Source of the DNA: Spirochaetales bacterium
GTDB taxonomy: Bacteria; Spirochaetota; Spirochaetia; DSM-27196; Salinispiraceae
Assembly (NCBI GenBank): GCA_009991955.1
Contig: JAACWS010000011.1
Location: 1 to 64,000 of the forward strand
DNA length: 64,000 nucleotides
Direction: 5' to 3'
The notes beneath the pieces are model-generated. The model worked only from the letters and a program-made list of their open reading frames with translations. It did no database searches and was not told the origin of the DNA. Below, one piece after another: positions 1 through 64,000 of the stretch. The first letter of the stretch is position 1, and every line of letters begins with the position of its first letter. Both the position numbers and the translations under genes were made by a program.

Positions 1-170
1 GCGACCGCACTTCTTGCAGAGCAGTAGCGGGTGACCTTCCCGACGACCTTAGTGTGGTAAATACCGTGGTAGGTGAACCAGGAGTTGCCCGTTGGGGTAG
101 TGTGAAAGTAGGGGCAGGAAGGGTTCGGACAGTGGGGAAAGAAAGTTGAATGCTTCGGGGACCTCTTTAC
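1..170 (-). pseudogene. 5' remnant of a transposase-like gene
   Basis: Reading the minus strand from 170 gives a peptide with HSTFFPHCPNPSCPYFH, then a W-F-x-Y-H-G-I-Y segment and VTRYC. This resembles the zinc-ribbon N-terminus of DDE-type transposases (C-P-N-P-x-C near the start, a second C-x2-C-G-R pair later). The second cysteine pair (CKKCGR, bases 1-18) is out of frame with the first part, so there is a frameshift near bases 18-25. No ATG, GTG or TTG starts the frame: the expected position before KRSPKH reads GTA at 170-168, although an AGGGG lies just upstream. The gene continues beyond the window edge, so the catalytic part is not visible. Assignment to a transposase rests on the N-terminal pattern only; the exact IS family is unknown. 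Confidence 0.55.
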
Positions 171-288
171 ACCCCTATTCTTAATAGGCTTAGGTTCTTA
201 AGTCATTGCGGTGCAATGACCTACTTTGCCAGAAAACAAGGTTATAGAGGCCCCCGTTTCATAACTACTTATTACTAAGGGAAGTAGT
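171..288 (-). repeat. Structured repeat, copy A (transposase leader)
   Basis: On the minus strand this contains CTCTATAACC, then a T-rich run ending TGGC, a hairpin GTCATTG-CACCG-CAATGAC, and CCTAAGCCTATTAAGAATAGGGG. A second copy with the same layout lies at 47004-47131. The T-rich run can pair with AAGAATAGGG through several G-U pairs, and GGC with GCC, closing the element. A further hairpin (ACTACTT/AAGTAGT, 264-288) sits upstream. The element runs straight into the transposase-like remnant, so it is probably the leader or left end of an insertion sequence. Confidence 0.6.
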
Positions 289-359
289 GGTTCTGATTGA
301 ACTATTTGAAAAATACTTTTTTTCCCACAGGCTTTGGGGCACTACCAAAAAACTCAATG

Positions 360-400
360 CCTGGGGAGACCACTGGTATGGGGGCTTCCCAGGTTTTTTT
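360..400 (+). terminator. Inverted repeat with T run, probably bidirectional terminator
   Basis: CCTGGGGAG (360-368) pairs with CTTCCCAGG (385-393), nine pairs with one G-T, followed directly by seven T on the plus strand. No plus-strand gene ends here. It sits immediately after the stop of the minus-strand gene ending at 399, and on that strand a six-T run follows after about 10 bases. It therefore most likely ends the yhbY/zinc-ribbon transcript. Confidence 0.6.
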
Positions 401-953
401 ATTCGTCTGACACCTCTTCTTCGTACTCCTCGGTTCGTAGGGGCTTAAAGGATTCCAGAATAGCAAACAGTGGATCTTTGGATTTTACGAACTCCGATAC
501 TCTGGTCGAGAGAAATCGAATACCTGGATCCCATTCTCGACCGGTTGCCGATGCAGTAATATACTCGTGGTAGCCCTCAATGGTATGATAAAGATTCAGG
601 TAACGACGCAGGAGCTCTTCATAAGACCGTTGATGGGTCATGAGGTGGTTAAGAATATCGGCTCTATCGATCGAGAGCAATTTTGCTTCAGCTTCTGTCG
701 ACTCCAGGTAGATTCCAGTGATAAGACTATGCCAAATAGTAATAAAAATATTCTGGCTCGAGGCTCCGCAGTTTGGGCAGTAAAGATGCTCTTCAATAAT
801 GCCTGTCTTTACCTCACTGGTTTCAACCATATCGCCAATCTTGTAGTTCTTGAGAAGATTCCCAAAGACCTTCGTCTGGGTTTCTCCAATGAGAGTCTGG
901 CATTGGGTGCAGTGAATTGGGGGGTATAGAAAAATCGTATCAAACATACTCAT
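399..953 (-). CDS. Zinc-ribbon protein of unknown function
   Basis: 184-residue cytoplasmic protein beginning MSMFDTIFLYPP. It has two CxxC pairs: HCTQC near residue 15 and YCPNCG near residue 58, which would form a zinc ribbon. The rest is helical with no motif I recognise. The open frame extends further upstream, but an AGGAGG at 961-966 sits 7 bases before the ATG at 953, and the longer version would overlap yhbY, so the internal start is preferred. It lies 19 bases downstream of yhbY and probably shares its transcript. No function is inferred. Confidence 0.7.
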   Translation of the reverse strand: MSMFDTIFLYPPIHCTQCQTLIGETQTKVFGNLLKNYKIGDMVETSEVKTGIIEEHLYCPNCGASSQNIFITIWHSLITGIYLESTEAEAKLLSIDRADILNHLMTHQRSYEELLRRYLNLYHTIEGYHEYITASATGREWDPGIRFLSTRVSEFVKSKDPLFAILESFKPLRTEEYEEEVSDE

Positions 954-972
954 AGAAATTCCTCCTAGGGTT

Positions 973-1305
973 TTAGGCTTTTCGTTTTGGTAAATGGATT
1001 CGATCTTCTTTCTCGTAATTCGAGCGAAAGAGAATGCCAACGTTTCCTAACAGGGCGACGATCTCCGCCCCAGAATTCTTCGCCGCCAACTCGAGTAACT
1101 CCCTGCGTTCTTCTTTATTATCTTGGAATCGGATTTTAACGAGTTCATGATGGTCAAGAGCTTCGCCGAGAGCCGAGAGAACCTCGGGGCTTAACCCTCC
1201 GTGCCCAATCATTACCACCGGTTTCAAGTGGTGGGCGAGTTTTTTTAAGTACGATCGCTGATATCCCGCCAAGGAAAACTGTTTTTCACTCCTAGTCACG
1301 CTCAT
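973..1305 (-). CDS. yhbY: YhbY-family RNA-binding protein
   Basis: 110 residues, the full length of the CRS1/YhbY (CRM) domain. The segment KPVVMIGHGGLSPEVLSAL matches the family's G-x-x-G RNA-binding loop and the following helix, and the C-terminal part ends in a basic tail. Bacterial members associate with pre-50S ribosomal particles. The ATG at 1305 has no Shine-Dalgarno sequence, but a -10-like TAGACT (1312-1317) ends 6 bases before it, so the transcript may be leaderless. First gene of a two-gene unit with the zinc-ribbon protein. Confidence 0.85.
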   Translation of the reverse strand: MSVTRSEKQFSLAGYQRSYLKKLAHHLKPVVMIGHGGLSPEVLSALGEALDHHELVKIRFQDNKEERRELLELAAKNSGAEIVALLGNVGILFRSNYEKEDRIHLPKRKA

Positions 1306-1311
1306 TCGCTT

Positions 1312-1341
1312 AGTCTAACCGATCGGAGGCTTAAAAAACAA
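1312..1341 (-). promoter_or_regulatory. Candidate yhbY promoter (leaderless)
   Basis: Minus strand: TTGTTT (1341-1336), 18 bases, TAGACT (1317-1312). The -10 ends 6 bases before the yhbY ATG, placing transcription start on or next to the A of ATG. No Shine-Dalgarno sequence is present. Confidence 0.45.
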
Positions 1342-1342
1342 G

Positions 1343-1371
1343 TTACAGTTTCGTCTGATTAGTGGTACCAT
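1343..1371 (+). promoter_or_regulatory. Candidate promoter of the acyl-CoA ligase gene
   Basis: TTACAG (1343-1348), 17 bases, TACCAT (1366-1371). Start near 1378 would leave a short leader containing AAGGGAGGG before the ATG at 1397, and would exclude the earlier ATG at 1370, which lies inside the -10 box. Confidence 0.4.
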
Positions 1372-1396
1372 GAACAATCAACCGAAGGGAGGGCCC

Positions 1397-3298
1397 ATGA
1401 TTTACGAGAAAACAACCATACCCAAGATTTTCCAAGAAAACGTCAAAAAATATCCGAACGCCGTTGCCCAGTACAAAAAAAACTCCAAGGGCGATTTTGA
1501 ACCTACTACCTACCAGGTACTCGAAGACGAGGTCTTTGCTATCGCTGGGGGTTTAAAGGGATTAGGGGTCGAAAAGTCCAGCCTGGTAGGACTGGTTTCA
1601 GAAAACCGCAAAGAGTGGCTCCAGTCAGACTTAGCCCTCCTATTCCTTGGAGCAGCTGATGTACCTCGTGGTTGTGACACCATGGCCGGGGAGCTCGTCT
1701 TCATTCTCAAGACCGTAGAGGCAGGAGTATGTTTCTTCGAAAACAGTGCTCAGTTAGAAAAAATTCTACCCCATCTAGACGAGTTACCTCATTTGAAAAA
1801 TGCAATTTTGTACGACTACACCCAGGTTACAGTACCTCCCTCGATTAAGGTCTTCTCTTTCGATCAGATCATCGAGGAAGGCAAGAAGAGCCTGGATGCA
1901 ACGAGACCGGAAATCCAAGGGATAATCGACTCGGCGATTCCCGAAGACGTGGCGACGATTATCTTTACCTCGGGCACAACCGGCGAACCAAAGGGAGTAA
2001 TGTTAAGTCATTGGAATTTTCTGACCCAGGCCCTGTACATCGAAGACAAAATTTCTATTTCATCGAAAGATGTTTGGCTTTGTGTTCTCCCGGTTTGGCA
2101 TAGCTTCGAGAGAGTCATGCAATATATTTCCCTCACCTGGGGGAGCGCCCTCGCCTACTCCAAACCAATCGGTCGTATCATGCTGGCGGATTTTGCGGCT
2201 ATAAATCCTACCTGGATGGCTTCTGTTCCTCGTATCTGGGAGAGCCTTCGGGCAGGAATCTACCAGAAGCTCCAAAGCGAAGGTGGGGTAAAATGGGCAA
2301 TGTTCCAGTTTTTCGTAAAAATCGGAAAGGCGTTTTCCTACCAGAAGGCAAAACTCTACGGCCTTCTGCCCCGATTCTCCAAACGAAATCGTTTTGTTGA
2401 TTTTACTACTGCCCTGGTGCCTTGGTTACTGTTATATCCCTTGGCTGCCTTGGGTTCGGTCCTGGTATTCAAGAAAATTCGTGCCCGGCTTGGGAGCAAT
2501 TTTGTAGCTGGAATATCTGGTGGTGGTGCCCTGCCAAAACACGTCGACGATTTCTTTACGGCAGCGGGAATTCTTCTTTTGGAAGGATATGGTCTCACCG
2601 AAACCGCACCGGTTATTTCGGTACGAACCCAGAAGCGGCCCGTACCGGGAACAATCGGCAGCCCCCTCCAATTTACCGAAGCCCAGGTTCGCTCGGAGGA
2701 GGGCAAAATCCTCGCACCCGGAGAGGTAGGAATCTTATGGGTTCGGGGCCCCCAGAGAATGATTGGATACTACAAAAATCCCCAAAAAACCGAAGCAATT
2801 CTCGATTCCGAGGGATGGCTCAATACCGGGGACCTAGCAGCCCTTACCTGGGATAACGAAATTGCAATTCGAGGCCGGGCGAAAGATACCATCGTTCTTC
2901 TAGGTGGAGAAAATATCGAACCCGCACCCATGGAAGCTCGAATTCGAGATAGTCACTACATTGATCAGGCCATGATTGTAGGGCAAGACCAAAAAATGCT
3001 CGGTGCCCTCATCGTCCCCAACCAAGAGGCCCTAGAAGCCTGGGCAAAAGAAAACGGCGTCAGTTCAGACAGCTGGGAGGGACTATGTGGGAGTTCCGAA
3101 GTTCAAGGGCTTATTCGAGACGAAATAGGGAACGGAATTTCGGCGAAAAACGGATTTCGTACCTGGGAACACATTAGTCGATTTGCGGTAATTCCAAAAC
3201 CTTTTGTTGTCGGCCAAGAGTTATCGGGAAAACAAGACCTGAAGCGCCATGTCATTACCGCTCAGTACGAGCCGATTATTAAGGCTTTATTTATGTGA
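1397..3298 (+). CDS. Long-chain fatty acid-CoA ligase (AMP-forming)
   Basis: 633-residue ANL-superfamily enzyme that would activate long-chain fatty acids to acyl-CoA through an acyl-adenylate. The P-loop motif IFTSGTTGEPKG lies near residue 188. A5 motif GYGLTETAPV, the GWLNTGDLA motif (ATP ribose-binding Asp) and the hinge region RGRAKDTIVLLGGENIEP follow in the expected order. The length fits the FadD/Faa-like membrane-associated class. I start it at 1397 because AAGGGAGGG precedes that ATG by 3-4 bases; an ATG at 1370 in frame has no ribosome binding site. It is a single gene, divergent from yhbY. Substrate chain length cannot be read from the sequence. Confidence 0.88.
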   Translation: MIYEKTTIPKIFQENVKKYPNAVAQYKKNSKGDFEPTTYQVLEDEVFAIAGGLKGLGVEKSSLVGLVSENRKEWLQSDLALLFLGAADVPRGCDTMAGELVFILKTVEAGVCFFENSAQLEKILPHLDELPHLKNAILYDYTQVTVPPSIKVFSFDQIIEEGKKSLDATRPEIQGIIDSAIPEDVATIIFTSGTTGEPKGVMLSHWNFLTQALYIEDKISISSKDVWLCVLPVWHSFERVMQYISLTWGSALAYSKPIGRIMLADFAAINPTWMASVPRIWESLRAGIYQKLQSEGGVKWAMFQFFVKIGKAFSYQKAKLYGLLPRFSKRNRFVDFTTALVPWLLLYPLAALGSVLVFKKIRARLGSNFVAGISGGGALPKHVDDFFTAAGILLLEGYGLTETAPVISVRTQKRPVPGTIGSPLQFTEAQVRSEEGKILAPGEVGILWVRGPQRMIGYYKNPQKTEAILDSEGWLNTGDLAALTWDNEIAIRGRAKDTIVLLGGENIEPAPMEARIRDSHYIDQAMIVGQDQKMLGALIVPNQEALEAWAKENGVSSDSWEGLCGSSEVQGLIRDEIGNGISAKNGFRTWEHISRFAVIPKPFVVGQELSGKQDLKRHVITAQYEPIIKALFM

Positions 3299-3349
3299 CT
3301 CATTTTGAATCATCGGGAAGCACTTTACGAATGACTCCAAAGAGGAAAT

Positions 3350-4990
3350 TCAAGAGCTTCCCGAGAGTTCGTACAAAACTTGGACTATTTGAAAGAGCCC
3401 CTCGGTATCTAATCGAGAGTACTCGTCAAGCAGTTCGAGAAATCGTTGGGGTGGAGCAAGTTCTGAAGGGACCTTCGGATCTTGTTCATTGGGGAACGAG
3501 AGAAAGTAGTAGCCAAAGGTAGCATCGGCGCCATTCTGCACCTCTAAATCTCCGTGAACTGGTCCCGAGCTTAGTATAGGCAGGAGGGTTTTGAGGCTGA
3601 TTTTTGAACCCTGGGCCGGGTGGTAATAGAAAAAATCGACAAAGGGTTCTTGAAGATCTCGTATTCGCTGGGAAAGTCCTTGGATACCTGTTCGCTTTTC
3701 TGGAAAACATTCGGATAATCGCCGCAAGGCAAAAAGTTCAAAATCCTTTCCGTACACCAGAACTGTTCCTTTGTCCTCTTGGGTGCCCTCCAGAAGTTGG
3801 TCGACGATCGTTTCCCGGGCATCTATCCCTGGTGGGCTTATATAACTGCGGGTCCACTCGGATTTTTCGACCGAGTTGGCCTTACAAAGGGAATAGGCAA
3901 AAACCACTTGTTCCCAAGGGTAGGTTCCCGGGTACTGGGGTACCGCACTACTCACCGACTCAAAATCTAAAAAATACAGGGGCCACTTAAGGCTCTCGAA
4001 CCATTTTTTTAGTTCGCTCCGATTAATATGGGGCACCCGAGTCTGGAAAACCTTCGCCTGGGTCCAGTGCCTTGGCTTGAGGAGTCTCTTGAGCGAGTCG
4101 GGCGCCTTCTCGAGATCAACCAACGAATGGACCCCCGCATCCTGAAGTTTTCGACCAAGTCCCCCACCCCGAAAAAGCTGACTCACCCCGAGGTCAAGAT
4201 AACCTCTATGTTCCAAGGGGCTCTGATGTTTTAGTTCTAAGCGTCCCTGGTTTTTTGCCTGGGTACTCCGAGCTTGTTCATAGAGGGGGCCACAAAAGGG
4301 ACAAATCTCGGGAGCACTACAAAGACCATTAAGAGTTTTTGAAGGAGCGGCTCCCTCCAGTTCTACCAATCTCGGTTTATTCGATAGGTCCTGGGTAATT
4401 CTTCGGCTCAAGTCCTTAGAATCTCGCCGGATATATTTTAGATCATGGGTTATGGGTTCTACGGTGAAGAAATCTTTGGGTTCAAGAGCATCCCCCCGGT
4501 TGTATTCTTTATTTGGGTGAATGAGGCGTACAAGATGAATGGAAAGTCCCAAGGCACCAAAACCCCGCTTTATCCAGTCTGCTTCTTGGAGGTACCGTTC
4601 TTTGAGCTTAACACCGGATTTTACCAGGCTCAGGGTCCATGTACCGTTTTTCTCTAACACCAGATGATGGGCACTATAGAACTGTTCTTGGAAAAGGATT
4701 CCTGGATAAAAAATCCCCTTTGTGGATTGCTCTTCAGGGGAAGCCTGTTGAAACCAATTGCGTGTTTGTCGATCAATATCTCCCAGGGTCTTGCCCGAAG
4801 GACAAAAAACCCCTTCCATCTGGCTTTCGTAGACTGCGTGAACCTTTTGACCTTGCCGTACCTGGTGAAGTCCCTGGAGATCCCAGGAGTCTTCAAAAAG
4901 GACTTCTGGAGGCAAGCTCGAAATGAGCAGTGGACCGTACTTCTGGTATCTTTGTTCTAAGCGGTGCCGTAATTGGTGAATACACCGCAT
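3350..4990 (-). CDS. DUF2779 family protein, RNase H-fold nuclease-like
   Basis: 546 residues. The C-terminal third has YFLDFESVSSAVPQYPGTYPWEQVVFAYSL, the signature of DUF2779, in which D and E of DFE resemble exonuclease (DnaQ-like) metal ligands; a conserved K-D-F-E-L segment and a final DxxG/D-T-E-G region follow. The N-terminal part (VLFEDSWDLQGLHQVRQGQKVHAVYESQMEGVFCPSG) resembles the Cas4/RecB-like half usually fused to it, and a CPFC pair lies near residue 240. Family biology is poorly known; a nuclease is inferred. It starts 38 bases after ackA on the same strand with a weak AGGA. No CRISPR array is visible anywhere in the window. Confidence 0.7.
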   Translation of the reverse strand: MRCIHQLRHRLEQRYQKYGPLLISSLPPEVLFEDSWDLQGLHQVRQGQKVHAVYESQMEGVFCPSGKTLGDIDRQTRNWFQQASPEEQSTKGIFYPGILFQEQFYSAHHLVLEKNGTWTLSLVKSGVKLKERYLQEADWIKRGFGALGLSIHLVRLIHPNKEYNRGDALEPKDFFTVEPITHDLKYIRRDSKDLSRRITQDLSNKPRLVELEGAAPSKTLNGLCSAPEICPFCGPLYEQARSTQAKNQGRLELKHQSPLEHRGYLDLGVSQLFRGGGLGRKLQDAGVHSLVDLEKAPDSLKRLLKPRHWTQAKVFQTRVPHINRSELKKWFESLKWPLYFLDFESVSSAVPQYPGTYPWEQVVFAYSLCKANSVEKSEWTRSYISPPGIDARETIVDQLLEGTQEDKGTVLVYGKDFELFALRRLSECFPEKRTGIQGLSQRIRDLQEPFVDFFYYHPAQGSKISLKTLLPILSSGPVHGDLEVQNGADATFGYYFLSFPNEQDPKVPSELAPPQRFLELLDEYSRLDTEGLFQIVQVLYELSGSS

Positions 4991-5028
4991 TCCTATCTGA
5001 ATATCGGTAAAACAAAGGATCGAAGGAA

Positions 5029-6243
5029 TCAGCCCCGGGCTCCAAACACTAGGTCGTAGGTATCCATAGCTATTTGTAGTTCTTCATTGGTTGGTATGAC
5101 CAGGATGGTAACCGGTGAATAGTCGGCAGATATTACCCCTGGTCGAGATTTACTTTCTCGGTTCTTTTCGTAATCCATTACAATACCCAGGTTCTCCAGA
5201 CGTCGACAAATCCGCTCCCGCATCTGGTAATCGTGCTGTCCAACCCCTCCGGTAAAAATAAGGGCGTCCACCTTTACCAGATCTGCCATGTAAGCCCCAA
5301 TATATCGTCGTACCCGATGGGCAAACACCTCGAGGGCTGCTTCCGCTCGGGTAATCCCTTCGGCCGAAGCCTTTTGGAGATCTCTCATGTCGTTTGAAAT
5401 ACCAGATATTCCTAGAAGTCCAGACTTCTTGTTCAACATTGAATTCAACTCTTCTGCCGAATATCCCCGTTCCATGAGGTAGAAGATAATCGCGGGGTCG
5501 ATGTCCCCGGACCTTGTCCCCATTATGAGACCTTCCAAGGGGGTAAATCCCATAGATGTGTCTATAGACTTTCCTTGGGCGATAGCGGTGATCGAAGCAC
5601 CGTTGCCCAAGTGAGCCGAGATAACGTTTGAGTTCTCGGTAACCCGTTTCATCATCCTCATAGCCTCACCAGAAACGTACCGGTGGCTGGTTCCATGGAA
5701 ACCGTATTTCCTTATTTTATATTTTTCATACAGTTCATAGGGTATACCATAGAGGTACGAAGAAGGTTGAATTGTCTGATGGAAAGCGGTGTCAAAAACT
5801 GCGACTTCGGGTACCCCGGGTAACAACCGCATAAGTTCCATTATTCCGGTCAAGTTAGCGGGATTATGTAAGGGCGCGAGTTCGATATTATCCTTTATAG
5901 CTTCAAGAACCTGGTCATCGATTACTACCGACCGAGAGTATCGTTCCCCTCCGTGGACTACTCGATGACCGACCCCCACTATTTCGGAAAGGTCCCCTAA
6001 AATTCCCTTCTCTTTGTCGATGAGCGCTGTCCGGACGAGCTCCATGGCAACTCCATGGTCCCGTATCTCCTGCTCAAGGATGTATTCGCCCTTAGGGGAG
6101 GACTGTCCAATATTTCCGGTTCCCATTCCAATTCGCTCTACCGTTCCTTTTCCGAGACTTTTGCCCTCGGGCATTTCGTACACTTCGTACTTCAGGGACG
6201 AGCTTCCGCTATTGACTACGAGAATTGCTTTAGAAACTTTCAA
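5029..6243 (-). CDS. ackA: Acetate kinase
   Basis: 404 residues, the normal length. It converts acetyl phosphate and ADP to acetate and ATP, usually the energy-yielding last step of fermentation. Visible motifs are NSGSSSLK (11-18), FDTAFHQTI, FHGTSHRYV, HLGNGASI, GFTPLEGLIMGTRSGDIDP and FTGGVGQHD, all in order. The start is TTG at 6243, with CGGAGG six bases upstream; no ATG is available. No pta gene is adjacent. The upstream 294 bases hold alternative hairpins (see 6335-6387). Confidence 0.95.
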   Translation of the reverse strand: MKVSKAILVVNSGSSSLKYEVYEMPEGKSLGKGTVERIGMGTGNIGQSSPKGEYILEQEIRDHGVAMELVRTALIDKEKGILGDLSEIVGVGHRVVHGGERYSRSVVIDDQVLEAIKDNIELAPLHNPANLTGIMELMRLLPGVPEVAVFDTAFHQTIQPSSYLYGIPYELYEKYKIRKYGFHGTSHRYVSGEAMRMMKRVTENSNVISAHLGNGASITAIAQGKSIDTSMGFTPLEGLIMGTRSGDIDPAIIFYLMERGYSAEELNSMLNKKSGLLGISGISNDMRDLQKASAEGITRAEAALEVFAHRVRRYIGAYMADLVKVDALIFTGGVGQHDYQMRERICRRLENLGIVMDYEKNRESKSRPGVISADYSPVTILVIPTNEELQIAMDTYDLVFGARG

Positions 6244-6334
6244 GTTTTTCCTCCGGTTTTTGTTTACCCAAGATAGTCGGTGAGAAAAACCCAGGGGGTC
6301 TCTCGTGTCGCCTCGCTTACGGTAACGAATCTTT

Positions 6335-6387
6335 AGGTGCCTCTGGAATCTTCGTCTCTGGGTGATTTGTCGTTTCCAGAGACACCT
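6335..6387 (-). promoter_or_regulatory. Mutually exclusive hairpins between ackA and the phospholipase gene
   Basis: On the minus strand segment 1 (GGTGTCTCTGGAA, 6386-6374) can pair with segment 3 (TTCCAGAGGCACC, 6348-6336) over 13 positions with one G-U, extended to 14 by A/T at 6335/6387. Segment 2 (CCAGAGAC, 6361-6354) lies between them and pairs perfectly over 8 bases with GTCTCTGG inside segment 1. Only one hairpin can form at a time, as in attenuators and riboswitches. No strong T-run terminator follows. The symmetry means the plus strand could also form it. Confidence 0.45.
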
Positions 6388-6427
6388 CGTTATGTCTTTT
6401 CATCCTAAGGGGACAAATTTCTTATAA

Positions 6428-6445
6428 GTACTGGGTCTACAGTAC
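6428..6445. promoter_or_regulatory. Inverted repeat GTACTG-N6-CAGTAC
   Basis: A perfect 6+6 inverted repeat directly beside a minus-strand TATAAG (6426-6421) that could be a -10 for ackA. It could be an operator. The remainder of the 6244-6537 gap shows no open frame. Confidence 0.3.
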
Positions 6446-6502
6446 CTGGAAAGAATCGGATTACGGGGCGGTATTTCCGGTCAACAGGAGTCCAGGGTAT
6501 TG

Positions 6503-6530
6503 TATACTTCGTACCTCAAACTGTACAGTT
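6503..6530 (+). promoter_or_regulatory. Candidate -10 and 12-base palindrome before the phospholipase gene
   Basis: TATACT (6503-6508) is preceded by TCAACA at 16 bases. Just downstream, AACTGTACAGTT (6519-6530) is a perfect palindrome that would overlap the start of the transcript, a common operator position. It shares the ACTG/CAGT half-site with the inverted repeat at 6428-6445. No Shine-Dalgarno sequence precedes the ATG at 6538. Confidence 0.35.
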
Positions 6531-6537
6531 CTTTATA

Positions 6538-7635
6538 ATGCCTGCCCATTATACCCACAGTATGTTCGTCTTTGAAGCTTTTTTGGAAAAAAAGAGAGAA
6601 GATCTTTTGGTACCCCATTTAGGCCCCTGGTTCATGATTGGTGCCCAAGGTCCAGATATTTTCTATCACAACCAGCGAACAAAACCTAGCGGAATTGCCC
6701 TCGGGAGCCTACTCCATCGAAAAAGCTACGGGGATTTCTGCGCAATATTGGTAGCCAACTGCCTCGAAAAGAATTTTGGACCCGACAGTCCTCTCGGAGC
6801 CTATACCCTGGGGTTTATAAGTCATGGAATTCTGGATCGATTTTTTCATCCTTTCATCAACTACTTTGCCGGATGGCACGATCCAACGGACCCCAGCACC
6901 GAACCTTACCGATACGCCCATAGTTTTTTTGAGAGAATTATCGATAACTTGGTGGCTGAACGTGATTCATGGGTATCAATGACCAAGCTTTGGAGCCTCG
7001 GAGTTCCGGGATCAGCTGAAGCAAACTTCGGGTCATTGACTGACCTTGGTCCCTCGATTCCCGCAGAACTGCACGGGTTTTTACTAACTTCTCTCCAGGA
7101 GGTTTTTCCAAAAAACCGAGAGGATTCTTTACTTTCTCAACGGCTCTCCAATGCCTACAAGGATGCTAGAGGCTTTTATCTGTACGCCGACTCCTGGGAA
7201 ATTTCTCGGGCACGAGACTTCCAGAAAGGAGATTTGAGGGCCCTCGACGATCTCCGATGGACAGGACTTCTCCATCCTCCGGTCCTGCCCTCGAATACGG
7301 ATTTTGAAAATAAAAATGGCCAATCTTGGATTGATCCTTGTGGATTCGGCGAGTGGACTCAGGATTCGTTGTGGGACCTATGGGGTCAGGCAAAAAAAGA
7401 GTTCTTTCGGATTCTGGAACCCCTTTTTCAATTGTGGGAAAGGGGTGAGCTTCCGGAACAGTTTCCAGGCCTTGGGACCCTCATCGGAAATTCGGATCTA
7501 CGAAATACCCGGAATGACGGACACCTTTGTACCCTCAAGGACAGCAGACCCCTCAAACTACGAGAAATACTCGAAATCCTCGATCAAGGGGAAATTCCCT
7601 CTTCTTGGACCAGAGTAGTTCGACGAAAATCGTAG
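6538..7635 (+). CDS. Zinc-dependent phospholipase C family protein
   Basis: 365 residues. The opening MPAHYTHSMF, followed by MIGAQGPDIFYHNQ and GFISHGILDRFFHPFINYFAGW, gives the spaced His and Asp residues typical of the Zn_dep_PLPC family (PF00882), which relates to bacterial phospholipase C/S1-P1 nuclease folds. There is no signal peptide, unlike secreted phospholipases, so it probably acts in the cytoplasm; the true substrate is unknown. Its last 52 bases overlap the 3' end of the convergent gene at 7584-8495. Confidence 0.75.
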   Translation: MPAHYTHSMFVFEAFLEKKREDLLVPHLGPWFMIGAQGPDIFYHNQRTKPSGIALGSLLHRKSYGDFCAILVANCLEKNFGPDSPLGAYTLGFISHGILDRFFHPFINYFAGWHDPTDPSTEPYRYAHSFFERIIDNLVAERDSWVSMTKLWSLGVPGSAEANFGSLTDLGPSIPAELHGFLLTSLQEVFPKNREDSLLSQRLSNAYKDARGFYLYADSWEISRARDFQKGDLRALDDLRWTGLLHPPVLPSNTDFENKNGQSWIDPCGFGEWTQDSLWDLWGQAKKEFFRILEPLFQLWERGELPEQFPGLGTLIGNSDLRNTRNDGHLCTLKDSRPLKLREILEILDQGEIPSSWTRVVRRKS

Positions 7636-8495
7636 GCTCCCGTGGAAGGGTAGATCGAAAAATTGCGAAGTTCCGAGGCGACTCGGAACGCGTAGGGACC
7701 AAAGATCTCGAATCTTCCAATACCCGAAGCCTCTAGCACAACTCGGTCTTCGTCGGACAGGACAGGTACAATATGAAATTCCTTCCGTAAGTAACCTTGA
7801 ATCTGAAAATCCAAAGGTAAAGACCCAGAAAACTCAAGAACATCGACCAGGGGCATTCCTTGAATTCGATATTTTGGATTTTTTTCTAGAATGAGCGACC
7901 CCGAAGCCGAATAACCGGAAAAACGAAAGGGTCCAGTACCGACTCCGTCTAGACGAATCGAAAATTCTGGTGACCCCAGGAGGGAAAGCACATCAAATTG
8001 GCGGTTCAAGTGGGGAATACGTATTCGATAGGGGCCTTCTTCCACGGGAACGAGGCTTGTCATATCGATAGCGAGGTCTCCCAACGAGTCGACTACATAA
8101 TGAGAGGTCAATTCTACCCCGTTATGAAAATACACCCCTCTTTTGAGGTCCAGGTATAAATATGTTTCATCAAAATCCCACCTTGAGGCCAAAGCAGGGA
8201 CTATTCTCTTTTGCTCATCTACTAGGACAAGAGTTTCAAATAATTGAGAAAGTACCGATACGAAGGCTGAGTTGGACAAATCAATCGAACGAAAATTCGA
8301 AAGGTCGACCTGGTGAGGAATGCGTATTCGTAGATCATTCGAGGGTGAGGAAAAACATCCAACAAGTACTGTCAGAACCAAAATAATAAAAAAGGGCCGA
8401 AAAATTTTCGACCCAAATTCTTTGATTTTAGAATGAACGGGTAAAAAATTTATTTTCCCCGATTTTCTGTACGGTCTTTGGAGGAATTTAGACAA
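7584..8495 (-). CDS. Short family 5 solute-binding lipoprotein (peptide-binding-like)
   Basis: 303 residues. A hydrophobic stretch FFIILVLTVLVGC near residue 37-49 is a lipoprotein signal with Cys as the lipid site. The segment FETLVLVDEQKRIVPALASRWDFDETYLYLDLKRGVYFHNG is the start of the SBP_bac_5 (DppA/OppA) fold. Family members are about 500 residues; here the middle and C-terminal lobes are largely missing, yet the frame is intact, so it is either a reduced form or a relic. The start is TTG at 8495, three bases after the cheY-like stop, without a Shine-Dalgarno sequence, implying coupling. No transporter genes lie nearby. The 3' end overlaps the convergent gene by 52 bases. Confidence 0.65.
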   Translation of the reverse strand: MSKFLQRPYRKSGKINFLPVHSKIKEFGSKIFRPFFIILVLTVLVGCFSSPSNDLRIRIPHQVDLSNFRSIDLSNSAFVSVLSQLFETLVLVDEQKRIVPALASRWDFDETYLYLDLKRGVYFHNGVELTSHYVVDSLGDLAIDMTSLVPVEEGPYRIRIPHLNRQFDVLSLLGSPEFSIRLDGVGTGPFRFSGYSASGSLILEKNPKYRIQGMPLVDVLEFSGSLPLDFQIQGYLRKEFHIVPVLSDEDRVVLEASGIGRFEIFGPYAFRVASELRNFSIYPSTGAYDFRRTTLVQEEGISP

Positions 8496-8498
8496 GGT

Positions 8499-8936
8499 CT
8501 ATTTTTTTAGCACAGAAACGATTCGCTCGAGAACTTTGTTTCTATCCAAAGGTTTTACTATATAGTTCTTTGCTCCGGCGATGAGGGCGTCTTTTACTAA
8601 ATCGTTTTTCCCTAATGCAGAAACCATTACGACCCTCGAGTTGGTGTCAAATTCCCTAATTTGCTTCAAGGCAGAAATTCCATCGAGCTTCGGCATGGTA
8701 ATATCCATAGTAACCAAATCGACCTTCGGAAATAACTCCTTGTATTTTTCCACTCCAGCTTCCCCATCGCCACTGGTAGCAAGGACCTCAAACCCCGCAG
8801 AGGTAAGAATCTGCCCTAATTGTTTCGCGATAAATAACGAATCGTCGACTATAAGTACCCGATAGGGGGTTCCGTCATCTTTTAGCCCCTCGGGATCTTT
8901 TTCGTTTAGACTGGGAAAATCCCCTTTATGCCTCAT
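8499..8936 (-). CDS. CheY-like single-domain response regulator
   Basis: 145 residues: a short charged N-terminal extension then one receiver domain. Acidic pair D31-D32 (LIVDDS), phosphoacceptor D78 (TMDITMPKLDG), the conserved Ser after the fourth strand (VMVSALG) and Lys in NYIVKP are all present, so it should be phosphorylated by a histidine kinase. There is no output domain. The frame extends upstream to 9026, but the ATG at 8936 has GGTGAGG about 8 bases before it and gives a normal CheY length. A TATACT (8962-8957, minus strand) lies upstream as a possible -10. The next gene starts 3 bases after its stop. Confidence 0.85.
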   Translation of the reverse strand: MRHKGDFPSLNEKDPEGLKDDGTPYRVLIVDDSLFIAKQLGQILTSAGFEVLATSGDGEAGVEKYKELFPKVDLVTMDITMPKLDGISALKQIREFDTNSRVVMVSALGKNDLVKDALIAGAKNYIVKPLDRNKVLERIVSVLKK

Positions 8937-9041
8937 TGTATCTACCTCACCATTCAAGTATATCCCAAGGAAGCCCAAAATGTACACGGTCCCTAGGATG
9001 AGTTCAGAGAAAATTCTATAGGACACCCACGTCCAAATCGA

Positions 9042-9047
9042 TATAAT
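9042..9047 (+). promoter_or_regulatory. Consensus -10 box six bases before the photolyase ATG
   Basis: Perfect TATAAT ends at 9047 and the ATG begins at 9054, so transcription would start on the start codon. The -35 region is weak (TAGGAC at 17 bases). AGGA lies one base before ATG, too close to act as a ribosome binding site. Confidence 0.5.
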
Positions 9048-9053
9048 CTAGGA

Positions 9054-10484
9054 ATGGAAGAAAGAATTCGAGTTGTCGCCGAACTACCCCGACGAGACAA
9101 GGGTGAATATGTACTGTACTGGATGCAGGCAGCCCAACGAATCCGGCATAATTACGCCCTTGGCTATGCGATTTCCCAGGCGAATGACTTAAGAAAACCT
9201 TTGAGGGTTATTTTCGTCTTGACCGCCTACCCAGAAGCGAACATTCGACACTATTGGTTCATGATACAAGGGCTTAGCGAAGTTGGGACCGAACTGAAAG
9301 AACTAGGAATCGACTTTCAGGTTTTTCACGGTTCACCACCTGAGGTAGTCGAAAGGTTTTCAAAAAAAGCTGTACTCGTAGTGTCGGAAAAAGCCTATCT
9401 CCGAACACCCCGGGACTGGCGGCGTACCCTGGCAAACACAATCACTTGCCAATATATCGAAGTGGAAACAGAAACCGTTGTTCCAATCGAAACAACGAGC
9501 ATAAAGGAAGAATACGCCGCTGCTACTATCCGAAAGAAAATTACCAGTCGTTGGCAGAATTATCTACAGCCCTATTTCTTGCCCGAATATTTGGCTGGGA
9601 CTGGGAAGGCGGACTGGACAGATGGAGAAATTCGACTCGCGTCCTTCTCGAGTTCGGACTTACTTTCCACTTATCTGAACCTCTCCCCTTCACCAAAGAT
9701 TAGCCCAACCTTTGCGGGGGGGTACTCCCACGCTATTGGCCACCTGAGGCATTTTTTTTCCCAAGGGCTCAAGGACTTCGCCGATAGACGGAGCGATCCT
9801 TCCTTGGAAATCCAATCAAACTTGAGTCCCTACCTCCATTTTGGTCAAATTTCTTCTTCCGAAGCAGCCCTCCTCGCTTTAGAGTTTTGGAAGGAACAAA
9901 CCGGTGTAGAATATAACATCCTAGCTACATCTACCGAGGCTCGACCAGATCATCCACTTTATGCGTTTTTGGAGGAACTCATCGTTCGAAGGGAGTTGGC
10001 ATTTAATTTTTGCTACTACAACCCAAACTACGATAACTATACATGTCTACCGGACTGGGCAAAAAAAACCCTCGCTAACCACTCCACCGATGAACGAAGC
10101 CCCCTTTACACTCTCGAGGACCTGGAACAAGGAAAAACCTACGATCCCTATTGGAACGCCTGTATGAAAGAAGGGTTAATTACGGGAAAAATGGCAGGCT
10201 ATATGCGAATGTATTGGGCGAAGAAAATCCTGGAATGGTCTCCAAAACCCGAAGTAGCCTACTCTCGTATACTCTACCTCAATAATAAGTACTTTCTCGA
10301 TGGACGGGACCCAAACTCCTATGCGGGAGTTGCGTGGTGTTTTGGAAAACACGATCGACCCTGGACCGAGAGAGCGATCTTTGGAAGTGTACGATACATG
10401 AACGATAAGGGCCTCGAACGCAAATTCAAAATAAAGGACTACGCTGCGAAGTGGAATACTGGAGAACTACCCGAAAATTCCTAA
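9054..10484 (+). CDS. phr: Class II CPD DNA photolyase
   Basis: 476-residue flavoprotein that uses blue/UV-A light to split cyclobutane pyrimidine dimers. Class II features are clear: YWMQAAQRIRHNYAL at the N-terminus, SPYLHFGQISS, ELIVRRELAFNFCYYNPNYD, DPYWNACMKEG, GKMAGYMRMYWAKKILEW, and the near-invariant LDGRDPNSYAGVAWCFGKHD followed by WTERAIFGSVRYM. A photolyase implies some exposure to light. The 3' end overlaps the convergent ABC-F gene by four bases. A TATAAT just six bases before the ATG suggests a leaderless mRNA. Confidence 0.95.
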   Translation: MEERIRVVAELPRRDKGEYVLYWMQAAQRIRHNYALGYAISQANDLRKPLRVIFVLTAYPEANIRHYWFMIQGLSEVGTELKELGIDFQVFHGSPPEVVERFSKKAVLVVSEKAYLRTPRDWRRTLANTITCQYIEVETETVVPIETTSIKEEYAAATIRKKITSRWQNYLQPYFLPEYLAGTGKADWTDGEIRLASFSSSDLLSTYLNLSPSPKISPTFAGGYSHAIGHLRHFFSQGLKDFADRRSDPSLEIQSNLSPYLHFGQISSSEAALLALEFWKEQTGVEYNILATSTEARPDHPLYAFLEELIVRRELAFNFCYYNPNYDNYTCLPDWAKKTLANHSTDERSPLYTLEDLEQGKTYDPYWNACMKEGLITGKMAGYMRMYWAKKILEWSPKPEVAYSRILYLNNKYFLDGRDPNSYAGVAWCFGKHDRPWTERAIFGSVRYMNDKGLERKFKIKDYAAKWNTGELPENS

Positions 10485-12115
10485 ATTTGTGCCCGTTGAT
10501 GCCCGTGCCAAAGCTTATCCCGTAACCCAATAACCTCGGGATTAATAAGGTACTCTTCGAAAGGCATCATCCGGTCAATGACTCCACCGGGAGCAAACTC
10601 AATGATGCGGTTTGCGATCGTAGCAATAAACTGATGGTCGTGGCTGTTAAAGAGAACTACCTCGGGAAACTCAATAAGTCCCGTATTAAGGGCGGTTATA
10701 GATTCTAGGTCCAGGTGATTCGTAGGTTCGTCGAGGATGATCACATTCGCTCCCGAAAGCATCATTTTTGACAGCATACATCGGACTTTTTCTCCCCCTG
10801 AGAGAACATTGACCGGCTTGAGAGAATCTTCCCCCGAAAAGAGCATTCTGCCGAGAAATCCTCGCACGTATGCCTCATCGGTAACAGGACTGAACTGTCG
10901 AAGCCAGTCGGTGATAGAATCGTCGCTAGAAAAATACCTTCCATTGTTTTTTGGAAAATAACTGCGGGTAATCGTCACGCCCCACTCGATATCGCCGGTC
11001 TGGGGAGGTATTTCCTCGCTTATTATTTCAAAAAAACTCGTCTTTGCGCTATTCATTGGGCCTACGAAAGCGATTTTGTCTCCTCGGTTCACCGTTACAT
11101 TCAAAGACGAAAAATGAGTTTCGTTTTCGAACCGGTAACCGAGGTTGCGTACATCGAGGACAATTTTTCCACATTCCCGCTCAGGCTTGAAACCTACGTA
11201 AGGAAATCGGCGACTTGAGGATGGCATCTGACTGAGGTCCAATTTTTCTAGGAGCTTTTTTCTGCTCGTTGCTTGTTTTGCCTTCGATGCGTTTGAGGAG
11301 AATCGTTGTATAAATTCCTTTAGTTCTGCAGCCTTATCTTCGGCTTTACGTTTTTCATCTCGTTTTTGTTTGGCTACTAATTGACTGGAAAAATACCAGA
11401 AATCATAGTTCCCGACATACATCTTGATATGTCCAAAATCGACATCACAAATATGGGTACACACCTGATTGAGAAAATGTCGGTCGTGACTAACAACTAT
11501 TACCAGGTTTTCGAATTTTTCCAGGAATTCTTCTAGCCAGTTTATTGACTCAAGGTCAAGGCTATTCGTCGGCTCGTCGAGGAGAAGGATATCGGGATTT
11601 CCAAAGAGCGCTTGGGCCAGGAGAACTCGAACCTTGAGGGTGCCGTCCAAATCGGCCATAAGTGTTTCGTGATGTTCGCCACCAAGACCCAAACCGGCCA
11701 AGAGAATTCCGGCCTCTGATTCCGACTCGTAGCCTCCCATTTCTCCAAAAAGCCCTTCGAGCTCTCCAACTCTCATTCCTTCTTCTTCGGTCATTGTAGA
11801 TTTCGCATACAAGACCTCTCGCTCGGTCATAATTGAGTAAAGTTCGGGATTTCCCATAATTACCGTCTGCATGACCGTGAACTCGTCGTAGGCATATTGG
11901 TCTTGCTTGAGTACCGACAGCCTTGCACCTTGAGGGATTGCTATTTCACCAGAGTAGAAGTCGATATCGCCGGAGAGAATCTTTAGAAAAGTCGATTTCC
12001 CCGCACCGTTGGCGCCAATAATCCCATAACAGTTACCAGGATTAAATTTTAGGCTTACCTCTTTGAATAAGGGTTTTGTGCCAAAAGTGAGACTGACATC
12101 GGAAACGGTAATCAT
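10481..12115 (-). CDS. ABC-F family ATPase (YbiT/YkpA-like)
   Basis: 544 residues with two ABC modules and no membrane segments. Walker A GANGAGKS and Walker B/H motif LLLDEPTNSLDLES in the first; GPMNSAKTS (a degenerate Walker A, with NSAKT rather than GxGKT), LSGGEKVR and VIILDEPTNHLDLES in the second. The linker (residues about 235-310) is charged and coiled, as in ABC-F proteins that bind the ribosomal E site. I start it at 12115, where GGAAGGAG lies 8 bases upstream; the frame runs on to 12136. A good promoter lies at 12152-12180. Distinct from EttA at 28486. Confidence 0.85.
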   Translation of the reverse strand: MITVSDVSLTFGTKPLFKEVSLKFNPGNCYGIIGANGAGKSTFLKILSGDIDFYSGEIAIPQGARLSVLKQDQYAYDEFTVMQTVIMGNPELYSIMTEREVLYAKSTMTEEEGMRVGELEGLFGEMGGYESESEAGILLAGLGLGGEHHETLMADLDGTLKVRVLLAQALFGNPDILLLDEPTNSLDLESINWLEEFLEKFENLVIVVSHDRHFLNQVCTHICDVDFGHIKMYVGNYDFWYFSSQLVAKQKRDEKRKAEDKAAELKEFIQRFSSNASKAKQATSRKKLLEKLDLSQMPSSSRRFPYVGFKPERECGKIVLDVRNLGYRFENETHFSSLNVTVNRGDKIAFVGPMNSAKTSFFEIISEEIPPQTGDIEWGVTITRSYFPKNNGRYFSSDDSITDWLRQFSPVTDEAYVRGFLGRMLFSGEDSLKPVNVLSGGEKVRCMLSKMMLSGANVIILDEPTNHLDLESITALNTGLIEFPEVVLFNSHDHQFIATIANRIIEFAPGGVIDRMMPFEEYLINPEVIGLRDKLWHGHQRAQI

Positions 12116-12151
12116 TCGCGCTACTCCTTCCCTCAAGTCGAGGGGCCCCCA

Positions 12152-12180
12152 TTTGTAACGACTGAGAACCGTGTTGTCAA
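12152..12180 (-). promoter_or_regulatory. ABC-F gene promoter
   Basis: Minus strand: TTGACA (12180-12175), 17 bases, TACAAA (12157-12152). The -35 hexamer overlaps almost completely with the -35 of the divergent promoter at 12174-12202, so the two promoters should compete for polymerase. Confidence 0.6.
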
Positions 12181-12202
12181 TCCTTTCGGGATTTCTTATA
12201 TT
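12174..12202 (+). promoter_or_regulatory. Promoter of the small metal-binding protein gene (leaderless)
   Basis: TTGTCA (12174-12179), 17 bases, TATATT (12197-12202). The ATG follows 6 bases after the -10, so the first transcribed base should be the A of the start codon. There is no Shine-Dalgarno sequence. Confidence 0.6.
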
Positions 12203-12208
12203 TTAGCC

Positions 12209-12496
12209 ATGTTATTTACAAAGAAAAATTTGAGCCCTAAAGAACCAGAAAAGAAAGTTCGGGGCCTTCTTGATGTCGACGGCGCAACGTGCTCCAGTTG
12301 TGTATATACGATTGAACACGTAGGCGCAAAGCTCAAAGGTGTGTACGACTGCTATGTCGACCGAAATACGAGTCAAATTCAACTCACCTACGATGGTTCC
12401 CAAGAGACCCTCGACCGAATCGTGGAATTAGTCGATAAAATCGGGTACACCGCCGTGGTTAACGTACCCGACGTTGACAATCTCGCCAAAGCTTAG
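12209..12496 (+). CDS. Heavy-metal-associated (HMA) domain protein, CopZ-like
   Basis: 95 residues with one HMA domain. The metal site GATCSSC (Cys about residues 29 and 32) sits in the usual loop between the first strand and helix, and the order of beta and alpha segments (QIQLTYDGSQETLDRIVELVDKIGYTA) fits. Such domains carry Cu(I) or similar soft metals in the cytoplasm. A charged extension of about 18 residues precedes the domain. No P-type ATPase or copper regulator lies nearby, so its partner is unknown. Expressed from a promoter back to back with the ABC-F gene. Confidence 0.8.
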   Translation: MLFTKKNLSPKEPEKKVRGLLDVDGATCSSCVYTIEHVGAKLKGVYDCYVDRNTSQIQLTYDGSQETLDRIVELVDKIGYTAVVNVPDVDNLAKA

Positions 12497-12523
12497 ATTG
12501 AGTATTTTTAGAGGTCCAAAGCT

Positions 12524-13876
12524 CTAATTGATTGCCGCCGCGGAGGTTATTTCCGATAAATCGGTGTTTAGTCTGTGGGAATACTCCAAGTCGTTTTGAA
12601 GTTTCGATACTTGAAGGTTCAGTCGATCAAGGCGGGCTGCCAAGAGCCTCGCCAGAAGAATGCCATAGTGGGGCTGACTTTTAATGCTATTTACGAAGTC
12701 ATTTTTCGATACTTTTATAAGAACCGAGACTCCATTTGAGACCACGGTAGCCGATCGCTTATTCGATAAGAGAAACGACATTTCTCCAAGGAATAGATCG
12801 TCCGGTGACAATTTTGAAACGAGCCGGTCGCCAGAGTAGATATCCAAGACTCCCGAAACGATGTAGTACAGAAAGTTCGAGGCCTCGCCTTCTTTAAAAA
12901 TTACTTCGCCATCCTCGAACTTGGTTTCTTGTTGCTCAGAGAAGATCGATGGAACGACATTTGTCTCGTTTGCCATATGGGCGATCTCAAAACTCACTTC
13001 GTTTCCACTATCGTTATACCGAAGATTTTGGGCATACAGCCCTGCCATGAGAATTCCTCGACCGTGAAGTTCAAGGCCCCGGCCCTGCTCGGGATTTCCC
13101 ATTCGAGTCTTCCAGTCAAAACCTTGGCCTTCATCTCGGATAGTAAAGACCGACTTTTCTTGGGTAATTCTATAGGAGAAAAAGACCTTTCGTTTTCGAA
13201 TTTCGGGGATTTTACATTTTTCTCGAATGAGATCGAGAATATCTCCGTGATTTTCTAACCAATCGGTTTTCTCCGGGTAGGTAATACAGCAATTACCGTG
13301 TTCGACCGCATTCATGAGTAGTTCGAAGAGGGCAACGTGGAGTTTCTCTTTCCCTTCTTGGTTCACGTACCCAAGGTTAAAAAGATAGTTTGGAATGAGA
13401 TTTGCATAGGTACCAACATTGAAGGGATCATTATCCATGACCAGACTTCCGGAAATACTCTTGAGCAAATACCGTTGGAGATCTCTCTGGAAAATTACCT
13501 GCCTATTTTGTAAAAGAATACGCAATACCCGGAAAAAACCCTGGACGAACTCAGCCCGGGCCATTGTTGCAATTACGTTTGTGTTCTTACTTAATTCCTC
13601 TACTTTTTTTTTGTCGTTTCGGGATGTAACAAGAATCAACCCTGAATAATGTAACCATCGGTCCTTCTTTATTTCGGCCAGTAACCGGGGACTCGGGATC
13701 TTCGAATCATTCATATTCACAACACATACTTCGGGCAATTCGTACTTCAAGTACTCAAGAGCCGGTACCGCTTCGGTAAGAAATTCGGGCTCAAAAAAAT
13801 CTTGAAACTTCCGAGTAATCTGAAGGATTTTTTCGTTGAGGGCCTCATCGGTACTTATAACTGCCATCTTTCTCAC
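12524..13876 (-). CDS. Receiver-like / RsbW-type ATPase / cyclic nucleotide-binding protein
   Basis: 450 residues with three regions. 1-120: receiver-like fold with D10-E11, a possible phosphoacceptor D57 (NMNDSKIP) and VTSRN, but no clear conserved Lys. About 165-310: GHKL ATPase with N-box LFELLMNAVEHGN, G1 DEGQGFDW and G2 GRGILMAG, like RsbW-type serine kinases/anti-sigma factors. About 320-420: cyclic nucleotide-binding domain with FKEGEASNFLYYIVSGVL and the phosphate cassette GEMSFLLSNKRSATV keeping Glu and Arg. The start is GTG at 13876, 7 bases after GAGGAG; an in-frame ATG downstream is too far from it. A GCCGATAT upstream resembles a sigma-28 -10 but lacks a good -35. The role is inferred as signal integration; the target is unknown. 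Confidence 0.75.
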   Translation of the reverse strand: MRKMAVISTDEALNEKILQITRKFQDFFEPEFLTEAVPALEYLKYELPEVCVVNMNDSKIPSPRLLAEIKKDRWLHYSGLILVTSRNDKKKVEELSKNTNVIATMARAEFVQGFFRVLRILLQNRQVIFQRDLQRYLLKSISGSLVMDNDPFNVGTYANLIPNYLFNLGYVNQEGKEKLHVALFELLMNAVEHGNCCITYPEKTDWLENHGDILDLIREKCKIPEIRKRKVFFSYRITQEKSVFTIRDEGQGFDWKTRMGNPEQGRGLELHGRGILMAGLYAQNLRYNDSGNEVSFEIAHMANETNVVPSIFSEQQETKFEDGEVIFKEGEASNFLYYIVSGVLDIYSGDRLVSKLSPDDLFLGEMSFLLSNKRSATVVSNGVSVLIKVSKNDFVNSIKSQPHYGILLARLLAARLDRLNLQVSKLQNDLEYSHRLNTDLSEITSAAAIN

Positions 13877-13953
13877 AAGACTTCTCCTCTTTTGGAGAAT
13901 ATCGGCACTTTTTCTATCTACCTGAGGATTCCTAGGGATCTAAGTCCCGGGAC

Positions 13954-13981
13954 AAAAAAAACCGCTCCTTTTCAGGAACGG
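13954..13981 (-). terminator. rpsD terminator
   Basis: Minus strand CCGTTCCTGAAAAGGAGCGG forms a stem with one mismatch and is followed by eight T (A run 13954-13961 on the plus strand). It lies about 60 bases after rpsD. Another small hairpin (TGGTCAC/GTGACCA, about 13993-14025) lies between. Confidence 0.75.
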
Positions 13982-14043
13982 AAATTTGGAACTGGTCACT
14001 CATGTGAATGGGTCGAAGGTGACCATTTCCCAGGCTTGTCTAC

Positions 14044-14658
14044 TTACTTCGAATAGAATTCAACGATCATTTGCTCTTCAGCGATGGTCGGAATCATATC
14101 TCTTGTTGGAAGAACAGTAACCTTTGCGGTCAAGTCATCGGCTGAAAGACTCAACCAAGGGGTAAGGGCACGATGATTATTTTCGCTTATAAGTCGTCGC
14201 ACCAATTCCTTTGAAGACTCTCGGGGTTTTACCGTAATTTCGTCCCCCGGCTTTACTTGGGCCGAAGGAATATTTACCCGACGCCCGTTCAGGTAAATAT
14301 GACCGTGACCTACCAACTGGCGCGCTTGGATCCGGCTCGAGGCCATTCCTAAGCGGTACACCACGTTGTCAAGTCTTCGCTCCAGAAGTATTAGCATATT
14401 GTGTCCCGTTACGCCCTTCAGAGTCTTTGCCTTAGCAAAAACATTTCGGAACTGGCGCTCCGAGAGTCCATACGCAAATTTCACCTTCTGCTTCTCTGCC
14501 AGCTGCCGGCCGTACTCAGACTGACGAGCTCGTCCCTTCTTGGGTTCTCCAGGAGGGGCGGGCTTCTTTTTTAAGAGCCGGTCGTACTTTGGGTTCCCGA
14601 AAATATTCAGGCCAAAGCGACGAACAATCTTACCTTTGGCAGTGCTATTCTTTGCCAT
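14044..14658 (-). CDS. rpsD: 30S ribosomal protein S4
   Basis: 204 residues, full length. The N-terminal domain is GNPKYDRLLKKKPAPPGEPKKGRARQSEYGRQLAEKQKVKFAYGLSERQF, and the S4 RNA-binding domain follows with RLDNVVYRLGMASSRIQARQLVGHGHIYLNGRRVNIPS. S4 is a primary 16S rRNA-binding protein. The gene stands alone, away from the alpha operon. Start at 14658 is chosen because AAGGAG lies 9 bases upstream; a TTG two codons earlier is only 3 bases from it. It has its own promoter and a hairpin in the leader. Confidence 0.95.
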   Translation of the reverse strand: MAKNSTAKGKIVRRFGLNIFGNPKYDRLLKKKPAPPGEPKKGRARQSEYGRQLAEKQKVKFAYGLSERQFRNVFAKAKTLKGVTGHNMLILLERRLDNVVYRLGMASSRIQARQLVGHGHIYLNGRRVNIPSAQVKPGDEITVKPRESSKELVRRLISENNHRALTPWLSLSADDLTAKVTVLPTRDMIPTIAEEQMIVEFYSK

Positions 14659-14675
14659 TCGCAAAAACTCCTTGC

Positions 14676-14693
14676 TTGGGGGAGTTACCCCAA
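14676..14693 (-). promoter_or_regulatory. Hairpin just before the rpsD ribosome binding site
   Basis: Minus strand TTGGGG-TAACTC-CCCCAA, six pairs, ends 2-3 bases before the AAGGAG of rpsD (14673-14668). Since S4 represses its own translation in other bacteria, an autoregulatory role is a reasonable guess. Confidence 0.4.
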
Positions 14694-14709
14694 TGTATAG
14701 TGAGACAAA

Positions 14710-14738
14710 AATTTATCCTATGTCTATCGGTGTGTCAA
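14710..14738 (-). promoter_or_regulatory. rpsD promoter
   Basis: Minus strand: perfect TTGACA (14738-14733), 17 bases, TAAATT (14715-14710). It gives a leader of roughly 45 bases containing the hairpin and Shine-Dalgarno sequence. Confidence 0.7.
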
Positions 14739-14761
14739 GGTAGTGATACGGTCTCCGACCC

Positions 14762-16474
14762 TTACTCCCCGTTTTTTTTCCCAAATATCGATCGAACAAA
14801 CCCTAAAAATCCTTTCGGCTTTGGTGTTTCCACGGCCGGGCTCGAATCTTTAGTTTTGGACTTTCCCTTTTCGATCGAGGCACGAGTTTCTTTTTGGGGA
14901 CCAGTGGTCTCTGTTGTCCTGGCCTTGGCGCGAGGCTTAGGATTCCGTTTTGCCGAAACCTCCGACTCTGTCCCTCGGTTTCCCTGGATATCGAAATCTT
15001 CCCCGTACTTCTTCTTATAGAACTCAATTCGTTCCTCGGGAGTCATCGATCGAGAACGCCCTTGAACTGCTGGCCGGGTGGTCGGTGTATTACGCGGCCG
15101 CGGGGCTGGCTTCGACCCAGTCCGAGCCGTTTCCGCAACCTTACGTGGTCGAGGTGGCCGTTCGGAACCAGCGGCTCCGGCTCCCGGCTCCCGCACTCTT
15201 CCCCGAGGGCCAGATCCAGCGGCTGGGCGGGAGCGGGAAGAATCTCTCGATCCACCCCGGCTATTCGGTCGACCAAAATCGCCTTGAGCATCGCGATCCA
15301 GATGAATTCGCCGACCCCGAGAGAGATCTTCGACCATGAGATCCTCGGTTATTTCCCCCACCGGAATCTTTGTCCCTATAAGATGTTCGATTGCCGACAG
15401 ACCGTATACGTACCGCTCATCCGCCAGGCTTATCGCCCGACCGCTCTTGCCCGCGCGGGCAGTTCGGCCGATTCTATGAACATAACCTTCCGAGTCTTCG
15501 GGGATATCGTAATTAATAACCATTTCGAGGTTATCGATATGGAGTCCTCGGGCGGCTACATCGGTAGCGACCAAATAGTGCAACTGACCATTCTTAAGGT
15601 TACCGATAATTTTCAGACGCTTACTTTGAGGCAAATCACCCATAATAAATTCACAAGCAAAGCCGTTGAGAGACAGACGTTTGCTTACTTCTTCAGCGGC
15701 GCGCTTCGTGTTCGTAAAAATAATCGCATTTTGGGGATCGTACTTTTTTAACAGTCCCAAAAGTACAGACATTTTTTCATCCCGAGCTACGTGGAAGAGG
15801 GTTTGCTCGATGGCTTCAACGGTGATGTGTTCTGGTTCGATTTCTACATTCACCGGTTCATTCATGTGTTCCCAGGCAATATTCATTACCCGTGTTCCCA
15901 AGGTTGCACTAAAGAGGAGAGTTCTTCGTTCTCGACGGGACTTCATTTTCCGCAAGATTGCCTGTAAATCGGGGTAGAATCCCATATCAAAGAGCCTATC
16001 AGCTTCATCAACGATGAGATAATCGATGGTCGAAAAATCAATTTTGCCCGAGGACTCAAAATCCATAAGTCGCCCGGGAGTTCCAATTATGAAATCGACG
16101 CCCTTTGAAAGTTCTTGCTCCTGTTCTTTATAGCCTACCCCGCCGTAAAACGCGGCGCTCCGGAAGGGGAGGTGCTTGCCTAACATTTTTGCTTCTTCGT
16201 AGATTTGAACTGCTAGCTCCCGGGTCGGAGCAATAATGAGGGCTCGAGCACCTTTAGAGGTGCTGCCGTTTTCCAAGGACTGGAGGGCGAGCTGAAAAAG
16301 GGGAAGAAGGAAGGCGGCGGTTTTCCCCGTACCGGTCTGACTTTGAACCGTTACGTCTTTTCCCTGGAGAACGAGCGAAATTGTCTGTTCTTGAACGGGA
16401 GTACAATCGGTAAATTCGGCTTCATCGATACCCCGTTGAAGGTCGGGGTGAAGGTTTAATTCTACAAACTTCAT
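14762..16474 (-). CDS. DEAD-box RNA helicase
   Basis: 570 residues. All core motifs are present: Q motif CTPVQEQT, I SQTGTGKT, Ia PTRELAVQI, GTPGR, II DEAD, III SAT, FTNTK, ATDVAARGLHID and VI HRIGRTARAG. The core ends near residue 375, then comes a tail of about 190 residues rich in Arg, Pro, Gly and Ser (RGGSRDSSRSRPAAGSGPRG) and ending with EERIEFYKKKYGEDF. Such tails bind RNA and localise helicases to ribosome or mRNA decay particles. The frame extends to an ATG at 16495, but that lies upstream of a promoter -10, so I use 16474. Confidence 0.88.
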   Translation of the reverse strand: MKFVELNLHPDLQRGIDEAEFTDCTPVQEQTISLVLQGKDVTVQSQTGTGKTAAFLLPLFQLALQSLENGSTSKGARALIIAPTRELAVQIYEEAKMLGKHLPFRSAAFYGGVGYKEQEQELSKGVDFIIGTPGRLMDFESSGKIDFSTIDYLIVDEADRLFDMGFYPDLQAILRKMKSRRERRTLLFSATLGTRVMNIAWEHMNEPVNVEIEPEHITVEAIEQTLFHVARDEKMSVLLGLLKKYDPQNAIIFTNTKRAAEEVSKRLSLNGFACEFIMGDLPQSKRLKIIGNLKNGQLHYLVATDVAARGLHIDNLEMVINYDIPEDSEGYVHRIGRTARAGKSGRAISLADERYVYGLSAIEHLIGTKIPVGEITEDLMVEDLSRGRRIHLDRDAQGDFGRPNSRGGSRDSSRSRPAAGSGPRGRVREPGAGAAGSERPPRPRKVAETARTGSKPAPRPRNTPTTRPAVQGRSRSMTPEERIEFYKKKYGEDFDIQGNRGTESEVSAKRNPKPRAKARTTETTGPQKETRASIEKGKSKTKDSSPAVETPKPKGFLGFVRSIFGKKNGE

Positions 16475-16483
16475 ATAAAACAA

Positions 16484-16512
16484 ACTATACTCCATGCGCT
16501 ATTTCATGCCAA
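16484..16512 (-). promoter_or_regulatory. DEAD-box helicase promoter (leaderless)
   Basis: Minus strand: TTGGCA (16512-16507), 17 bases, TATAGT (16489-16484), then 9 bases to the ATG at 16474. Start of transcription 7 bases after the -10 leaves a leader of 0-2 bases. No Shine-Dalgarno sequence. Confidence 0.55.
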
Positions 16513-16534
16513 TGGGTCGATTTCTGTCCAAGGC

Positions 16535-16563
16535 TCGACAAAAAACGAGCAAAAAAGTAGGCT
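16535..16563 (+). promoter_or_regulatory. Weak candidate promoter (leaderless)
   Basis: TCGACA (16535-16540), 17 bases, TAGGCT (16558-16563), then 7 bases to the ATG at 16571. The -10 matches the consensus poorly; it is listed because the spacing repeats the pattern of its neighbours. Confidence 0.3.
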
Positions 16564-16570
16564 CATAGGT

Positions 16571-17272
16571 ATGACAGGTTCGAAAATGTATAGGGGTCTT
16601 ATTACTCTCGGACTGATTTTATGCCTGCCCACCGTGGCATTTTTCCAAGAACCCCAGGGATTTCCTGGTTTATTCTCGGGCGAATTCGGCTCGGTTGTTG
16701 GTTGGCAGAGGGCACTGAGAGTACTCGAGACCGCAGTACAGGCCGCGGAAAACGAAGAGCCTCCCTACTATGTACCTTCGACGAGCGATTTTTCCATTCA
16801 TCCCCTTTATGACGTTAGTAGAGTCGAGAATATCCGGGTATCTATTCCTTTTTTGGACGACTGGTTAGTAGAAGTTGTTATCGAGGGGCAAGTTACTACT
16901 TCTCCCGGTCCCGTTGGGGTGCCAATTAATGTACCAAAGGTGTTTGCCCCTGCTATAGAAGAACGAAATGCAGCAACTCCGTTCCTCTTAGTCGATTCTT
17001 TTTCCGAAGGTTTCGCGGCCCTTGAGGCGGGCAGGATCTCTTCGCTCCTTGGGTCGTCGATCGATGCTATTGCTTATTTTCAGTCCCTCGAGGCGGGATC
17101 CCTTTCCTATCCCCCTACTACTCTCCGGCCAATTGAGGGTCCGGTAAAAATTCATCTTGGTGGATCGTCCGAGTCAGCATATCTGTTGGGCCTGGTGAAT
17201 ACCTTTCTTCGGGCGAACCCTTCGGACCCACTCATCGAATTTTCTTTACCCCAAGGTATTTCTTGGGAATAG
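16571..17272 (+). CDS. Exported protein of unknown function
   Basis: 233 residues. An N-terminal signal peptide (MYRGLITLGLILCLPTVAFFQ after a short start) should direct export across the inner membrane; there is no lipobox Cys and no later membrane segment. The mature part has several beta-type stretches and alternating hydrophobic residues but no domain I recognise. There are two possible starts, 16571 and the ATG five codons later; neither has a convincing ribosome binding site. It is followed by a perfect 9-base inverted repeat (17272-17293) and then an unrelated coiled-coil gene. Possibly restricted to spirochaetes; that is a guess. Confidence 0.65.
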   Translation: MTGSKMYRGLITLGLILCLPTVAFFQEPQGFPGLFSGEFGSVVGWQRALRVLETAVQAAENEEPPYYVPSTSDFSIHPLYDVSRVENIRVSIPFLDDWLVEVVIEGQVTTSPGPVGVPINVPKVFAPAIEERNAATPFLLVDSFSEGFAALEAGRISSLLGSSIDAIAYFQSLEAGSLSYPPTTLRPIEGPVKIHLGGSSESAYLLGLVNTFLRANPSDPLIEFSLPQGISWE

Positions 17273-17293
17273 GAAAGAAAATGATTTCTTTCC
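17272..17293. repeat. Perfect inverted repeat, GGAAAGAAA-ATGA-TTTCTTTCC
   Basis: Nine-base stem with four-base loop starting in the stop region of the preceding gene. There is no T run after it, so it is either a weak terminator or an operator for the gene at 17332. Confidence 0.5.
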
Positions 17294-17331
17294 ATGGTTT
17301 GGTTTCTTAAAAAAGTGATACACTCTAGGGT

Positions 17332-18474
17332 ATGAATCATAATCAACATATTGTAGCCCTCGAGAAAAGTTTGCTCACTCTCCAAGAAAAAGCCGAGAAA
17401 GAATATCAAAAAATAGGTTTGTTATGCCACGAACATCGACAAACTATCGGAGGCGAACTTTCGCTGCCGAAGACCGTCGAGAAAACATTTTTTGAAATTT
17501 TGTCGAAAGTTGAAGGGCACATTTTTACCCAAGAAAACAATCGCGAATTGCTGGTTCAAGTAAAGGAGACCTTGGAAAAACAAAAGAATCTCGGTATCCA
17601 AGTCTCAAACCGAGAAAAAGATATCCAAGGTCTTGAAGCAGAAAATGCTCTGGTCTATGGGCTAATCGGGGAAAATTGTTTTCAAAGTTACAGCAACAGC
17701 CCGGAAAAATATCAACACTACAGTGGATATTTCAAAGAGATAGTCGATCTTACTGACAAATTGTTAAAGACATCTGGGGGGCTGGAAGAAGAAACGGAAC
17801 AGATAAATCCTCTTCAAAAGTTCATTCGAAAGGGAATGGCCGTCGCAGATCAAATGAAGAAAAACGGCCTCCAAAAACGAGTACGTTCGGAATACGCGGT
17901 TTTAGGAAAAGAGCTCGTCAAGACCGATTACCTTAACGAGGCGAAAAACCCCCAACTCATCGAGGTTGCCTCACCGGTTCTACGAAATGTAGAAAAACAA
18001 CAAGAACTACGGGAAGAAATTGGAAATCTACAGGGAGAAATTCGCGAAATACTGACTTTTCTTGGAAGTATGAGGGAGCAAACAAAGTCTCAAAATAGTG
18101 AAAAGACTGTACAAAATCTTGAGATGCGCTTGGAATTCTCGGAAAAAGAAGCAACCCAGTCGTTGATATCCCTTGGAAAAGTGGCAATGGAGTCGGCAAA
18201 ACTGAAGAACGACCCCGAAATCGGCGCCTACTACAGCCAACTAAAAGAAATTGAGGAAGAAATTCAAGAAACTCGTACACTCATCGATAAACATAAGGGT
18301 GCTATAGAAGTAAAGGATATAACTCGTTCCCTTGCGGGTCTCGAAAAAGATGCAAATCATCTAGAACAGGTTATTCAGAGCAAGAAAAATGAACTAGAAA
18401 GAGTCAAGAAAGAAACCCTTCGACAACAGAAATTGCTTAGCGAAGCACAACTTAGGGCTGGAGACTTTATTTAG
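17332..18474 (+). CDS. Coiled-coil protein of unknown function
   Basis: 380 residues, almost entirely charged helix with heptad-like patterns (for example KETLEKQKNLGIQVSNREKDIQGLEAENAL, and the final third). No signal peptide, membrane segment or enzymatic motif is present, so it is cytoplasmic and structural or a scaffold. It starts at ATG 17332; TAGGG lies one base upstream and is too near for a ribosome binding site, while TACACT (17319-17324) could be a -10 for a leaderless message. It ends 11 bases before the rarA fusion gene, with which it is probably co-transcribed. I do not recognise a family. Confidence 0.65.
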   Translation: MNHNQHIVALEKSLLTLQEKAEKEYQKIGLLCHEHRQTIGGELSLPKTVEKTFFEILSKVEGHIFTQENNRELLVQVKETLEKQKNLGIQVSNREKDIQGLEAENALVYGLIGENCFQSYSNSPEKYQHYSGYFKEIVDLTDKLLKTSGGLEEETEQINPLQKFIRKGMAVADQMKKNGLQKRVRSEYAVLGKELVKTDYLNEAKNPQLIEVASPVLRNVEKQQELREEIGNLQGEIREILTFLGSMREQTKSQNSEKTVQNLEMRLEFSEKEATQSLISLGKVAMESAKLKNDPEIGAYYSQLKEIEEEIQETRTLIDKHKGAIEVKDITRSLAGLEKDANHLEQVIQSKKNELERVKKETLRQQKLLSEAQLRAGDFI

Positions 18475-18485
18475 GTATTCTCGGC

Positions 18486-20708
18486 GTGACAAAAAACGGA
18501 GACCCAAGCCTTTTCAATCAGGCACCACCCCCGGAGGGACACGAACCCCTTGCCAGTAGAATGCGCCCTCGCAACCTCAAGGAATACGTAGGGCAGTCCC
18601 ATATTTTAGGGGCCGGTAAGCTCCTGCGACGAGCGATCGAGGCCGATCAATTAGGCAGCATTCTTCTTTCTGGTCCTCCTGGGACGGGGAAAACGACCCT
18701 CGCCCGGGTAATAGCAAATACAACTCAAGCCTACTTTGTTTCTTTGAACGCAGTTTTGGCGGGAGTCAGCGAAATTCGCACGGCAATAACCCAAGCCCAG
18801 GAACGCAAAAGTCTCCACGGTAGAAAGACCATTCTTTTTGTAGATGAGGTTCACCGGTGGAATAAGAGTCAACAGGATGCCTTACTTCCGTGGGTAGAAA
18901 ATGGAACTATTGTCCTGGTCGGGGCAACCACAGAAAACCCATTCTTCGAAGTGAATCGGGCTCTGGTGTCTCGGTCTCGAATTTTTCAGCTTAAACCCCT
19001 CGAAAGCGAAGATCTTCGGGTCATTGCCCATCAAGCGCTAAAGGATCCTCACCGGGGATTCGGAAATCTGGTTATCGAACTTGATCCCGATGCCCTGGAA
19101 CATCTGATACATAGTGCGGACGGCGATGCTCGAAGTCTTCTGAATGCTCTCGAGTTGGCGGTACTTACCACCGAACCGGATACCCAGAAGGGAAAAATCC
19201 ACATTCGGCTCGAAGAGGCTGAGCAGAGCATTCAGCAGAAAGCAGTGCTGTACGACAAGGATGGAGACTACCACTTCGACACCATAAGCGCTTTCATAAA
19301 AAGTCTTCGAGGAAGCGATCCCGATGCTGCCCTTTTTTGGATGGCTCGAATGATTCGAGCGGGAGAATCTCCCCGGTTTCTCTTTCGTCGCATGCTCGTT
19401 TCGGCTTCCGAAGACGTAGGCCTGGCCGACCCGGCGGCCCTCGGGATCGTTGAGGCAGCCGCGGCGGCCTTCGAGCGGGTAGGAATGCCTGAGGGTCAGT
19501 TCTTTTTAGCCCATGCAGCCCTCTATTTGTGTTCGGCCCCAAAGAGCAACTCAGTATTGGGGTACTTCGACGCCCTGGCAGCCCAGGACCTTTCTGAGGA
19601 TCCAGAAGTTCCTAATCACCTTCGAGACCCAAGCAGAGACAAACATGGCTTTGGCCATGGAGAAGGGTACAAGTACCCCCACGCCTTCGAAGAGCACTGG
19701 GTGGCCCAGGATTATCTTCCGCAAAGCTTTCGGGGCAAGGTATTCTATCAACCCGGTTCCCTCGGATGGGAAGCAAGGGTCGCCCAGCAGATAGCTCAGC
19801 GAAGAGAAATACTCCTGTCCCTTCCCCCAAAGGAGAATTCTCGAGGCGAAAATCTCAGTTTTGGACCCGCTCCTCGAGGTTTAGATCAGTGGATTTCCCG
19901 CACCGAAGAACTCCACCCCGACACCTTACTCTCCTTACGAGAAAGGCTTTTCGACCGATTACAAGTAGCCAGGGCGGATCGTGTCTTGGTCTTGGGTGAC
20001 GAGGGGCTCATCCTCCTTTGGGAAGCCTTACGTTCCTGCCCCGAAGGACTGGTGGCGGGAGTCTTTCCAAGCCCCAGGATGCGTAAAACAGCCGAGGATC
20101 ACGGTAGTTTTTTTGAACTACTCTCCCGTCCACTTCTAGCCCCATCGTTTTCTGAGCTGGCGCCCCTATTGGCCGAGGGAGCTCTCTTTGACCGGGTAAT
20201 TGGAAGAAACCTGCATTCGTTGATTCCCCCGGATCTGGAAATGTATATGAGCCAGACTTGTACCTGGGCTAGTATCGATATCGATCTCGGGGGGTCGCAA
20301 AAAATGAGCGATCTTCTCGAAGCTCACCTCTCGGCTCCAGGCTCTTCTGTCGAATCCTATTCCAAAGCCTTCGAACTAGTGCATAGGGTAGAAGAGCAGA
20401 CAAACTTCGGCTCTGAGCCCTACCCCCCGGGGTGGACGATTGAATCAACTTTTTCGACCCAGTTCACCCGGGAAATTCGAATTGCCCCAAAGGATATCGA
20501 TCGGTGGATTCCTCGAGAGATAGTCCCCAACCCCTCTCCTTTCGCCCAAGGAATATCTACACTGCCCGTCTTGGATGCTCAATTTTTGAGGGATTTCTTT
20601 TCCAAGAACTTGCTGGGTAGACAGGTACAGTGGAAGATAGGGTATGTAGTACGGGTTGGAAGTTTTTTACCAAGCCGGCATCTTGACACAAAAACACATT
20701 TGGTTTAA
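18486..20708 (+). CDS. rarA: RarA/MgsA AAA+ ATPase fused to a C-terminal methyltransferase-like domain
   Basis: 740 residues. The first about 430 are RarA (replication-associated recombination protein A): FNQAPPPEGHEPLASRMRPRNLKEYVGQSHILG, Walker A GPPGTGKTT (63-71), Walker B LFVDEVHRWN, ATTENPFFEVNRALVSRS, and the YKYPHAFEEHWVAQDYLP segment. RarA acts at stalled replication forks. Normal members stop near 440; here about 290 more residues follow, including RVLVLGDEGLILLWEALRSCPEGLVAG, which resembles the glycine-rich first strand of a SAM-dependent methyltransferase. Similar fusions are known in cyanobacteria and some spirochaetes. The start is GTG at 18486 with no clear Shine-Dalgarno sequence, so coupling to the upstream gene is likely. 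Confidence 0.85.
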   Translation: MTKNGDPSLFNQAPPPEGHEPLASRMRPRNLKEYVGQSHILGAGKLLRRAIEADQLGSILLSGPPGTGKTTLARVIANTTQAYFVSLNAVLAGVSEIRTAITQAQERKSLHGRKTILFVDEVHRWNKSQQDALLPWVENGTIVLVGATTENPFFEVNRALVSRSRIFQLKPLESEDLRVIAHQALKDPHRGFGNLVIELDPDALEHLIHSADGDARSLLNALELAVLTTEPDTQKGKIHIRLEEAEQSIQQKAVLYDKDGDYHFDTISAFIKSLRGSDPDAALFWMARMIRAGESPRFLFRRMLVSASEDVGLADPAALGIVEAAAAAFERVGMPEGQFFLAHAALYLCSAPKSNSVLGYFDALAAQDLSEDPEVPNHLRDPSRDKHGFGHGEGYKYPHAFEEHWVAQDYLPQSFRGKVFYQPGSLGWEARVAQQIAQRREILLSLPPKENSRGENLSFGPAPRGLDQWISRTEELHPDTLLSLRERLFDRLQVARADRVLVLGDEGLILLWEALRSCPEGLVAGVFPSPRMRKTAEDHGSFFELLSRPLLAPSFSELAPLLAEGALFDRVIGRNLHSLIPPDLEMYMSQTCTWASIDIDLGGSQKMSDLLEAHLSAPGSSVESYSKAFELVHRVEEQTNFGSEPYPPGWTIESTFSTQFTREIRIAPKDIDRWIPREIVPNPSPFAQGISTLPVLDAQFLRDFFSKNLLGRQVQWKIGYVVRVGSFLPSRHLDTKTHLV

Positions 20709-20711
20709 AAG
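20683..20711 (+). promoter_or_regulatory. Promoter of the His-Arg-Lys tRNA genes
   Basis: Perfect TTGACA (20683-20688), 17 bases, TAAAAG (20706-20711). It lies across the stop codon of the rarA gene and would start about 7 bases before tRNA-His. Confidence 0.55.
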
Positions 20712-20724
20712 TCTGGACTTACAC

Positions 20725-20797
20725 GGTGGCTGTAGTTCAATGGTAGAGCCCCAGATTGTGGTTCTGGTTGTTGCGGGTTCGAGTCCCGTCAGTCACC
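20725..20797 (+). tRNA. tRNA-His (GTG)
   Basis: Cloverleaf with anticodon GTG in loop TTGTGGT. It carries an encoded extra 5' G (G-1) opposite C73, the identity element of tRNA-His. T arm GCGGG-TTCGAGT-CCCGT. CCA is not fully encoded. Confidence 0.95.
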
Positions 20798-20804
20798 CAA
20801 TAAT

Positions 20805-20878
20805 GCGTCCGTAGCTCAGCTGGATAGAGTGCCGGACTTCGAATCCGAAGGTCGCAGGTTCGAGTCCTGCCGGGCGCG
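20805..20878 (+). tRNA. tRNA-Arg (TCG)
   Basis: Acceptor GCGTCCG pairs with CGGGCGC, anticodon loop CTTCGAA gives TCG, T arm GCAGG-TTCGAGT-CCTGC, discriminator G. Seven bases after tRNA-His, same transcript. Confidence 0.95.
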
Positions 20879-20885
20879 TAATCCA

Positions 20886-20958
20886 GGGCCGTTAGCTCAG
20901 CTGGTAGAGCAGCAGACTCTTAATCTGCGGGTCGAAGGTTCGAACCCTTCACGGCTCA
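20886..20958 (+). tRNA. tRNA-Lys (CTT)
   Basis: Acceptor GGGCCGT pairs with ACGGCTC, anticodon loop CTCTTAA gives CTT, standard T arm with TTCGAAC. Downstream CGTCAA can pair with the TTGACG at 20999, a possible processing or weak stop structure. Confidence 0.95.
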
Positions 20959-20998
20959 AATCCTGTCGTCAACCCTTCTTTTCAAAAAGAGTAGACAA

Positions 20999-21027
20999 TT
21001 GACGGGAACAAAAAAAACCGGTAGTAT
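20999..21027 (+). promoter_or_regulatory. Promoter of the Leu-Gly tRNA genes
   Basis: TTGACG (20999-21004), 17 bases, TAGTAT (21022-21027); start about 7 bases before tRNA-Leu. Confidence 0.65.
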
Positions 21028-21040
21028 CTCGCCTTAGCTG

Positions 21041-21122
21041 GCGAGAGTGGTGAAATTGGTAGACACGCTAGACTTAGGATCTAGTGCCTTCGGGTTTAAG
21101 GGTTCGAGTCCCTTCTCTCGCA
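21041..21122 (+). tRNA. tRNA-Leu (TAG)
   Basis: Class II tRNA of 82 bases with a long variable arm (TGCCTTCGGGTTTA region). Acceptor GCGAGAG pairs with CTCTCGC, anticodon loop CTTAGGA gives TAG, discriminator A as expected for Leu. Confidence 0.95.
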
Positions 21123-21164
21123 GGAAGCCAGCCGGTCCGATTCTCGATCGGTCATGAAAGATTT

Positions 21165-21237
<73 letters not shown>

Positions 21238-21241
21238 TCGA

Positions 21242-21275
21242 AAAGCGATCTGGACTCTCCGGATCGCTTTTTTTT
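21242..21275 (+). terminator. Terminator of the tRNA transcript
   Basis: AAAGCGATC (21242-21250) pairs perfectly with GATCGCTTT (21262-21270) and runs into eight T. Confidence 0.85.
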
Positions 21276-21355
21276 ACTTCGTTGCTCTTTTAGAGCGACC
21301 TACCGAAGACAGTGGCTTCAACAGAACCTTAGAAACAGAACAAGGAAGAACAACG

Positions 21356-22690
21356 ATGATCAAAGAAAAGACTATTACTCCCCTGGAGAACTCAGCCGTC
21401 AAGTTGGAAGTAACGATCGAGCAGACAGCAGCAGAAAAGGAATATCAAGCCCTCCTTACAGACTACTCAAAGAAGGCCCATCTCAAGGGTTTTCGACCAG
21501 GTAAAGCACCGATCAAGGTCTTAGAGACCAAGTTTGGCGAGAGTATGCGGATGGAAACGGCTCAGAAAATTATCGAAGATACCTTAAAGGTACTTTTCGA
21601 GCAAATTGAAGAAAAGCCCCTCGGTTACGCTACACCTTCTTTGGAAGGAGAATTAGTTTTTGATCCAAAAAGAGATTTTACCTTCGCTGTTTCCTATGAT
21701 GTATTCCCCACCTTTGAGGTGAAGGACACCTCAGGAATAGCTATTGAAGAACCCCAGGTATCTATCGAAAAAGAAGATCTATCGAGAGAACTCGAAGCCC
21801 TCCGGGAACAAAACGCCTTAGTGGTCGAAAAGAGCGATGGGGTCGTAGAAAAAAATACCATCGTCACGGTCAACTACGCGGAACTGGATGAAAAGGGGGT
21901 CGTAATCGATGGTACCAATAGGGAAGATTACACCTTCACCGTGGGTTCGGGTTATACAATCTACAAGTTCGATGAAGATATCGTGGGAATGAAAGTTGGG
22001 GACGAAAAGACGTTCACCAAAGATATCGAAGGCGAAGAAGCCAAAACCGTCACCCTTAAGGTATCCGTAACCAAGATTAAGGTTCGAGAACTCCCCGACC
22101 TCGATGATGAACTAGCCCAAGATATAGACGACGCGTACAAAACCCTTGAAGATCTCAAGAAAAGCATCCAGACACGGCTTGAGGAATCGGCAAAGAGTCA
22201 GGTCCGACAAAAAAACATTGCCACTCTCCTCGATGGGCTAGTAGAAAAAAATCCCTTAACCGTACCCGAGTCGATGGTCCATGCGGAGCTCCACTCCAAT
22301 TGGAATAACTTCCTTCGACAGTTTGGAGGAAACGAGTCGATGGTGCACCAACTGCTCCAGGCTCAGGGTTCAAGCCAGGCCCAGCTCTTTGACGAGTGGA
22401 AGCCCGATGCCCAAAAGCGCCTGAAAGGGCAGCTCATACTACAAAAGCTCATCGAAAAAGCAAACATAGAAGTAACCGACGAAGAGGTAGACGCCGAAAT
22501 CAAGACCCAGGCCGCGGGCTCGAACATGGGCGAAAAAGAGACCCGGGAATACTTTGAGAAAAATGGTCTGCTCGACTACGTAAGAAACGATATCAAAGAA
22601 CGAAAAATGTACGATCTTCTCTTTGAGAAGAACCCCCCCAAGAAAGGACCCAAGGTGAAATATCTGGACCTTATGGAACGAAAGAGTTAA
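21356..22690 (+). CDS. tig: Trigger factor
   Basis: 444-residue ribosome-bound chaperone and peptidyl-prolyl isomerase. The N-terminal ribosome-binding domain contains the family loop GFRPGKAP; the middle FKBP-like domain starts near residue 155 (NTIVTVNYAELDEKGVVIDGTNREDYTFTVGSG); the C-terminal arms follow, ending in a basic KKGPKVKYLDLMERKS. The frame extends back to 21179, but that runs through tRNA-Gly and its terminator, and AAGGAAGA lies just before the ATG at 21356. First gene of the tig-clpP-clpX-lon group, a common arrangement for nascent-chain folding and degradation. Confidence 0.95.
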   Translation: MIKEKTITPLENSAVKLEVTIEQTAAEKEYQALLTDYSKKAHLKGFRPGKAPIKVLETKFGESMRMETAQKIIEDTLKVLFEQIEEKPLGYATPSLEGELVFDPKRDFTFAVSYDVFPTFEVKDTSGIAIEEPQVSIEKEDLSRELEALREQNALVVEKSDGVVEKNTIVTVNYAELDEKGVVIDGTNREDYTFTVGSGYTIYKFDEDIVGMKVGDEKTFTKDIEGEEAKTVTLKVSVTKIKVRELPDLDDELAQDIDDAYKTLEDLKKSIQTRLEESAKSQVRQKNIATLLDGLVEKNPLTVPESMVHAELHSNWNNFLRQFGGNESMVHQLLQAQGSSQAQLFDEWKPDAQKRLKGQLILQKLIEKANIEVTDEEVDAEIKTQAAGSNMGEKETREYFEKNGLLDYVRNDIKERKMYDLLFEKNPPKKGPKVKYLDLMERKS

Positions 22691-22699
22691 CTTTTATCA

Positions 22700-22727
22700 A
22701 GCCCTTCATCCTGGAGGGCTGTTTCTT
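22700..22727 (+). terminator. Weak hairpin after tig
   Basis: AGCCCT (22700-22705) pairs with AGGGCT (22715-22720), followed by GTTTCTT. It could reduce read-through into clpP or protect the tig 3' end. Confidence 0.4.
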
Positions 22728-22777
22728 AGGAATCCATCCCAGAAACACCCTTATTTTTGACCGAAGAGGAAGAATGA

Positions 22778-23392
22778 ATGCACCCCCAAAATAGTAATTT
22801 AGTACCGATCGTTGTGGAGCAAACAGGCATTGGCGAACGCTCTTACGATATTTTTTCCCGGCTCCTCAAAGATCGCATTATTTTCTTGGATGGCGAAATT
22901 CATGATTTGAATGCCGATTTGATTGTGGCCCAACTCCTTTTTTGCGAATCCGTGGATCCGGAAAAGGATATTAGCCTTTACATTAACTCTCCCGGAGGAT
23001 CGGTGACTGCGGGCTTAGCGGTTTATGACACTATTCAATATATCCGTCCCGATGTACAAACGATCTGTATAGGACAAGCAGCAAGTATGGCGGCAGTTCT
23101 CTTGGCCGGTGGAGCTTCGGGAAAACGATTTATTTTGCCCTCTTCTCGGGTATTGATTCATCAACCCTGGGGAGGAGCCCAAGGCCAGGCAACCGATATC
23201 GGCATTCAGGCGAAAGAAATTGTACGCCTCAAGAAACTTCTCATCTCCATTATCGCAAAGCATACCGGCAAGACCGAAGAAGTAATTTCAAAGGACCTAG
23301 AACGGGACTATTTCATGGATTCCCAGGAAAGTGTACAGTACGGTATCGTAGACAAAATATTAGTGAGGGAGCCGAATGAGCAGAAGAGGTGA
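22778..23392 (+). CDS. clpP: ATP-dependent Clp protease proteolytic subunit
   Basis: 204 residues, full length. Catalytic triad is S103 (GQAASMAA), H128 (LIHQPWGG) and D177 (ERDYFM); SPGGSVTAG forms the oxyanion region. It forms the tetradecameric barrel that degrades proteins unfolded by ClpX. GAGGAAGA precedes the ATG by a few bases. Its last 17 bases overlap the start of clpX, giving tight co-expression. Confidence 0.97.
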
Positions 23393-24623
23393 CCAAAATA
23401 AGTCCTGCACTTTTTGCGGAAAGCCAGCAGACCACGTAAGGAAGTTAATTTCCGGTCCCGGAGTCTATATTTGTGATGAATGTGTCCGAGTCTGTAATAA
23501 TATTCTCAACGAAGAGCAAATCAACAACTCTTCAGAGCTCGTAGGAGACGTTCCTAATCCCCAAGAAATAAAGTCCTACCTTGACGAGTACGTGGTTGGC
23601 CAAGAACAAGCGAAAAAAGTGCTCTCCGTTGCGGTGTACAATCACTATAAGCGAGTAACCCAACAGCAGGAACTCTCGGAGTCTGAAGACCTAGAAGTCG
23701 AAAAGTCCAATGTCCTCATGCTTGGTCCTACCGGAAGTGGCAAAACCCTTTTGGCGAAGGCCCTTGCCCGAAAGTTAAAAGTTCCCTTTGCTATTGCCGA
23801 TGCAACAACCTTGACCGAAGCCGGTTACGTGGGGGAAGACGTAGAAAATATTTTGCTCAAACTTTACCAGGCTGCGGGACAAAACGTTTCCGCCGCCGAG
23901 GTTGGAATTGTTTACATCGACGAAATAGATAAAATAGGACGCAAGGGTGAAAATATTTCGATTACCCGAGATGTTTCTGGAGAAGGGGTCCAACAGGCGC
24001 TTTTGAAGATTATCGAAGGGTCCGTCGCCTCCGTACCTCCCCAGGGAGGTCGTAAACACCCCAATCAAGAAATGATCAAAATTAATACCCAGAATATCCT
24101 TTTCATCTGCGGTGGAGCGTTTGTCGGCCTTGACCGAATCGTGGAAAGCCGGGTATCCAAGCATCCCATGGGCTTTGGAGCCGAAGTTCGAGGAACAACC
24201 GACCGGGATGTTTCTGAACTTTTCCGCCAGTTACACCCCGATGACCTCGTAAAGTTCGGACTCATTCCAGAGTTTGTAGGCCGATTACCCTTGCAGGTAG
24301 CTCTGAGCGAACTCACGAAAGAAGACCTCGAACGCATCTTAGTCGAACCGAAAAATAGCATCATTCGCCAATTCTCGGCCTCTTTGAAGCTAGACGACGT
24401 AGATCTTGAGTTCACCGATGAAGCAATTCGAGCGATCGCCGAACAAGCCATTACCCGTAAGACCGGTGCCCGGGGCCTTCGATCGATTGTTGAAAATGTA
24501 ATGATCGACCTCATGTTCGACCTTCCTTCGGTGCAAGGAAAAAAGAAAGTCGTCATCACTCGCGAAGCTATCGAGGGATCTGAACAACCCGAGGTCATTA
24601 TTTTAGACCAAAAAACGGCCTAA
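23376..24623 (+). CDS. clpX: Clp protease ATP-binding subunit ClpX
   Basis: 415 residues. N-terminal zinc-binding domain with C11, C14, C33 and C36 (CTFC, CDEC) recruits substrates and adaptors; AAA+ core has Walker A GPTGSGKT, Walker B YIDEIDKI and the arginine-finger and sensor region VGRLPLQ and ARGLRSI. The ClpP-docking loop reads MGFGAE, a variant of the usual IGF tripeptide. It starts inside clpP and is followed 8 bases later by lon. Confidence 0.96.
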
Positions 24624-24631
24624 ATTAATCC

Positions 24632-27046
24632 ATGGGCTTGTTCGACAAATTTCAAAAAGAGGGACCGACAGGCCTCGATGAAACTCGGTCTCTTCCATTT
24701 CTTTCTATAGCTGATCTCCTGATTTTTCCTTCATCCACCATGCCCTTGTATATCATACATCCGTTGGGTCAGAAGGCTATTGATTTTGCAATGGCTAATG
24801 ATCGTCGAGTTGTTGTCGGCTACCTAAGAGACCCAAACCAAGGGCAGGAAACTCAAACCCCTAAAACACTCATTGAGTCTCATTACCCCATTGCTACCCA
24901 ATGTCGCCTTATACAGGTCATGAAACTGCCAAACAACACGAGCCGTGTTCTAGTCGAAGGACTCCGGAGAGTCTCACTTTCCACCCTCGAGGCAAAGACT
25001 GAAACCCATTTGGCGGGATTCGAGCCGGTTATCGATGAAACCACTCAAAAACCGCCGAATCCCGGTCTCGTCCGAGCTCTAAAGGATGAGTTCGAAACCT
25101 ATGGTAAGTCGAACAAACGGGTTACCAAAGAAATTCTTGCCCGAGTACAAGGCACCGTTGATCCAACACTCATTTCAGACCTCATCTGTGGAGTCCTTTC
25201 GGCACCCCTCTCTGATCGATTAGAAATCTATCTTTCCTTTGATACCCTTCACCGGCTCGAGAAAACTCTCGAACTTATTCGTACAGAAGCTGAGGTTCTC
25301 GATCTGCGGAAAGCCGTAACCGATAGGGTAAAAAAGCGAATGGAGGATGGTCAAAAAGAATACTTCATCCAAGAACAGATTAAAGAAATGAACAAGGCTT
25401 TAGGAAAGGGCGAGGAAGATGATCCATCGGGACTAAAAGAACTTGAAAAGCGGCTTTCAGAAAAAGAGCTTTCGAAGGAAGTCGAAGAAAAGTTTCGTTC
25501 AGAATTTAAACGACTTTCACGGCTCCAGAGTTTTGGACCCGAAGCGGGAATACTTCGAACCTATTTGGAATGGATTCTAGACCTTCCTTGGACAACAGGT
25601 ACGGTAGCCTCTTCACAGCCCTCTCTTTCCGAAGCCCAGAATATCCTCGACTCCCACCACTTCGGCATGACCGAGGTAAAAGAGCGAATTTTGGATTTCC
25701 TCGCCGTTCGCCTCCTTCGGCCCGATTTACGGGCGCCTATTCTATGTTTTGTAGGCCCGCCGGGTACGGGTAAAACAAGTTTGGGTCGATCGGTTGCAGA
25801 AGCCATGGGGCGAACATTTGTGCGCATGTCTTTAGGTGGAGTCAGAGACGAGGCTGAAATAAGGGGCCATAGGAGAACCTACGTTGGCGCCCTCCCGGGA
25901 AAGATAATGCAAGGAATGAAGAAAGCCGGCACCCAGAACCCCGTTTTTCTGTTGGATGAAATCGATAAGATTAGTGCCGATCATCGAGGGGATCCCTCTT
26001 CGGCCCTCCTGGAGGTTTTGGATCCCGAACAGAACAATACCTTCGCAGATCATTACATCGAACTGCCTTTCGACTTATCTCAAGTCGTATTCCTTACGAC
26101 CGCAAACTCCCTCCATACGATTCCCTTAGCCTTGCGAGATCGAATGGAAATCATTCATATACCCGGCTACACAGAGAACGAAAAAGTCTCGATTGTCTCA
26201 GGATTCCTACTCCCTCGACAGCTCGAAAACCATGGACTTCATAGCCACGATATCCGTCTTGGTTCCGAGGCTATTAAAGCCGTTGTCCGTGGATACACAA
26301 TGGAAAGTGGAGTTCGGAGCCTAGACAGAGAAATAGCGAAAATCTTGCGTAAAGTAGCCCGGGAGAAAGCTTATTCTCAAACTAAAAAGAAAGATTTTCG
26401 ACACGCCTTGGTAACTGTTCGAACCCTTGAGAAGTTCTTAGGCAAACCAAAACACCTGCCAGAGGCGAAGTATCACCAAAATCCACCAGGTTTTACCTAC
26501 GGCTTAGCGTGGACAGAATTTGGAGGAAAGATACTCCCTATTGAATCTGCGGGATTCGAGGGTAAGGGCAACTTGTTACTCACTGGTAACTTAGGCGAGG
26601 TCATGAAGGAAAGTGCTCGCATTGCCTTAACCCTTATTCGCCAACGGGCCAAGGATCTTGGTTTGGGGGATTTTGATTTTGCAAACACTGATTTACACAT
26701 CCATGTTCCCGAGGGCGCTATTCCCAAAGATGGACCCTCGGCAGGAATCGCCCTAACGGTTTCCCTTGTGTCCGCCCTAAAGCGATGGCAACTCGCCTCA
26801 GAACTTGCAATGACCGGGGAAATAACCCTCACTGGTAGAGTTCTGGCGATCGGTGGACTCAAAGAAAAGCTTCTCGCTGCCCATCGTAACGGTCGAACAT
26901 GGGTCATTATTCCGAAAGAAAATCAACGCGACTTAGATGAACTTCCCGTTGACATTCGAAAGGCCCTGACCATCAATCTCGTGGACACAATCGATGAGGT
27001 CTTTGAACTCACGGAACTGGTACAAGACCGACCTTGCGAGCGTTGA
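24632..27046 (+). CDS. lon: Lon protease
   Basis: 804 residues. N-terminal substrate-binding domain (PFLSIADLLIFPSSTMPLYIIHPLGQKAI), AAA+ module with GPPGTGKTSLG and FLLDEIDKI, and a C-terminal serine-lysine protease domain with S703 (PKDGPSAGIA) and K746 (GGLKEKLLAA), spaced 43 residues as in E. coli Lon. Degrades damaged and regulatory proteins in the cytoplasm. No Shine-Dalgarno sequence is seen before the ATG, which follows the clpX stop by only 8 bases, so initiation probably depends on coupling. Confidence 0.96.
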   Translation: MGLFDKFQKEGPTGLDETRSLPFLSIADLLIFPSSTMPLYIIHPLGQKAIDFAMANDRRVVVGYLRDPNQGQETQTPKTLIESHYPIATQCRLIQVMKLPNNTSRVLVEGLRRVSLSTLEAKTETHLAGFEPVIDETTQKPPNPGLVRALKDEFETYGKSNKRVTKEILARVQGTVDPTLISDLICGVLSAPLSDRLEIYLSFDTLHRLEKTLELIRTEAEVLDLRKAVTDRVKKRMEDGQKEYFIQEQIKEMNKALGKGEEDDPSGLKELEKRLSEKELSKEVEEKFRSEFKRLSRLQSFGPEAGILRTYLEWILDLPWTTGTVASSQPSLSEAQNILDSHHFGMTEVKERILDFLAVRLLRPDLRAPILCFVGPPGTGKTSLGRSVAEAMGRTFVRMSLGGVRDEAEIRGHRRTYVGALPGKIMQGMKKAGTQNPVFLLDEIDKISADHRGDPSSALLEVLDPEQNNTFADHYIELPFDLSQVVFLTTANSLHTIPLALRDRMEIIHIPGYTENEKVSIVSGFLLPRQLENHGLHSHDIRLGSEAIKAVVRGYTMESGVRSLDREIAKILRKVAREKAYSQTKKKDFRHALVTVRTLEKFLGKPKHLPEAKYHQNPPGFTYGLAWTEFGGKILPIESAGFEGKGNLLLTGNLGEVMKESARIALTLIRQRAKDLGLGDFDFANTDLHIHVPEGAIPKDGPSAGIALTVSLVSALKRWQLASELAMTGEITLTGRVLAIGGLKEKLLAAHRNGRTWVIIPKENQRDLDELPVDIRKALTINLVDTIDEVFELTELVQDRPCER

Positions 27047-27062
27047 ACTTTTTTTCTATACT
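27034..27062 (+). promoter_or_regulatory. Candidate promoter for the exported protein at 27095
   Basis: TTGCGA (27034-27039), 17 bases, TATACT (27057-27062), overlapping the end of lon. It leaves a short leader with a strong AAAGGAGG. Confidence 0.5.
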
Positions 27063-27094
27063 GGAACCTGGGACTTCTAAAGGAGGATCTTTTC

Positions 27095-27508
27095 ATGGCC
27101 TATCCAAAAAAAATTGCGATTCTATCGTTCCTACTCTTCCTCGGTGTAGCCGGTTTTCTCTCGGCCCAGGAACAACAGACCAGTCATTTTTCGCAAACCT
27201 ACTATATAACCCAAATCGCACCCCACCAATTGGGCTACAGGGTGATCTATTTGACCGAAGCGGGAAAACCTTTCGTAACCTACCTTCCGATGGAATGGTT
27301 CAGCTCTGCGGCAGGTAAGGCATCATTACAATTCCGCTGGGAGACCTCCGCCCCTTACATGCAAGTGTTTTGGCAAAACGGAGAATTTTCTCATATGAGA
27401 GTCGTTGTTCCTCCAACCTACGATGATCCATCGTGGGGGGTTGTGCCGGCATCGATAGATGCAACTTCATCTTTTGATGTTGACACCCTCGTCCTCCACT
27501 ACGAGTAA
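27095..27508 (+). CDS. Small exported protein of unknown function
   Basis: 137 residues with a clear signal peptide (KKIAILSFLLFLGVAGFLSAQE, cleavage after SAQ or nearby) and a beta-rich mature part of about 112 residues (ITQIAPHQLGYRVIYLTEAGKPFVTYLPMEWF). The strong AAAGGAGG before the ATG suggests good expression. No Cys at the cleavage site, so probably a periplasmic protein. It lies between lon and nrnA and may share a transcript with nrnA, 12 bases downstream. I do not recognise a family. Confidence 0.75.
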   Translation: MAYPKKIAILSFLLFLGVAGFLSAQEQQTSHFSQTYYITQIAPHQLGYRVIYLTEAGKPFVTYLPMEWFSSAAGKASLQFRWETSAPYMQVFWQNGEFSHMRVVVPPTYDDPSWGVVPASIDATSSFDVDTLVLHYE

Positions 27509-27520
27509 GTTAGTTTTGAA

Positions 27521-28489
27521 ATGAATACAGTACCTATTCCTTCTCGTCTCATTGAGTTTCTTGAGGCCCACGATCATTTTTATATTTTTAGCCATGTTGA
27601 GCCCGACGGAGACTGTATTGGGTCCAGCCTGGCCCTTGGAAGTTTTCTCCGGAGAAAAGGAAAATCGATCACCTACGTGAACCCCGGTCCCTTCGATCGA
27701 CCGGAAATTTCTCCGCTCGCCCCCCTTTTCGAAAGCTCAATTTCTGCAGCCCAGGGGGCGGGTATAGTTGTAGACTGCTCGACCCTCGATAGACTCGGAT
27801 CGGTGGCGTCCCAAGTTTCACATCTCGAATTAGCGGTTATAGACCACCATTCATCGGGTGAGGACTTTGGTCACATCCGTTGGATCAATACCTCTTCCCC
27901 GGCGACTGGGCTCATGATTCAAATGGTCATTATGGCCATGGGGGAGTTTCCTACCTTGGAAGAGGCAGAACATATCTTTTTCGCTTTCGCCACCGACACG
28001 GGGTTCTTCCGACATTTAAACGATACCTCTTCCTTTAGTTTTTCTCTCGTTTCCGACCTCGTCAAGGCAGGGGTGTCTCCAAAGGAAATGTTCCATCGGG
28101 TTAACGGCGGCAGCTCCTTCGAAGCAAAAAAGCATCTAGGACTTCTACTGGGAGCGATGGAAGAGTACTCGAATAAAAGAATTATCCTCGTGGCCGAAAC
28201 CTTGCAAATGACCCAAAAATTTGGAAGAAAGAATCGCGAGAGCGACACCTTCTACCAACAATGCATGACTATAGGTGAAGTTGAAGTCGTTGCACTATTA
28301 CGAGAGGACGAAGATGGCAGTATAACCGGTGGCCTTCGGTCTCGAAGTTTTCTCGATGTTGGGTCCCTCGCTGCTGAAATGGGCGGAGGGGGACATCAAA
28401 GGGCCGCTGGATTCAGGGTCTCAGGGCCCCTTGAAGAAGTTAAGAAAAGGCTCTTAGGACTCTTGCAAGAGGCCATGAGGCTCATCTAA
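27521..28489 (+). CDS. nrnA: DHH phosphoesterase, NrnA-like (nanoRNase / pAp phosphatase)
   Basis: 322 residues. Metal-binding DHH motifs HVEPDGDCIGSS, VDCSTLDRLG, IDHHSSG and the family's ATDTGFFRH are in order, and the DHHA1 substrate-binding motif GGGGHQRAAGF is at the C-terminus. Members degrade 2-5 base RNAs and can dephosphorylate pAp. It overlaps the convergent ettA gene by four bases, and no terminator is visible between them. Confidence 0.92.
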   Translation: MNTVPIPSRLIEFLEAHDHFYIFSHVEPDGDCIGSSLALGSFLRRKGKSITYVNPGPFDRPEISPLAPLFESSISAAQGAGIVVDCSTLDRLGSVASQVSHLELAVIDHHSSGEDFGHIRWINTSSPATGLMIQMVIMAMGEFPTLEEAEHIFFAFATDTGFFRHLNDTSSFSFSLVSDLVKAGVSPKEMFHRVNGGSSFEAKKHLGLLLGAMEEYSNKRIILVAETLQMTQKFGRKNRESDTFYQQCMTIGEVEVVALLREDEDGSITGGLRSRSFLDVGSLAAEMGGGGHQRAAGFRVSGPLEEVKKRLLGLLQEAMRLI

Positions 28490-30177
28490 TCTCGGGTCAG
28501 ATTCCGGTAGACGATTCGATGGGGCCGGTCGGCGTCCGCACCCATTCGCTTTCGTTTATTCTCCTCGTATTCGGAATAGTTGCCGTCAAACCAAACAACC
28601 TTGCTCTCCCCTTCAAAGGCAAGAATATGGGTACATATTCGGTCTAAAAACCAACGGTCGTGACTAATTACCACTGCGCACCCTGCGAAGTCGTCGAGGG
28701 CTTCTTCAAGGGCTCTCATGGTATTTACGTCGAGGTCATTGGTCGGTTCGTCGAGTAAGATTACGTTCGCCCCGCTTTTGACCATCATCGCCAAATTGAC
28801 TCGATTACGCTCTCCTCCCGATAGGATACCTACTTTCTTCTGTTGATCTGAGCCTTGGAAGTTAAACCAACTCACGTAGGCCCGACTGTTAATTTCTCGA
28901 TTTCCTAGGCGAATTACATCGTTACCCCCACTGATAACTTCCCAGACAGTTTTGTCCCCTTCGAGACTACTTCGCATTTGGTCTACATAGCTAAGCTTGA
29001 CCGTTTCGCCTAATCGGATAGTTCCTTGATCGGGGGTCTCTTCACCGGTTATCATTTTAAAAAGCGTCGTCTTTCCAGCGCCGTTGGGGCCAATGATACC
29101 GATAACCCCACCGGGAGGTAAGGAAAAATGCAAGTCCTCGTACAGGAGTTTTTCCCCGTAGGCTTTTACTATCCCTTGGGCTTCTATAACGATCGAACCG
29201 AGCCTTGGTCCCGGGGGAATATAGAGCTGCAGTTCTTTTTGCCTTTCTATACCCCCTTGGCTTAGAAGATTTTCGTAGTTGTTAATTCTCGATTTGGCTT
29301 TTGCGTGTCGCCCCTTCGGTGACATTTTTATCCATTCTAACTCCCGGGCAAGAGTTTTTTGTCGTTCGCTTTCGGATTTTTCTTCGTTCGCCAATCTATT
29401 TTTTTTCTGGTCGAGCCAACTGGAGTAGTTTCCCTTCCAAGGAATTCCTTCACCTCGGTCGAGTTCTAAAATCCATCCGGCGACGTTATCCAGAAAGTAC
29501 CTATCGTGAGTAACAGCAATAACGGTACCAGGATAATTCTGAAGATGGCGCTCCAACCAGGCTATCGACTCGGCATCTAAATGGTTTGTGGGCTCATCGA
29601 GAAGCAAAATATCGGGCTTCTTGAGCAATAAGCGGCTTAGGGCCACCCGACGTCGCTCCCCCCCCGATAAGGTATCCACGACCTGGTCGGCCGGTGGACA
29701 CCGTAGAGCATCCATGGCCAGTTCTAATCGGCTTTCCAGTTCCCATCCATCGAAATGTTCGATTTTTTCCTGAACTTCCCCTTGACGAGCCAACAAAGCG
29801 TCAAAATCTGCATCTGGTTCGCCAAATCCCTCATTAATCTTGTCGTATTCCCGCAGGAGATCTACTACTTCCTGTACACCTTCGGACACTATTTCCTTTA
29901 CCGTTTTGCCTTTTTCGAGTTCCGGTTCTTGCTCGAGAAAACCTATTGTATAACCAGCACTCAGGGTTGCCTCGCCGTTGAACTCTTGATCCTGGCCAGC
30001 CATTATTCGTAACAGCGAGGATTTACCGGACCCATTCAGCCCGAGAACCCCTATCTTGGCCCCGTAAAAGTAGGACAAACTTATATTTTTGATAACCTGC
30101 TTAGTTCCATGATATTTGCTTACTTTATACATTGAGTAAATAATTTTTTTATCTTCGCCATTGGTTGGTGCGGCCAT
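28486..30177 (-). CDS. ettA: Energy-dependent translational throttle protein (ABC-F)
   Basis: 563 residues. Two ABC domains with Walker A GLNGSGKS and GPNGAGKT, signatures LSGGERRRVAL and LSGGERNRVNL, and DEPTNHLDAES/DEPTNDLDVNT. The opening IYSMYKVSKYHGTKQVIKNISLSYFYGAKIGVLG and the MSPKGRHAKAKSRI segment in the linker are typical of EttA, which binds the ribosomal E site and couples translation to energy charge. The ATG has AGGAGG 3-4 bases upstream, inside a hairpin (30181-30200). It is the last gene of the long minus-strand run. Confidence 0.93.
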   Translation of the reverse strand: MAAPTNGEDKKIIYSMYKVSKYHGTKQVIKNISLSYFYGAKIGVLGLNGSGKSSLLRIMAGQDQEFNGEATLSAGYTIGFLEQEPELEKGKTVKEIVSEGVQEVVDLLREYDKINEGFGEPDADFDALLARQGEVQEKIEHFDGWELESRLELAMDALRCPPADQVVDTLSGGERRRVALSRLLLKKPDILLLDEPTNHLDAESIAWLERHLQNYPGTVIAVTHDRYFLDNVAGWILELDRGEGIPWKGNYSSWLDQKKNRLANEEKSESERQKTLARELEWIKMSPKGRHAKAKSRINNYENLLSQGGIERQKELQLYIPPGPRLGSIVIEAQGIVKAYGEKLLYEDLHFSLPPGGVIGIIGPNGAGKTTLFKMITGEETPDQGTIRLGETVKLSYVDQMRSSLEGDKTVWEVISGGNDVIRLGNREINSRAYVSWFNFQGSDQQKKVGILSGGERNRVNLAMMVKSGANVILLDEPTNDLDVNTMRALEEALDDFAGCAVVISHDRWFLDRICTHILAFEGESKVVWFDGNYSEYEENKRKRMGADADRPHRIVYRNLTRD

Positions 30178-30180
30178 TTA

Positions 30181-30200
30181 TCCTCCTCGAATGGGGAGGA
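30181..30200 (-). promoter_or_regulatory. Hairpin masking the ettA ribosome binding site
   Basis: Minus strand TCCTCC (30200-30195), 8-base loop, GGAGGA (30186-30181), six perfect pairs that include the whole Shine-Dalgarno sequence, just 3 bases before the ATG. Confidence 0.5.
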
Positions 30201-30205
30201 TTGTA

Positions 30206-31753
30206 TCAGAAAGGAAAAATCATCGCATCAGTTTTAAGGGCTTGTGAGTATACCTTAGGAGACAAAGGACCTCGGGCGACAACTTCCCGACCCAACACCC
30301 TCGAAAGCAAAAGAATGCCGTAGGTGCTCTGGTACCGAATTAACAGCCCCACAGCATCATCCATATCTTCCGAATACACATGGACATCTTCCCACCCAAG
30401 AGCATCGTTGTCTCGGGCCACCAGGGTACGTAAGGGGAAATTTTTGTGCTTATAGGTGCAATACCATTCTTTTCCTAATCGCGAAGGTCTGTATTCTCCG
30501 ATGTTCGCCAGATATCCGTAGATATGGAAAAAGGGTACAAATACAGGACTATTGCCTGACAGGGCAGAAAGGCCCCAGAAGTCTCGGATTTCCCGAGATA
30601 GGGCAATTTCTATCCTTGTCCCAGCACCTGGATGGGACAGAAAAGATACAGTACCACCCAAAAGTTTCTCGCCATACCACCTCATCATAGGAATTCCAAG
30701 CCCCCGTCCCGACCATTCGTTAGATGACTCGTTCGGTTTACTGGTTTGGCTTTCTTGTACCATTCCACGGCCATCATCTTCTAGGGTCACCAATAGAGTA
30801 TCGGGCATAAGAGTAAAACAAAGGTCGATGACACCGGTTTCTTGTTTCCCTAGGAATTTCCGTTCATCGGGCTTTTCAATTCCGTGGGTAATAGCGTTCC
30901 TTAATCCTTGAAAGAGGAGTCCTTTTAGGGTATCGCCTGTGTGGGCTGGTAGTTCAAGTTCGCCGTATACCGTGGTATGAACGAACTTTCCTTGATCGGT
31001 TGCGATCGTTTTAGAAAACTCCGCGATATCGTTGCGAAAGGACAAGAATTCAAATGGATTTTCGGTCCCTTCACCTTGAGGACCATCTAAATCGATAGCC
31101 GTTTCGAGGAACAAAAACCGCTCGTACCCGATCTCGTCTTGAGATATCAGTCGGATGAGAGCCACCGGGGCTACAAATTTTTGATTCGGCAGCCCCAGGG
31201 CTCCTAGACCAAAAAACACACCCGACTGGAGAGTAATTAAGACCCCTACTTCCTTTTCAATCTTACTTTGAAGGTTTTGAAACCGTAGTCCGAGTATATC
31301 GGTTTTCCCCGGGCTCCCTTGGTAAATCAGGGTGTAAAACACATAACCCCTCGATAACAAACGACTTACATGATCTTTTTCTTCAGAAGAGAGCCCAAGA
31401 TAAAGGTCACGGAATGTAGGGCATTTCCCCTCAACGAAGTTTGATTCTGACTGTGGAAACCCTTCATCTCTTACTATTTCTTTACCTTCAAAAGATTTTG
31501 AAAGAATCTGGAGTTCTTCTTCAATTCCTCCAATCGAGCCTTTCTGCGCCGATTCCCTATCGTTAAGAAGCAAAAGAGCCTCAAGTCGGTGGATCGATTC
31601 TCCAGCAAGCGGGAACCCACCTTGTAAAGCAAGGGTCTTAAGGGAGTGGGTGTGACGAGATAACTCACTGAAACCGTTGGTAGTTTGAACTGTATGACGA
31701 ATTGAGGAAATTAGATCTTCTACATCCTTTTGAAGACGTTTGGACTGGGTCAT
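30206..31753 (-). CDS. CheA-like histidine kinase without CheW domain
   Basis: 515 residues. Residues 1-75 resemble an HPt domain with H36 in HSLKT (canonical HxLKG, so Gly is replaced by Thr). Residues about 270-390 form a GHKL ATPase: N-box FQGLRNAITHGIE, G1 EDDGRGM, G2 GRGLGIPMMRWYGEKLLGG, very like CheA P4. The region between is unlike P2/P3, and the last about 125 residues (VFVPFFHIYGYLANIGEYRPSRLGKEWYC) are not a recognisable CheW fold. It is the penultimate gene of the flagellar run with GGAGG before ATG. It may phosphorylate the CheY-like protein or others; that is inference. Confidence 0.65.
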   Translation of the reverse strand: MTQSKRLQKDVEDLISSIRHTVQTTNGFSELSRHTHSLKTLALQGGFPLAGESIHRLEALLLLNDRESAQKGSIGGIEEELQILSKSFEGKEIVRDEGFPQSESNFVEGKCPTFRDLYLGLSSEEKDHVSRLLSRGYVFYTLIYQGSPGKTDILGLRFQNLQSKIEKEVGVLITLQSGVFFGLGALGLPNQKFVAPVALIRLISQDEIGYERFLFLETAIDLDGPQGEGTENPFEFLSFRNDIAEFSKTIATDQGKFVHTTVYGELELPAHTGDTLKGLLFQGLRNAITHGIEKPDERKFLGKQETGVIDLCFTLMPDTLLVTLEDDGRGMVQESQTSKPNESSNEWSGRGLGIPMMRWYGEKLLGGTVSFLSHPGAGTRIEIALSREIRDFWGLSALSGNSPVFVPFFHIYGYLANIGEYRPSRLGKEWYCTYKHKNFPLRTLVARDNDALGWEDVHVYSEDMDDAVGLLIRYQSTYGILLLSRVLGREVVARGPLSPKVYSQALKTDAMIFPF

Positions 31754-31763
31754 CTTGGACCTT

Positions 31764-32255
31764 TCACCTCCGAGTAAGGGCCAAAATAAGCTCTATTTCG
31801 CCAATTGACATTCCAGTTTTTTCTGATACCTCTGACAGTTCGAGACCTTGAAGTACCAGTTGAGAAACCTGACGTTTTTTTTGCTCCCGGGGGTCAAGGG
31901 GTTCTTCTTCCAGTTTCGGAGCCCTCGGTTGATTGTAGAGAGGTTGCCCAGGAGATCGTTCTCTGCGACGAAGAATCTCGGCTTCATCTTGTAAACGACC
32001 AAGATCATCTTCCGCTTGCCTTATAACGTACTCAACCTTAGTTGATAGCGAGCGCAAACTGTCAAGTTTACTCTCGAGGAGCTGAATGTTTCGTTCGGTA
32101 GTGTGGTTCAGTTCGGTAATTATAGTTCCTACTTCTTTTTCTACTCTATCGAGGAATGCTCCTTGGTTGTAGGTCTTGTCTACTTTTCTCTTGAGGAAAT
32201 AGTACAAGATGACCATTGAGCCGGAGTTAAGGGCAAACAATAGCAAAAAATCCAT
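31764..32255 (-). CDS. Membrane-anchored coiled-coil protein with C-terminal helix-turn-helix-like segment
   Basis: 163 residues. One N-terminal membrane helix (MDFLLLFALNSGSMVILYYF), a coiled coil from about 25 to 90, and a C-terminal segment QVSQLVLQGLELSEVSEKTGMSIGEIELILAL that resembles the short domain of DUF6115/DUF2802 proteins found in flagellar operons of many bacteria. Probably sits at the inner membrane with its bulk in the cytoplasm. It starts 15 bases after the preceding small gene. Function unknown; position implies a flagellar role. Confidence 0.65.
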   Translation of the reverse strand: MDFLLLFALNSGSMVILYYFLKRKVDKTYNQGAFLDRVEKEVGTIITELNHTTERNIQLLESKLDSLRSLSTKVEYVIRQAEDDLGRLQDEAEILRRRERSPGQPLYNQPRAPKLEEEPLDPREQKKRQVSQLVLQGLELSEVSEKTGMSIGEIELILALTRR

Positions 32256-32270
32256 AAGATGGTCCCTTCC

Positions 32271-32612
32271 TCAGGTAGAGATATCGACACGATTCCCAAG
32301 ATCAGGATCGCGAAAAGGATCTTCGGCCTTCTCTTCTTCATCCTCGTCTTCGGTTCGTTTTTTTGCTGAATGATACGAGCCACCGGACCCCGATGAGTGA
32401 TCATCCCGATCAACTCTTCGAGGCTTTTGCGCTCCTTCATCCAACTCTTCAGCTTTGTTCACCCGCTCTTCTTGTTGGGCACTTTTTTCGGCAATTTCCT
32501 TCCCCGCGACCTGTTGGGCATGGTGACTTGCTTCGTGAATGGCCGCCTGTTGTTTACTTATTTCGTTCAGTCGTCCAAAGAGATTTTGCAAATCGATCGG
32601 TCGAAGGGACAT
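32271..32612 (-). CDS. Small hydrophilic protein of the flagellar operon
   Basis: 113 residues, starting MSLRPIDLQNLFGRLNEISKQQAAIHEASHHAQQ. It is rich in Glu, Lys, Gln and Asp, probably helical then disordered, with an acidic stretch EDEDEEEKAEDPF near the end. No signal, membrane segment or catalytic motif. GGAGG lies 4 bases before the ATG at 32612; the longer frame to 32684 overlaps fapA and is rejected. Conserved position next to fapA suggests a flagellar function; I do not know it. Confidence 0.65.
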   Translation of the reverse strand: MSLRPIDLQNLFGRLNEISKQQAAIHEASHHAQQVAGKEIAEKSAQQEERVNKAEELDEGAQKPRRVDRDDHSSGSGGSYHSAKKRTEDEDEEEKAEDPFRDPDLGNRVDIST

Positions 32613-32637
32613 GATGCCTCCATTTTTGTAGCGGTGT

Positions 32638-34575
32638 TTAGCCCTTGTCCAGACCAAACTCCTTTTCATCTTCGGTCTCAGCAAAGCGAGTCACTTTGAC
32701 CAGGCCATTTTCATACACAAAGGTAACAGCCTTGAACTCGTTTCGTACCTCCAAAGGTGCATCTTTAATGAGAACCTTGACACCCGGGAAGACCCGTGCC
32801 GAGGCGGAAATTTTTCCGTTACTTTTAAGTTCTGCAAGATACGATTCGGTATCCTTAATTTCGTCACTAACCTCTTCGATAGAGTTAACAATTTCATTTT
32901 TCTGGCTAATAAGATTTCTTAGGAAGGTTTCTTTCTCGGGGGTGAGTTCTTTCTTTACCTTCTTTGCTTTTTCAAGCGTCAAGATATTAAGTTTTATTTC
33001 TTCGAGGCTTTTGTCATCCGCGGCTTTTCGGGCCTGAAGCTCCTCCAGCTTGGATTTGGTTTTTGGATCGTTTCCAACTTCGAGCAGAGTCTCCATCCCC
33101 GCTATTGAGCCCAGGGTTTTTGCAGTAATAATTTCGCTGGCCCGGAGATTCCCCCCGACAATACTTGCCCGCTTTCCACGACAGATAATTTTTTTATCGC
33201 TATTGACCATCGAGTTGATGATGCCGTCGCTTACTACGACGTACCCGCTAGCTTCTACGTTCGAGTTTTCTATAAACTTTGACCATATTGACCCTCCAGC
33301 CCGTACCTGGCCCGAGCTCTTACCGTTAATTCCCTGGCGTACGATAATATCCCCTTCTGCGTCGAGTTCGCATCGCCCAACGCTGCCGAGTATTTCGATA
33401 TTACCCGCTGCTTTGACAGCGAAGCCATCTTCTACGCTCCCCTTTACAACAACCGAGCCAAGGAAAAGGATATTTCCACTTTTAAGGTCAACATTCCCGT
33501 TAACCATGTAGACTGGTTCTACGGTGATTCTTCCTCCGATAAGCAGTACTTGACCATTTGCAGAGGCCAGGGCTTGGGAACCGTCATTTGAGAGCTTAAC
33601 GTTGTTTCCAATTTCAAGGGCTGCAGGCTTACCATCCTTCGCAGGAAGGGCCTTTCCGGTTACCGTATGACCATTGGCGCCTCGTTTTGGCGGTACTAAT
33701 TTCGCCAATACTTGGCCCTCAACTACGTTATTAATCTTGTTCAACTCTTTGTAGTCGACCTTTCCATCGATCTCTTTGAGGCGAATCTTGCTGGTTTCGG
33801 TTTCGAAGTTGAAAACGATACGTCCATCATCGCCGTTTTCGGGTTTTTGACCTTGGGCCACCAGTAGCCGTTCATTATACGGTGGAGTTGCAGCGATGTT
33901 TTCGATATCTTCTTCTAAATGACCATAAACAACATTATTCGCTCTGAGAAATGCGATGATATCCTCCGCCCGAGGATCTGCGCCCCTTGGTCCCGGGGGA
34001 CGAATCATGATGTAAGCCTTCATTTCGTAATCGACGATCTCGATGGTGATGAGGGCATCTTCTAAAGAATTATGGTCATAGGCGCCGATGGGTACAAATT
34101 CATCATCCGCTCGCTTCAGGATCTTGCCCACCAGCGCCTTGTCATAGGTGCCGTGGAAACGATTGGCTATTGCCTCGTACACTTGTCGCTCGGTTACCCG
34201 AGCACCACCCTTGAGTGGAGGAGAAACTCGAAGCATAAGACCAACCTCGTCTTTGCGAATAAAGAATTTTCCATCGACTGGAGCTTCCTCATCGTCATCA
34301 AAACTCATGTCTCCAAAGGACTCTTCGTGTAAGGCTTCTACCCCCGCCGCTTTATAGGCGAGAATTATTGTAGGCTTCTTACCGACTCCAAACATACCTT
34401 TGTTGCCTGGATCAAGAATTTCGTAGTCGATCTTTTTAATCCCAAGGCCCAACTCTATAGAAGCTTGTTGCAACGCTTCTTCTAGACTATCGGCAGACAC
34501 ATTTATGAACTTTTGTGAACGCCCTTCATCAAGTTTTCCCTGCATAAATTTTTGAATTTCTTGAAAAGTAACCAT
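32638..34575 (-). CDS. fapA: FapA (DUF342) family protein with N-terminal Jag_N domain
   Basis: 645 residues. Residues about 20-75 (FINVSADSLEEALQQASIELGLGIKKIDYEILDPGNKGMFGVGKKPTI) match the Jag N-terminal domain. After a linker the protein continues as DUF342: repeated short beta units (VVVKGSVEDGFAVKAAGNIEILGSVGRCELDAEGDIIVRQGINGKSSGQVRAGGSI), forming a beta solenoid, then a coiled coil near residues 500-570 and a C-terminal beta part. FapA proteins influence polar assembly or number of flagella and membrane-associated complexes. It lies 3 bases after the sigma factor gene. Confidence 0.85.
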   Translation of the reverse strand: MVTFQEIQKFMQGKLDEGRSQKFINVSADSLEEALQQASIELGLGIKKIDYEILDPGNKGMFGVGKKPTIILAYKAAGVEALHEESFGDMSFDDDEEAPVDGKFFIRKDEVGLMLRVSPPLKGGARVTERQVYEAIANRFHGTYDKALVGKILKRADDEFVPIGAYDHNSLEDALITIEIVDYEMKAYIMIRPPGPRGADPRAEDIIAFLRANNVVYGHLEEDIENIAATPPYNERLLVAQGQKPENGDDGRIVFNFETETSKIRLKEIDGKVDYKELNKINNVVEGQVLAKLVPPKRGANGHTVTGKALPAKDGKPAALEIGNNVKLSNDGSQALASANGQVLLIGGRITVEPVYMVNGNVDLKSGNILFLGSVVVKGSVEDGFAVKAAGNIEILGSVGRCELDAEGDIIVRQGINGKSSGQVRAGGSIWSKFIENSNVEASGYVVVSDGIINSMVNSDKKIICRGKRASIVGGNLRASEIITAKTLGSIAGMETLLEVGNDPKTKSKLEELQARKAADDKSLEEIKLNILTLEKAKKVKKELTPEKETFLRNLISQKNEIVNSIEEVSDEIKDTESYLAELKSNGKISASARVFPGVKVLIKDAPLEVRNEFKAVTFVYENGLVKVTRFAETEDEKEFGLDKG

Positions 34576-34578
34576 TTT

Positions 34579-35364
34579 CTACATGATACCTTTTCTCACA
34601 TTCGTGAGTTTTGCCTTGAGTCGCATAATTGCCTTTGTATGTAATTGACTTACTCGAGACTCGGTAACTTCAAGCACCTTTCCTATTTCCTTCAAGGTAA
34701 GGTCTTCGTAATAGTACAATACCAGTACTTTCTTTTCTTTATCCGGTAATTCTTGAATCGCTTGTACTATCACCCGCTTAATTTCTTCTTTTTCGACGAT
34801 AGTATCGGGATTCAAATTTTGGGGACTCTCTATGCTATCGGCAATCGAGACCTTATCGTTATCGTCTCCGGTATACCACACGTCATTCAAGGATAGTATC
34901 GATGTTCCCGAAACCTTCATCATAGCTTTCTCGAAATCTTTATTATTCATTCCGAGTTCTTTTGCTATCTCCGAGTCTGTCGCCGATCGACCGAGCGAGG
35001 ACTCAAGTTTCCGTACGGCTTCTTCTATCTCTCGACCTTTTTGTCGAACCGAGCGTGGTACCCAGTCGATCGAACGAAGCTCGTCGAATATTGCGCCTCT
35101 AATACGAGTAACCGCATAGGTTTTGAACTTCACGTGTTTCTCGGGATCAAACTTCTCAATCGCGTCGAAAAGTCCGAAGACCCCGTATCCCACCAAGTCA
35201 TCGAACTCTACATTCTGAGGCATTCCTACAGCAACCTTCCCGGCTACGTACTTAACCAGAGGCGCGTATTGTTTAATGAGGGATTCCCGAATAGAAGGAT
35301 TCTTCGTCTTCTTATAGTCCTTCCACAACTCAAGTTCATCTTTCTCGGTTAGCTGCTCAGCCAT
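34579..35364 (-). CDS. fliA: Flagellar sigma factor (sigma-28, FliA/WhiG type)
   Basis: 261 residues. Region 2 ([54 protein letters not shown]) binds core polymerase and the -10 element; region 3 follows; region 4 helix-turn-helix is [29 protein letters not shown]. It should transcribe late motility genes such as flagellins, which are not in the window. AAGGAAC precedes the ATG. No flgM anti-sigma gene is seen nearby, though spirochaetes do not always keep it adjacent. Confidence 0.93.
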
Positions 35365-35373
35365 ACAAGTTCC

Positions 35374-36063
35374 TTATGTCGCCTTTTTTAGGGCCGTGGA
35401 GATTGCTTTCGCAATAATCTGGGGGTCCATCGTCTCTGGTAGCCCCGCAGAACCTGACCTTTTCGAACGCCCTGAGTTTGTACTTACCGGTTCTCCTTCT
35501 TCGAGGGTGCCTTCGGTATCATTATTTTCTTTTGTCGAACTCACAAAACTCGATTCAAATCCGGCGATATCCGGAAGATTATCCCCGGAAGCATCGCTTC
35601 CTTCATCGCCAAAAAATTCCGCTGAATTTCCACTATGTTCCAGAGATTCTCCCAAACTTACTGCAGAAACTCTCTCTTCGACTACCTCTTCCACTACCTG
35701 GGACAAACTAGAATCCCCCGTAAAAAGATTACCATCTTCTTGATCATCTTGGCCAAGGGATTCAACACCCCCATCCTCATCTTGAATCAAAATGTTAACT
35801 CGCTGTCTCGTTCTTTGGACATTTCCTTCCCCCGAATCTTCAGGCCCCCCTAAGTCACTAGCAGGTCTTCCACTCGCGGGCACGTCTAACAGTTCAGGAA
35901 GGAATCGCCTTACCAAGAAAGTAACGAAAAAACTACCAACTCCAAAAATGAGAGCACTAACTAGAGCTCGTAAAAAAACTGTCACAAGAGTATTACCCGA
36001 AATGAAGCCTAACATTAGGGCTAGTACAAAAGTAATACCCGATCCAAATACGGTAATTTTCAC
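35374..36063 (-). CDS. Membrane protein of unknown function, flagellar operon
   Basis: 229 residues. Two membrane helices near the N-terminus (GSGITFVLALMLGFISG and VTVFLRALVSALIFGVGSFFVTFLV) are followed by about 160 acidic, Ser/Glu/Asp-rich residues that are probably disordered, and a short C-terminal helix (MDPQIIAKAISTALKK). I start it at GTG 36063 because AAAGGA lies just before it; the frame to 36162 would overlap flhG and add a hydrophilic stretch. Same position as unknown genes in Treponema and Borrelia flagellar operons. No function inferred. Confidence 0.7.
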   Translation of the reverse strand: MKITVFGSGITFVLALMLGFISGNTLVTVFLRALVSALIFGVGSFFVTFLVRRFLPELLDVPASGRPASDLGGPEDSGEGNVQRTRQRVNILIQDEDGGVESLGQDDQEDGNLFTGDSSLSQVVEEVVEERVSAVSLGESLEHSGNSAEFFGDEGSDASGDNLPDIAGFESSFVSSTKENNDTEGTLEEGEPVSTNSGRSKRSGSAGLPETMDPQIIAKAISTALKKAT

Positions 36064-36142
36064 AAAAAATCCTTTCTCTGCTCCCGTCCTCCAGGATTCT
36101 CTTTTTCCCAGTGTACCCTGAACGGCAGGAATCTTCCAGGTT

Positions 36143-37009
36143 TCATTCCCCCGTACCTCCAAATAGTTTCTTCAAGAACCGGGTAATTCCCCCACCTTCT
36201 CTATACTCAACTTTTTCTAGCCTACTAACTATTTGGTGTATACATGCTGTTGCCTTGCCCTTAGGATCTACTACCGAAAAAGGTTTTTGTTTTAACACAG
36301 CCTGCTGTACCATTGGGTCTTCGTAGACATATCCCAGATAGTCTACCTTGAGGTTAAGGAATTGACTGGCAATATTAATGACTCGTTCGGCTACTTTTTT
36401 TCCTTCGGTTACAGATTTTACACGGTTTACTATTAACTTTAGACCCATACCGTTCGACTCAATTTCGGTGGCGATAATTTTAATAATTCCGTAAGCATCG
36501 GTGATAGCCGTTGGCTCCGGGGTCGTGATAATAATCGCTTCGTCCGCCGCGGCCACAAACGATAACACGTTATTTGAAACTCCCGCAGAAGTGTCGATAA
36601 TTATGACGTCTGCACTCGAAAGTTCGCTTAACTCCTGGATGAAATTATTCCTTTCATCGTCGGTCAGATTGGCAATTTTCGAGAAGCCGCTAGCCCCCGC
36701 AACTATTTGAATTCCATAGTTTGTGTCCATGATGATATCTTTCATGGTCTTTTGTTTACGAATCAAATGATACAGATTGTACTTGGGAATAATTCCTAAA
36801 ACGACGTTGACATTTGCTAATCCTAGGTCCGCATCCATGAGGATGACTTTTTTGCCTATTTTTGCGTAGGCGAGGGCGAGGTTTGTAGAAATATTCGTCT
36901 TTCCTACCCCTCCCTTCCCACTTGCTATGGTGATGATTCGGGTACGAGATTTCCCCCCTTGAGGATTTTGTTTCATTATTTCCCGTAGGGCTTCAGCTTG
37001 ATCTGCCAT
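36143..37009 (-). CDS. flhG: FlhG (FleN/YlxH), MinD-like ATPase
   Basis: 288 residues. Deviant Walker A SGKGGVGKTN near residue 30, A' motif LMDADLGLANVNVVLG and B motif VIIIDTSAG identify the MinD/ParA superfamily. FlhG counts and positions flagella by controlling FlhF; in spirochaetes this sets how many periplasmic flagella arise at each end. The N-terminus MADQAEALREIMKQ is the helix that activates FlhF GTPase in other bacteria. The flhF stop and flhG start are adjacent. Confidence 0.93.
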   Translation of the reverse strand: MADQAEALREIMKQNPQGGKSRTRIITIASGKGGVGKTNISTNLALAYAKIGKKVILMDADLGLANVNVVLGIIPKYNLYHLIRKQKTMKDIIMDTNYGIQIVAGASGFSKIANLTDDERNNFIQELSELSSADVIIIDTSAGVSNNVLSFVAAADEAIIITTPEPTAITDAYGIIKIIATEIESNGMGLKLIVNRVKSVTEGKKVAERVINIASQFLNLKVDYLGYVYEDPMVQQAVLKQKPFSVVDPKGKATACIHQIVSRLEKVEYREGGGITRFLKKLFGGTGE

Positions 37010-38245
37010 TTATTGCTCCGTTTTTTTGTTAGAATGCCGTTCTTCTAGGGCACTACGATTCATTTTGAAACCCTCAAGATTTATAAGAAGTTGTACAACC
37101 TCAGCCCTTTGAATGTCGTGAGGCACCGACTGGCCATTTGTCATGAAGGATAAGGTCTTTCCTTTTTCCCAAAGGGAACTGACAATGGCTCCAACCTTGC
37201 TAGTCTCATCGAGTTTCGTAATAATAACCGATTGATAGCCGAAAGGTTCAAACTGTTGCAGTATCTCTAACATGTCCGAACATTTCGTGGTTGCACTCAT
37301 TGCCAAGTGCACCTCTGCCGATGCTCCCGCAGAAGCCAAGAGGGCTTTCATTTTTCCGAGGGTTGCGTAGTCTTTGGGACTTTTTCCTATGGTATCGATA
37401 AAAATGACGTCGGCGTCGGAGTAAAGGTCCAAGTATTTTCGTAGGTCTGAAGAACTCTCGACCGCGGAGACGGGTATTTCCATAATTTGGCCGTAGGTTT
37501 CGATTTGTTGCCGAGCACCGATACGATAGTTGTCGATAGTGAGAATTCTTACTTCTTTTCGACGTTTGGGTCCAGGAGATGCATTTTCTCCCTGTTCGAT
37601 TCCTAGCCGATGCATTGCCGCCAGTTTGGCTATTGTGGTTGTTTTTCCGACCCCCGTCGGACCAACTAGAATAAAGACATTAGGCTGTTCTGGTTTTCGT
37701 AGGGTGTGAATACAAATTGCATCACCTATCCACTCGATAACTTTCTGATGTACAACCTCGGTGTCCTGGAGGGTTTCTACGGACAGTTCCCGCCGCAGTC
37801 TTTGAAGAATATCCTGAGAAAACTTCCGACTAAATTCGTTGTCTTGAAGGAGGTCTTGAATCTCTTTAAATAGTGGCTGTTCGTGGGACATCCCGTTGGA
37901 GTAGTGTTTTTGGCTCTCGACGGCAACCTTGAGTTCCCTTAGTTCTTTAAGCAAGGTGTCTTGGACAGGGTCTTTTTTGCCGACGGTTTCGAGGATTTTT
38001 TTCTTTTCTTCGTGAAAGTCACCGGGTGCCGGACGTTTCATCAAGGGTTCTTTTGTAATGTAACCATGAACCTCGATCATATCCCTGGGAAATAGGCCCA
38101 AGAATCCACCGACCCGAGTTTTCTTCTGGGTTAGTACCTTTGCTCTTTCGCCGTACTGGCTCAGTATTCGTTCGTGGGCTTCTCGATATGATGCTGCTTG
38201 CTCGATGAAGTACTCGTACTTACTACCCGTGGTGTGTTGGTTCAT
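37010..38245 (-). CDS. flhF: FlhF, SRP-type GTPase
   Basis: 411 residues. N-terminal B domain (YFIEQAASYREAHERILSQYGERAKVLTQKK), then NG domains: G1 [33 protein letters not shown]3 DTIGKSPKD and G4 TKLDE. It recruits early basal body parts to the pole. Its start overlaps the flhA stop by four bases (ATGA type). GCGGAG lies upstream. Confidence 0.94.
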   Translation of the reverse strand: MNQHTTGSKYEYFIEQAASYREAHERILSQYGERAKVLTQKKTRVGGFLGLFPRDMIEVHGYITKEPLMKRPAPGDFHEEKKKILETVGKKDPVQDTLLKELRELKVAVESQKHYSNGMSHEQPLFKEIQDLLQDNEFSRKFSQDILQRLRRELSVETLQDTEVVHQKVIEWIGDAICIHTLRKPEQPNVFILVGPTGVGKTTTIAKLAAMHRLGIEQGENASPGPKRRKEVRILTIDNYRIGARQQIETYGQIMEIPVSAVESSSDLRKYLDLYSDADVIFIDTIGKSPKDYATLGKMKALLASAGASAEVHLAMSATTKCSDMLEILQQFEPFGYQSVIITKLDETSKVGAIVSSLWEKGKTLSFMTNGQSVPHDIQRAEVVQLLINLEGFKMNRSALEERHSNKKTEQ

Positions 38246-40326
38246 AGTGTAATCTCCGCTAATCCTTCTACCCGTATATTATCTATAATTTCAGGAACCG
38301 ATAATACTACTAAATCTGGAATATCTCGCTTTGTGCTTTCTTTGACTAAGGGGCGAACTGCCTCTTGGGTCAGGATAAGGGGGAAATAGCCCTGTTCTTG
38401 AACATTTTTCACGGTGTTTAGGACACTGTTTATATAGCGTCGGTGAACGTCCGGTTCTAAACCGGTAATAGGTCCCTTGGCGGTCTCGACTTTCGAGTCG
38501 AGAATCTGTTGTTCGAGGGTAGGATTCATTGTAATGACGTGGAGAACTTTCTCTTCGTCGACATAATTTAAGGTGATTTGTCGAGCCAAGCCCTGTCGAG
38601 CCTTTTCGGTAAGGTAACCGATATCTTTTGTCAGCTTTCCATAATCTGCAAGGCTTTCGAGAATAGAAACCATGTTACGGATACTTACCTGTTCTCGCAG
38701 CAGACTCTGGAGTACCTTCTGGACATCGCCAATTCCTAGTATCCCCTGCACCTCGTCGACCACCGCAGGATAGTCTTTCTTTAGAGTGTCTAGAATTGCC
38801 TTTACTTCTTGCCGTCCCAGTATTTCGGAAGCATGTCGTTTGATGAGTTCGGTTAAGTGGGTCGCAATAATCGAGGGGGGATCGACAACGGTGAACCCTT
38901 CGCGCTCGGCGCGATCTCGATTTTCTTCATTTATCCACTTAGCCGGAAGTCCAAAAGCCGGGTCCGTCGTGCGCTCCCCGGGTATGTCTGATTGTACTCC
39001 ACCGGGGTTAATCGAAAGGTACATTCCCATTCGAAGAGTTCCTTTTCCTACCTCTACTCCCCGAATCTTCAGACAGTACTCCGCAGGATCCAGGCGCATA
39101 TTGTCGATTATTCGAATACGTGGAACTACAAGCCCCAGGTCCAGGGCCGACTCCCTTCGAATTTTTGTAATCCGCTCAAGAAGTTCGGCTCCCTTCTCTT
39201 TATCAACGAGCGAAATAAGGCCATATCCTAATTCGAGACTAATAGGATCCAAGGGTGCGATAGGACTAATTTCTTGGGGGGCCTCGGTCGTTTGGCCACC
39301 CCGGGCCTTTGCTGCCTGGTTGCTTCGGTCTTTTACGATTTCGTTCTTACTCAAAATAAAGGCTAAGTATCCTGAAGCAATTGCCATTGGCAAAAGGATG
39401 TACCAAGGAAATCCCGGAAGAAAGGCGAGGACCAAAAGAAAGATTGCTGAAATCCAGTAGATTTTACCCTGTCGGCTGAACTGAGATGTTAAGTCCTTAC
39501 CGAATGTAGCCTCAGAAACGCTTCGGGTTACAATGATACCTGTAGCCGTTGAAACCAAGAGGGCAGGAAACTGAGATATGAGCCCATCCCCGATAGTAAG
39601 AGAAATATAGGTATTTACAGCAACTTCGAGGCTTTCTCCATGTAATGTTAGCCCGACGATCATACCACCAATAATGTTTATTACGGTAATGAGAATTCCG
39701 ACAGTGACATTTCCTTGTACAAATTTACTGGCACCATCCATCGCTCCGTAGAAGTCCGCTTCCCGTTGAAGGTCCCTTTTCCTTTGACTTGCTTCGGTTT
39801 CGCTCAGCAGTCCGCTGGAATATTCCGAATCGATGGCCATTTGTTTTCCAGGCATTGCATCGAGGGTAAAGCGGGCAGCAACTTCGGCAACTCGGGTCGC
39901 ACCCTTGGTAATTACCAAAAACTGCACCGCTATAACGATTATGTAGATAACCACCCCAATAACAAGACCCTCGGTTCCTTCGGTTCCTACGACGAATCGG
40001 CCAAAACTTCGTACCAGGCGGCCATCAAAATCGGCTCCCTGGGCCAAAATTAGTCGTGTCGACGAAACATTCAAGGCGAGACTAAAGACCGTAGAAATAA
40101 GGAGTATCGTAGGAAAGATCGAAAAATCCAGGGCCCTACTGGTGTATAAAACGATGAGCATTATAAGAAGGGTCGAAATCAGGTTAAAGGCCTGAAAAAG
40201 GTCGAGGAGTACAGTGGGCAAAGGAATGATGAGCATCATGACAATTACAATGACACCGGCTGCGACCAGAACGTCGCTTCGCTCTTTCGTAAAATTAGCG
40301 GCCATCGCTTGGGTAATATCTGCCAT
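38242..40326 (-). CDS. flhA: FlhA, flagellar export gate protein
   Basis: 694 residues. About eight membrane helices in the first 330 residues, including the conserved FHIPEP region (KFVQGNVTVGILITVINIIGGMIVG) with charged residues needed for proton-driven export, then a cytoplasmic domain that forms the nonameric ring docking chaperones and late substrates. Overlaps flhB by one base (TAATG), implying translational coupling. Confidence 0.95.
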   Translation of the reverse strand: MADITQAMAANFTKERSDVLVAAGVIVIVMMLIIPLPTVLLDLFQAFNLISTLLIMLIVLYTSRALDFSIFPTILLISTVFSLALNVSSTRLILAQGADFDGRLVRSFGRFVVGTEGTEGLVIGVVIYIIVIAVQFLVITKGATRVAEVAARFTLDAMPGKQMAIDSEYSSGLLSETEASQRKRDLQREADFYGAMDGASKFVQGNVTVGILITVINIIGGMIVGLTLHGESLEVAVNTYISLTIGDGLISQFPALLVSTATGIIVTRSVSEATFGKDLTSQFSRQGKIYWISAIFLLVLAFLPGFPWYILLPMAIASGYLAFILSKNEIVKDRSNQAAKARGGQTTEAPQEISPIAPLDPISLELGYGLISLVDKEKGAELLERITKIRRESALDLGLVVPRIRIIDNMRLDPAEYCLKIRGVEVGKGTLRMGMYLSINPGGVQSDIPGERTTDPAFGLPAKWINEENRDRAEREGFTVVDPPSIIATHLTELIKRHASEILGRQEVKAILDTLKKDYPAVVDEVQGILGIGDVQKVLQSLLREQVSIRNMVSILESLADYGKLTKDIGYLTEKARQGLARQITLNYVDEEKVLHVITMNPTLEQQILDSKVETAKGPITGLEPDVHRRYINSVLNTVKNVQEQGYFPLILTQEAVRPLVKESTKRDIPDLVVLSVPEIIDNIRVEGLAEITL

Positions 40327-41462
40327 TATCCGACCTCCTTTCTGCCTTTATTCATCCGGTAAATTTCTTTGAATACGGTGACTACTGCTTCGTAGTATTG
40401 CTCGGGTATGGTATCGCCTAATTCGACCTCGGCGTAGAGGGCTCGAGCAAGGGGCCTGTTTTCTATAACTGGAACGTCGTTTTCAAAGGCGATTTGTTTG
40501 ATTCGTTGGGCTAGGGTATCAACTCCCTTGGCAACAACCGTTGGTGCGGTCATCGCCTGGGCCTTATAGGCGAGAGCCACGGCGTAGTGAGTAGGGTTGG
40601 TAATAATTACGTCGGCTTTTGGTACTTCGCGCATGATGTTTTGGGACAAGATCTCCCTCATCCTCTGGCGCATTCGATTTTTGATCATCGGGTCGCCTTC
40701 GTAGTTTTTACGTTCTTCTTTTATTTCTTGTTTCGACATTTTCAAGGTTTCAAGGTGTTGCCGCCGTTGAAACCAGTAGTCAACAAGGGACAAAACGAGG
40801 AGGATAATGGTTGTTTCGATAACCATTGCAAAGGATATTTCGGCAACCAAACCAAATCCCCGCATATATCCAATTTTCATTGCGTTCATGAGTTCTGGAA
40901 GCCGCCCTTGGATGTTCAAGTAGGCGACCGCTCCAATGATGATAATTTTTCCTAAGGATTTGAAGAGATTATAGAGGGCTTCGGTCGAAAAAAGTGCCCG
41001 TTGAAAAAACTTAACAAAATTTGGTGCAATCCGCTTGAAGTCGGGAACCAAAGGTTTGGTGGTAAAGAGAAATCCCACCTGGAATACATTGCCGATAATG
41101 GCGGCAATTACTACAACCGCAAAGACAGGCCATAACAAACGGAAGAAATACTCGTAGAATCCTCGAGCAACCACACCACTTGTTACAGGATCTACTTGGG
41201 TAGACAACACTAAGTAGTAGGTGAGCATTTGGCCCATAGTCTCTAAAAAACCCTGGCCTATAACTGCAAAGGTTATAACGGCGAAAAGAAGTACGATAGC
41301 CGAAGTGACATCGGGACTTTTTGCAACCTTGCCTTCCTCTCGGGCTTTCCGAATTTTGTGTTCGGTAGGATCCTCGGTACGTCCTTCTTCTTCGGCTGCA
41401 AACCACTGGGTACCCATCGAATCCAAAAGAAGTAGGAGTTCATCCCTAGCTACCAAGGTCAT
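40326..41462 (-). CDS. flhB: FlhB, export gate and specificity switch
   Basis: 378 residues. Four membrane helices, then a cytoplasmic domain with the autocleavage site N289-P-T-H, where cleavage between Asn and Pro switches export from hook to filament substrates. The usual FlhB start EEEGRTEDPTEHKIRKAREEG comes after an extra 22 residues, but AGGGGG before the ATG at 41462 supports the longer start. Overlaps fliR by four bases. Confidence 0.94.
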   Translation of the reverse strand: MTLVARDELLLLLDSMGTQWFAAEEEGRTEDPTEHKIRKAREEGKVAKSPDVTSAIVLLFAVITFAVIGQGFLETMGQMLTYYLVLSTQVDPVTSGVVARGFYEYFFRLLWPVFAVVVIAAIIGNVFQVGFLFTTKPLVPDFKRIAPNFVKFFQRALFSTEALYNLFKSLGKIIIIGAVAYLNIQGRLPELMNAMKIGYMRGFGLVAEISFAMVIETTIILLVLSLVDYWFQRRQHLETLKMSKQEIKEERKNYEGDPMIKNRMRQRMREILSQNIMREVPKADVIITNPTHYAVALAYKAQAMTAPTVVAKGVDTLAQRIKQIAFENDVPVIENRPLARALYAEVELGDTIPEQYYEAVVTVFKEIYRMNKGRKEVG

Positions 41463-42244
41463 GGCGTAGCCCCCTGAATTTTTAGCAGGAAGGATGCTTC
41501 TACGAAGGCCTGTTCAATAAGCCCTATAAAACTCTCTAAAATGAGTGGCATAACCAAAATAAGTACCACGAAGGCAACGGTAATACTAATAGGAAATCCC
41601 AGCATAAGAAGATTCATTTGAGGTGCAGCTTTTGCTAAAAGTCCCATCGAGAGGGATACAAGGAAAAGGGTACCGATTATAGGAAATGCCAGAACTAAAG
41701 CTTGCTGAAACAGGACGCCCATTGCTCCAATGAAGAAACTCAGCCACTGCTCGCCGGCACTGGCGATCTGGTACGCGGAAATTGTCCGGAAGGAATATTG
41801 AACCCCCCCAAGGAAGGTTTTCTGTAATCCTCCCGAGGTAAGAAAGAGGAACATCGCCCCCAGGTTGAAATATTGGCCCAACAGGGGTAACTCTTCTTGG
41901 GACATCGGGTCAAAAACCATCGAGGCAGAAAAACCCATTTGCATGGAGAAAAACTGTCCTGCGGTCTGAAAAGCTGCATAGACAATCTGAATTACAAACC
42001 CATAAATAAGGCCGATAAAAACCTCACCGACGACAAGAAGCAGATACATGAGCGCAACGTCGGGGACCGGGTACATTTGAGTAACCGGAAAGACAACAAA
42101 GGTAACCAAGAGGGTAAAACCAGCCCTTGCGGCCCCAGGTATAGCTGCAGAACTAAGGAGAGGGGCCACCGAGGCAAGAGCAAATACCCGAGAAAAAATG
42201 AGAAAAAAAGTTGGGGCATTCGCTACCAGGTCAGACCAGAACAC
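41459..42244 (-). CDS. fliR: FliR, export gate protein
   Basis: 261 residues with about six membrane helices (FFLIFSRVFALASVAPLLSSAAIPGAARAGFTLLV and onward). FliR forms part of the FliPQR entry portal. Overlaps flhB by four bases and follows fliQ by 13 bases. Confidence 0.93.
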   Translation of the reverse strand: MFWSDLVANAPTFFLIFSRVFALASVAPLLSSAAIPGAARAGFTLLVTFVVFPVTQMYPVPDVALMYLLLVVGEVFIGLIYGFVIQIVYAAFQTAGQFFSMQMGFSASMVFDPMSQEELPLLGQYFNLGAMFLFLTSGGLQKTFLGGVQYSFRTISAYQIASAGEQWLSFFIGAMGVLFQQALVLAFPIIGTLFLVSLSMGLLAKAAPQMNLLMLGFPISITVAFVVLILVMPLILESFIGLIEQAFVEASFLLKIQGATP

Positions 42245-42257
42245 AAGAACTCCTTTT

Positions 42258-42527
42258 TTACCTTACCATCTGGGGTATTTGGTTGAACAATGCAACGGTA
42301 TAGTTCGCTAAGGTTCCCAGCATCCAAGGACCAAAGAACATAAGGGCAATAAGAATTGCTGCTATTTTTGGGACGAAAGTAAGGGTCTGTTCCTGAATCG
42401 AGGTGGTTGCCTGAAAAATCGATACTATGAGTCCAACAACCATACCAATGAGGAGAAGGGGTGCCGAAAGTATGAGCACCTGGAAAATACTTGTTCTCAA
42501 TAAAGTAACTGCGTAGCCTGCGTCCAC
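42258..42527 (-). CDS. fliQ: FliQ, export gate protein
   Basis: 89 residues, two membrane helices with the family pattern LSAPLLLIGMVVGLIVSIFQATTSIQEQTLTFVPK. Four copies join FliP and FliR in the portal. Ten bases separate it from fliP. Confidence 0.95.
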   Translation of the reverse strand: MDAGYAVTLLRTSIFQVLILSAPLLLIGMVVGLIVSIFQATTSIQEQTLTFVPKIAAILIALMFFGPWMLGTLANYTVALFNQIPQMVR

Positions 42528-42537
42528 CTACTTCCTC

Positions 42538-43356
42538 CTATAAAAAACTGGCAACAAGTTGCTGGGTAAGCAACGTCCATCCATCGACCATAACAAAGAG
42601 TATGAGTTTAAAGGGCATACTAATCATAACCGGCGGTAACATAATCATTCCCATCGACATAAGCACGCTGGAAACAACCATGTCGATGATGATAAAAGGT
42701 ATAAACAGCAATATTCCAATCTTAAAAGAGACGGTCATTTCGTGAAGCACAAAGGCTGGTATGAGCACATGGGTTGGTACCTGGGAAAGGTTTTCGGGCC
42801 TTGGTAGCTCGGACATTCGCATAAACAGCCGTATACTATCGGGGCTATTGGTCATTTGTCGGTACATGAATACCCGCATTTCGCTCTCAAAGCGACTGTA
42901 GGCCTCTTGGACACCAATTTCTTCCCGGGCCATAGGTTCGTAGGCATTTGTGTATACCCGATCGAGGGTTGGCCACATGATAAAAATTGTCAGAAAAAGA
43001 GCAATACCCATAAGGACCTGAGTAGGCGGTACCGACTGGAGCGATAATGCCCGCCGCACGAAGTCAAAAACAATAGCGATCCGCAGAAAGCTGGTCATGA
43101 GAAGAATGATCGATGGGGCTAAGGAAAGAACTCCAAGAATGAGGAGCAATTGTACAGATAGAGCTACTTCTTCACCGTTCTGGGGTTGGCGTACGTCCAA
43201 ATTCAGGAAGGGAAAGAGGACTTCTTCCCCACCCTGCAAAAATTCTGCTGGTGGGACGATTGAAGGTATCTCTTGGGTATGGAGTTGCGGAGATAAAAGG
43301 GTGAAGAAAAACCCAGCGAGAAGGATAAAATAGAGACGACTCCTTACTTTTACCAT
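42538..43356 (-). CDS. fliP: FliP, export gate protein
   Basis: 272 residues: cleavable signal peptide (LYFILLAGFFFTLLSP), periplasmic segment and four helices. Motifs MTSFLRIAIVFDFVRRAL, PPTQVLMGIALFLT and the C-terminal MVVSSVLMSMGMIMLPPVMISMPFKLILFVMVDGW are characteristic. Its start overlaps fliO by 7 bases. Confidence 0.95.
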   Translation of the reverse strand: MVKVRSRLYFILLAGFFFTLLSPQLHTQEIPSIVPPAEFLQGGEEVLFPFLNLDVRQPQNGEEVALSVQLLLILGVLSLAPSIILLMTSFLRIAIVFDFVRRALSLQSVPPTQVLMGIALFLTIFIMWPTLDRVYTNAYEPMAREEIGVQEAYSRFESEMRVFMYRQMTNSPDSIRLFMRMSELPRPENLSQVPTHVLIPAFVLHEMTVSFKIGILLFIPFIIIDMVVSSVLMSMGMIMLPPVMISMPFKLILFVMVDGWTLLTQQLVASFL

Positions 43357-44024
43357 TTTCTCAAGCGCTCCCGCTGATTGTGTAAAAAATCAAAGCCCTG
43401 GTTCGTTGTTGAGGTCTCGGCCGAACGGGCGTCTGGGCCAGTAGCCTGCCTTCCTACCAAATCGTGTAGAAGCGAACTAAAGGTTTTGGCCGGGCGTTCA
43501 CCCTTAGCGCCGAGGGCAACCTGAATAGCTTGAAGGGTCTCGGTATCGTCGATCTCTGATAGCAGGTTCACCGAAGAATCGGTCCCCCCAATCATAAAGA
43601 CCCTTTCGCCAACTTGTATTAGATAGAGCGACCGGGTTCCACCGAGACCGATTTGGTCTCGGATTTTCAAAATTGACTCGTCGTCGGAAGTGCCTAGTTT
43701 TCGGGTTTTTTTGATAAACCAAAAGAGACCGTAGATAGAAGCAAGGACCCCTGCCAAGACCAGGAGCATTCGAACGAGGTCACCAACACCTAAGACCTGA
43801 ACGGGCCCAGATTCGACTGAGATCGCTTCTACGACATCTTGGTCGGCAAAGGTGAGTAAATTTTCATCGGCGGGTTGATAGTCGAGACTACCTGCGTCGG
43901 TTCTTTGGGCGAGCGCCCCAGTTGTAGTATCAGGACCTTGCGCATCCTGAGCTAACACCGCGTCCGAGGCTCCCACACCCCAGAACAAAACCAACGCAAG
44001 TACAATACTTGCGAAGTTTTTCAG
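43350..44024 (-). CDS. fliO: FliO, export gate assembly protein
   Basis: 224 residues if started at CTG 44024. Signal peptide KNFASIVLALVLFWGVGASDAVLAQ, a low-complexity periplasmic segment, one membrane helix (MLLVLAGVLASIYGLFWFI) and a cytoplasmic domain (ESILKIRDQIGLGGTRSLYLIQVGERVFMIGG) typical of FliO/FliZ. There is no ATG or GTG in this region. A TTG at 43994 would remove the positive end of the signal peptide and lies over 30 bases from the strong AGGGAGGGG, which is only 3 bases before the CTG. The CTG is an inference. FliO helps assemble the FliP ring. Confidence 0.8.
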   Translation of the reverse strand: MKNFASIVLALVLFWGVGASDAVLAQDAQGPDTTTGALAQRTDAGSLDYQPADENLLTFADQDVVEAISVESGPVQVLGVGDLVRMLLVLAGVLASIYGLFWFIKKTRKLGTSDDESILKIRDQIGLGGTRSLYLIQVGERVFMIGGTDSSVNLLSEIDDTETLQAIQVALGAKGERPAKTFSSLLHDLVGRQATGPDARSAETSTTNQGFDFLHNQRERLRKW

Positions 44025-44087
44025 TGTCCCCTCCCTTTCACTACCCTAATAATCGGATCTGCAGTCCTCTTATTAGATGCCTCTATT

Positions 44088-45260
44088 CTACGTCATATTG
44101 TTCATTCTTTCCAGTGGAGAAATGATTTCTGTGACCCGAACTCCAAAGTTTTCGTCAATAACTACTACTTCTCCCCGGGCAATGAGCTTATGATTGACCA
44201 AAATGTCTACAGGCTCACCTGCGAGCTTGTCCAATTCGATAATTGTCCCTTCACCCATTCCCAAAATATCTTTGATAAGGCGTTTTGTGCGACCTAATTC
44301 TACGGTCATTTCCATGTAGACGTCCATGAGGAGGCCTATATTTCCTTGTTCAGAAGCGTGTCCGCCCCCTTGAGCAAAACTTGGAAACTGAACTGATTGA
44401 ACCGATGTATTGTAGCCACCACCCATTTGTCCACCCCCGGGCATTCCTCCAGCCATACCACCGGCCATACCGTTTCCAAACCCCTGACCCATATTACCGC
44501 CACCAGATCCGCCCATGCCTGGGACGCCTAAGTCGCCAAATCCCCCCATGTCGGGCATGCCTTGATTTTGGCGGCTCATAGCCTGGGAAAGGGGATCACT
44601 GCCACCCATTCCCCCGCCGCTTGAGCCCCCACCGAACATCTTTGCTACTGCAGGTACTTCGTAGTATTCGACCAGGGTTCCGGCACTGGCACCGTCTATT
44701 GTTACTTGGTATTCGAGACGAAGAAACTTCGAGCCCCTGACTGCGGGCTTACTACTAAACTGTTCAGCCTCTGAAGGAGAAGACATTACGTTCTTGCCTG
44801 TACCGTCCGAGAGGGCGGTGATTACTGGGCCGTTTAAGTTCGAAAAGGCTTCCTGGAGGGCATTCATAGCTGCGTCGTCTAACTCAATGCCATCCAATCC
44901 CATCATTGGCCCGGCGATAGCGAGGGCAGTATCGGTGCTCACGAGATAGCCGTGGCTACCTTCCATTCCATTTTCGAAATCGAGATGGATTTGCACACCT
45001 TCGTCTCCGATAGCTGAGGTCAGTTCGCCCTTCGGAACCTGAGAGGCTTCGGGAAAGCCAATCGTAACCGACTTGCCGAGGAGCATAGCAAAATTTGAAC
45101 CTTGGGTATCTAAGGTTCCTTCAATGATCGAGGTAAGTTGCTGAATCTGGGAGTCTGTAAGTCCGTCGCTCCCTACCGGCTTAGGTTCGTCTAAGTCCAT
45201 TCCTCCGGTACCCTGTAATAGGGCGTCAATTTCATCTTGAGACAGGGATCCATCACTCAT
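44088..45260 (-). CDS. fliN: FliN/FliY-type C-ring switch protein with CheC-like domain
   Basis: 390 residues, far longer than the about 100-residue enterobacterial FliN. Residues 1-16 (SLSQDEIDALLQG) are the CheY-binding peptide; about 35-205 form a CheC-like domain (no convincing phosphatase motif was checked); 209-283 are a Gly/Met-rich linker; 305-382 are the SpoA domain (MEMTVELGRTKRLIKDILGMGEGTIIELDKLAGEPVDILVNHKLIARGEVVVIDENFGVRV). It forms the lower C-ring with FliM. AAGGAG six bases before ATG 45260 decides the start over GTG 45263. Confidence 0.92.
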   Translation of the reverse strand: MSDGSLSQDEIDALLQGTGGMDLDEPKPVGSDGLTDSQIQQLTSIIEGTLDTQGSNFAMLLGKSVTIGFPEASQVPKGELTSAIGDEGVQIHLDFENGMEGSHGYLVSTDTALAIAGPMMGLDGIELDDAAMNALQEAFSNLNGPVITALSDGTGKNVMSSPSEAEQFSSKPAVRGSKFLRLEYQVTIDGASAGTLVEYYEVPAVAKMFGGGSSGGGMGGSDPLSQAMSRQNQGMPDMGGFGDLGVPGMGGSGGGNMGQGFGNGMAGGMAGGMPGGGQMGGGYNTSVQSVQFPSFAQGGGHASEQGNIGLLMDVYMEMTVELGRTKRLIKDILGMGEGTIIELDKLAGEPVDILVNHKLIARGEVVVIDENFGVRVTEIISPLERMNNMT

Positions 45261-45300
45261 CACTTACTCCTTACACGCCATGGTCAAACAGTCCGAAGAC

Positions 45301-46332
45301 TTATTCGTCTATTTCGGCAGCCAATTCTTCAAACTCTTCTACATCATTATCGCCAAGCTGGCGAACAATCTGAACCGCCAACTTTTTCCCGACTTGTCCT
45401 GGTTTGCACAAGAATTTGGTTTGGTTCCCCACGTTGAGAGACATGGGGTCGCTTATTCGGACACTACTCAAACGAATAATATCCCCCGCCTGAACGGAAA
45501 GAACCTCTCTCATCGTTAGGTTCATACGTCCAATCTCTGCAACCATATCGACTTCGATTGTTGACAGTCGTTCCCGGAGGATATTGAGGTTCTCGGTGGT
45601 TGTGCCCCTGCGGACCGAGGAATACCAGTACTGGGCAGACAATTTGGAAATTATCGGTTCAATAGTTAGGTAAGGAATACAGAAATTCATCATTCCTTCG
45701 ACTTCGCCAACCTTCGTCTCTAGGGTAACTAACACAACCATTTCGGTTGGAGGTACTATTTGGGCAAACTGAGGATTGGTCTCAATGGTCCCAAGTCGGG
45801 GGCGAAGGTCAATCACTTGGCTCCATGCCTCGCGCATATTTCCTAAGATTCTTACGATTATACCTTCCATTACCGAACCTTCGATGTCCGTGAGTTCTCG
45901 GGTGACTTTCGTACCCTCTCCCTTTCCTCCAAAAAGTCGGTCGATAACTGAAAAGGTAATAGCCGGATCTATTTCTAATATTGCCGAACCCTTCAGAGGA
46001 TCCATGTTAATAACGGCCATAGTGGTAGGGTTAGGAATTGAACGGATGAACTCTTCGTAGGTAAGCTGGTCAACGCTCGCCACGTGAACCTGGACTAAAC
46101 TACGGAGCTGGGCCGACAAAGAGGTGGTTGTAAGTCGGGCGAAGGTTTCATGCATGATAGAAACCGTACGAATTTGTTCCTTGGAGAACTTATCCGGCCG
46201 TTTAAAGTCATAAATTTTTATTTTTCGGTTTGAGCTCTCGCTCTGGGCAGAAACATCTTCAGTTTCTATATCCCCAGACGAAATTGCTGTGAGTAATTGG
46301 TCAATTTCGTCTTGAGATAGTACTTCAGTCAT
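45301..46332 (-). CDS. fliM: FliM, flagellar motor switch protein
   Basis: 343 residues. N-terminal CheY-P binding motif LSQDEIDQLL, middle CheC-like domain (PDKFSKEQIRTVSIMHETFARL, and the GGxGxx loop FGGKGEGTKV) and C-terminal SpoA domain. It links CheY-P binding to FliG to set rotation direction. Both FliM and FliN here carry the SQDEID peptide. Confidence 0.95.
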   Translation of the reverse strand: MTEVLSQDEIDQLLTAISSGDIETEDVSAQSESSNRKIKIYDFKRPDKFSKEQIRTVSIMHETFARLTTTSLSAQLRSLVQVHVASVDQLTYEEFIRSIPNPTTMAVINMDPLKGSAILEIDPAITFSVIDRLFGGKGEGTKVTRELTDIEGSVMEGIIVRILGNMREAWSQVIDLRPRLGTIETNPQFAQIVPPTEMVVLVTLETKVGEVEGMMNFCIPYLTIEPIISKLSAQYWYSSVRRGTTTENLNILRERLSTIEVDMVAEIGRMNLTMREVLSVQAGDIIRLSSVRISDPMSLNVGNQTKFLCKPGQVGKKLAVQIVRQLGDNDVEEFEELAAEIDE

Positions 46333-46404
46333 CTCGTTCGGCCCTCCCTGCTATCATGGTTGCATACCTGATAGGGATTTTCAAGCATACGACTTTCATT
46401 CTAT

Positions 46405-46962
46405 TTAGAAGTTGAGAATCTGAAAGTTCGTAAACCGTACTTCTTTGATGTCTCGAGTCATAATTTGGTTTACCAAGGCCCTGACCCTACTTCGAATTTC
46501 TTCTCGGTTATTTGCGTTAAGCAAGTACGCTGCATTTTGGCTACTAAACCAAAGAAGTATTTGGTCGGTGAGCTGGACTCTACGGCCTATGATTTCGTTT
46601 ACCGTGACACTATCTCCAGCATCGTACCCGAGCTGAATATTAACGACATAAGTGTTTCGGACTTCGTCGGCGGTAACCCCACGAAACTCTTCCATGTCAA
46701 AGAATTCGTAAACCGGAAGATTCTCTCGATAATCCTCGGTGACATCGGTTCGATTTGCATTACTCGTTCCAGTACCCAGGATGTTAAGGGTAATTACCAC
46801 GATTGTAACAACAAAGATTATCATTCCCAGGACTATTGCAGCCCACTTCAAGATCTGAATGACAATCGCAGGCATGAAACCTACTCTTTTTTTTCCACCC
46901 TCGGAGGCACCGGAATCACCTCCACCTACATCCTCATCACCTTCAAGAAAATCATCTGACAT
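46405..46962 (-). CDS. fliL: FliL, stator-associated protein
   Basis: 185 residues. Acidic, Gly-rich cytoplasmic end, one membrane helix (IVIQILKWAAIVLGMIIFVVTIVVITLNIL, about 32-60) and a periplasmic domain of stomatin-like fold ending NQIMTRDIKEVRFTNFQILNF. FliL surrounds and stabilises the MotA-MotB stator; in spirochaetes it is important for periplasmic flagellar function. AAGGAG precedes the ATG. The 209-base gap between it and motB contains the second structured repeat. Confidence 0.92.
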   Translation of the reverse strand: MSDDFLEGDEDVGGGDSGASEGGKKRVGFMPAIVIQILKWAAIVLGMIIFVVTIVVITLNILGTGTSNANRTDVTEDYRENLPVYEFFDMEEFRGVTADEVRNTYVVNIQLGYDAGDSVTVNEIIGRRVQLTDQILLWFSSQNAAYLLNANNREEIRSRVRALVNQIMTRDIKEVRFTNFQILNF

Positions 46963-47003
46963 AGGGTGCTCCTTCTAAACCGAGTTAGGATATGGGGAAC
47001 CAC

Positions 47004-47131
47004 TAGACCCTCTTCTTAATAGGCTCAGGCGCTTGGTCCATTGGGGTGCAAGGACCAATTCAGCCAAAAAAAGGGTTATAGAGTTTCCCATTGGATACTA
47101 TCATAGTTTTAGACCCCATTCTAGGGGTCTC
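47004..47131 (-). repeat. Structured repeat, copy B, between motB and fliL
   Basis: Minus-strand order: hairpin AGACCCC/GGGGTCT, CTCTATAACCC, seven T, GGC, hairpin TTGGTCC-TTGCACCCCAA-t-GGACCAA, CCTGAGCCTATTAAGAAGAGGG. The core matches the element at 171-288, including the apical TTGCACCsCAA and AGCCTATTAAGAA. The CCC-plus-T run pairs with AAGAAGA-GGG (ten pairs, two G-U), leaving a TATT bulge before GGC/GCC. TAGACCC occurs on both sides of the core (47004-47010, 47110-47116) and could be a target duplication or chance. The rest of the 46963-47171 gap has no gene. Confidence 0.6.
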
Positions 47132-47171
47132 CTTAATGTATCGGATATTTTGAAGGAGGTATTAGGAAATT

Positions 47172-47903
47172 TTAAATATTGCCTTCGGTAAGGATGATTA
47201 CGTCTACCCGACGGTTATAAGCTCTGCCTTCGGGCGTGTCGTTCGTGACTAAGGGCCGAAATTCTCCAAAGGTCATAACTTGGAATTTTTCTTCGGGCGA
47301 GCCAAAGTCCGTCAGGAGCATCATTGTGTTCACTGCTCGAGAACTACCCAGGTGCCAGTTGGTTGGCCACGCTCCGTTCGGGTCGGTTGGCTCGTCATCC
47401 GTATGACCTTCTACCCGAAACAAACGATCCTCTAGGCCTGGACTGCCCAATAATTGGGAAAGTTTTATGAGAACTTCCCGAGTTTCTTCTATTTTGACTT
47501 CCGCACTGGCGATTTCGAAAAATGCGTCACTGGCCAATGAAATCACCAAACCCCGTTCGTCCTCGGTTACCCGTACTACGTTGGTTCGTATCTCCGGTTG
47601 AAATAGGGACACTGCTAATCGGCGGGCCTGCGCGAGAGAACGTCCCGCTTGAAGGCTGGGCAAACTTTCTACATTATTACCCAGTTCCGCAAGTCGGCCT
47701 TCGGCGAGGGTATTTCCACCCGTAAAATTCCCCAGCCCTTGGAAGGCTGCCAGAATGAGCTGAAGTTTATAGCCGTCTACAGTGGCAGTAGTGAACATGA
47801 GGACGAAAAAAGTGAGAAGAAGGGTAACCATGTCTCCGTACGTGAGCATGTACTCGGGTACAGCACACTCAGGACATTTCTGTTTTTTTTCTGGCATACC
47901 CAT
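47172..47903 (-). CDS. motB: MotB, flagellar stator protein
   Basis: 243 residues. Short cytoplasmic end with C10-x2-C13, one membrane helix containing the ion-carrying D24 (YGDMVTLLLTFFVLMF), plug region and a C-terminal OmpA-like peptidoglycan-binding domain (FRVEGHTDDEPTDPNGAWPTNWHLGSSRAVNTM). It anchors the stator to the cell wall. GGAGG lies 9 bases before the first ATG. The coupling ion (proton or sodium) cannot be told by eye. Confidence 0.95.
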   Translation of the reverse strand: MGMPEKKQKCPECAVPEYMLTYGDMVTLLLTFFVLMFTTATVDGYKLQLILAAFQGLGNFTGGNTLAEGRLAELGNNVESLPSLQAGRSLAQARRLAVSLFQPEIRTNVVRVTEDERGLVISLASDAFFEIASAEVKIEETREVLIKLSQLLGSPGLEDRLFRVEGHTDDEPTDPNGAWPTNWHLGSSRAVNTMMLLTDFGSPEEKFQVMTFGEFRPLVTNDTPEGRAYNRRVDVIILTEGNI

Positions 47904-47916
47904 TCTTCAGGCCCTC

Positions 47917-48696
47917 CTATTGATTAGACTCGGCCTTGATCGGCTCTCTCTCTGCAGGAGGCAAGAAACTAAGCAGTTTCTCCAACAGTACCCGGGGGTT
48001 ATCGCCCGATTGGATAGACAAAATCCCCTCGATAACGATTTCTTTTTGGCGAGTTTCATACTTATCCCGGTCTTCAAGTTTATTCTTAAAGGGTATGAGC
48101 ATAATATTCGCTAACATAGAACCGTACATAGTCGTAATAAGCGCCGTGGCCATACCTTTTGCGATACCTGACTGGTCTTCCAAGTTCGCTAACATGGCAA
48201 TAAGACCTATAAGTGTACCAATCATTCCAAAGGCTGGGGCCAAAGAACCCCAGCTTGCGAAGTAGGTAATTGCATCGGCGTGTCTATTGTTGATTTGATT
48301 AAGTTCGGTGTAGAGAATGTTCTTAATGATTTCTGGGTCGGTACCGTCTACAACCAGCTGAATACCTTTCCGCATGAACTCGTCCTCAACCTCGTCCAGA
48401 TTATCTTCCAGAGCCAACAGACCTTCCCGCCGAGCTCGTTCAGAAAAAGATACCAGGTTAGTGATAATTTTACCTTCCTGAAGGTTAGGTACCGAAGTAA
48501 CCTTTCCAATGTACTTTCCTATTGCCAAGGTTCGGGCAAGGGGCGAAGATATGAGCATAGAACCGATACTTCCACCTACTACGATAAGAAGGGACGGAAC
48601 GTCGATATAGTATTGAAAACCAACACCACCGAGGAGGATACCAAACACAACCATCCCCATGGCAACACCTAACCCAACTATTGTTCCCAGATCCAT
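47917..48696 (-). CDS. motA: MotA, flagellar stator protein
   Basis: 259 residues, four membrane helices (two near residues 1-50, two near 145-205) and a cytoplasmic loop with charged residues (SERARREGLLALEDNLDEVEDEFMRKGIQLVVDGTDPE) that contact FliG. PAFGMIGTLIGLIAMLANL is the conserved helix 3. Thirteen bases before motB. Confidence 0.95.
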   Translation of the reverse strand: MDLGTIVGLGVAMGMVVFGILLGGVGFQYYIDVPSLLIVVGGSIGSMLISSPLARTLAIGKYIGKVTSVPNLQEGKIITNLVSFSERARREGLLALEDNLDEVEDEFMRKGIQLVVDGTDPEIIKNILYTELNQINNRHADAITYFASWGSLAPAFGMIGTLIGLIAMLANLEDQSGIAKGMATALITTMYGSMLANIMLIPFKNKLEDRDKYETRQKEIVIEGILSIQSGDNPRVLLEKLLSFLPPAEREPIKAESNQ

Positions 48697-48702
48697 AGAT
48701 CC

Positions 48703-48900
48703 CTACTCCTCGTTTTTAAAGGCCCCAATGAGTTGTCGGTACTCTAGGATTCGGTCATAGACTTCTTCGTAGGGTTCCCGAACAACTAATCGTTTTCCCG
48801 ACAACATAATAAGCGTCGTATCCGGATTACACTCAATATACTCAATCTGATGGGGATTGACATAGTACACTTTTTTATCCAGCCGGGTTACAGGTATCAT
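48703..48900 (-). CDS. flbD: FlbD family protein
   Basis: 65 residues. The pattern MIPVTRLDKKVYYVNPHQIEYIECNPDTTLIMLSGKRLVVREPYEEVYDRI matches FlbD (PF06289), a small protein of unknown role always found beside motA/flgE in spirochaetes and many Firmicutes. It lies 6 bases before motA. Confidence 0.9.
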   Translation of the reverse strand: MIPVTRLDKKVYYVNPHQIEYIECNPDTTLIMLSGKRLVVREPYEEVYDRILEYRQLIGAFKNEE

Positions 48901-48920
48901 CTTTTCAAATTACTCCAGAA

Positions 48921-50366
48921 TTATCGCTTGAGTGTCAACAGTTCTTGAAGCAACTGGTCGGCGGTCTGGATTGTTTTCGAGTTCGACTGAAATCCTCGTT
49001 GGGTAACAATCATGTCGGTAAATTCCGCCGCTAGGTCCACGTTACTCATTTCTAAGGCTCCGGCAATAAATTTGCCTTTTCCCGCTACGCCACTGGGTCC
49101 TACATCCGCATCACCAGAATTGATAGTAACTACGTAGGTGTTTTCACCGGCTTTTTCGAGTCCTCCGGGATTTCGGAACGAAGCCAAGGCGACCTGTCCG
49201 AGGCTTCGATTAGTCCCGTTGGAGTAGATTCCAGTGATTGTTCCTGTCTGGTCGATTCGGAAATCCTGAAGGTAACCCATTCGGTATCCATCTTGTTCGA
49301 CAATTTTATTCGAACTTTCGCTGGAGTACTGGGTGGTCGAGTTCGTAAAACTTCCTACGCTACCAATCCCTACCGAGAAGGTTTGGGTAATCGGTTCACC
49401 AGGAGCTCCAACAAAAGCTGGATTCACAGTTTCCGGGTCGATCACGTCGGGTATTGCGGTTTCGGGAACCAAGAAGCTCACATCGAACTGCAAATCATCC
49501 AAGTTATCGAGGCCGCCAGTAGCGTTTGCAACACTTTCGAGGGTACCGAAGTTATCAAACTGAACCTGAAAGGTTCCTGGGGTAACCCCATCGGATGCGA
49601 TTCCGCCAACCGAAACGGTTGCAGGAACAAGATTACCCTCGGCGTCGAGGATTCGTACTTCACCATTCCACAGATTCGTGGAGCCCTCATCGGTTGCCCG
49701 GGTGTACACCACTTCGAGCCGCAACGCTCCCCCAAAGGGATCGAAGATTTCCTTACTTGCAACCCATGTGCCTTCTTGCACAGCCTCAGCACTGGGGTCC
49801 GCTGGAATTAACGGTGTCCGCTTATCCAGGTTAGATGCCAAGGTCACTGCACTCGTTGCCCGGGCAGGATCTTTACCCCCTACAGGGATGTTGAGGTCTC
49901 CGATTTGTGAACTGGTGTTTACATAGGTCGCGCCGTTGATGACTTCCGCCGCCCACCCCTGAACTCGCATTCCGTTGGAAGGATTCACGAGGGTCCCGTC
50001 GGCATCGAGACTAAAAGCCCCGGCTCGAGAGTAGAAACTCTGGTCTCCAGCACGCATGATGAAGAACCCTTCACCTTGAATAGCCAAGTCGGTCTTTACT
50101 CCGGTGGTTTGTAGACTTCCTTGGGTATGAATGGTGTCGATTGACGCGATGTTCATGCCCAGACCTACTTGTTGAGGGTTTACCCCACCTACCCGATCGT
50201 TGGGCCGACTCGACCCTGCCTGGGTCTGGCTCAAGAGGTCCTGAAAGTTCACCCGCCCCCGTTTAAATCCGGTGGTGTTTACGTTAGAAATGTTATTACC
50301 GATGACATCCATCCGGGTCTGGTGATTTTGTAATCCCGAAACTCCGGCATACAGGGAACGCATCAT
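48921..50366 (-). CDS. flgE: Flagellar hook protein FlgE, cross-link Cys replaced by Ser
   Basis: 481 residues. N-terminal MRSLYAGVSGLQNHQTRMDVIGNNISNVNTTGFKRGR and C-terminal SNVDLAAEFTDMIVTQRGFQSNSKTIQTADQLLQE helices form the D0 core. In Treponema and Borrelia, hook subunits are joined by a lysinoalanine bond between Lys165 and Cys178, helped by Asn179. Here K165 (AAA, 49874-49872) and N179 are kept but residue 178 is Ser (TCT, 49835-49833), and I see no Cys anywhere in the protein. AAGGAGG lies 7 bases before the first ATG. Confidence 0.95.
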   Translation of the reverse strand: MMRSLYAGVSGLQNHQTRMDVIGNNISNVNTTGFKRGRVNFQDLLSQTQAGSSRPNDRVGGVNPQQVGLGMNIASIDTIHTQGSLQTTGVKTDLAIQGEGFFIMRAGDQSFYSRAGAFSLDADGTLVNPSNGMRVQGWAAEVINGATYVNTSSQIGDLNIPVGGKDPARATSAVTLASNLDKRTPLIPADPSAEAVQEGTWVASKEIFDPFGGALRLEVVYTRATDEGSTNLWNGEVRILDAEGNLVPATVSVGGIASDGVTPGTFQVQFDNFGTLESVANATGGLDNLDDLQFDVSFLVPETAIPDVIDPETVNPAFVGAPGEPITQTFSVGIGSVGSFTNSTTQYSSESSNKIVEQDGYRMGYLQDFRIDQTGTITGIYSNGTNRSLGQVALASFRNPGGLEKAGENTYVVTINSGDADVGPSGVAGKGKFIAGALEMSNVDLAAEFTDMIVTQRGFQSNSKTIQTADQLLQELLTLKR

Positions 50367-50378
50367 AGAAAAGCCTCC

Positions 50379-50867
50379 TTACAGATCCTTCACTCGCTGA
50401 ATATCGCCAAAATCAAAATACGTACCGTTAACGAGCACTTGGGGAAAACTTCCCTGGGTAACTTCGCTCACTTTCCCAGAAAAGACCTCCCCCGCAACCA
50501 CCAGGTCAACTTCCTTGCCGAGGACACCCAAGGCCTGCCCAGAGTTGAGCAGTCCAGAGAGTTTTTCAAAACCCGTAGTCAGGTTCGTCATTTGCTCCAA
50601 TGAACTAAACTGAGCCATCTGGGCGATAAATTCTTTATCCTCCATAGGCTTGGTAGGATCCTGATTTTGGAGTTGGGCAATGAGAATTTTTAGAAAATCA
50701 TCCTTGTCCATGACCTGCTTTGTCTCGCGACCGTAGACCTGTTTATTCTCCAGGTTTGTCAGTCGAACCTGTTCATCGATACGGTTTCGTTCGCTTTGAC
50801 TAAAGGTGTTAGAAATTTGTTGTGGTCCTACCTGGAGGGTGGAACGGGATGCAATCTCACTTACCAT
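50379..50867 (-). CDS. flgD: FlgD, hook capping protein
   Basis: 162 residues. The N-terminal motif MDKDDFLKILIAQLQNQDPTKPMEDKEFIAQMAQFSSLEQMTNL is diagnostic; a short C-terminal part follows without the long Tudor/Ig pair of larger FlgDs. It caps the growing hook and leaves once complete. Twelve bases before flgE. Confidence 0.93.
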   Translation of the reverse strand: MVSEIASRSTLQVGPQQISNTFSQSERNRIDEQVRLTNLENKQVYGRETKQVMDKDDFLKILIAQLQNQDPTKPMEDKEFIAQMAQFSSLEQMTNLTTGFEKLSGLLNSGQALGVLGKEVDLVVAGEVFSGKVSEVTQGSFPQVLVNGTYFDFGDIQRVKDL

Positions 50868-50879
50868 CGAATACTCCTT

Positions 50880-52361
50880 TTATACCGCAAAATCAATTCT
50901 TATTTGTTCGCCCTCTTGGAAGTCGTACCCTCGAGCCTGCACTTCTGGAGTAAGTCTGGCATTCCGGACTTCTACCGAAAACTCGGAAGTATCAAACCCT
51001 TGGGCCCGAAAAGCGGCCTTCAAGTCTTCTAGGGTCTGGGCAAAGGCGTCTTCTACCTCTTTATTGTCGACAAGAATCTGCGCACCTATACTGTTATCAA
51101 CCAGGGTCAGGTGAATTTTTACTTCCCCAAGTTTTTCGGGCTTGAGAATGAGCTTTATTTCGCCTCGATCGTTATCTTTCAGAAGGAACTTTGCACTTCG
51201 AACGATCTCAAAAGCCCCAGCATTCCGAAGATGATCGATAAGTTTTCCCTGATCAACTCCATTCCCAAAAACCACCGAGTCTATCTTCTGTGCGGTCAGT
51301 CTTTGACTTACGTCCCCGACTTGCTGGGTTTCCAGGATTCGCGATTCTCTATGCTCAGTCCTTGCCTGCTCCGGAGCCTCGAGGTCTCGGCCAAAGATTC
51401 GGTGTATTACGTTCGCCCAGGGATTTGTTCGGGGCGCTTGCTCGGACAATCGCCCAAGAGTACTTTCGGCTTGTTGGAATTTTTGCTGCCCGAGAGTCTC
51501 AGAATCTACTTCTTCGACTCCAGGGTTTACTACCAGATCCGGTTCGATTTTAGTCGAGATATTGGGCATTTCTGCCTCTACCCGCTGGCTCCTCGTAATG
51601 TGAAGGGCCTTGCGAGGGTCAGGTTCGTTCACGAGGTTGAAGTTTCGATGCTCTGCACCTTTTCGATTTTTGACCTTTCCCTCCATGGTTCGCAAGTCGA
51701 TAACTTGGACCTGAATCAAGGGCTTTTCCTTGATCGTTTCGAGTTTTACTTGAACTCCTGCCGTTCTGGGCTTTTCGGCCTTCGGCTCCCGTTGGAGTAC
51801 TTGAACCGATATCCCCTCCGGAATCGCTGGTACTGCCTCGGACCCATCGCCATCGACCACATTGGAAGTTTTGCCTGCGGTATTTAAAGCCCGGGGTCGT
51901 TCTTGAGGATTTGTGTCTGCTTGAGCCAGCGGGATCTTTGTTTCTTTTTTCTTCCCTGGGATCTCAGTAAATACCGGGGGATTATCGGGAGGAATTGATT
52001 CCGCTATTTTCTTCGGATCTTGAACCTTTTCTTGTCTATCATTCGGTTGTACGGTCGATGCCTGCGGTACCTTGGCCTCTCTGAGTTTTTTGGATGGTTT
52101 CGAGTCGGAATTCTCCACCTTTGACTCTGGGGTTACATCGGTACTTTTAGTGTCTTTTACCTTGTCCGACCTTTCAAGCCGGGCCTCGGTAGTACCTTCA
52201 GGTCTCGTTGAAGTTTCAGATGCTTCTGCTTCCGAAGCTTCCATATAGTCAGAAAAACTCTTACCCGGATTAGAGGACTCGAAAGAAGAAGGGGAAGATC
52301 CAGTGAAGGTAGGGACTACCGGGGGAGGCGAACCCTGATGTGGTAAGTGCTGTAGAATCAA
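50880..52361 (-). CDS. fliK: FliK, hook length control protein
   Basis: 493 residues. The first about 380 are low-complexity, polar and rich in Ser, Thr, Pro, Glu and Lys, the molecular ruler; the C-terminal Flg_hook domain (NDRGEIKLILKPEKLGEVKIHLTLVDNSIGAQILVDNKEVEDAFAQTLEDLKAAFRAQGF) contacts FlhB to stop hook growth. The antisense strand has a long open frame because of codon bias; it is not a gene. Confidence 0.85.
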   Translation of the reverse strand: MILQHLPHQGSPPPVVPTFTGSSPSSFESSNPGKSFSDYMEASEAEASETSTRPEGTTEARLERSDKVKDTKSTDVTPESKVENSDSKPSKKLREAKVPQASTVQPNDRQEKVQDPKKIAESIPPDNPPVFTEIPGKKKETKIPLAQADTNPQERPRALNTAGKTSNVVDGDGSEAVPAIPEGISVQVLQREPKAEKPRTAGVQVKLETIKEKPLIQVQVIDLRTMEGKVKNRKGAEHRNFNLVNEPDPRKALHITRSQRVEAEMPNISTKIEPDLVVNPGVEEVDSETLGQQKFQQAESTLGRLSEQAPRTNPWANVIHRIFGRDLEAPEQARTEHRESRILETQQVGDVSQRLTAQKIDSVVFGNGVDQGKLIDHLRNAGAFEIVRSAKFLLKDNDRGEIKLILKPEKLGEVKIHLTLVDNSIGAQILVDNKEVEDAFAQTLEDLKAAFRAQGFDTSEFSVEVRNARLTPEVQARGYDFQEGEQIRIDFAV

Positions 52362-52412
52362 TAGAACCTCCGAAACCTTGGGTGTTCGGAGGTAGGTTCG
52401 GCGAAACCGAAC

Positions 52413-53033
52413 CTAGTTTGGACGAAGAGCCATTTTTCGTTGTAGATCCGAAGCCCGGGCAGGGGGCATAAGAGCCAGCCAAACTGACACCAGAGACACT
52501 GCTCCGGCTTGGTCGGCTAACTCCTGAGTCACCCTCAGGGTATCAATCAACAACTGGTCATCGTATCCAACCAGAATTGCCACTGCTTCTGCAGGGCGCA
52601 TACTGGTTAGGTCCTCCGAAATCCGAATTAGGTTTGCTCTTCTATTGTCGTACTGTCGAACCAATTCATTGAATGAAATTTCTCGTTCTTCTTGGGCATT
52701 TTCTCTTTCTTGTAAATCATCGAGCCTTTGGGTAACTTCTTCCTCCAAAAGAGCAAGATCTTGCTTTTGGCGACTAATTTCCTCTAAGCGGAGATTTACC
52801 GACTCATCGAGTTTTTGAATACGATAAGAATCGAGCAGAAAAATATCTTCTTCCGGAAGAGTGGGTAGGTCGGGACCAAGACCAACCAGAGATAGAAGAG
52901 GCGAAAAAACATCCGATGCCCGGATAAGTCCGAGAACATCGAACCAAAAAATACCGCCAGCTAACAGCACCAAAATAAGAAAAAAATACAATAGAATTCG
53001 GGGCCACGCCCGAGCCCGGGGATATTTAGCCAC
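52413..53033 (-). CDS. flbB: FlbB, periplasmic flagellar collar protein
   Basis: 206 residues. One N-terminal membrane helix (ILLYFFLILVLLAGGIFWF), a periplasmic coiled coil (RLEEISRQKQDLALLEEEVTQRLDDLQEREN) and a C-terminal MgtE_N-like helical domain (TSMRPAEAVAILVGYDDQLLIDTLRVTQEL). FlbB is the base of the spirochaete-specific collar that helps recruit stators. I start it at GTG 53033, six bases after GGGAGG, overlapping the fliJ stop; the earlier start lacks a site. Confidence 0.85.
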   Translation of the reverse strand: MAKYPRARAWPRILLYFFLILVLLAGGIFWFDVLGLIRASDVFSPLLSLVGLGPDLPTLPEEDIFLLDSYRIQKLDESVNLRLEEISRQKQDLALLEEEVTQRLDDLQERENAQEEREISFNELVRQYDNRRANLIRISEDLTSMRPAEAVAILVGYDDQLLIDTLRVTQELADQAGAVSLVSVWLALMPPARASDLQRKMALRPN

Positions 53034-53472
53034 CCAGTACCTCCCTAGACACACTCATGGGAACTCTCATATCATCAATAATTTTTTGTTCTTCGTCCAG
53101 GCTCATTTTTCGATGCTCGGCTTTCCGTTTATTGCGCAAACGAACGAGCACCTCGAGTTCCCGATGGGTCTCGCGATAGCGCTCAGCAGCTTTAAGTCGC
53201 TCCTCTTCGGCGAGGGCTCGATCCTTCAAGACTCGTTCGGTAGCTTGGTCGATTCGCATTAGGTAGCTTCGACGAACCGAGAGGTTGTTCCCGAGGTCTT
53301 CCGACCCCTGGGGTACGCTTGCTGCTCGAAATCGCTCCTCGGCCAAGATTTCTAGCTTTCGATCCAAATCATTACAGGTACTGGTAATAGCCCCGAGGGA
53401 TAGCTTAGCTTTCTCCTCCTCTCGAGCTCGTAAGTCCTGGAGTACCTGCAACGGAAAATTAAAACGCTTCAT
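53026..53472 (-). CDS. fliJ: FliJ, export apparatus chaperone/stalk
   Basis: 148 residues, nearly all helical with heptads (REEEKAKLSLGAITSTCNDLDRKLEIL and RYRETHRELEVLVRLRNKRKAEHRKM). FliJ fits into the FliI hexamer like a rotary stalk. Its start overlaps fliI by four bases and its stop overlaps flbB. Confidence 0.88.
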   Translation of the reverse strand: MKRFNFPLQVLQDLRAREEEKAKLSLGAITSTCNDLDRKLEILAEERFRAASVPQGSEDLGNNLSVRRSYLMRIDQATERVLKDRALAEEERLKAAERYRETHRELEVLVRLRNKRKAEHRKMSLDEEQKIIDDMRVPMSVSREVLGG

Positions 53473-54803
53473 TTGGTGCTCTCACCCGGAGGTTCAATTT
53501 GCGCCACTGAGGCGAGATGATTCCAATTCTCGTTTATGCTATCGGACTCTTCTGTCCCCTGGACCAAAAAGGCATCAATGGCCTCCTTCCGTTCGATAGC
53601 CTTATCGACCAAAGGATTACTCCCCCGGGAGTAAGCGCCGAGAGAAATAAGATCTTCGTGATCCTTATACGCTGCCATCCAGCGCCGGACCTGGCCCATG
53701 GCCTTTTGTTGTAAAGGGGTTGTTATTTTTGTAGCGAGTCGGCTCACCGACCCGAGCACATCGACCGCTGGAAAATGGTATGCCTCGGCAAGTTTTCGGC
53801 TCAAGACGACGTGGCCGTCGAGTATCCCTCGGACTGCGTCCGATATTGGCTCGTCCATATCGTCGCCATCGACTAACACCGTATAGAATCCAGTTATGGT
53901 CCCTTTTTCTGAGTTAGCACAACGTTCGAGCAATTTTGGAAGGGTAGCAAACACTGAAGGTGGATATCCACGGGTTGCCGGAGCCTCACCAATAGAAAGC
54001 CCAATTTCTCGTTGAGCTCGGGCGAACCGGGAAACCGAGTCAAAGAGAAACATTACGTCCTTCCCTTGATCTCGGAAATACTCGGCAATAGCCGTAGCCA
54101 TGTACGCACCTTTTAAGCGTGCAAGGGGAGGGGTATTGGAAGTCGATACCACTACAACCGAACGCGCCAGGCCTTCGGGGCCCAATTCGTGATCGATGAA
54201 CTCTTGCACTTCCCTTCCTCGCTCTCCGATGAGGGCAATGACATTCACCTGGGCATTGGTATTTTTTGCGATCATCCCCAAAATAGTGGACTTTCCTACC
54301 CCCGACCCGCTAAAAATACCTAATCGTTGCCCCTTGCCTACGGGCAACAAGCCATCTATGGCCCGAACCCCGGTCCCGACTTGGTTACGAATAGGAAGTC
54401 GATCGAGAACTGCTGGGGGATTTCGGTAAAGGGGATAAAAACCGTCGGGAACAATATCTCCTAGGCCGTCTATCGGCCTGCCCAGGGAGTCGATGACCCT
54501 TCCTAGGAGGTCTGGAGTTATCGGAGCCTGAAGATTAGTACCCGCCGCAATAACTGCAGCCCCAACATCGAGGCCCTCCACCTCATCGAAGGGCATGAGT
54601 TGCACTACTTGCCCATGCAGTCCGACTACTTCGGCGGGAATGCTTCGGTTTTGCCGGGTTATTACGATATGGCAAAGTTCGCCGACGGTAACTGTTGGCC
54701 CCATACTTTCGATGAGCAGTCCACGGACCCGAACTACCTTGCCAATGTACGTAATGGGGTCGGTTTCTTTTACCGCCGACACATACTTGGCAAACATGTT
54801 CAT
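53469..54803 (-). CDS. fliI: FliI, flagellar export ATPase
   Basis: 444 residues. Walker A FSGSGVGKST, catalytic GERGREVQEF, Walker B MFLFDSVSRFARAQREIGLSIGE, and an F1-beta-like fold. It hydrolyses ATP to prime export at the C-ring centre. Overlaps fliH by four bases and fliJ by four. Confidence 0.96.
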   Translation of the reverse strand: MNMFAKYVSAVKETDPITYIGKVVRVRGLLIESMGPTVTVGELCHIVITRQNRSIPAEVVGLHGQVVQLMPFDEVEGLDVGAAVIAAGTNLQAPITPDLLGRVIDSLGRPIDGLGDIVPDGFYPLYRNPPAVLDRLPIRNQVGTGVRAIDGLLPVGKGQRLGIFSGSGVGKSTILGMIAKNTNAQVNVIALIGERGREVQEFIDHELGPEGLARSVVVVSTSNTPPLARLKGAYMATAIAEYFRDQGKDVMFLFDSVSRFARAQREIGLSIGEAPATRGYPPSVFATLPKLLERCANSEKGTITGFYTVLVDGDDMDEPISDAVRGILDGHVVLSRKLAEAYHFPAVDVLGSVSRLATKITTPLQQKAMGQVRRWMAAYKDHEDLISLGAYSRGSNPLVDKAIERKEAIDAFLVQGTEESDSINENWNHLASVAQIEPPGESTK

Positions 54804-55744
54804 AATCCCGTACCCGAAACCGGCTTTATCTTCGACGAAATAGGAGTAAGCTCAAGAATTTTCTCTTCGATTTCTCGTAGTTGGCTTGATATTCGAGCAT
54901 CAATTTGCCCAAAATCTGTTTCGATAATACAACCGCCGGGATCCACCGTACTATCTTCCATAACGGTAATTGAGTTGACCCGCTCAAATTTTTCTATGAG
55001 TTCTTTTGTATGTTCAGTAGTAATCTTTAGGTCCGAAAGGTTGACCCGAATTATGACATCGGCCTTTGACTTAAGTTTACGAAGGGCTTGGACCACGTTA
55101 TTGACGACGATATTTTTCTGGTTCTCCGACAGCACCTTTACTACCTTTGTCGCAATTTGTAGCACTAATTGCACCAACTGCCCTTCGGACTCGGAGATTA
55201 TTTCATTTCGACGTTCGATTGCTTTGGTCAGGACAACGTGAATTCGTTCGACAATTCTTTGTACTTCTTCGGTGCCCGTAGCGTACCCTTTGTCGATCCC
55301 TTCGTTATACCCTTCCTTTCGTAAGGTCTCTTTTAGTTCAGTGCCCTCGGTACGAGCTTTTTCGACAATTTCTTCCGCTTCCCGACGGGCTTTCTCGAGG
55401 ATTTCCCGGGCGTCGTTCTCGGCCTCAATTTTGACCTTGAGAGCGGAGTCATTTTTCTTTTTTACCTCTTCGAAGGCGTGATTTTCAGCTCCTTGGATGA
55501 TCTTTTCTGCCTCGGCCTTTGCCGACTCAATCATTTGTTCTCGTTCTTGATCCCAACGAGCCTTAAATATTTCGGCTTCTTTCCGTAGATCCTCGGCGGT
55601 CGGGCCCTTATATTGCTCTGCATCCCGAGCAAGGGCCTGTTGCTGAGCAGTGTATTGCTGGCGAACCATGAGTTCTGGTGGTGATATATGTACTCGCTCT
55701 TTCGAGAAGGTGACCTCATTCGACCGAAATAGATTTTTTCCCAT
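54800..55744 (-). CDS. fliH: FliH, export ATPase regulator
   Basis: 314 residues. Long charged coiled coil (residues about 40-190: EIFKARWDQEREQMIESAKAEAEKIIQGAENHAFEEVKK) and a C-terminal domain (RVNLSDLKITTEHTKELIEKFERVNSITVMEDSTVDPGGCIIETDFGQIDARI) that binds FliI; the DPGGCIIET segment is characteristic. Links FliI to the C-ring. Confidence 0.92.
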   Translation of the reverse strand: MGKNLFRSNEVTFSKERVHISPPELMVRQQYTAQQQALARDAEQYKGPTAEDLRKEAEIFKARWDQEREQMIESAKAEAEKIIQGAENHAFEEVKKKNDSALKVKIEAENDAREILEKARREAEEIVEKARTEGTELKETLRKEGYNEGIDKGYATGTEEVQRIVERIHVVLTKAIERRNEIISESEGQLVQLVLQIATKVVKVLSENQKNIVVNNVVQALRKLKSKADVIIRVNLSDLKITTEHTKELIEKFERVNSITVMEDSTVDPGGCIIETDFGQIDARISSQLREIEEKILELTPISSKIKPVSGTGL

Positions 55745-55761
55745 AGAGAATTCCTTGTAGA

Positions 55762-56817
55762 TTAAACGACCATTTCGTCTTCGCCAGCCCGAGCCACGAC
55801 TATTTCGCCCGCCTCTTCAAGCTTACGAATGATTGATACAATCTTTTGTTGGGCCTCTTCGACATCTTTCATTCGTATGGGTCCCATATATTCCATGTCC
55901 TCTTTAAGCAACTGGGCTGCTCGTTTTGACATGTTTCGGTATATTTTGTCCTGGACTTCCGTATCTACAGACTTAAGAGCCTTAGCGAGTTCTGAGGTGT
56001 CTACTTCTCGCAAGACCTTTTGTATAGCCCTATCGTCGAGCATAACGATATCTTCGAATACAAACATTCGCTTTTTGATGTCTTCTGCCAACTCGGGATC
56101 TTCTTCTTCCAGACTTTCGATGATGGTTTTTTCTGTTGAGCGGTCAACCAGGTTTAAGATTTCTACGATACTCTCGACACCTCCAGCGGCGGTGTAGTCT
56201 TCGCTTGATAGGGTTGAAAGTTTCTTCTCTAACACCCTCTCTACTTCCCTCAAGACTTCAGGCGAGGTCCGGTCCATAGTAGCAATACGTTTTGCCACGT
56301 CGGACTGAATTTCATGTTGTAAAGACCCTAGAATAATCGAAGCCTTCGCAGGTTCAAGGTAGGCCAAAATAAGCGCTATTGTCTGAGGGTGTTCCTGTTG
56401 GATAAAGTTCAATAAGTGGGTCGGATCGGTACGACGGATAAAGTCAAAGGGGCGCACCTGAAGGGACGAGGTGAGTCGATTGATAATGTCGACTGCTTTT
56501 TGGCTTCCCAAAGACTTCTCGAGTAACTCCCGGGCATAATCGATCCCCCCGGTCGAAATAAAATCCGAAGCCATCATAAGTTCTTGAAATTCTTGAAGAA
56601 CAAGATCTCTTTCTTCCGAGTCTACGGTTTCTAACCGAGCTATTTCGAAGGTTAGGGTCTCAATTTCGTCTTCTCTCAGGTGCTTAAATATTTCCGAAGA
56701 AATCTCCGACCCCAGGGTCACCAAAAAAATAGCCGCTTTTTGCCTGCCGTTGAGGTCTCGCTTGGATTTTTTTCCCGATCCCGAGGCAGTTGCGCCCCCA
56801 GCTCCACCTTTCGCCAT
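55762..56817 (-). CDS. fliG: FliG, motor switch protein
   Basis: 351 residues. N-terminal MS-ring-binding domain (NGRQKAAIFLVTLGSEISSEIFKHLREDEIETLTFEIARLE), middle EHPQTIALILAYLEPAKASIIL and C-terminal torque domain with conserved charged helices (FEDIVMLDDRAIQKVLREVDTSELAKALK). Spirochaetes may carry two FliGs; this one is in the standard motor operon position. It starts 3 bases after fliF. Confidence 0.95.
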   Translation of the reverse strand: MAKGGAGGATASGSGKKSKRDLNGRQKAAIFLVTLGSEISSEIFKHLREDEIETLTFEIARLETVDSEERDLVLQEFQELMMASDFISTGGIDYARELLEKSLGSQKAVDIINRLTSSLQVRPFDFIRRTDPTHLLNFIQQEHPQTIALILAYLEPAKASIILGSLQHEIQSDVAKRIATMDRTSPEVLREVERVLEKKLSTLSSEDYTAAGGVESIVEILNLVDRSTEKTIIESLEEEDPELAEDIKKRMFVFEDIVMLDDRAIQKVLREVDTSELAKALKSVDTEVQDKIYRNMSKRAAQLLKEDMEYMGPIRMKDVEEAQQKIVSIIRKLEEAGEIVVARAGEDEMVV

Positions 56818-56820
56818 ATC

Positions 56821-58527
56821 TTACTCCTCTATAAGCCAGCCGCGGATGAGCTGAGCCACGTCTTCGGGATGTTCTCGGGCTATGTTTATTGCATTTTCTT
56901 GCATCTCTAGCCTAGCTCGGTCTTCGACCGACATCTCTACTTCTGCACTCTCTTCCTCCGCACTCCGTAGCGCTGCTTCGCGCATTGCTTGATGCTGGCG
57001 GGCAAGTTCTTCTTCCCGTAGTCTTCGTCGCCGTTCTATTTCACGGGTAATTAACCTAAATACTATGAACAGAGCAAGAAGCGATGCAAGGCTGACCATG
57101 ACCCACAGCAGAATAGTTTGTACGTTTTGTTGTCTCTGAAACTCGAGGTCTTCCTCCCGGTGCTCGACGGTTCGATCAAATTGGATATTTCGAACCGTGA
57201 CCAGGTCGCCCCGGATCCTCGAATACCCCACAGCGCTTTCAACCAATTCTTGAGCTGCTCCAAGTTGCTCTGGCGTAATTGGCACGTAGGTTCGAACGAT
57301 ACTTCCGTCAGGATTTGTCCGAACTCTTCCATTGCCGTCGTACTCCCGTACCCACACGCCATCGAGGGCTACTGCTACGCTAATGCGTTGAACAGCTGGA
57401 CTACCTTGCTCGGTAGTCAATGTTCGATTAATTTCGTTATTCGTGACGATGTTTTCTCGGGTATAACTACCGACTATCCCTTCCAGGTCTTGGTAAGCCG
57501 GCGGAGTTTGCCCCTCTTGCCCCGGAGGGCCCTGGGGATTAAAACCCGTACCCTGATAGGCTTCTGCGAAGGTTTCATTTGAACGAGTGATATTTAGAAC
57601 GTATTCGGTTTCATCGAAGGGAGTTAAGGGGTTATCTACTACCGTTACGATGGGAGAAAACTCTTCTTTCTCGATAGTTCTATTTCCCATATCCAAGGTT
57701 ACTTCGATGTTTGGAATTTCTACCCGCCGAGAAGTAAATATTTGCCCTAGGGCACTACGAATTGCTGCGACGTATTGTCGCTCGAGAGACCTCTTTAATT
57801 CCAATTCGCGGCGGCTAAGCTCGAGCTGATCAAAGTCTTGTAGGGCTAGAAAATCGTTGAGTATTCGACCGGTCTCATCGGTAATAGAAATATTTTCTTT
57901 TTGTAAACCTGGAACAGCGAACTGAATAAGCTTTTCGAGTCCCTCGACCTTCTGCCGATTTTCTCGAATATCCGATCCCGGACGGGGAATGATAGTAACC
58001 GCGGCAGTTGTTGGGTCTTGGTCCTCGGCAAAAAGTGAGTCTTCAGGTATGACGAGGCTAACCGTAACGTTGTCTACATCTGCCAGAGCTTTTATGTGTT
58101 GTTCTAACTGAGAAGTTATAGCTCTTCGAAGGTTCACGTTTCGTTCGAAGTCGGTAATAGTCCATCGGTCAATGTCAAACAACTCCCACGGATCGGTTCC
58201 GGTAGGTACGAGGTCTTCCCGGACCAATATAGCCCGGGCTTCAAGAGCCGTTGGCCGGTCTTGAGCCAAAAGTCGACCGTCGGCGGACACCGAATAGGCT
58301 AAGCCTTCTTGGTCGAGTCGGGTAACAATACGGTTGAGTTGAGTTTCATCGGTGATTGGCTGGGTTAGAATTGGCACCAGCGCCGGCGAAACATTTATCG
58401 TAAAGATGAGTCCAATACCAACAACCGCTCCAACCACCACGGATATCAATACGATCCGCTGGACGAGGGTCCACTTTTTCCAAAGTTCCCTGACGCGAGT
58501 TGCCATTTTTTTGAACCATTCGTTCAT
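56821..58527 (-). CDS. fliF: FliF, MS-ring protein
   Basis: 568 residues. Two membrane helices (about 20-45 and 450-470) flank ring-building domains; the C-terminal cytoplasmic tail (ARLEMQENAINIAREHPEDVAQLIRGWLIEE) binds FliG. Conserved segment LLAQDRPTALEARAILVREDLVP... is in RBM1-2. GGGAGGGG precedes the ATG. Confidence 0.94.
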   Translation of the reverse strand: MNEWFKKMATRVRELWKKWTLVQRIVLISVVVGAVVGIGLIFTINVSPALVPILTQPITDETQLNRIVTRLDQEGLAYSVSADGRLLAQDRPTALEARAILVREDLVPTGTDPWELFDIDRWTITDFERNVNLRRAITSQLEQHIKALADVDNVTVSLVIPEDSLFAEDQDPTTAAVTIIPRPGSDIRENRQKVEGLEKLIQFAVPGLQKENISITDETGRILNDFLALQDFDQLELSRRELELKRSLERQYVAAIRSALGQIFTSRRVEIPNIEVTLDMGNRTIEKEEFSPIVTVVDNPLTPFDETEYVLNITRSNETFAEAYQGTGFNPQGPPGQEGQTPPAYQDLEGIVGSYTRENIVTNNEINRTLTTEQGSPAVQRISVAVALDGVWVREYDGNGRVRTNPDGSIVRTYVPITPEQLGAAQELVESAVGYSRIRGDLVTVRNIQFDRTVEHREEDLEFQRQQNVQTILLWVMVSLASLLALFIVFRLITREIERRRRLREEELARQHQAMREAALRSAEEESAEVEMSVEDRARLEMQENAINIAREHPEDVAQLIRGWLIEE

Positions 58528-58797
58528 ATCCCCTCCCTTATGAACTGAACGGAAAACGAGAGATGTGGGTTTCGGATAATTCTTTGGTTCTGCAGGCCGA
58601 AGAAAATCCTACTGTTTTCTACATGGAATGGGGCACAAAATAATGCCTATTCCAATCTCTCCTTTTGTCGTTTTTTCTTCCTTTGTACGGACTAAATATT
58701 CCTTAATCCGTCCATCTTAGAAATAAGGGACCCAGTTTTCCCCTTACTGAAAAAGTGTACACGGTAACCAAGGATTTATCCAGAAGATAATGTCACA
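58528..58797 (-). other. Intra-operon gap between fliE and fliF with two hairpins
   Basis: 270 bases with no plausible open frame. On the minus strand ACGGATTAA...TTAGTCCGT (58711-58687) is a nine-pair hairpin and GGAATAGGCA...TGCCCCATTCC (58653-58625) a second. Neither is followed by a T run, so they are not simple terminators. Candidate roles are RNA processing, mRNA stability or a promoter region for fliF onward. I see no convincing promoter. Confidence 0.5.
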
Positions 58798-59124
58798 TTA
58801 ACGCAGATTCGTTAAATCTTTATATCCTTGAATAACCCGATCCATAACATTTTTTGCAATACTCAAGCTCATGTTCGCTTTTGCCATTGCAATAGTTACG
58901 TCATGGGGTGCTACCTCATCGGGGTTAATGATAGCCTCGACGGATAATTGGGACGCTTCGTTCTGTAGCGAGCTTACTTCATTGAGGCTATCGAAGAGTA
59001 ACTGTCCGAAGCTCTTGGACAGACCTTCTGAAGGTTTCTCGTCTTCACCGAAATGTTTAGGATTAGTGGCCTGCAGAGTCACTAAGTTCCCTTTTACCGC
59101 CGAAATAGGCGTTGTACTGTACAT
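58798..59124 (-). CDS. fliE: FliE, MS-ring/rod junction protein
   Basis: 108 residues. C-terminal part SQLSVEAIINPDEVAPHDVTIAMAKANMSLSIAKNVMDRVIQGYKDLTNLR is the family signature, including a final Leu-Arg. FliE joins the MS-ring and the export gate to the proximal rod. Thirty bases after flgC; followed by the 270-base gap. Confidence 0.93.
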   Translation of the reverse strand: MYSTTPISAVKGNLVTLQATNPKHFGEDEKPSEGLSKSFGQLLFDSLNEVSSLQNEASQLSVEAIINPDEVAPHDVTIAMAKANMSLSIAKNVMDRVIQGYKDLTNLR

Positions 59125-59154
59125 ATTCCCTCCCCTGTACTCAAACTACTCTTT

Positions 59155-59613
59155 TTATCGACCAATTTCTAGAGCCTTCATGAACATAGCCTTAGCCCCG
59201 TTGACTACCGCTATGTTTGCGTCGTAACTTCGGCTGGCCGAAATGAGATCGACCATTTCTTGCACTACATTGACATTTGGATATTCGACGTATCCCGCCT
59301 GCGGCCCGACCTTAATTGCGTCGGGATGGGTAGGATCGTACACAAGACGCAGTTCTGCATCTCGGTCGGGCTGAATCTCAATTACCTCGACACCGTTTCC
59401 CATTCCATTATCGAGGGCCTCGGGCACGAAGGGACTCTTCCAATAGAGATCTTCTACCCTAGGCTCAACGATGACCCGCTTTCTTCGGAACGGACCACCC
59501 TCGGCGGTACGGGTAGTCTCCACATTTGCGATGTTGTCGGCTATTACGTCCTGCCGAAGCCTTTGAACCGTTAATCCACTGGAAGCGATATTTATCGAAC
59601 TAAACATTCCCAT
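59155..59613 (-). CDS. flgC: FlgC, proximal rod protein
   Basis: 152 residues. N-terminal INIASSGLTVQRLRQDVIADNIANVETTRT and C-terminal YPNVNVVQEMVDLISASRSYDANIAVVNGAKAMFMKALEIGR match rod proteins. Two bases separate it from flgB. Confidence 0.95.
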   Translation of the reverse strand: MGMFSSINIASSGLTVQRLRQDVIADNIANVETTRTAEGGPFRRKRVIVEPRVEDLYWKSPFVPEALDNGMGNGVEVIEIQPDRDAELRLVYDPTHPDAIKVGPQAGYVEYPNVNVVQEMVDLISASRSYDANIAVVNGAKAMFMKALEIGR

Positions 59614-59615
59614 AA

Positions 59616-60035
59616 TTAACCTCGCAATACAATATTGACTGAGTTGAAGTGATGACTGACCGAATTCACCATAAGGTTGTACGCCAACTGGGCAGTAATA
59701 TAATTGCTACTTTCTACTTCTATGTCGACATTGTTACCGTTATTTTTCGCAGTCGTGAGAAAATCGAGAACCCGCCGAGGTCTCACGGTCCGATAATCGA
59801 TATTTTTTTCGAAGGGTATGTGTTTGTCGTCGGTATAAGCACCCCGCAATCCCCCTTGTTCACCCGATTCAAGAGCTCGTCGGAGAGCAGACTCATAATT
59901 TACGTCGGCCCTCTTAAAATTTGGAGTATCCGCATTCGCGATATTGTTCGCGATTACATCCTGTCGCATCAAATTTACACTCATGGTGCGATGTAACAGA
60001 TCTAACGAATGTCCCCAAGTATTTTCGGTATACAT
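59616..60035 (-). CDS. flgB: FlgB, proximal rod protein
   Basis: 139 residues. HRTMSVNLMRQDVIANNIANADTPNFKRADV and NGNNVDIEVESSNYITAQLAYNLMVNSVSHHFNSVNIVL are diagnostic. First flagellar gene after hslU, 65 bases downstream; in other spirochaetes a promoter can lie here. The gap shows only weak motifs. GGGAG lies 9 bases before the ATG. Confidence 0.95.
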   Translation of the reverse strand: MYTENTWGHSLDLLHRTMSVNLMRQDVIANNIANADTPNFKRADVNYESALRRALESGEQGGLRGAYTDDKHIPFEKNIDYRTVRPRRVLDFLTTAKNNGNNVDIEVESSNYITAQLAYNLMVNSVSHHFNSVNIVLRG

Positions 60036-60100
60036 ATATGTCTACTCCCAAGTTATTCTTCGGCAAAAAACTCCCTTTCCTTGAACCAATTAGTAAAGGC

Positions 60101-61537
60101 TTACAAGATATACCGGCTTAGGTCCTGATCTTGCACAACCGCACCCATTTTCTCGTACACGTATTCTGAGGTGATTTCGATTTCCTGCCCCTTCAGTTCG
60201 GGTCCCTGAAAACTTATGTCCTCTAACAGCAGCTCGAGCATGGTGTGAAGCCTGCGGGCTCCAATATTTTCTGTTTTCGAGTTTACCTCGGCCGCGAGGT
60301 TTGCCAAAGTCTGGAGAGACTCCTCGTTAAACTTAAGATTGACTCCTTCGGTTTTCATAAGAGCCATATACTGCTTTATGAGAGCATTTTCTGGTTGAGT
60401 AAGTATTCGGTAGAAGTCTTCGGTCGTTAGGGCCTCGAGTTCTACCCGGATTGGAAAGCGACCTTGAAGTTCAGGAATGAGGTCGCTTGGTTTACTCATA
60501 TGAAAGGCACCGGCGGCGATAAAGAGGATATGGGTGGTATCGACCATCCCGTGTTTAGTACTCACCTTTGCCCCTTCGACTATTGGTAGAATGTCTCTCT
60601 GGACTCCTTCTCTACTCACATCAACCCCCGAGCGCCCCTCTCGTGAAGCAATTTTATCGATCTCGTCGACAAAAACTATGCCCATGCTCTCTACCCGTTC
60701 CCGGGCGATGTCGGAGACCCGGTCGAGGTCTATGAGCTTTTCTGTTTCTTCCTGGGTAAGGATTTCAAGGGCTTGAGGTACTTTTACCTTTTTCTTTTTC
60801 TTCTTGCTCCCAAAAATCCCTCCCAAACTTGAAAGATTCATGTCCATATCTTCCATGCCCGAACCGGAAAAAATCTCGATGCTTGGACCTGGATTTGGTC
60901 TGGATATCTGGATTTCGATTTCTTTGTCATCGAAAGCACCGGAACGTAAACGCTCTCGAAATTTTTCCCGGGTCGAAGAGAGTACAGCTTTCTCTTCGAT
61001 ACTGGGTTCAGGTGAGGGGGGCACTTCCGCACTTTCTTTCGATGAACCGGTCCCGGGATCCTTCATCAGACTCAAGAGTCCACCAAAGCTCGAGGACTTT
61101 TCTTTTTTCTCTCCGGAACCAGGAAGTAGGAGGTCCAGAACTTCTTCTTCTGCCCGGCGAGCAGCAGCTTCCTTTACGGTACTTTGCATTTCTTGTTTGA
61201 CCATATTAACCGCCACGAGCATGAGATCTCGAATCATCGACTCCACATCCCTTCCAACGTATCCAACCTCGGTATACTTTGTGGCCTCAACTTTTATAAA
61301 CGGTGCACCGGTGAGTTTCGATAGCCTCCGAGCAATTTCGGTCTTTCCTACCCCAGTTGGTCCTATCATAATAATGTTTTTTGGCGCGACCTCGTCTCGA
61401 AGGTCAGCAGATAAATTTTGCCGGCGTATTCGATTACGAAGGGCTATTGCTACCGCTTTTTTTGCTTTGTTCTGCCCAATTATGTACCGATCAAGCTCGT
61501 CGACAATCTCTCGGGGGCTAAGTTCTTCTAGGTTCAT
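60101..61537 (-). CDS. hslU: HslU (ClpY), ATPase of the HslVU protease
   Basis: 478 residues. [30 protein letters not shown], Walker [22 protein letters not shown], an inserted I domain (residues about 110-240, charged and partly low-complexity), Walker [11 protein letters not shown], and the C-terminal EDISFQG/ISRYIL tail that inserts in HslV. GAGGAG upstream. Confidence 0.95.
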
Positions 61538-61540
61538 GAA

Positions 61541-62083
61541 TTAACGAATCTCCTCAACAATTATTGAATGGTTTGTGTAAATACAAATATCTGCTGCGAT
61601 TGCCAGAGATTTCTCCGCAATCTCCCGAACCCCGAAATCGGAACTCTCTAGGTACGCTCGGGCGGCTGCGTAGGCATAATTCCCCCCCGAACCTATAGCA
61701 ATTACCCCATGCTCGGGTTCAATGACGTCCCCAGTACCGGATATGAGGAGGATCTTCTCGCAGTTTGCTACCAAAATAAGAGCTTCCAACCGTCGGAGCA
61801 TCCTGTCGGTCCTCCATAACTTAGCAAGCTCCACTGCCCCTCGGGTTATATCCCCGGCGTATTCCTTTACTTTTTCTTCGAACCTTTCAAAGAGGGTAAA
61901 GGCGTCGGCGGTTGCACCGGCAAAACCTACGAGAACTTGGTCATTGTAGATTCGGCGGACTTTTCGAGCGTTTCCCTTCATGACAGCGTTCCCCATGGTC
62001 ACCTGTCCGTCGCCAGCCATGGCTACCGAGTTGCCCTTTTTGACGGCCACTATTGTTGTGCTTCGAATTTCTGTTTTTTCCAC
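61541..62083 (-). CDS. hslV: HslV (ClpQ), proteasome-like peptidase
   Basis: 180 residues. The catalytic threonine motif [10 protein letters not shown] begins at residue 9, so an eight-residue propeptide must be removed to expose Thr9 as the nucleophile; [10 protein letters not shown] and the second conserved Lys follow. It forms the dodecameric core with HslU. The start is GTG at 62083, overlapping the xerC stop by one base, with GAGGAG upstream. Confidence 0.94.
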
Positions 62084-63012
62084 TACCTGGTCTCCTCTGA
62101 TTTTCTTTGACTGTGGGGATGGGCTTGTCGATAGGTCTCTCGTAGTTTTTCTATACTCAAATGGGTATACATTTGGGTCGTACTTAGGTGTTCGTGACCG
62201 AGCAACTCCTGCACGACCCGGATATCAGCCCCTCGATTCAGAACGTGGGTGGCAAAACTATGCCTTAGCCCGTGGGGACTTAGGGGCTTTGCTATTCCAA
62301 TCTGAATTCCTCGCTTTTTGACAATATACTGAATCCCCCGGATCGAGAGTACCTTACCTTGGAGATTAATAAACAAGAATTGTTCTTCCTGTCGTCCAAT
62401 ACTTTGGAGGTGCTCATTCCGAAGGGACAAATAGAAACGAAGGGCCTCGCGACACTTGTTGCCTAGAAAGACAAACCGCTCTTTTTTCCCCTTTCCTAGG
62501 ACCTTCACTCGCCCACGCGAAAGATCTAGGTCCAATACCCTTACGGAGGCAACTTCGCTTAGTCGGCAACCGGTCGAGTAGAAAAACTCAAAAAGTGTTT
62601 GATCTCGAACCTTTTGGAACGGGCTACGATCGCCGATGGGGTTGAGTTCCAAAAGGGGTAAAACCTCATTTTCAAAAAGAAATCGAGGCAAGGTTCTTTT
62701 GACCTTCATGCCTCGAACTCCTTGAACCGCGTCTAGTAGACCCGTTTCCGCCCCGTTTCGGTCCGCAAAACGACTATAACTGCGCAAGGCAGATAACTTT
62801 CGATTAATAGATCTAGGTGCAAGTCCTTGTTTGGTTAAATACACCAAATATCGACGAAGGTCCTTATGGCGGATTGATTTCTCCGAAACTTCCTGTTCTA
62901 ATGCCCAGGATTCAAAATCGGTCAGGTCGCGGCTGTAGCCCTTCACCGTGTGAATGCTCGATCCGTGGACTGTACGAAGATAGTGCAAAAATGTATCTTT
63001 CAAGAAAAGCAT
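62083..63012 (-). CDS. xerC: Tyrosine recombinase XerC/CodV
   Basis: 309 residues. N-terminal SAM-like DNA-binding domain ([30 protein letters not shown]) and catalytic domain with Arg in GCRLSE, Lys in [25 protein letters not shown] and the nucleophile Tyr in MYTH. Resolves chromosome dimers at dif. The dprA-xerC-hslV-hslU order matches the cod-type arrangement in Firmicutes and spirochaetes. Overlaps dprA by 13 bases. Confidence 0.92.
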
Positions 63013-63863
63013 GGTCGTAACTCCTGTATCGATGCAATAACCGTTGCGCCCGAATCTCTGAGTAACCGCATGGCTTCGCCCCGAGACCCTGGGGTCAACC
63101 CAACCTGATGAAGAGCAACTTCCCGACCCTGCTCCAAGGCAAAATCGAGGGTATAGAGTGCTCCCGATCCCTCGGGGGCCTCAACAATTACTACCCCTTT
63201 TGACAAGCCAGAAATGATCCGGTTTCTCTGGATGTAACGGTACTGGGCACCCCCCTCCAGGGGAGGATACTCACTCACGATACACCCCCCATTTTGTACC
63301 AACGAACCAGCCAGGGCGCGGTTCCCCTGGGGTGCAATTACACACACCCCCGAACCGAGGACACAAATACCCCGGCCTCCCGCAGACACAAGACCCGCGT
63401 GGACCGCACTGTCTATTCCGTAGGCCAATCCAGAAACGACCCCCACACCCAGGGCAGCACATTGGCGACCAAAGTTGTAGGCTTCTTCGTGAGCCGCGTT
63501 CGAAGGTCGGCGGGTCCCAACCACTCCCAAGAGAAATTCTTCTGATACCGGGGGGTTACCTCGGTAGAAAAGAACCAAGGGTGGATCATAGATATTTCGA
63601 AGATCCACCGGATACCTCGGGTCGTCGATAGTTAACCAGCGAACTCGATACTGGTCCCAAACCCTTTGGTCTCGGGCGAGAGACCCCAAAAAATTTCCAG
63701 GGCGCCATTCTTTCATGAGGCGCCTACCCAGATACCGTTCTACTTCTTCTTTCGAACTTCTGGCCATCGCTTGGGGAGTCTGCCATTCTCGAGCCAACAA
63801 AACCTGATCTCGAGGGGGAAGTCCCGTGGCGTAGGAAAGCGCAAGGGCAACTTCATTGTTCAT
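63000..63863 (-). CDS. dprA: DNA-processing protein DprA
   Basis: 287 residues. Rossmann-fold core with VVGTRRPSNAAHEEAYNFGRQ, SGLAYGIDSAVHAGLVSAGGRGICVLGSGV and RNRIISGLSKGVVIVEAPEGSGALYTLDFALEQGREV. It loads RecA on single strands during natural transformation. No C-terminal winged-helix extension is present. Other competence genes are not visible here. Confidence 0.92.
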   Translation of the reverse strand: MNNEVALALSYATGLPPRDQVLLAREWQTPQAMARSSKEEVERYLGRRLMKEWRPGNFLGSLARDQRVWDQYRVRWLTIDDPRYPVDLRNIYDPPLVLFYRGNPPVSEEFLLGVVGTRRPSNAAHEEAYNFGRQCAALGVGVVSGLAYGIDSAVHAGLVSAGGRGICVLGSGVCVIAPQGNRALAGSLVQNGGCIVSEYPPLEGGAQYRYIQRNRIISGLSKGVVIVEAPEGSGALYTLDFALEQGREVALHQVGLTPGSRGEAMRLLRDSGATVIASIQELRPCFS

Positions 63864-63868
63864 ACCCT

Positions 63869-64000
63869 TTATTCACTATCTAAAAGCGCTCTCTGATTCA
63901 ACAAAGCCTGATTTTTTTCTCGGAGATCCTGAGAAAGTCCAACAATATCGCCGTACACCCCCGCAGCAGCCCCCGTTTCGCCCCGGGCCGCCAAAAGTCG
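63869..64000 (-). CDS. C-terminal end of a protein, gene continues beyond window
   Basis: 43 visible residues ending in TAA at 63871-63869: a helical, Leu/Ala/Gln-rich stretch (LLAARGETGAAAGVYGDIVGLSQ) that would fit the last helices of a TPR-like protein, though it is too short to decide. Its stop lies just before the dprA start, so it probably belongs to the same transcript. Confidence 0.55.
   Translation of the reverse strand, partial: RLLAARGETGAAAGVYGDIVGLSQDLREKNQALLNQRALLDSE

Follow-up and report, generated by a model that had tools for sequence, protein, structure and literature searches.

The motB-fliL gap and its element

Within the window, by which we mean the whole 64,000-nucleotide stretch of DNA analysed here, the genes motB and fliL of a flagellar operon are separated by a gap of 209 bp. 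An element occupies 95 bp of this gap and is found again at the left edge of the window, within the gene of a zinc-ribbon insertion sequence (IS). The features concerned are as follows:

46405..46962, minus strand: fliL (Pfam FliL), the downstream neighbour of the copy in the operon
46995..47089, minus strand: copy of the element between motB and fliL, 95 bp, assigned below to a MITE family (family covariance model and sequence comparison)
46995..47008, minus strand: right terminal inverted repeat (TIR) of this copy, degenerate, with end sequence TCTAGTGGTTCCC (alignment and sequence)
47033..47059, minus strand: apical hairpin of this copy, TTGGTCC-TTG-CACCC-CAA-T-GGACCAA, with a bulged T (fold and alignment)
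47076..47089, minus strand: left TIR of this copy, GGGAAACTCTATAA (alignment and sequence)
47172..47903, minus strand: motB (Pfam MotB_plug and OmpA), the upstream neighbour of the copy in the operon
1..156, minus strand: 5′ part of the zinc-ribbon IS transposase gene, interrupted by the element; the contig ends here
157..255, minus strand: second copy of the element, 99 bp, following the ATGAAA of the IS transposase
202..220, minus strand: apical hairpin of the second copy, the 19-base palindrome GTCATTGCACCGCAATGAC (palindrome scan)
6335..6387, plus strand: 53-bp remnant holding hardly anything besides two subfamily B TIRs (GGTGCCTCTGGAATC ... GTTTCCAGAGACACC; covariance model E 4.9e-4)

The initial annotation had reported an element shared by two places, and CTCTATAACC, TTGCACC and GCCTATTAAGAA are indeed present at both in the claimed order on the minus strand, with no other exact matches to this block pattern in the genome. 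The similarity between the two sequences is not due to chance (BLAST E 3e-10), and the family covariance model scores E 2.7e-24 and 4.9e-13 in the window, both sequences being part of the alignment of the model. The borders had been set at 47004-47131 and 171-288; the surplus bases are flank, and the element spans 46995-47089 and 157-255. The stems of the apical hairpin had been described as different in sequence. Differences do exist, but they are smaller than claimed: the 5′ sides share GGTC, and the 3′ sides are a bulged T and a few changes apart. Moreover, none of the 17 common pairs in a two-sequence alignment (alifold) is changed on both sides.

A consensus scan of the motB-fliL gap found no promoter and no terminator. 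Next to the element, at 47107-47130, lies another small hairpin with perfect pairing (AGACCCC TAGAAT GGGGTCT, without a T run), and the gap of a genome from the same genus (G001, 57% complete) carries a hairpin different from this one. In G001 the gap is about 165 bp long, aligns poorly to ours and lacks the element, which is also absent from G002 and G003. All four genomes of the taxonomic family (G000-G003) have a long motB-fliL gap, of about 165-380 bp, against only tens of bases in most other genomes and families of the order.

A dispersed family with transposon hallmarks

The genome holding the window is a 2.4-Mb draft (90 contigs, 93% complete). DNA (BLAST) searches of this genome gave 44 family matches. 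A search with a covariance model, suggested by the initial annotation and here made from 39 copies, found further copies: at E up to 0.1 it returned 79 rows, some overlapping or on both strands, and the family total comes to about 70 places. At 95-100 bp, members lie under the ~500 bp limit for a MITE and, like MITEs, carry no transposase or other gene; their consensus is GGGGACCTCTATAATCTGGTTTTCTGGCCAAGTTGGTCATTGCACCGCAATGACTTAAGAGCCTGAGCCGATTAAGAATAGGGGTTTATAGAGGTCCCC. Subfamilies vary in their end sequences (GGGGACCTCTATAATC, GGGCACCTCTAAAATC, GGGCACCTCTGGAATC) and inner arms. The copy in the motB-fliL gap is identical to the consensus at 74/99 positions and groups with copies missing three bases of the right arm (the short-right-arm subgroup), while that at 157-255 is identical at 89/99.

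The ends of the family are near-perfect TIRs of ~14-16 bp; across 38 distinct copies, 88.7% of cells in the 14 TIR pairs are paired. Flanking sequences of 39 copies reveal a 5-bp target duplication, with 59.5% matching bases compared to 27.9% in shuffled pairs (maximum of 500 shuffles, 37.9%); duplication lengths of 2-4 and 6-9 were weaker or absent. Clear examples are AACCA (C59), GCTTT (C20), TAAGT (C44) and a perfect GTTTA (C68_30715). The second copy in the window is flanked by GAAAC/GAAGC. The flanks of the motB-fliL copy, CCAAT/CATAT, are a probable degenerate duplication matching at only 3/5 positions, so that we infer its insertion from the family. C68_30715 and C87_25074 match each other at all 99 bp, yet lie at unrelated sites with different flanks.

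Further evidence of mobility comes from copies of the zinc-ribbon IS itself. The copy on C28 reads GTGAATATAGATATGAAAACCC with the element absent, the copy on C41 carries it immediately ahead of the start codon, and those on C79 and C68 have it after ATGAAA. Two independent insertions have therefore been made into copies of one IS, and the element is an insertion in this IS. The family thus shows the dispersal, the multiple copies and, from the identical pair and the empty and occupied IS copies, the mobility of a MITE. The tie to mobile DNA proposed in the initial annotation was correct. The IS (window 1-156, minus strand; left end TAGTGCCCCAAACCCTGTGGG) encodes a partial protein that falls below Pfam and NCBIfam cut-offs, and may possibly represent an undescribed IS family.

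Gene context was analysed for 71 copies. None of the 71 fell within a gene predicted by a simple, crude codon-usage gene finder, although the copy at 157-255 does sit in a gene, one destroyed by its insertion. Copies landing in genes would be lost and intergenic copies would remain. In tandem gene pairs, 9 copies were in sense and 13 in antisense orientation (p = 0.52); the family is without fixed relation to transcription. The family model found no match in G001, G002 or G003, and neither 84,980 species genomes nor viral contigs contained an exact core pattern, of a kind that misses diverged copies. Two copies show complex arrangements: one (G000:C40:3475-3707) has its apical loop split by about 134 bp of other DNA, and a head-to-head abutting pair (G000:C29:29860-30031) apparently arose by insertion of one copy into the other.

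An order-wide search with GGGCACCTCTGGAAAC recovered a 1210-bp element in G011 that carries this end on both sides, on one side with one mismatch. Its two TIRs read GGGCACCTCTGGAAACTCG and GGGTACCTCTGGAAACTCG, the former being alike to the subfamily B end in 18/19 bases. The transposase of this element is frameshifted and is assigned to IS5 by NCBIfam (transpos_IS5_4, 148.8 bits against a cut-off of 140). IS5-family insertion sequences are autonomous, 1.2 kb long and equipped with a transposase, and the likeness of the MITE to this one is confined to the ends. A search of the present draft genome for an intact autonomous partner found only an IS5-like N-terminal fragment, on C62, which is preceded by a similar end, GGGCACCTCTCAAAACC. 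Together, the TIR match and the C62 fragment make an IS5-type transposase the likely mobiliser; judged from these sequences, it would act in trans on the TIRs of the element, and we consider mobilisation of the family in this way quite likely. Counting against the IS5 link, small elements in G011 with the same TIR apparently have 4-bp duplications (GAAA, GACT) rather than the 5 bp seen here. G011 also has a ~98-bp MITE of its own (C8:9689-9786 and C100:42584-42681), with the same TIR and without such an internal hairpin.

At all six sites found (C1 end, C87 start, C60 start, C33 end, C69 start and C68:31399-31483), the family TIRs are abutted at exactly the same point (ATCATACCAT|CTCTA) by the end of an IS110-type element, with a PF02371 match on C68. 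This resembles the targeting of Tn21 TIRs by IS4321/IS5075, as attributed to Partridge and Hall (2003) in PMC11187229.

Dispersal, TIRs, target duplications, insertions into the IS and the IS5 TIR match all point to the element being a MITE. We therefore interpret the structured element in the flagellar operon as one old MITE copy among about 70 genome places, with a probability of roughly 0.93. The family is new and its kind is known; it is not a dedicated flagellar regulatory RNA.

The flagellar copy and the apical hairpin

Transcription of the operon would run through the motB-fliL copy, giving the mRNA a hairpin of -36 kcal/mol. The predicted fold of the copy (-36.2 kcal/mol) ranks 32nd in stability among 70 copies. 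We infer that it is probably an old, tolerated spacer insertion, transcribed through and acting mostly as a passive hairpin. An alternative is that the MITE has been co-opted, in which case its transcribed hairpin would act in mRNA stability or as an RNase III site and so set motB expression apart from that of fliL-fliM-fliN. Precedents exist in the cleavage of Correia-bearing mRNAs by RNase III at the TIRs and in the effect of ERIC on mRNA decay in Yersinia (PMC10969869), and the copy still folds at this stability despite its age (74/99). However, it is not singled out by its sequence, since other old copies fold likewise, the family has no orientation bias and no orthologous copy is known. 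Both this co-option and the underlying effect, that cleavage by RNase III or altered decay might affect motB and fliL levels, are thus possible but rather unlikely.

Correia elements (NEMIS/CREE) of Neisseria are likewise small, TIR-bearing, gene-less, multi-copy and intergenic, and fold when transcribed. They are unrelated in sequence and differ in size and internal hairpin, and RNase III cutting is established for them, whereas the present family is known from sequence. The Chunjie MITE of Geobacter uraniireducens likewise has many intergenic copies with one in an operon, whose structure it leaves undisturbed according to the title of the original paper, as cited in PMC10969869. Chunjie is 178-235 bp long and different in sequence; the present family is about 95-100 bp long, and its operon is flagellar. 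REP/BIME elements, associated with RAYT transposases, are also short palindromic intergenic repeats, but are devoid of the long matched TIRs and the target duplications of the family described here.

An unusual feature of the family is its apical hairpin. Stem and loop together accumulated 2.5 changes per site, fewer than the TIRs with 4.1 (p = 0.002) and the remaining positions with about 5, and the hairpin is kept across subfamilies despite differing inner sequence around it. This runs counter to the prediction for a purely TIR-driven parasite. The hairpin could be a protein site, a structural need of transposition or the trace of a master copy. Searches for the apical palindrome located 45 sites in this genome and none in 45 other genomes of the order. 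The palindrome was considered as the operator of a regulator, a reading that was rejected, most of the 45 sites being known MITE copies (three listed ones were unmapped). A more ambitious proposal would be that the 19-bp palindromic hairpin (GTCATTGC-ACC-GCAATGAC) has a function of its own, as RNA or as the target of a host protein, and thereby accounts for the success of the family, the motB-fliL copy being among those recruited for operon tuning. We regard this as doubtful.

Alternative origins and tests for a structured RNA

Members of the Tn3 family have a GGGG end and a 5-bp target duplication. A Tn3 origin was considered on these two grounds and was dropped upon the IS5 TIR match. Tn3-derived miniature elements (TIMEs; PMC4133298) are alike in GGGG termini and 5-bp duplications, but the 38-bp Tn3 TIR is absent here, the arms matching well for 14-16 bp only, and the matching TIR lies on an IS5-family element of a related genome, so the partner looks like IS5. 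A TIME is consequently a very unlikely identity for the element.

Another reading is a cis-acting RNA, riboswitch-like or a leader, controlling the balance between stator and switch genes, in which case the family would be one of dispersed regulatory RNAs. Some results are compatible with this. Both window copies fold better than dinucleotide shuffles, and the minus strand does so more strongly (z = -5.4 for 157-255 and -3.4 for the motB-fliL copy) than the plus strand (z = -3.2 and -1.5), as had been claimed, and the motB-fliL copy lies in sense orientation inside the operon. No Rfam family matches the element at gathering or permissive thresholds, in keeping with its having been placed outside the known RNA families. 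Run on 39 copies, RNAalifold recovered no more than 5 outer pairs, many pairs being disrupted in the old copies, and pairing in the named structure was counted instead. Across 38 distinct copies, 85.7% of cells pair compared to 83.0% in column shuffles (0/500), and compared to 70.6% when inferred changes fall randomly along the tree (0/300); these structure and selection tests are simple and purpose-written, and an alignment of 99 bp resolves the tree poorly.

A closer inspection of the changes themselves tells against an RNA. The two-sequence comparison had suggested compensatory changes under selection on structure, to be checked by an R-scape-type test. In the wider alignment an R-scape-like covariation test with a tree-based null found no structure pair at E < 0.05 (best E 3.2), which removes this support. 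Double changes are mainly in the TIRs, where they are expected from selection on transposase sites or from arm-to-arm template correction. Similarly, G-U pairs had been taken as a sign of RNA from the minus strand. Read on that strand, about 46 G-U and about 53 A-C events are derived from Watson-Crick pairs; derived G-U pairs are not above A-C, so neither RNA strand is favoured by selection. The forward strand of the element folds better in 56/70 copies, an advantage that appears to stem from ancestral G-U pairs. Without significant covariation or strand bias, pairing above the neutral null falls short of selection on RNA, and the RNA reading is unsupported beyond the trivial folding of any inverted-repeat element. 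Moreover, copies in either orientation beside unrelated neighbour genes argue against a cis-regulatory leader, as do the TIRs and target duplications, the negative Rfam result and the absence of the element from the same-genus motB-fliL gap. Taken together, these data render a cis-regulatory RNA highly improbable.

Least credible, at close to nil, is that the element in the operon is a stray leader RNA or end of the zinc-ribbon IS: the copy at 157-255 lies directly upstream of most of the transposase gene and that on C68 is arranged alike, but the uninterrupted IS copy on C28 refutes this reading, the element of C41 is in a different position, and most family members have no such IS alongside.

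A mobile-element explanation thus replaces a proposed new regulatory RNA, and the family provides a worked example of two-sequence covariation in TIR elements as a trap for RNA discovery. As a MITE set it is clean and its activity recent, with about 70 places in a genome of 2.4 Mb and no model match in three other members of the taxonomic family, and it is therefore usable as a marker of strain history. The slow evolution of its internal hairpin raises a concrete question, and the motB-fliL copy makes the family a test case for a transcribed MITE inside a flagellar operon.
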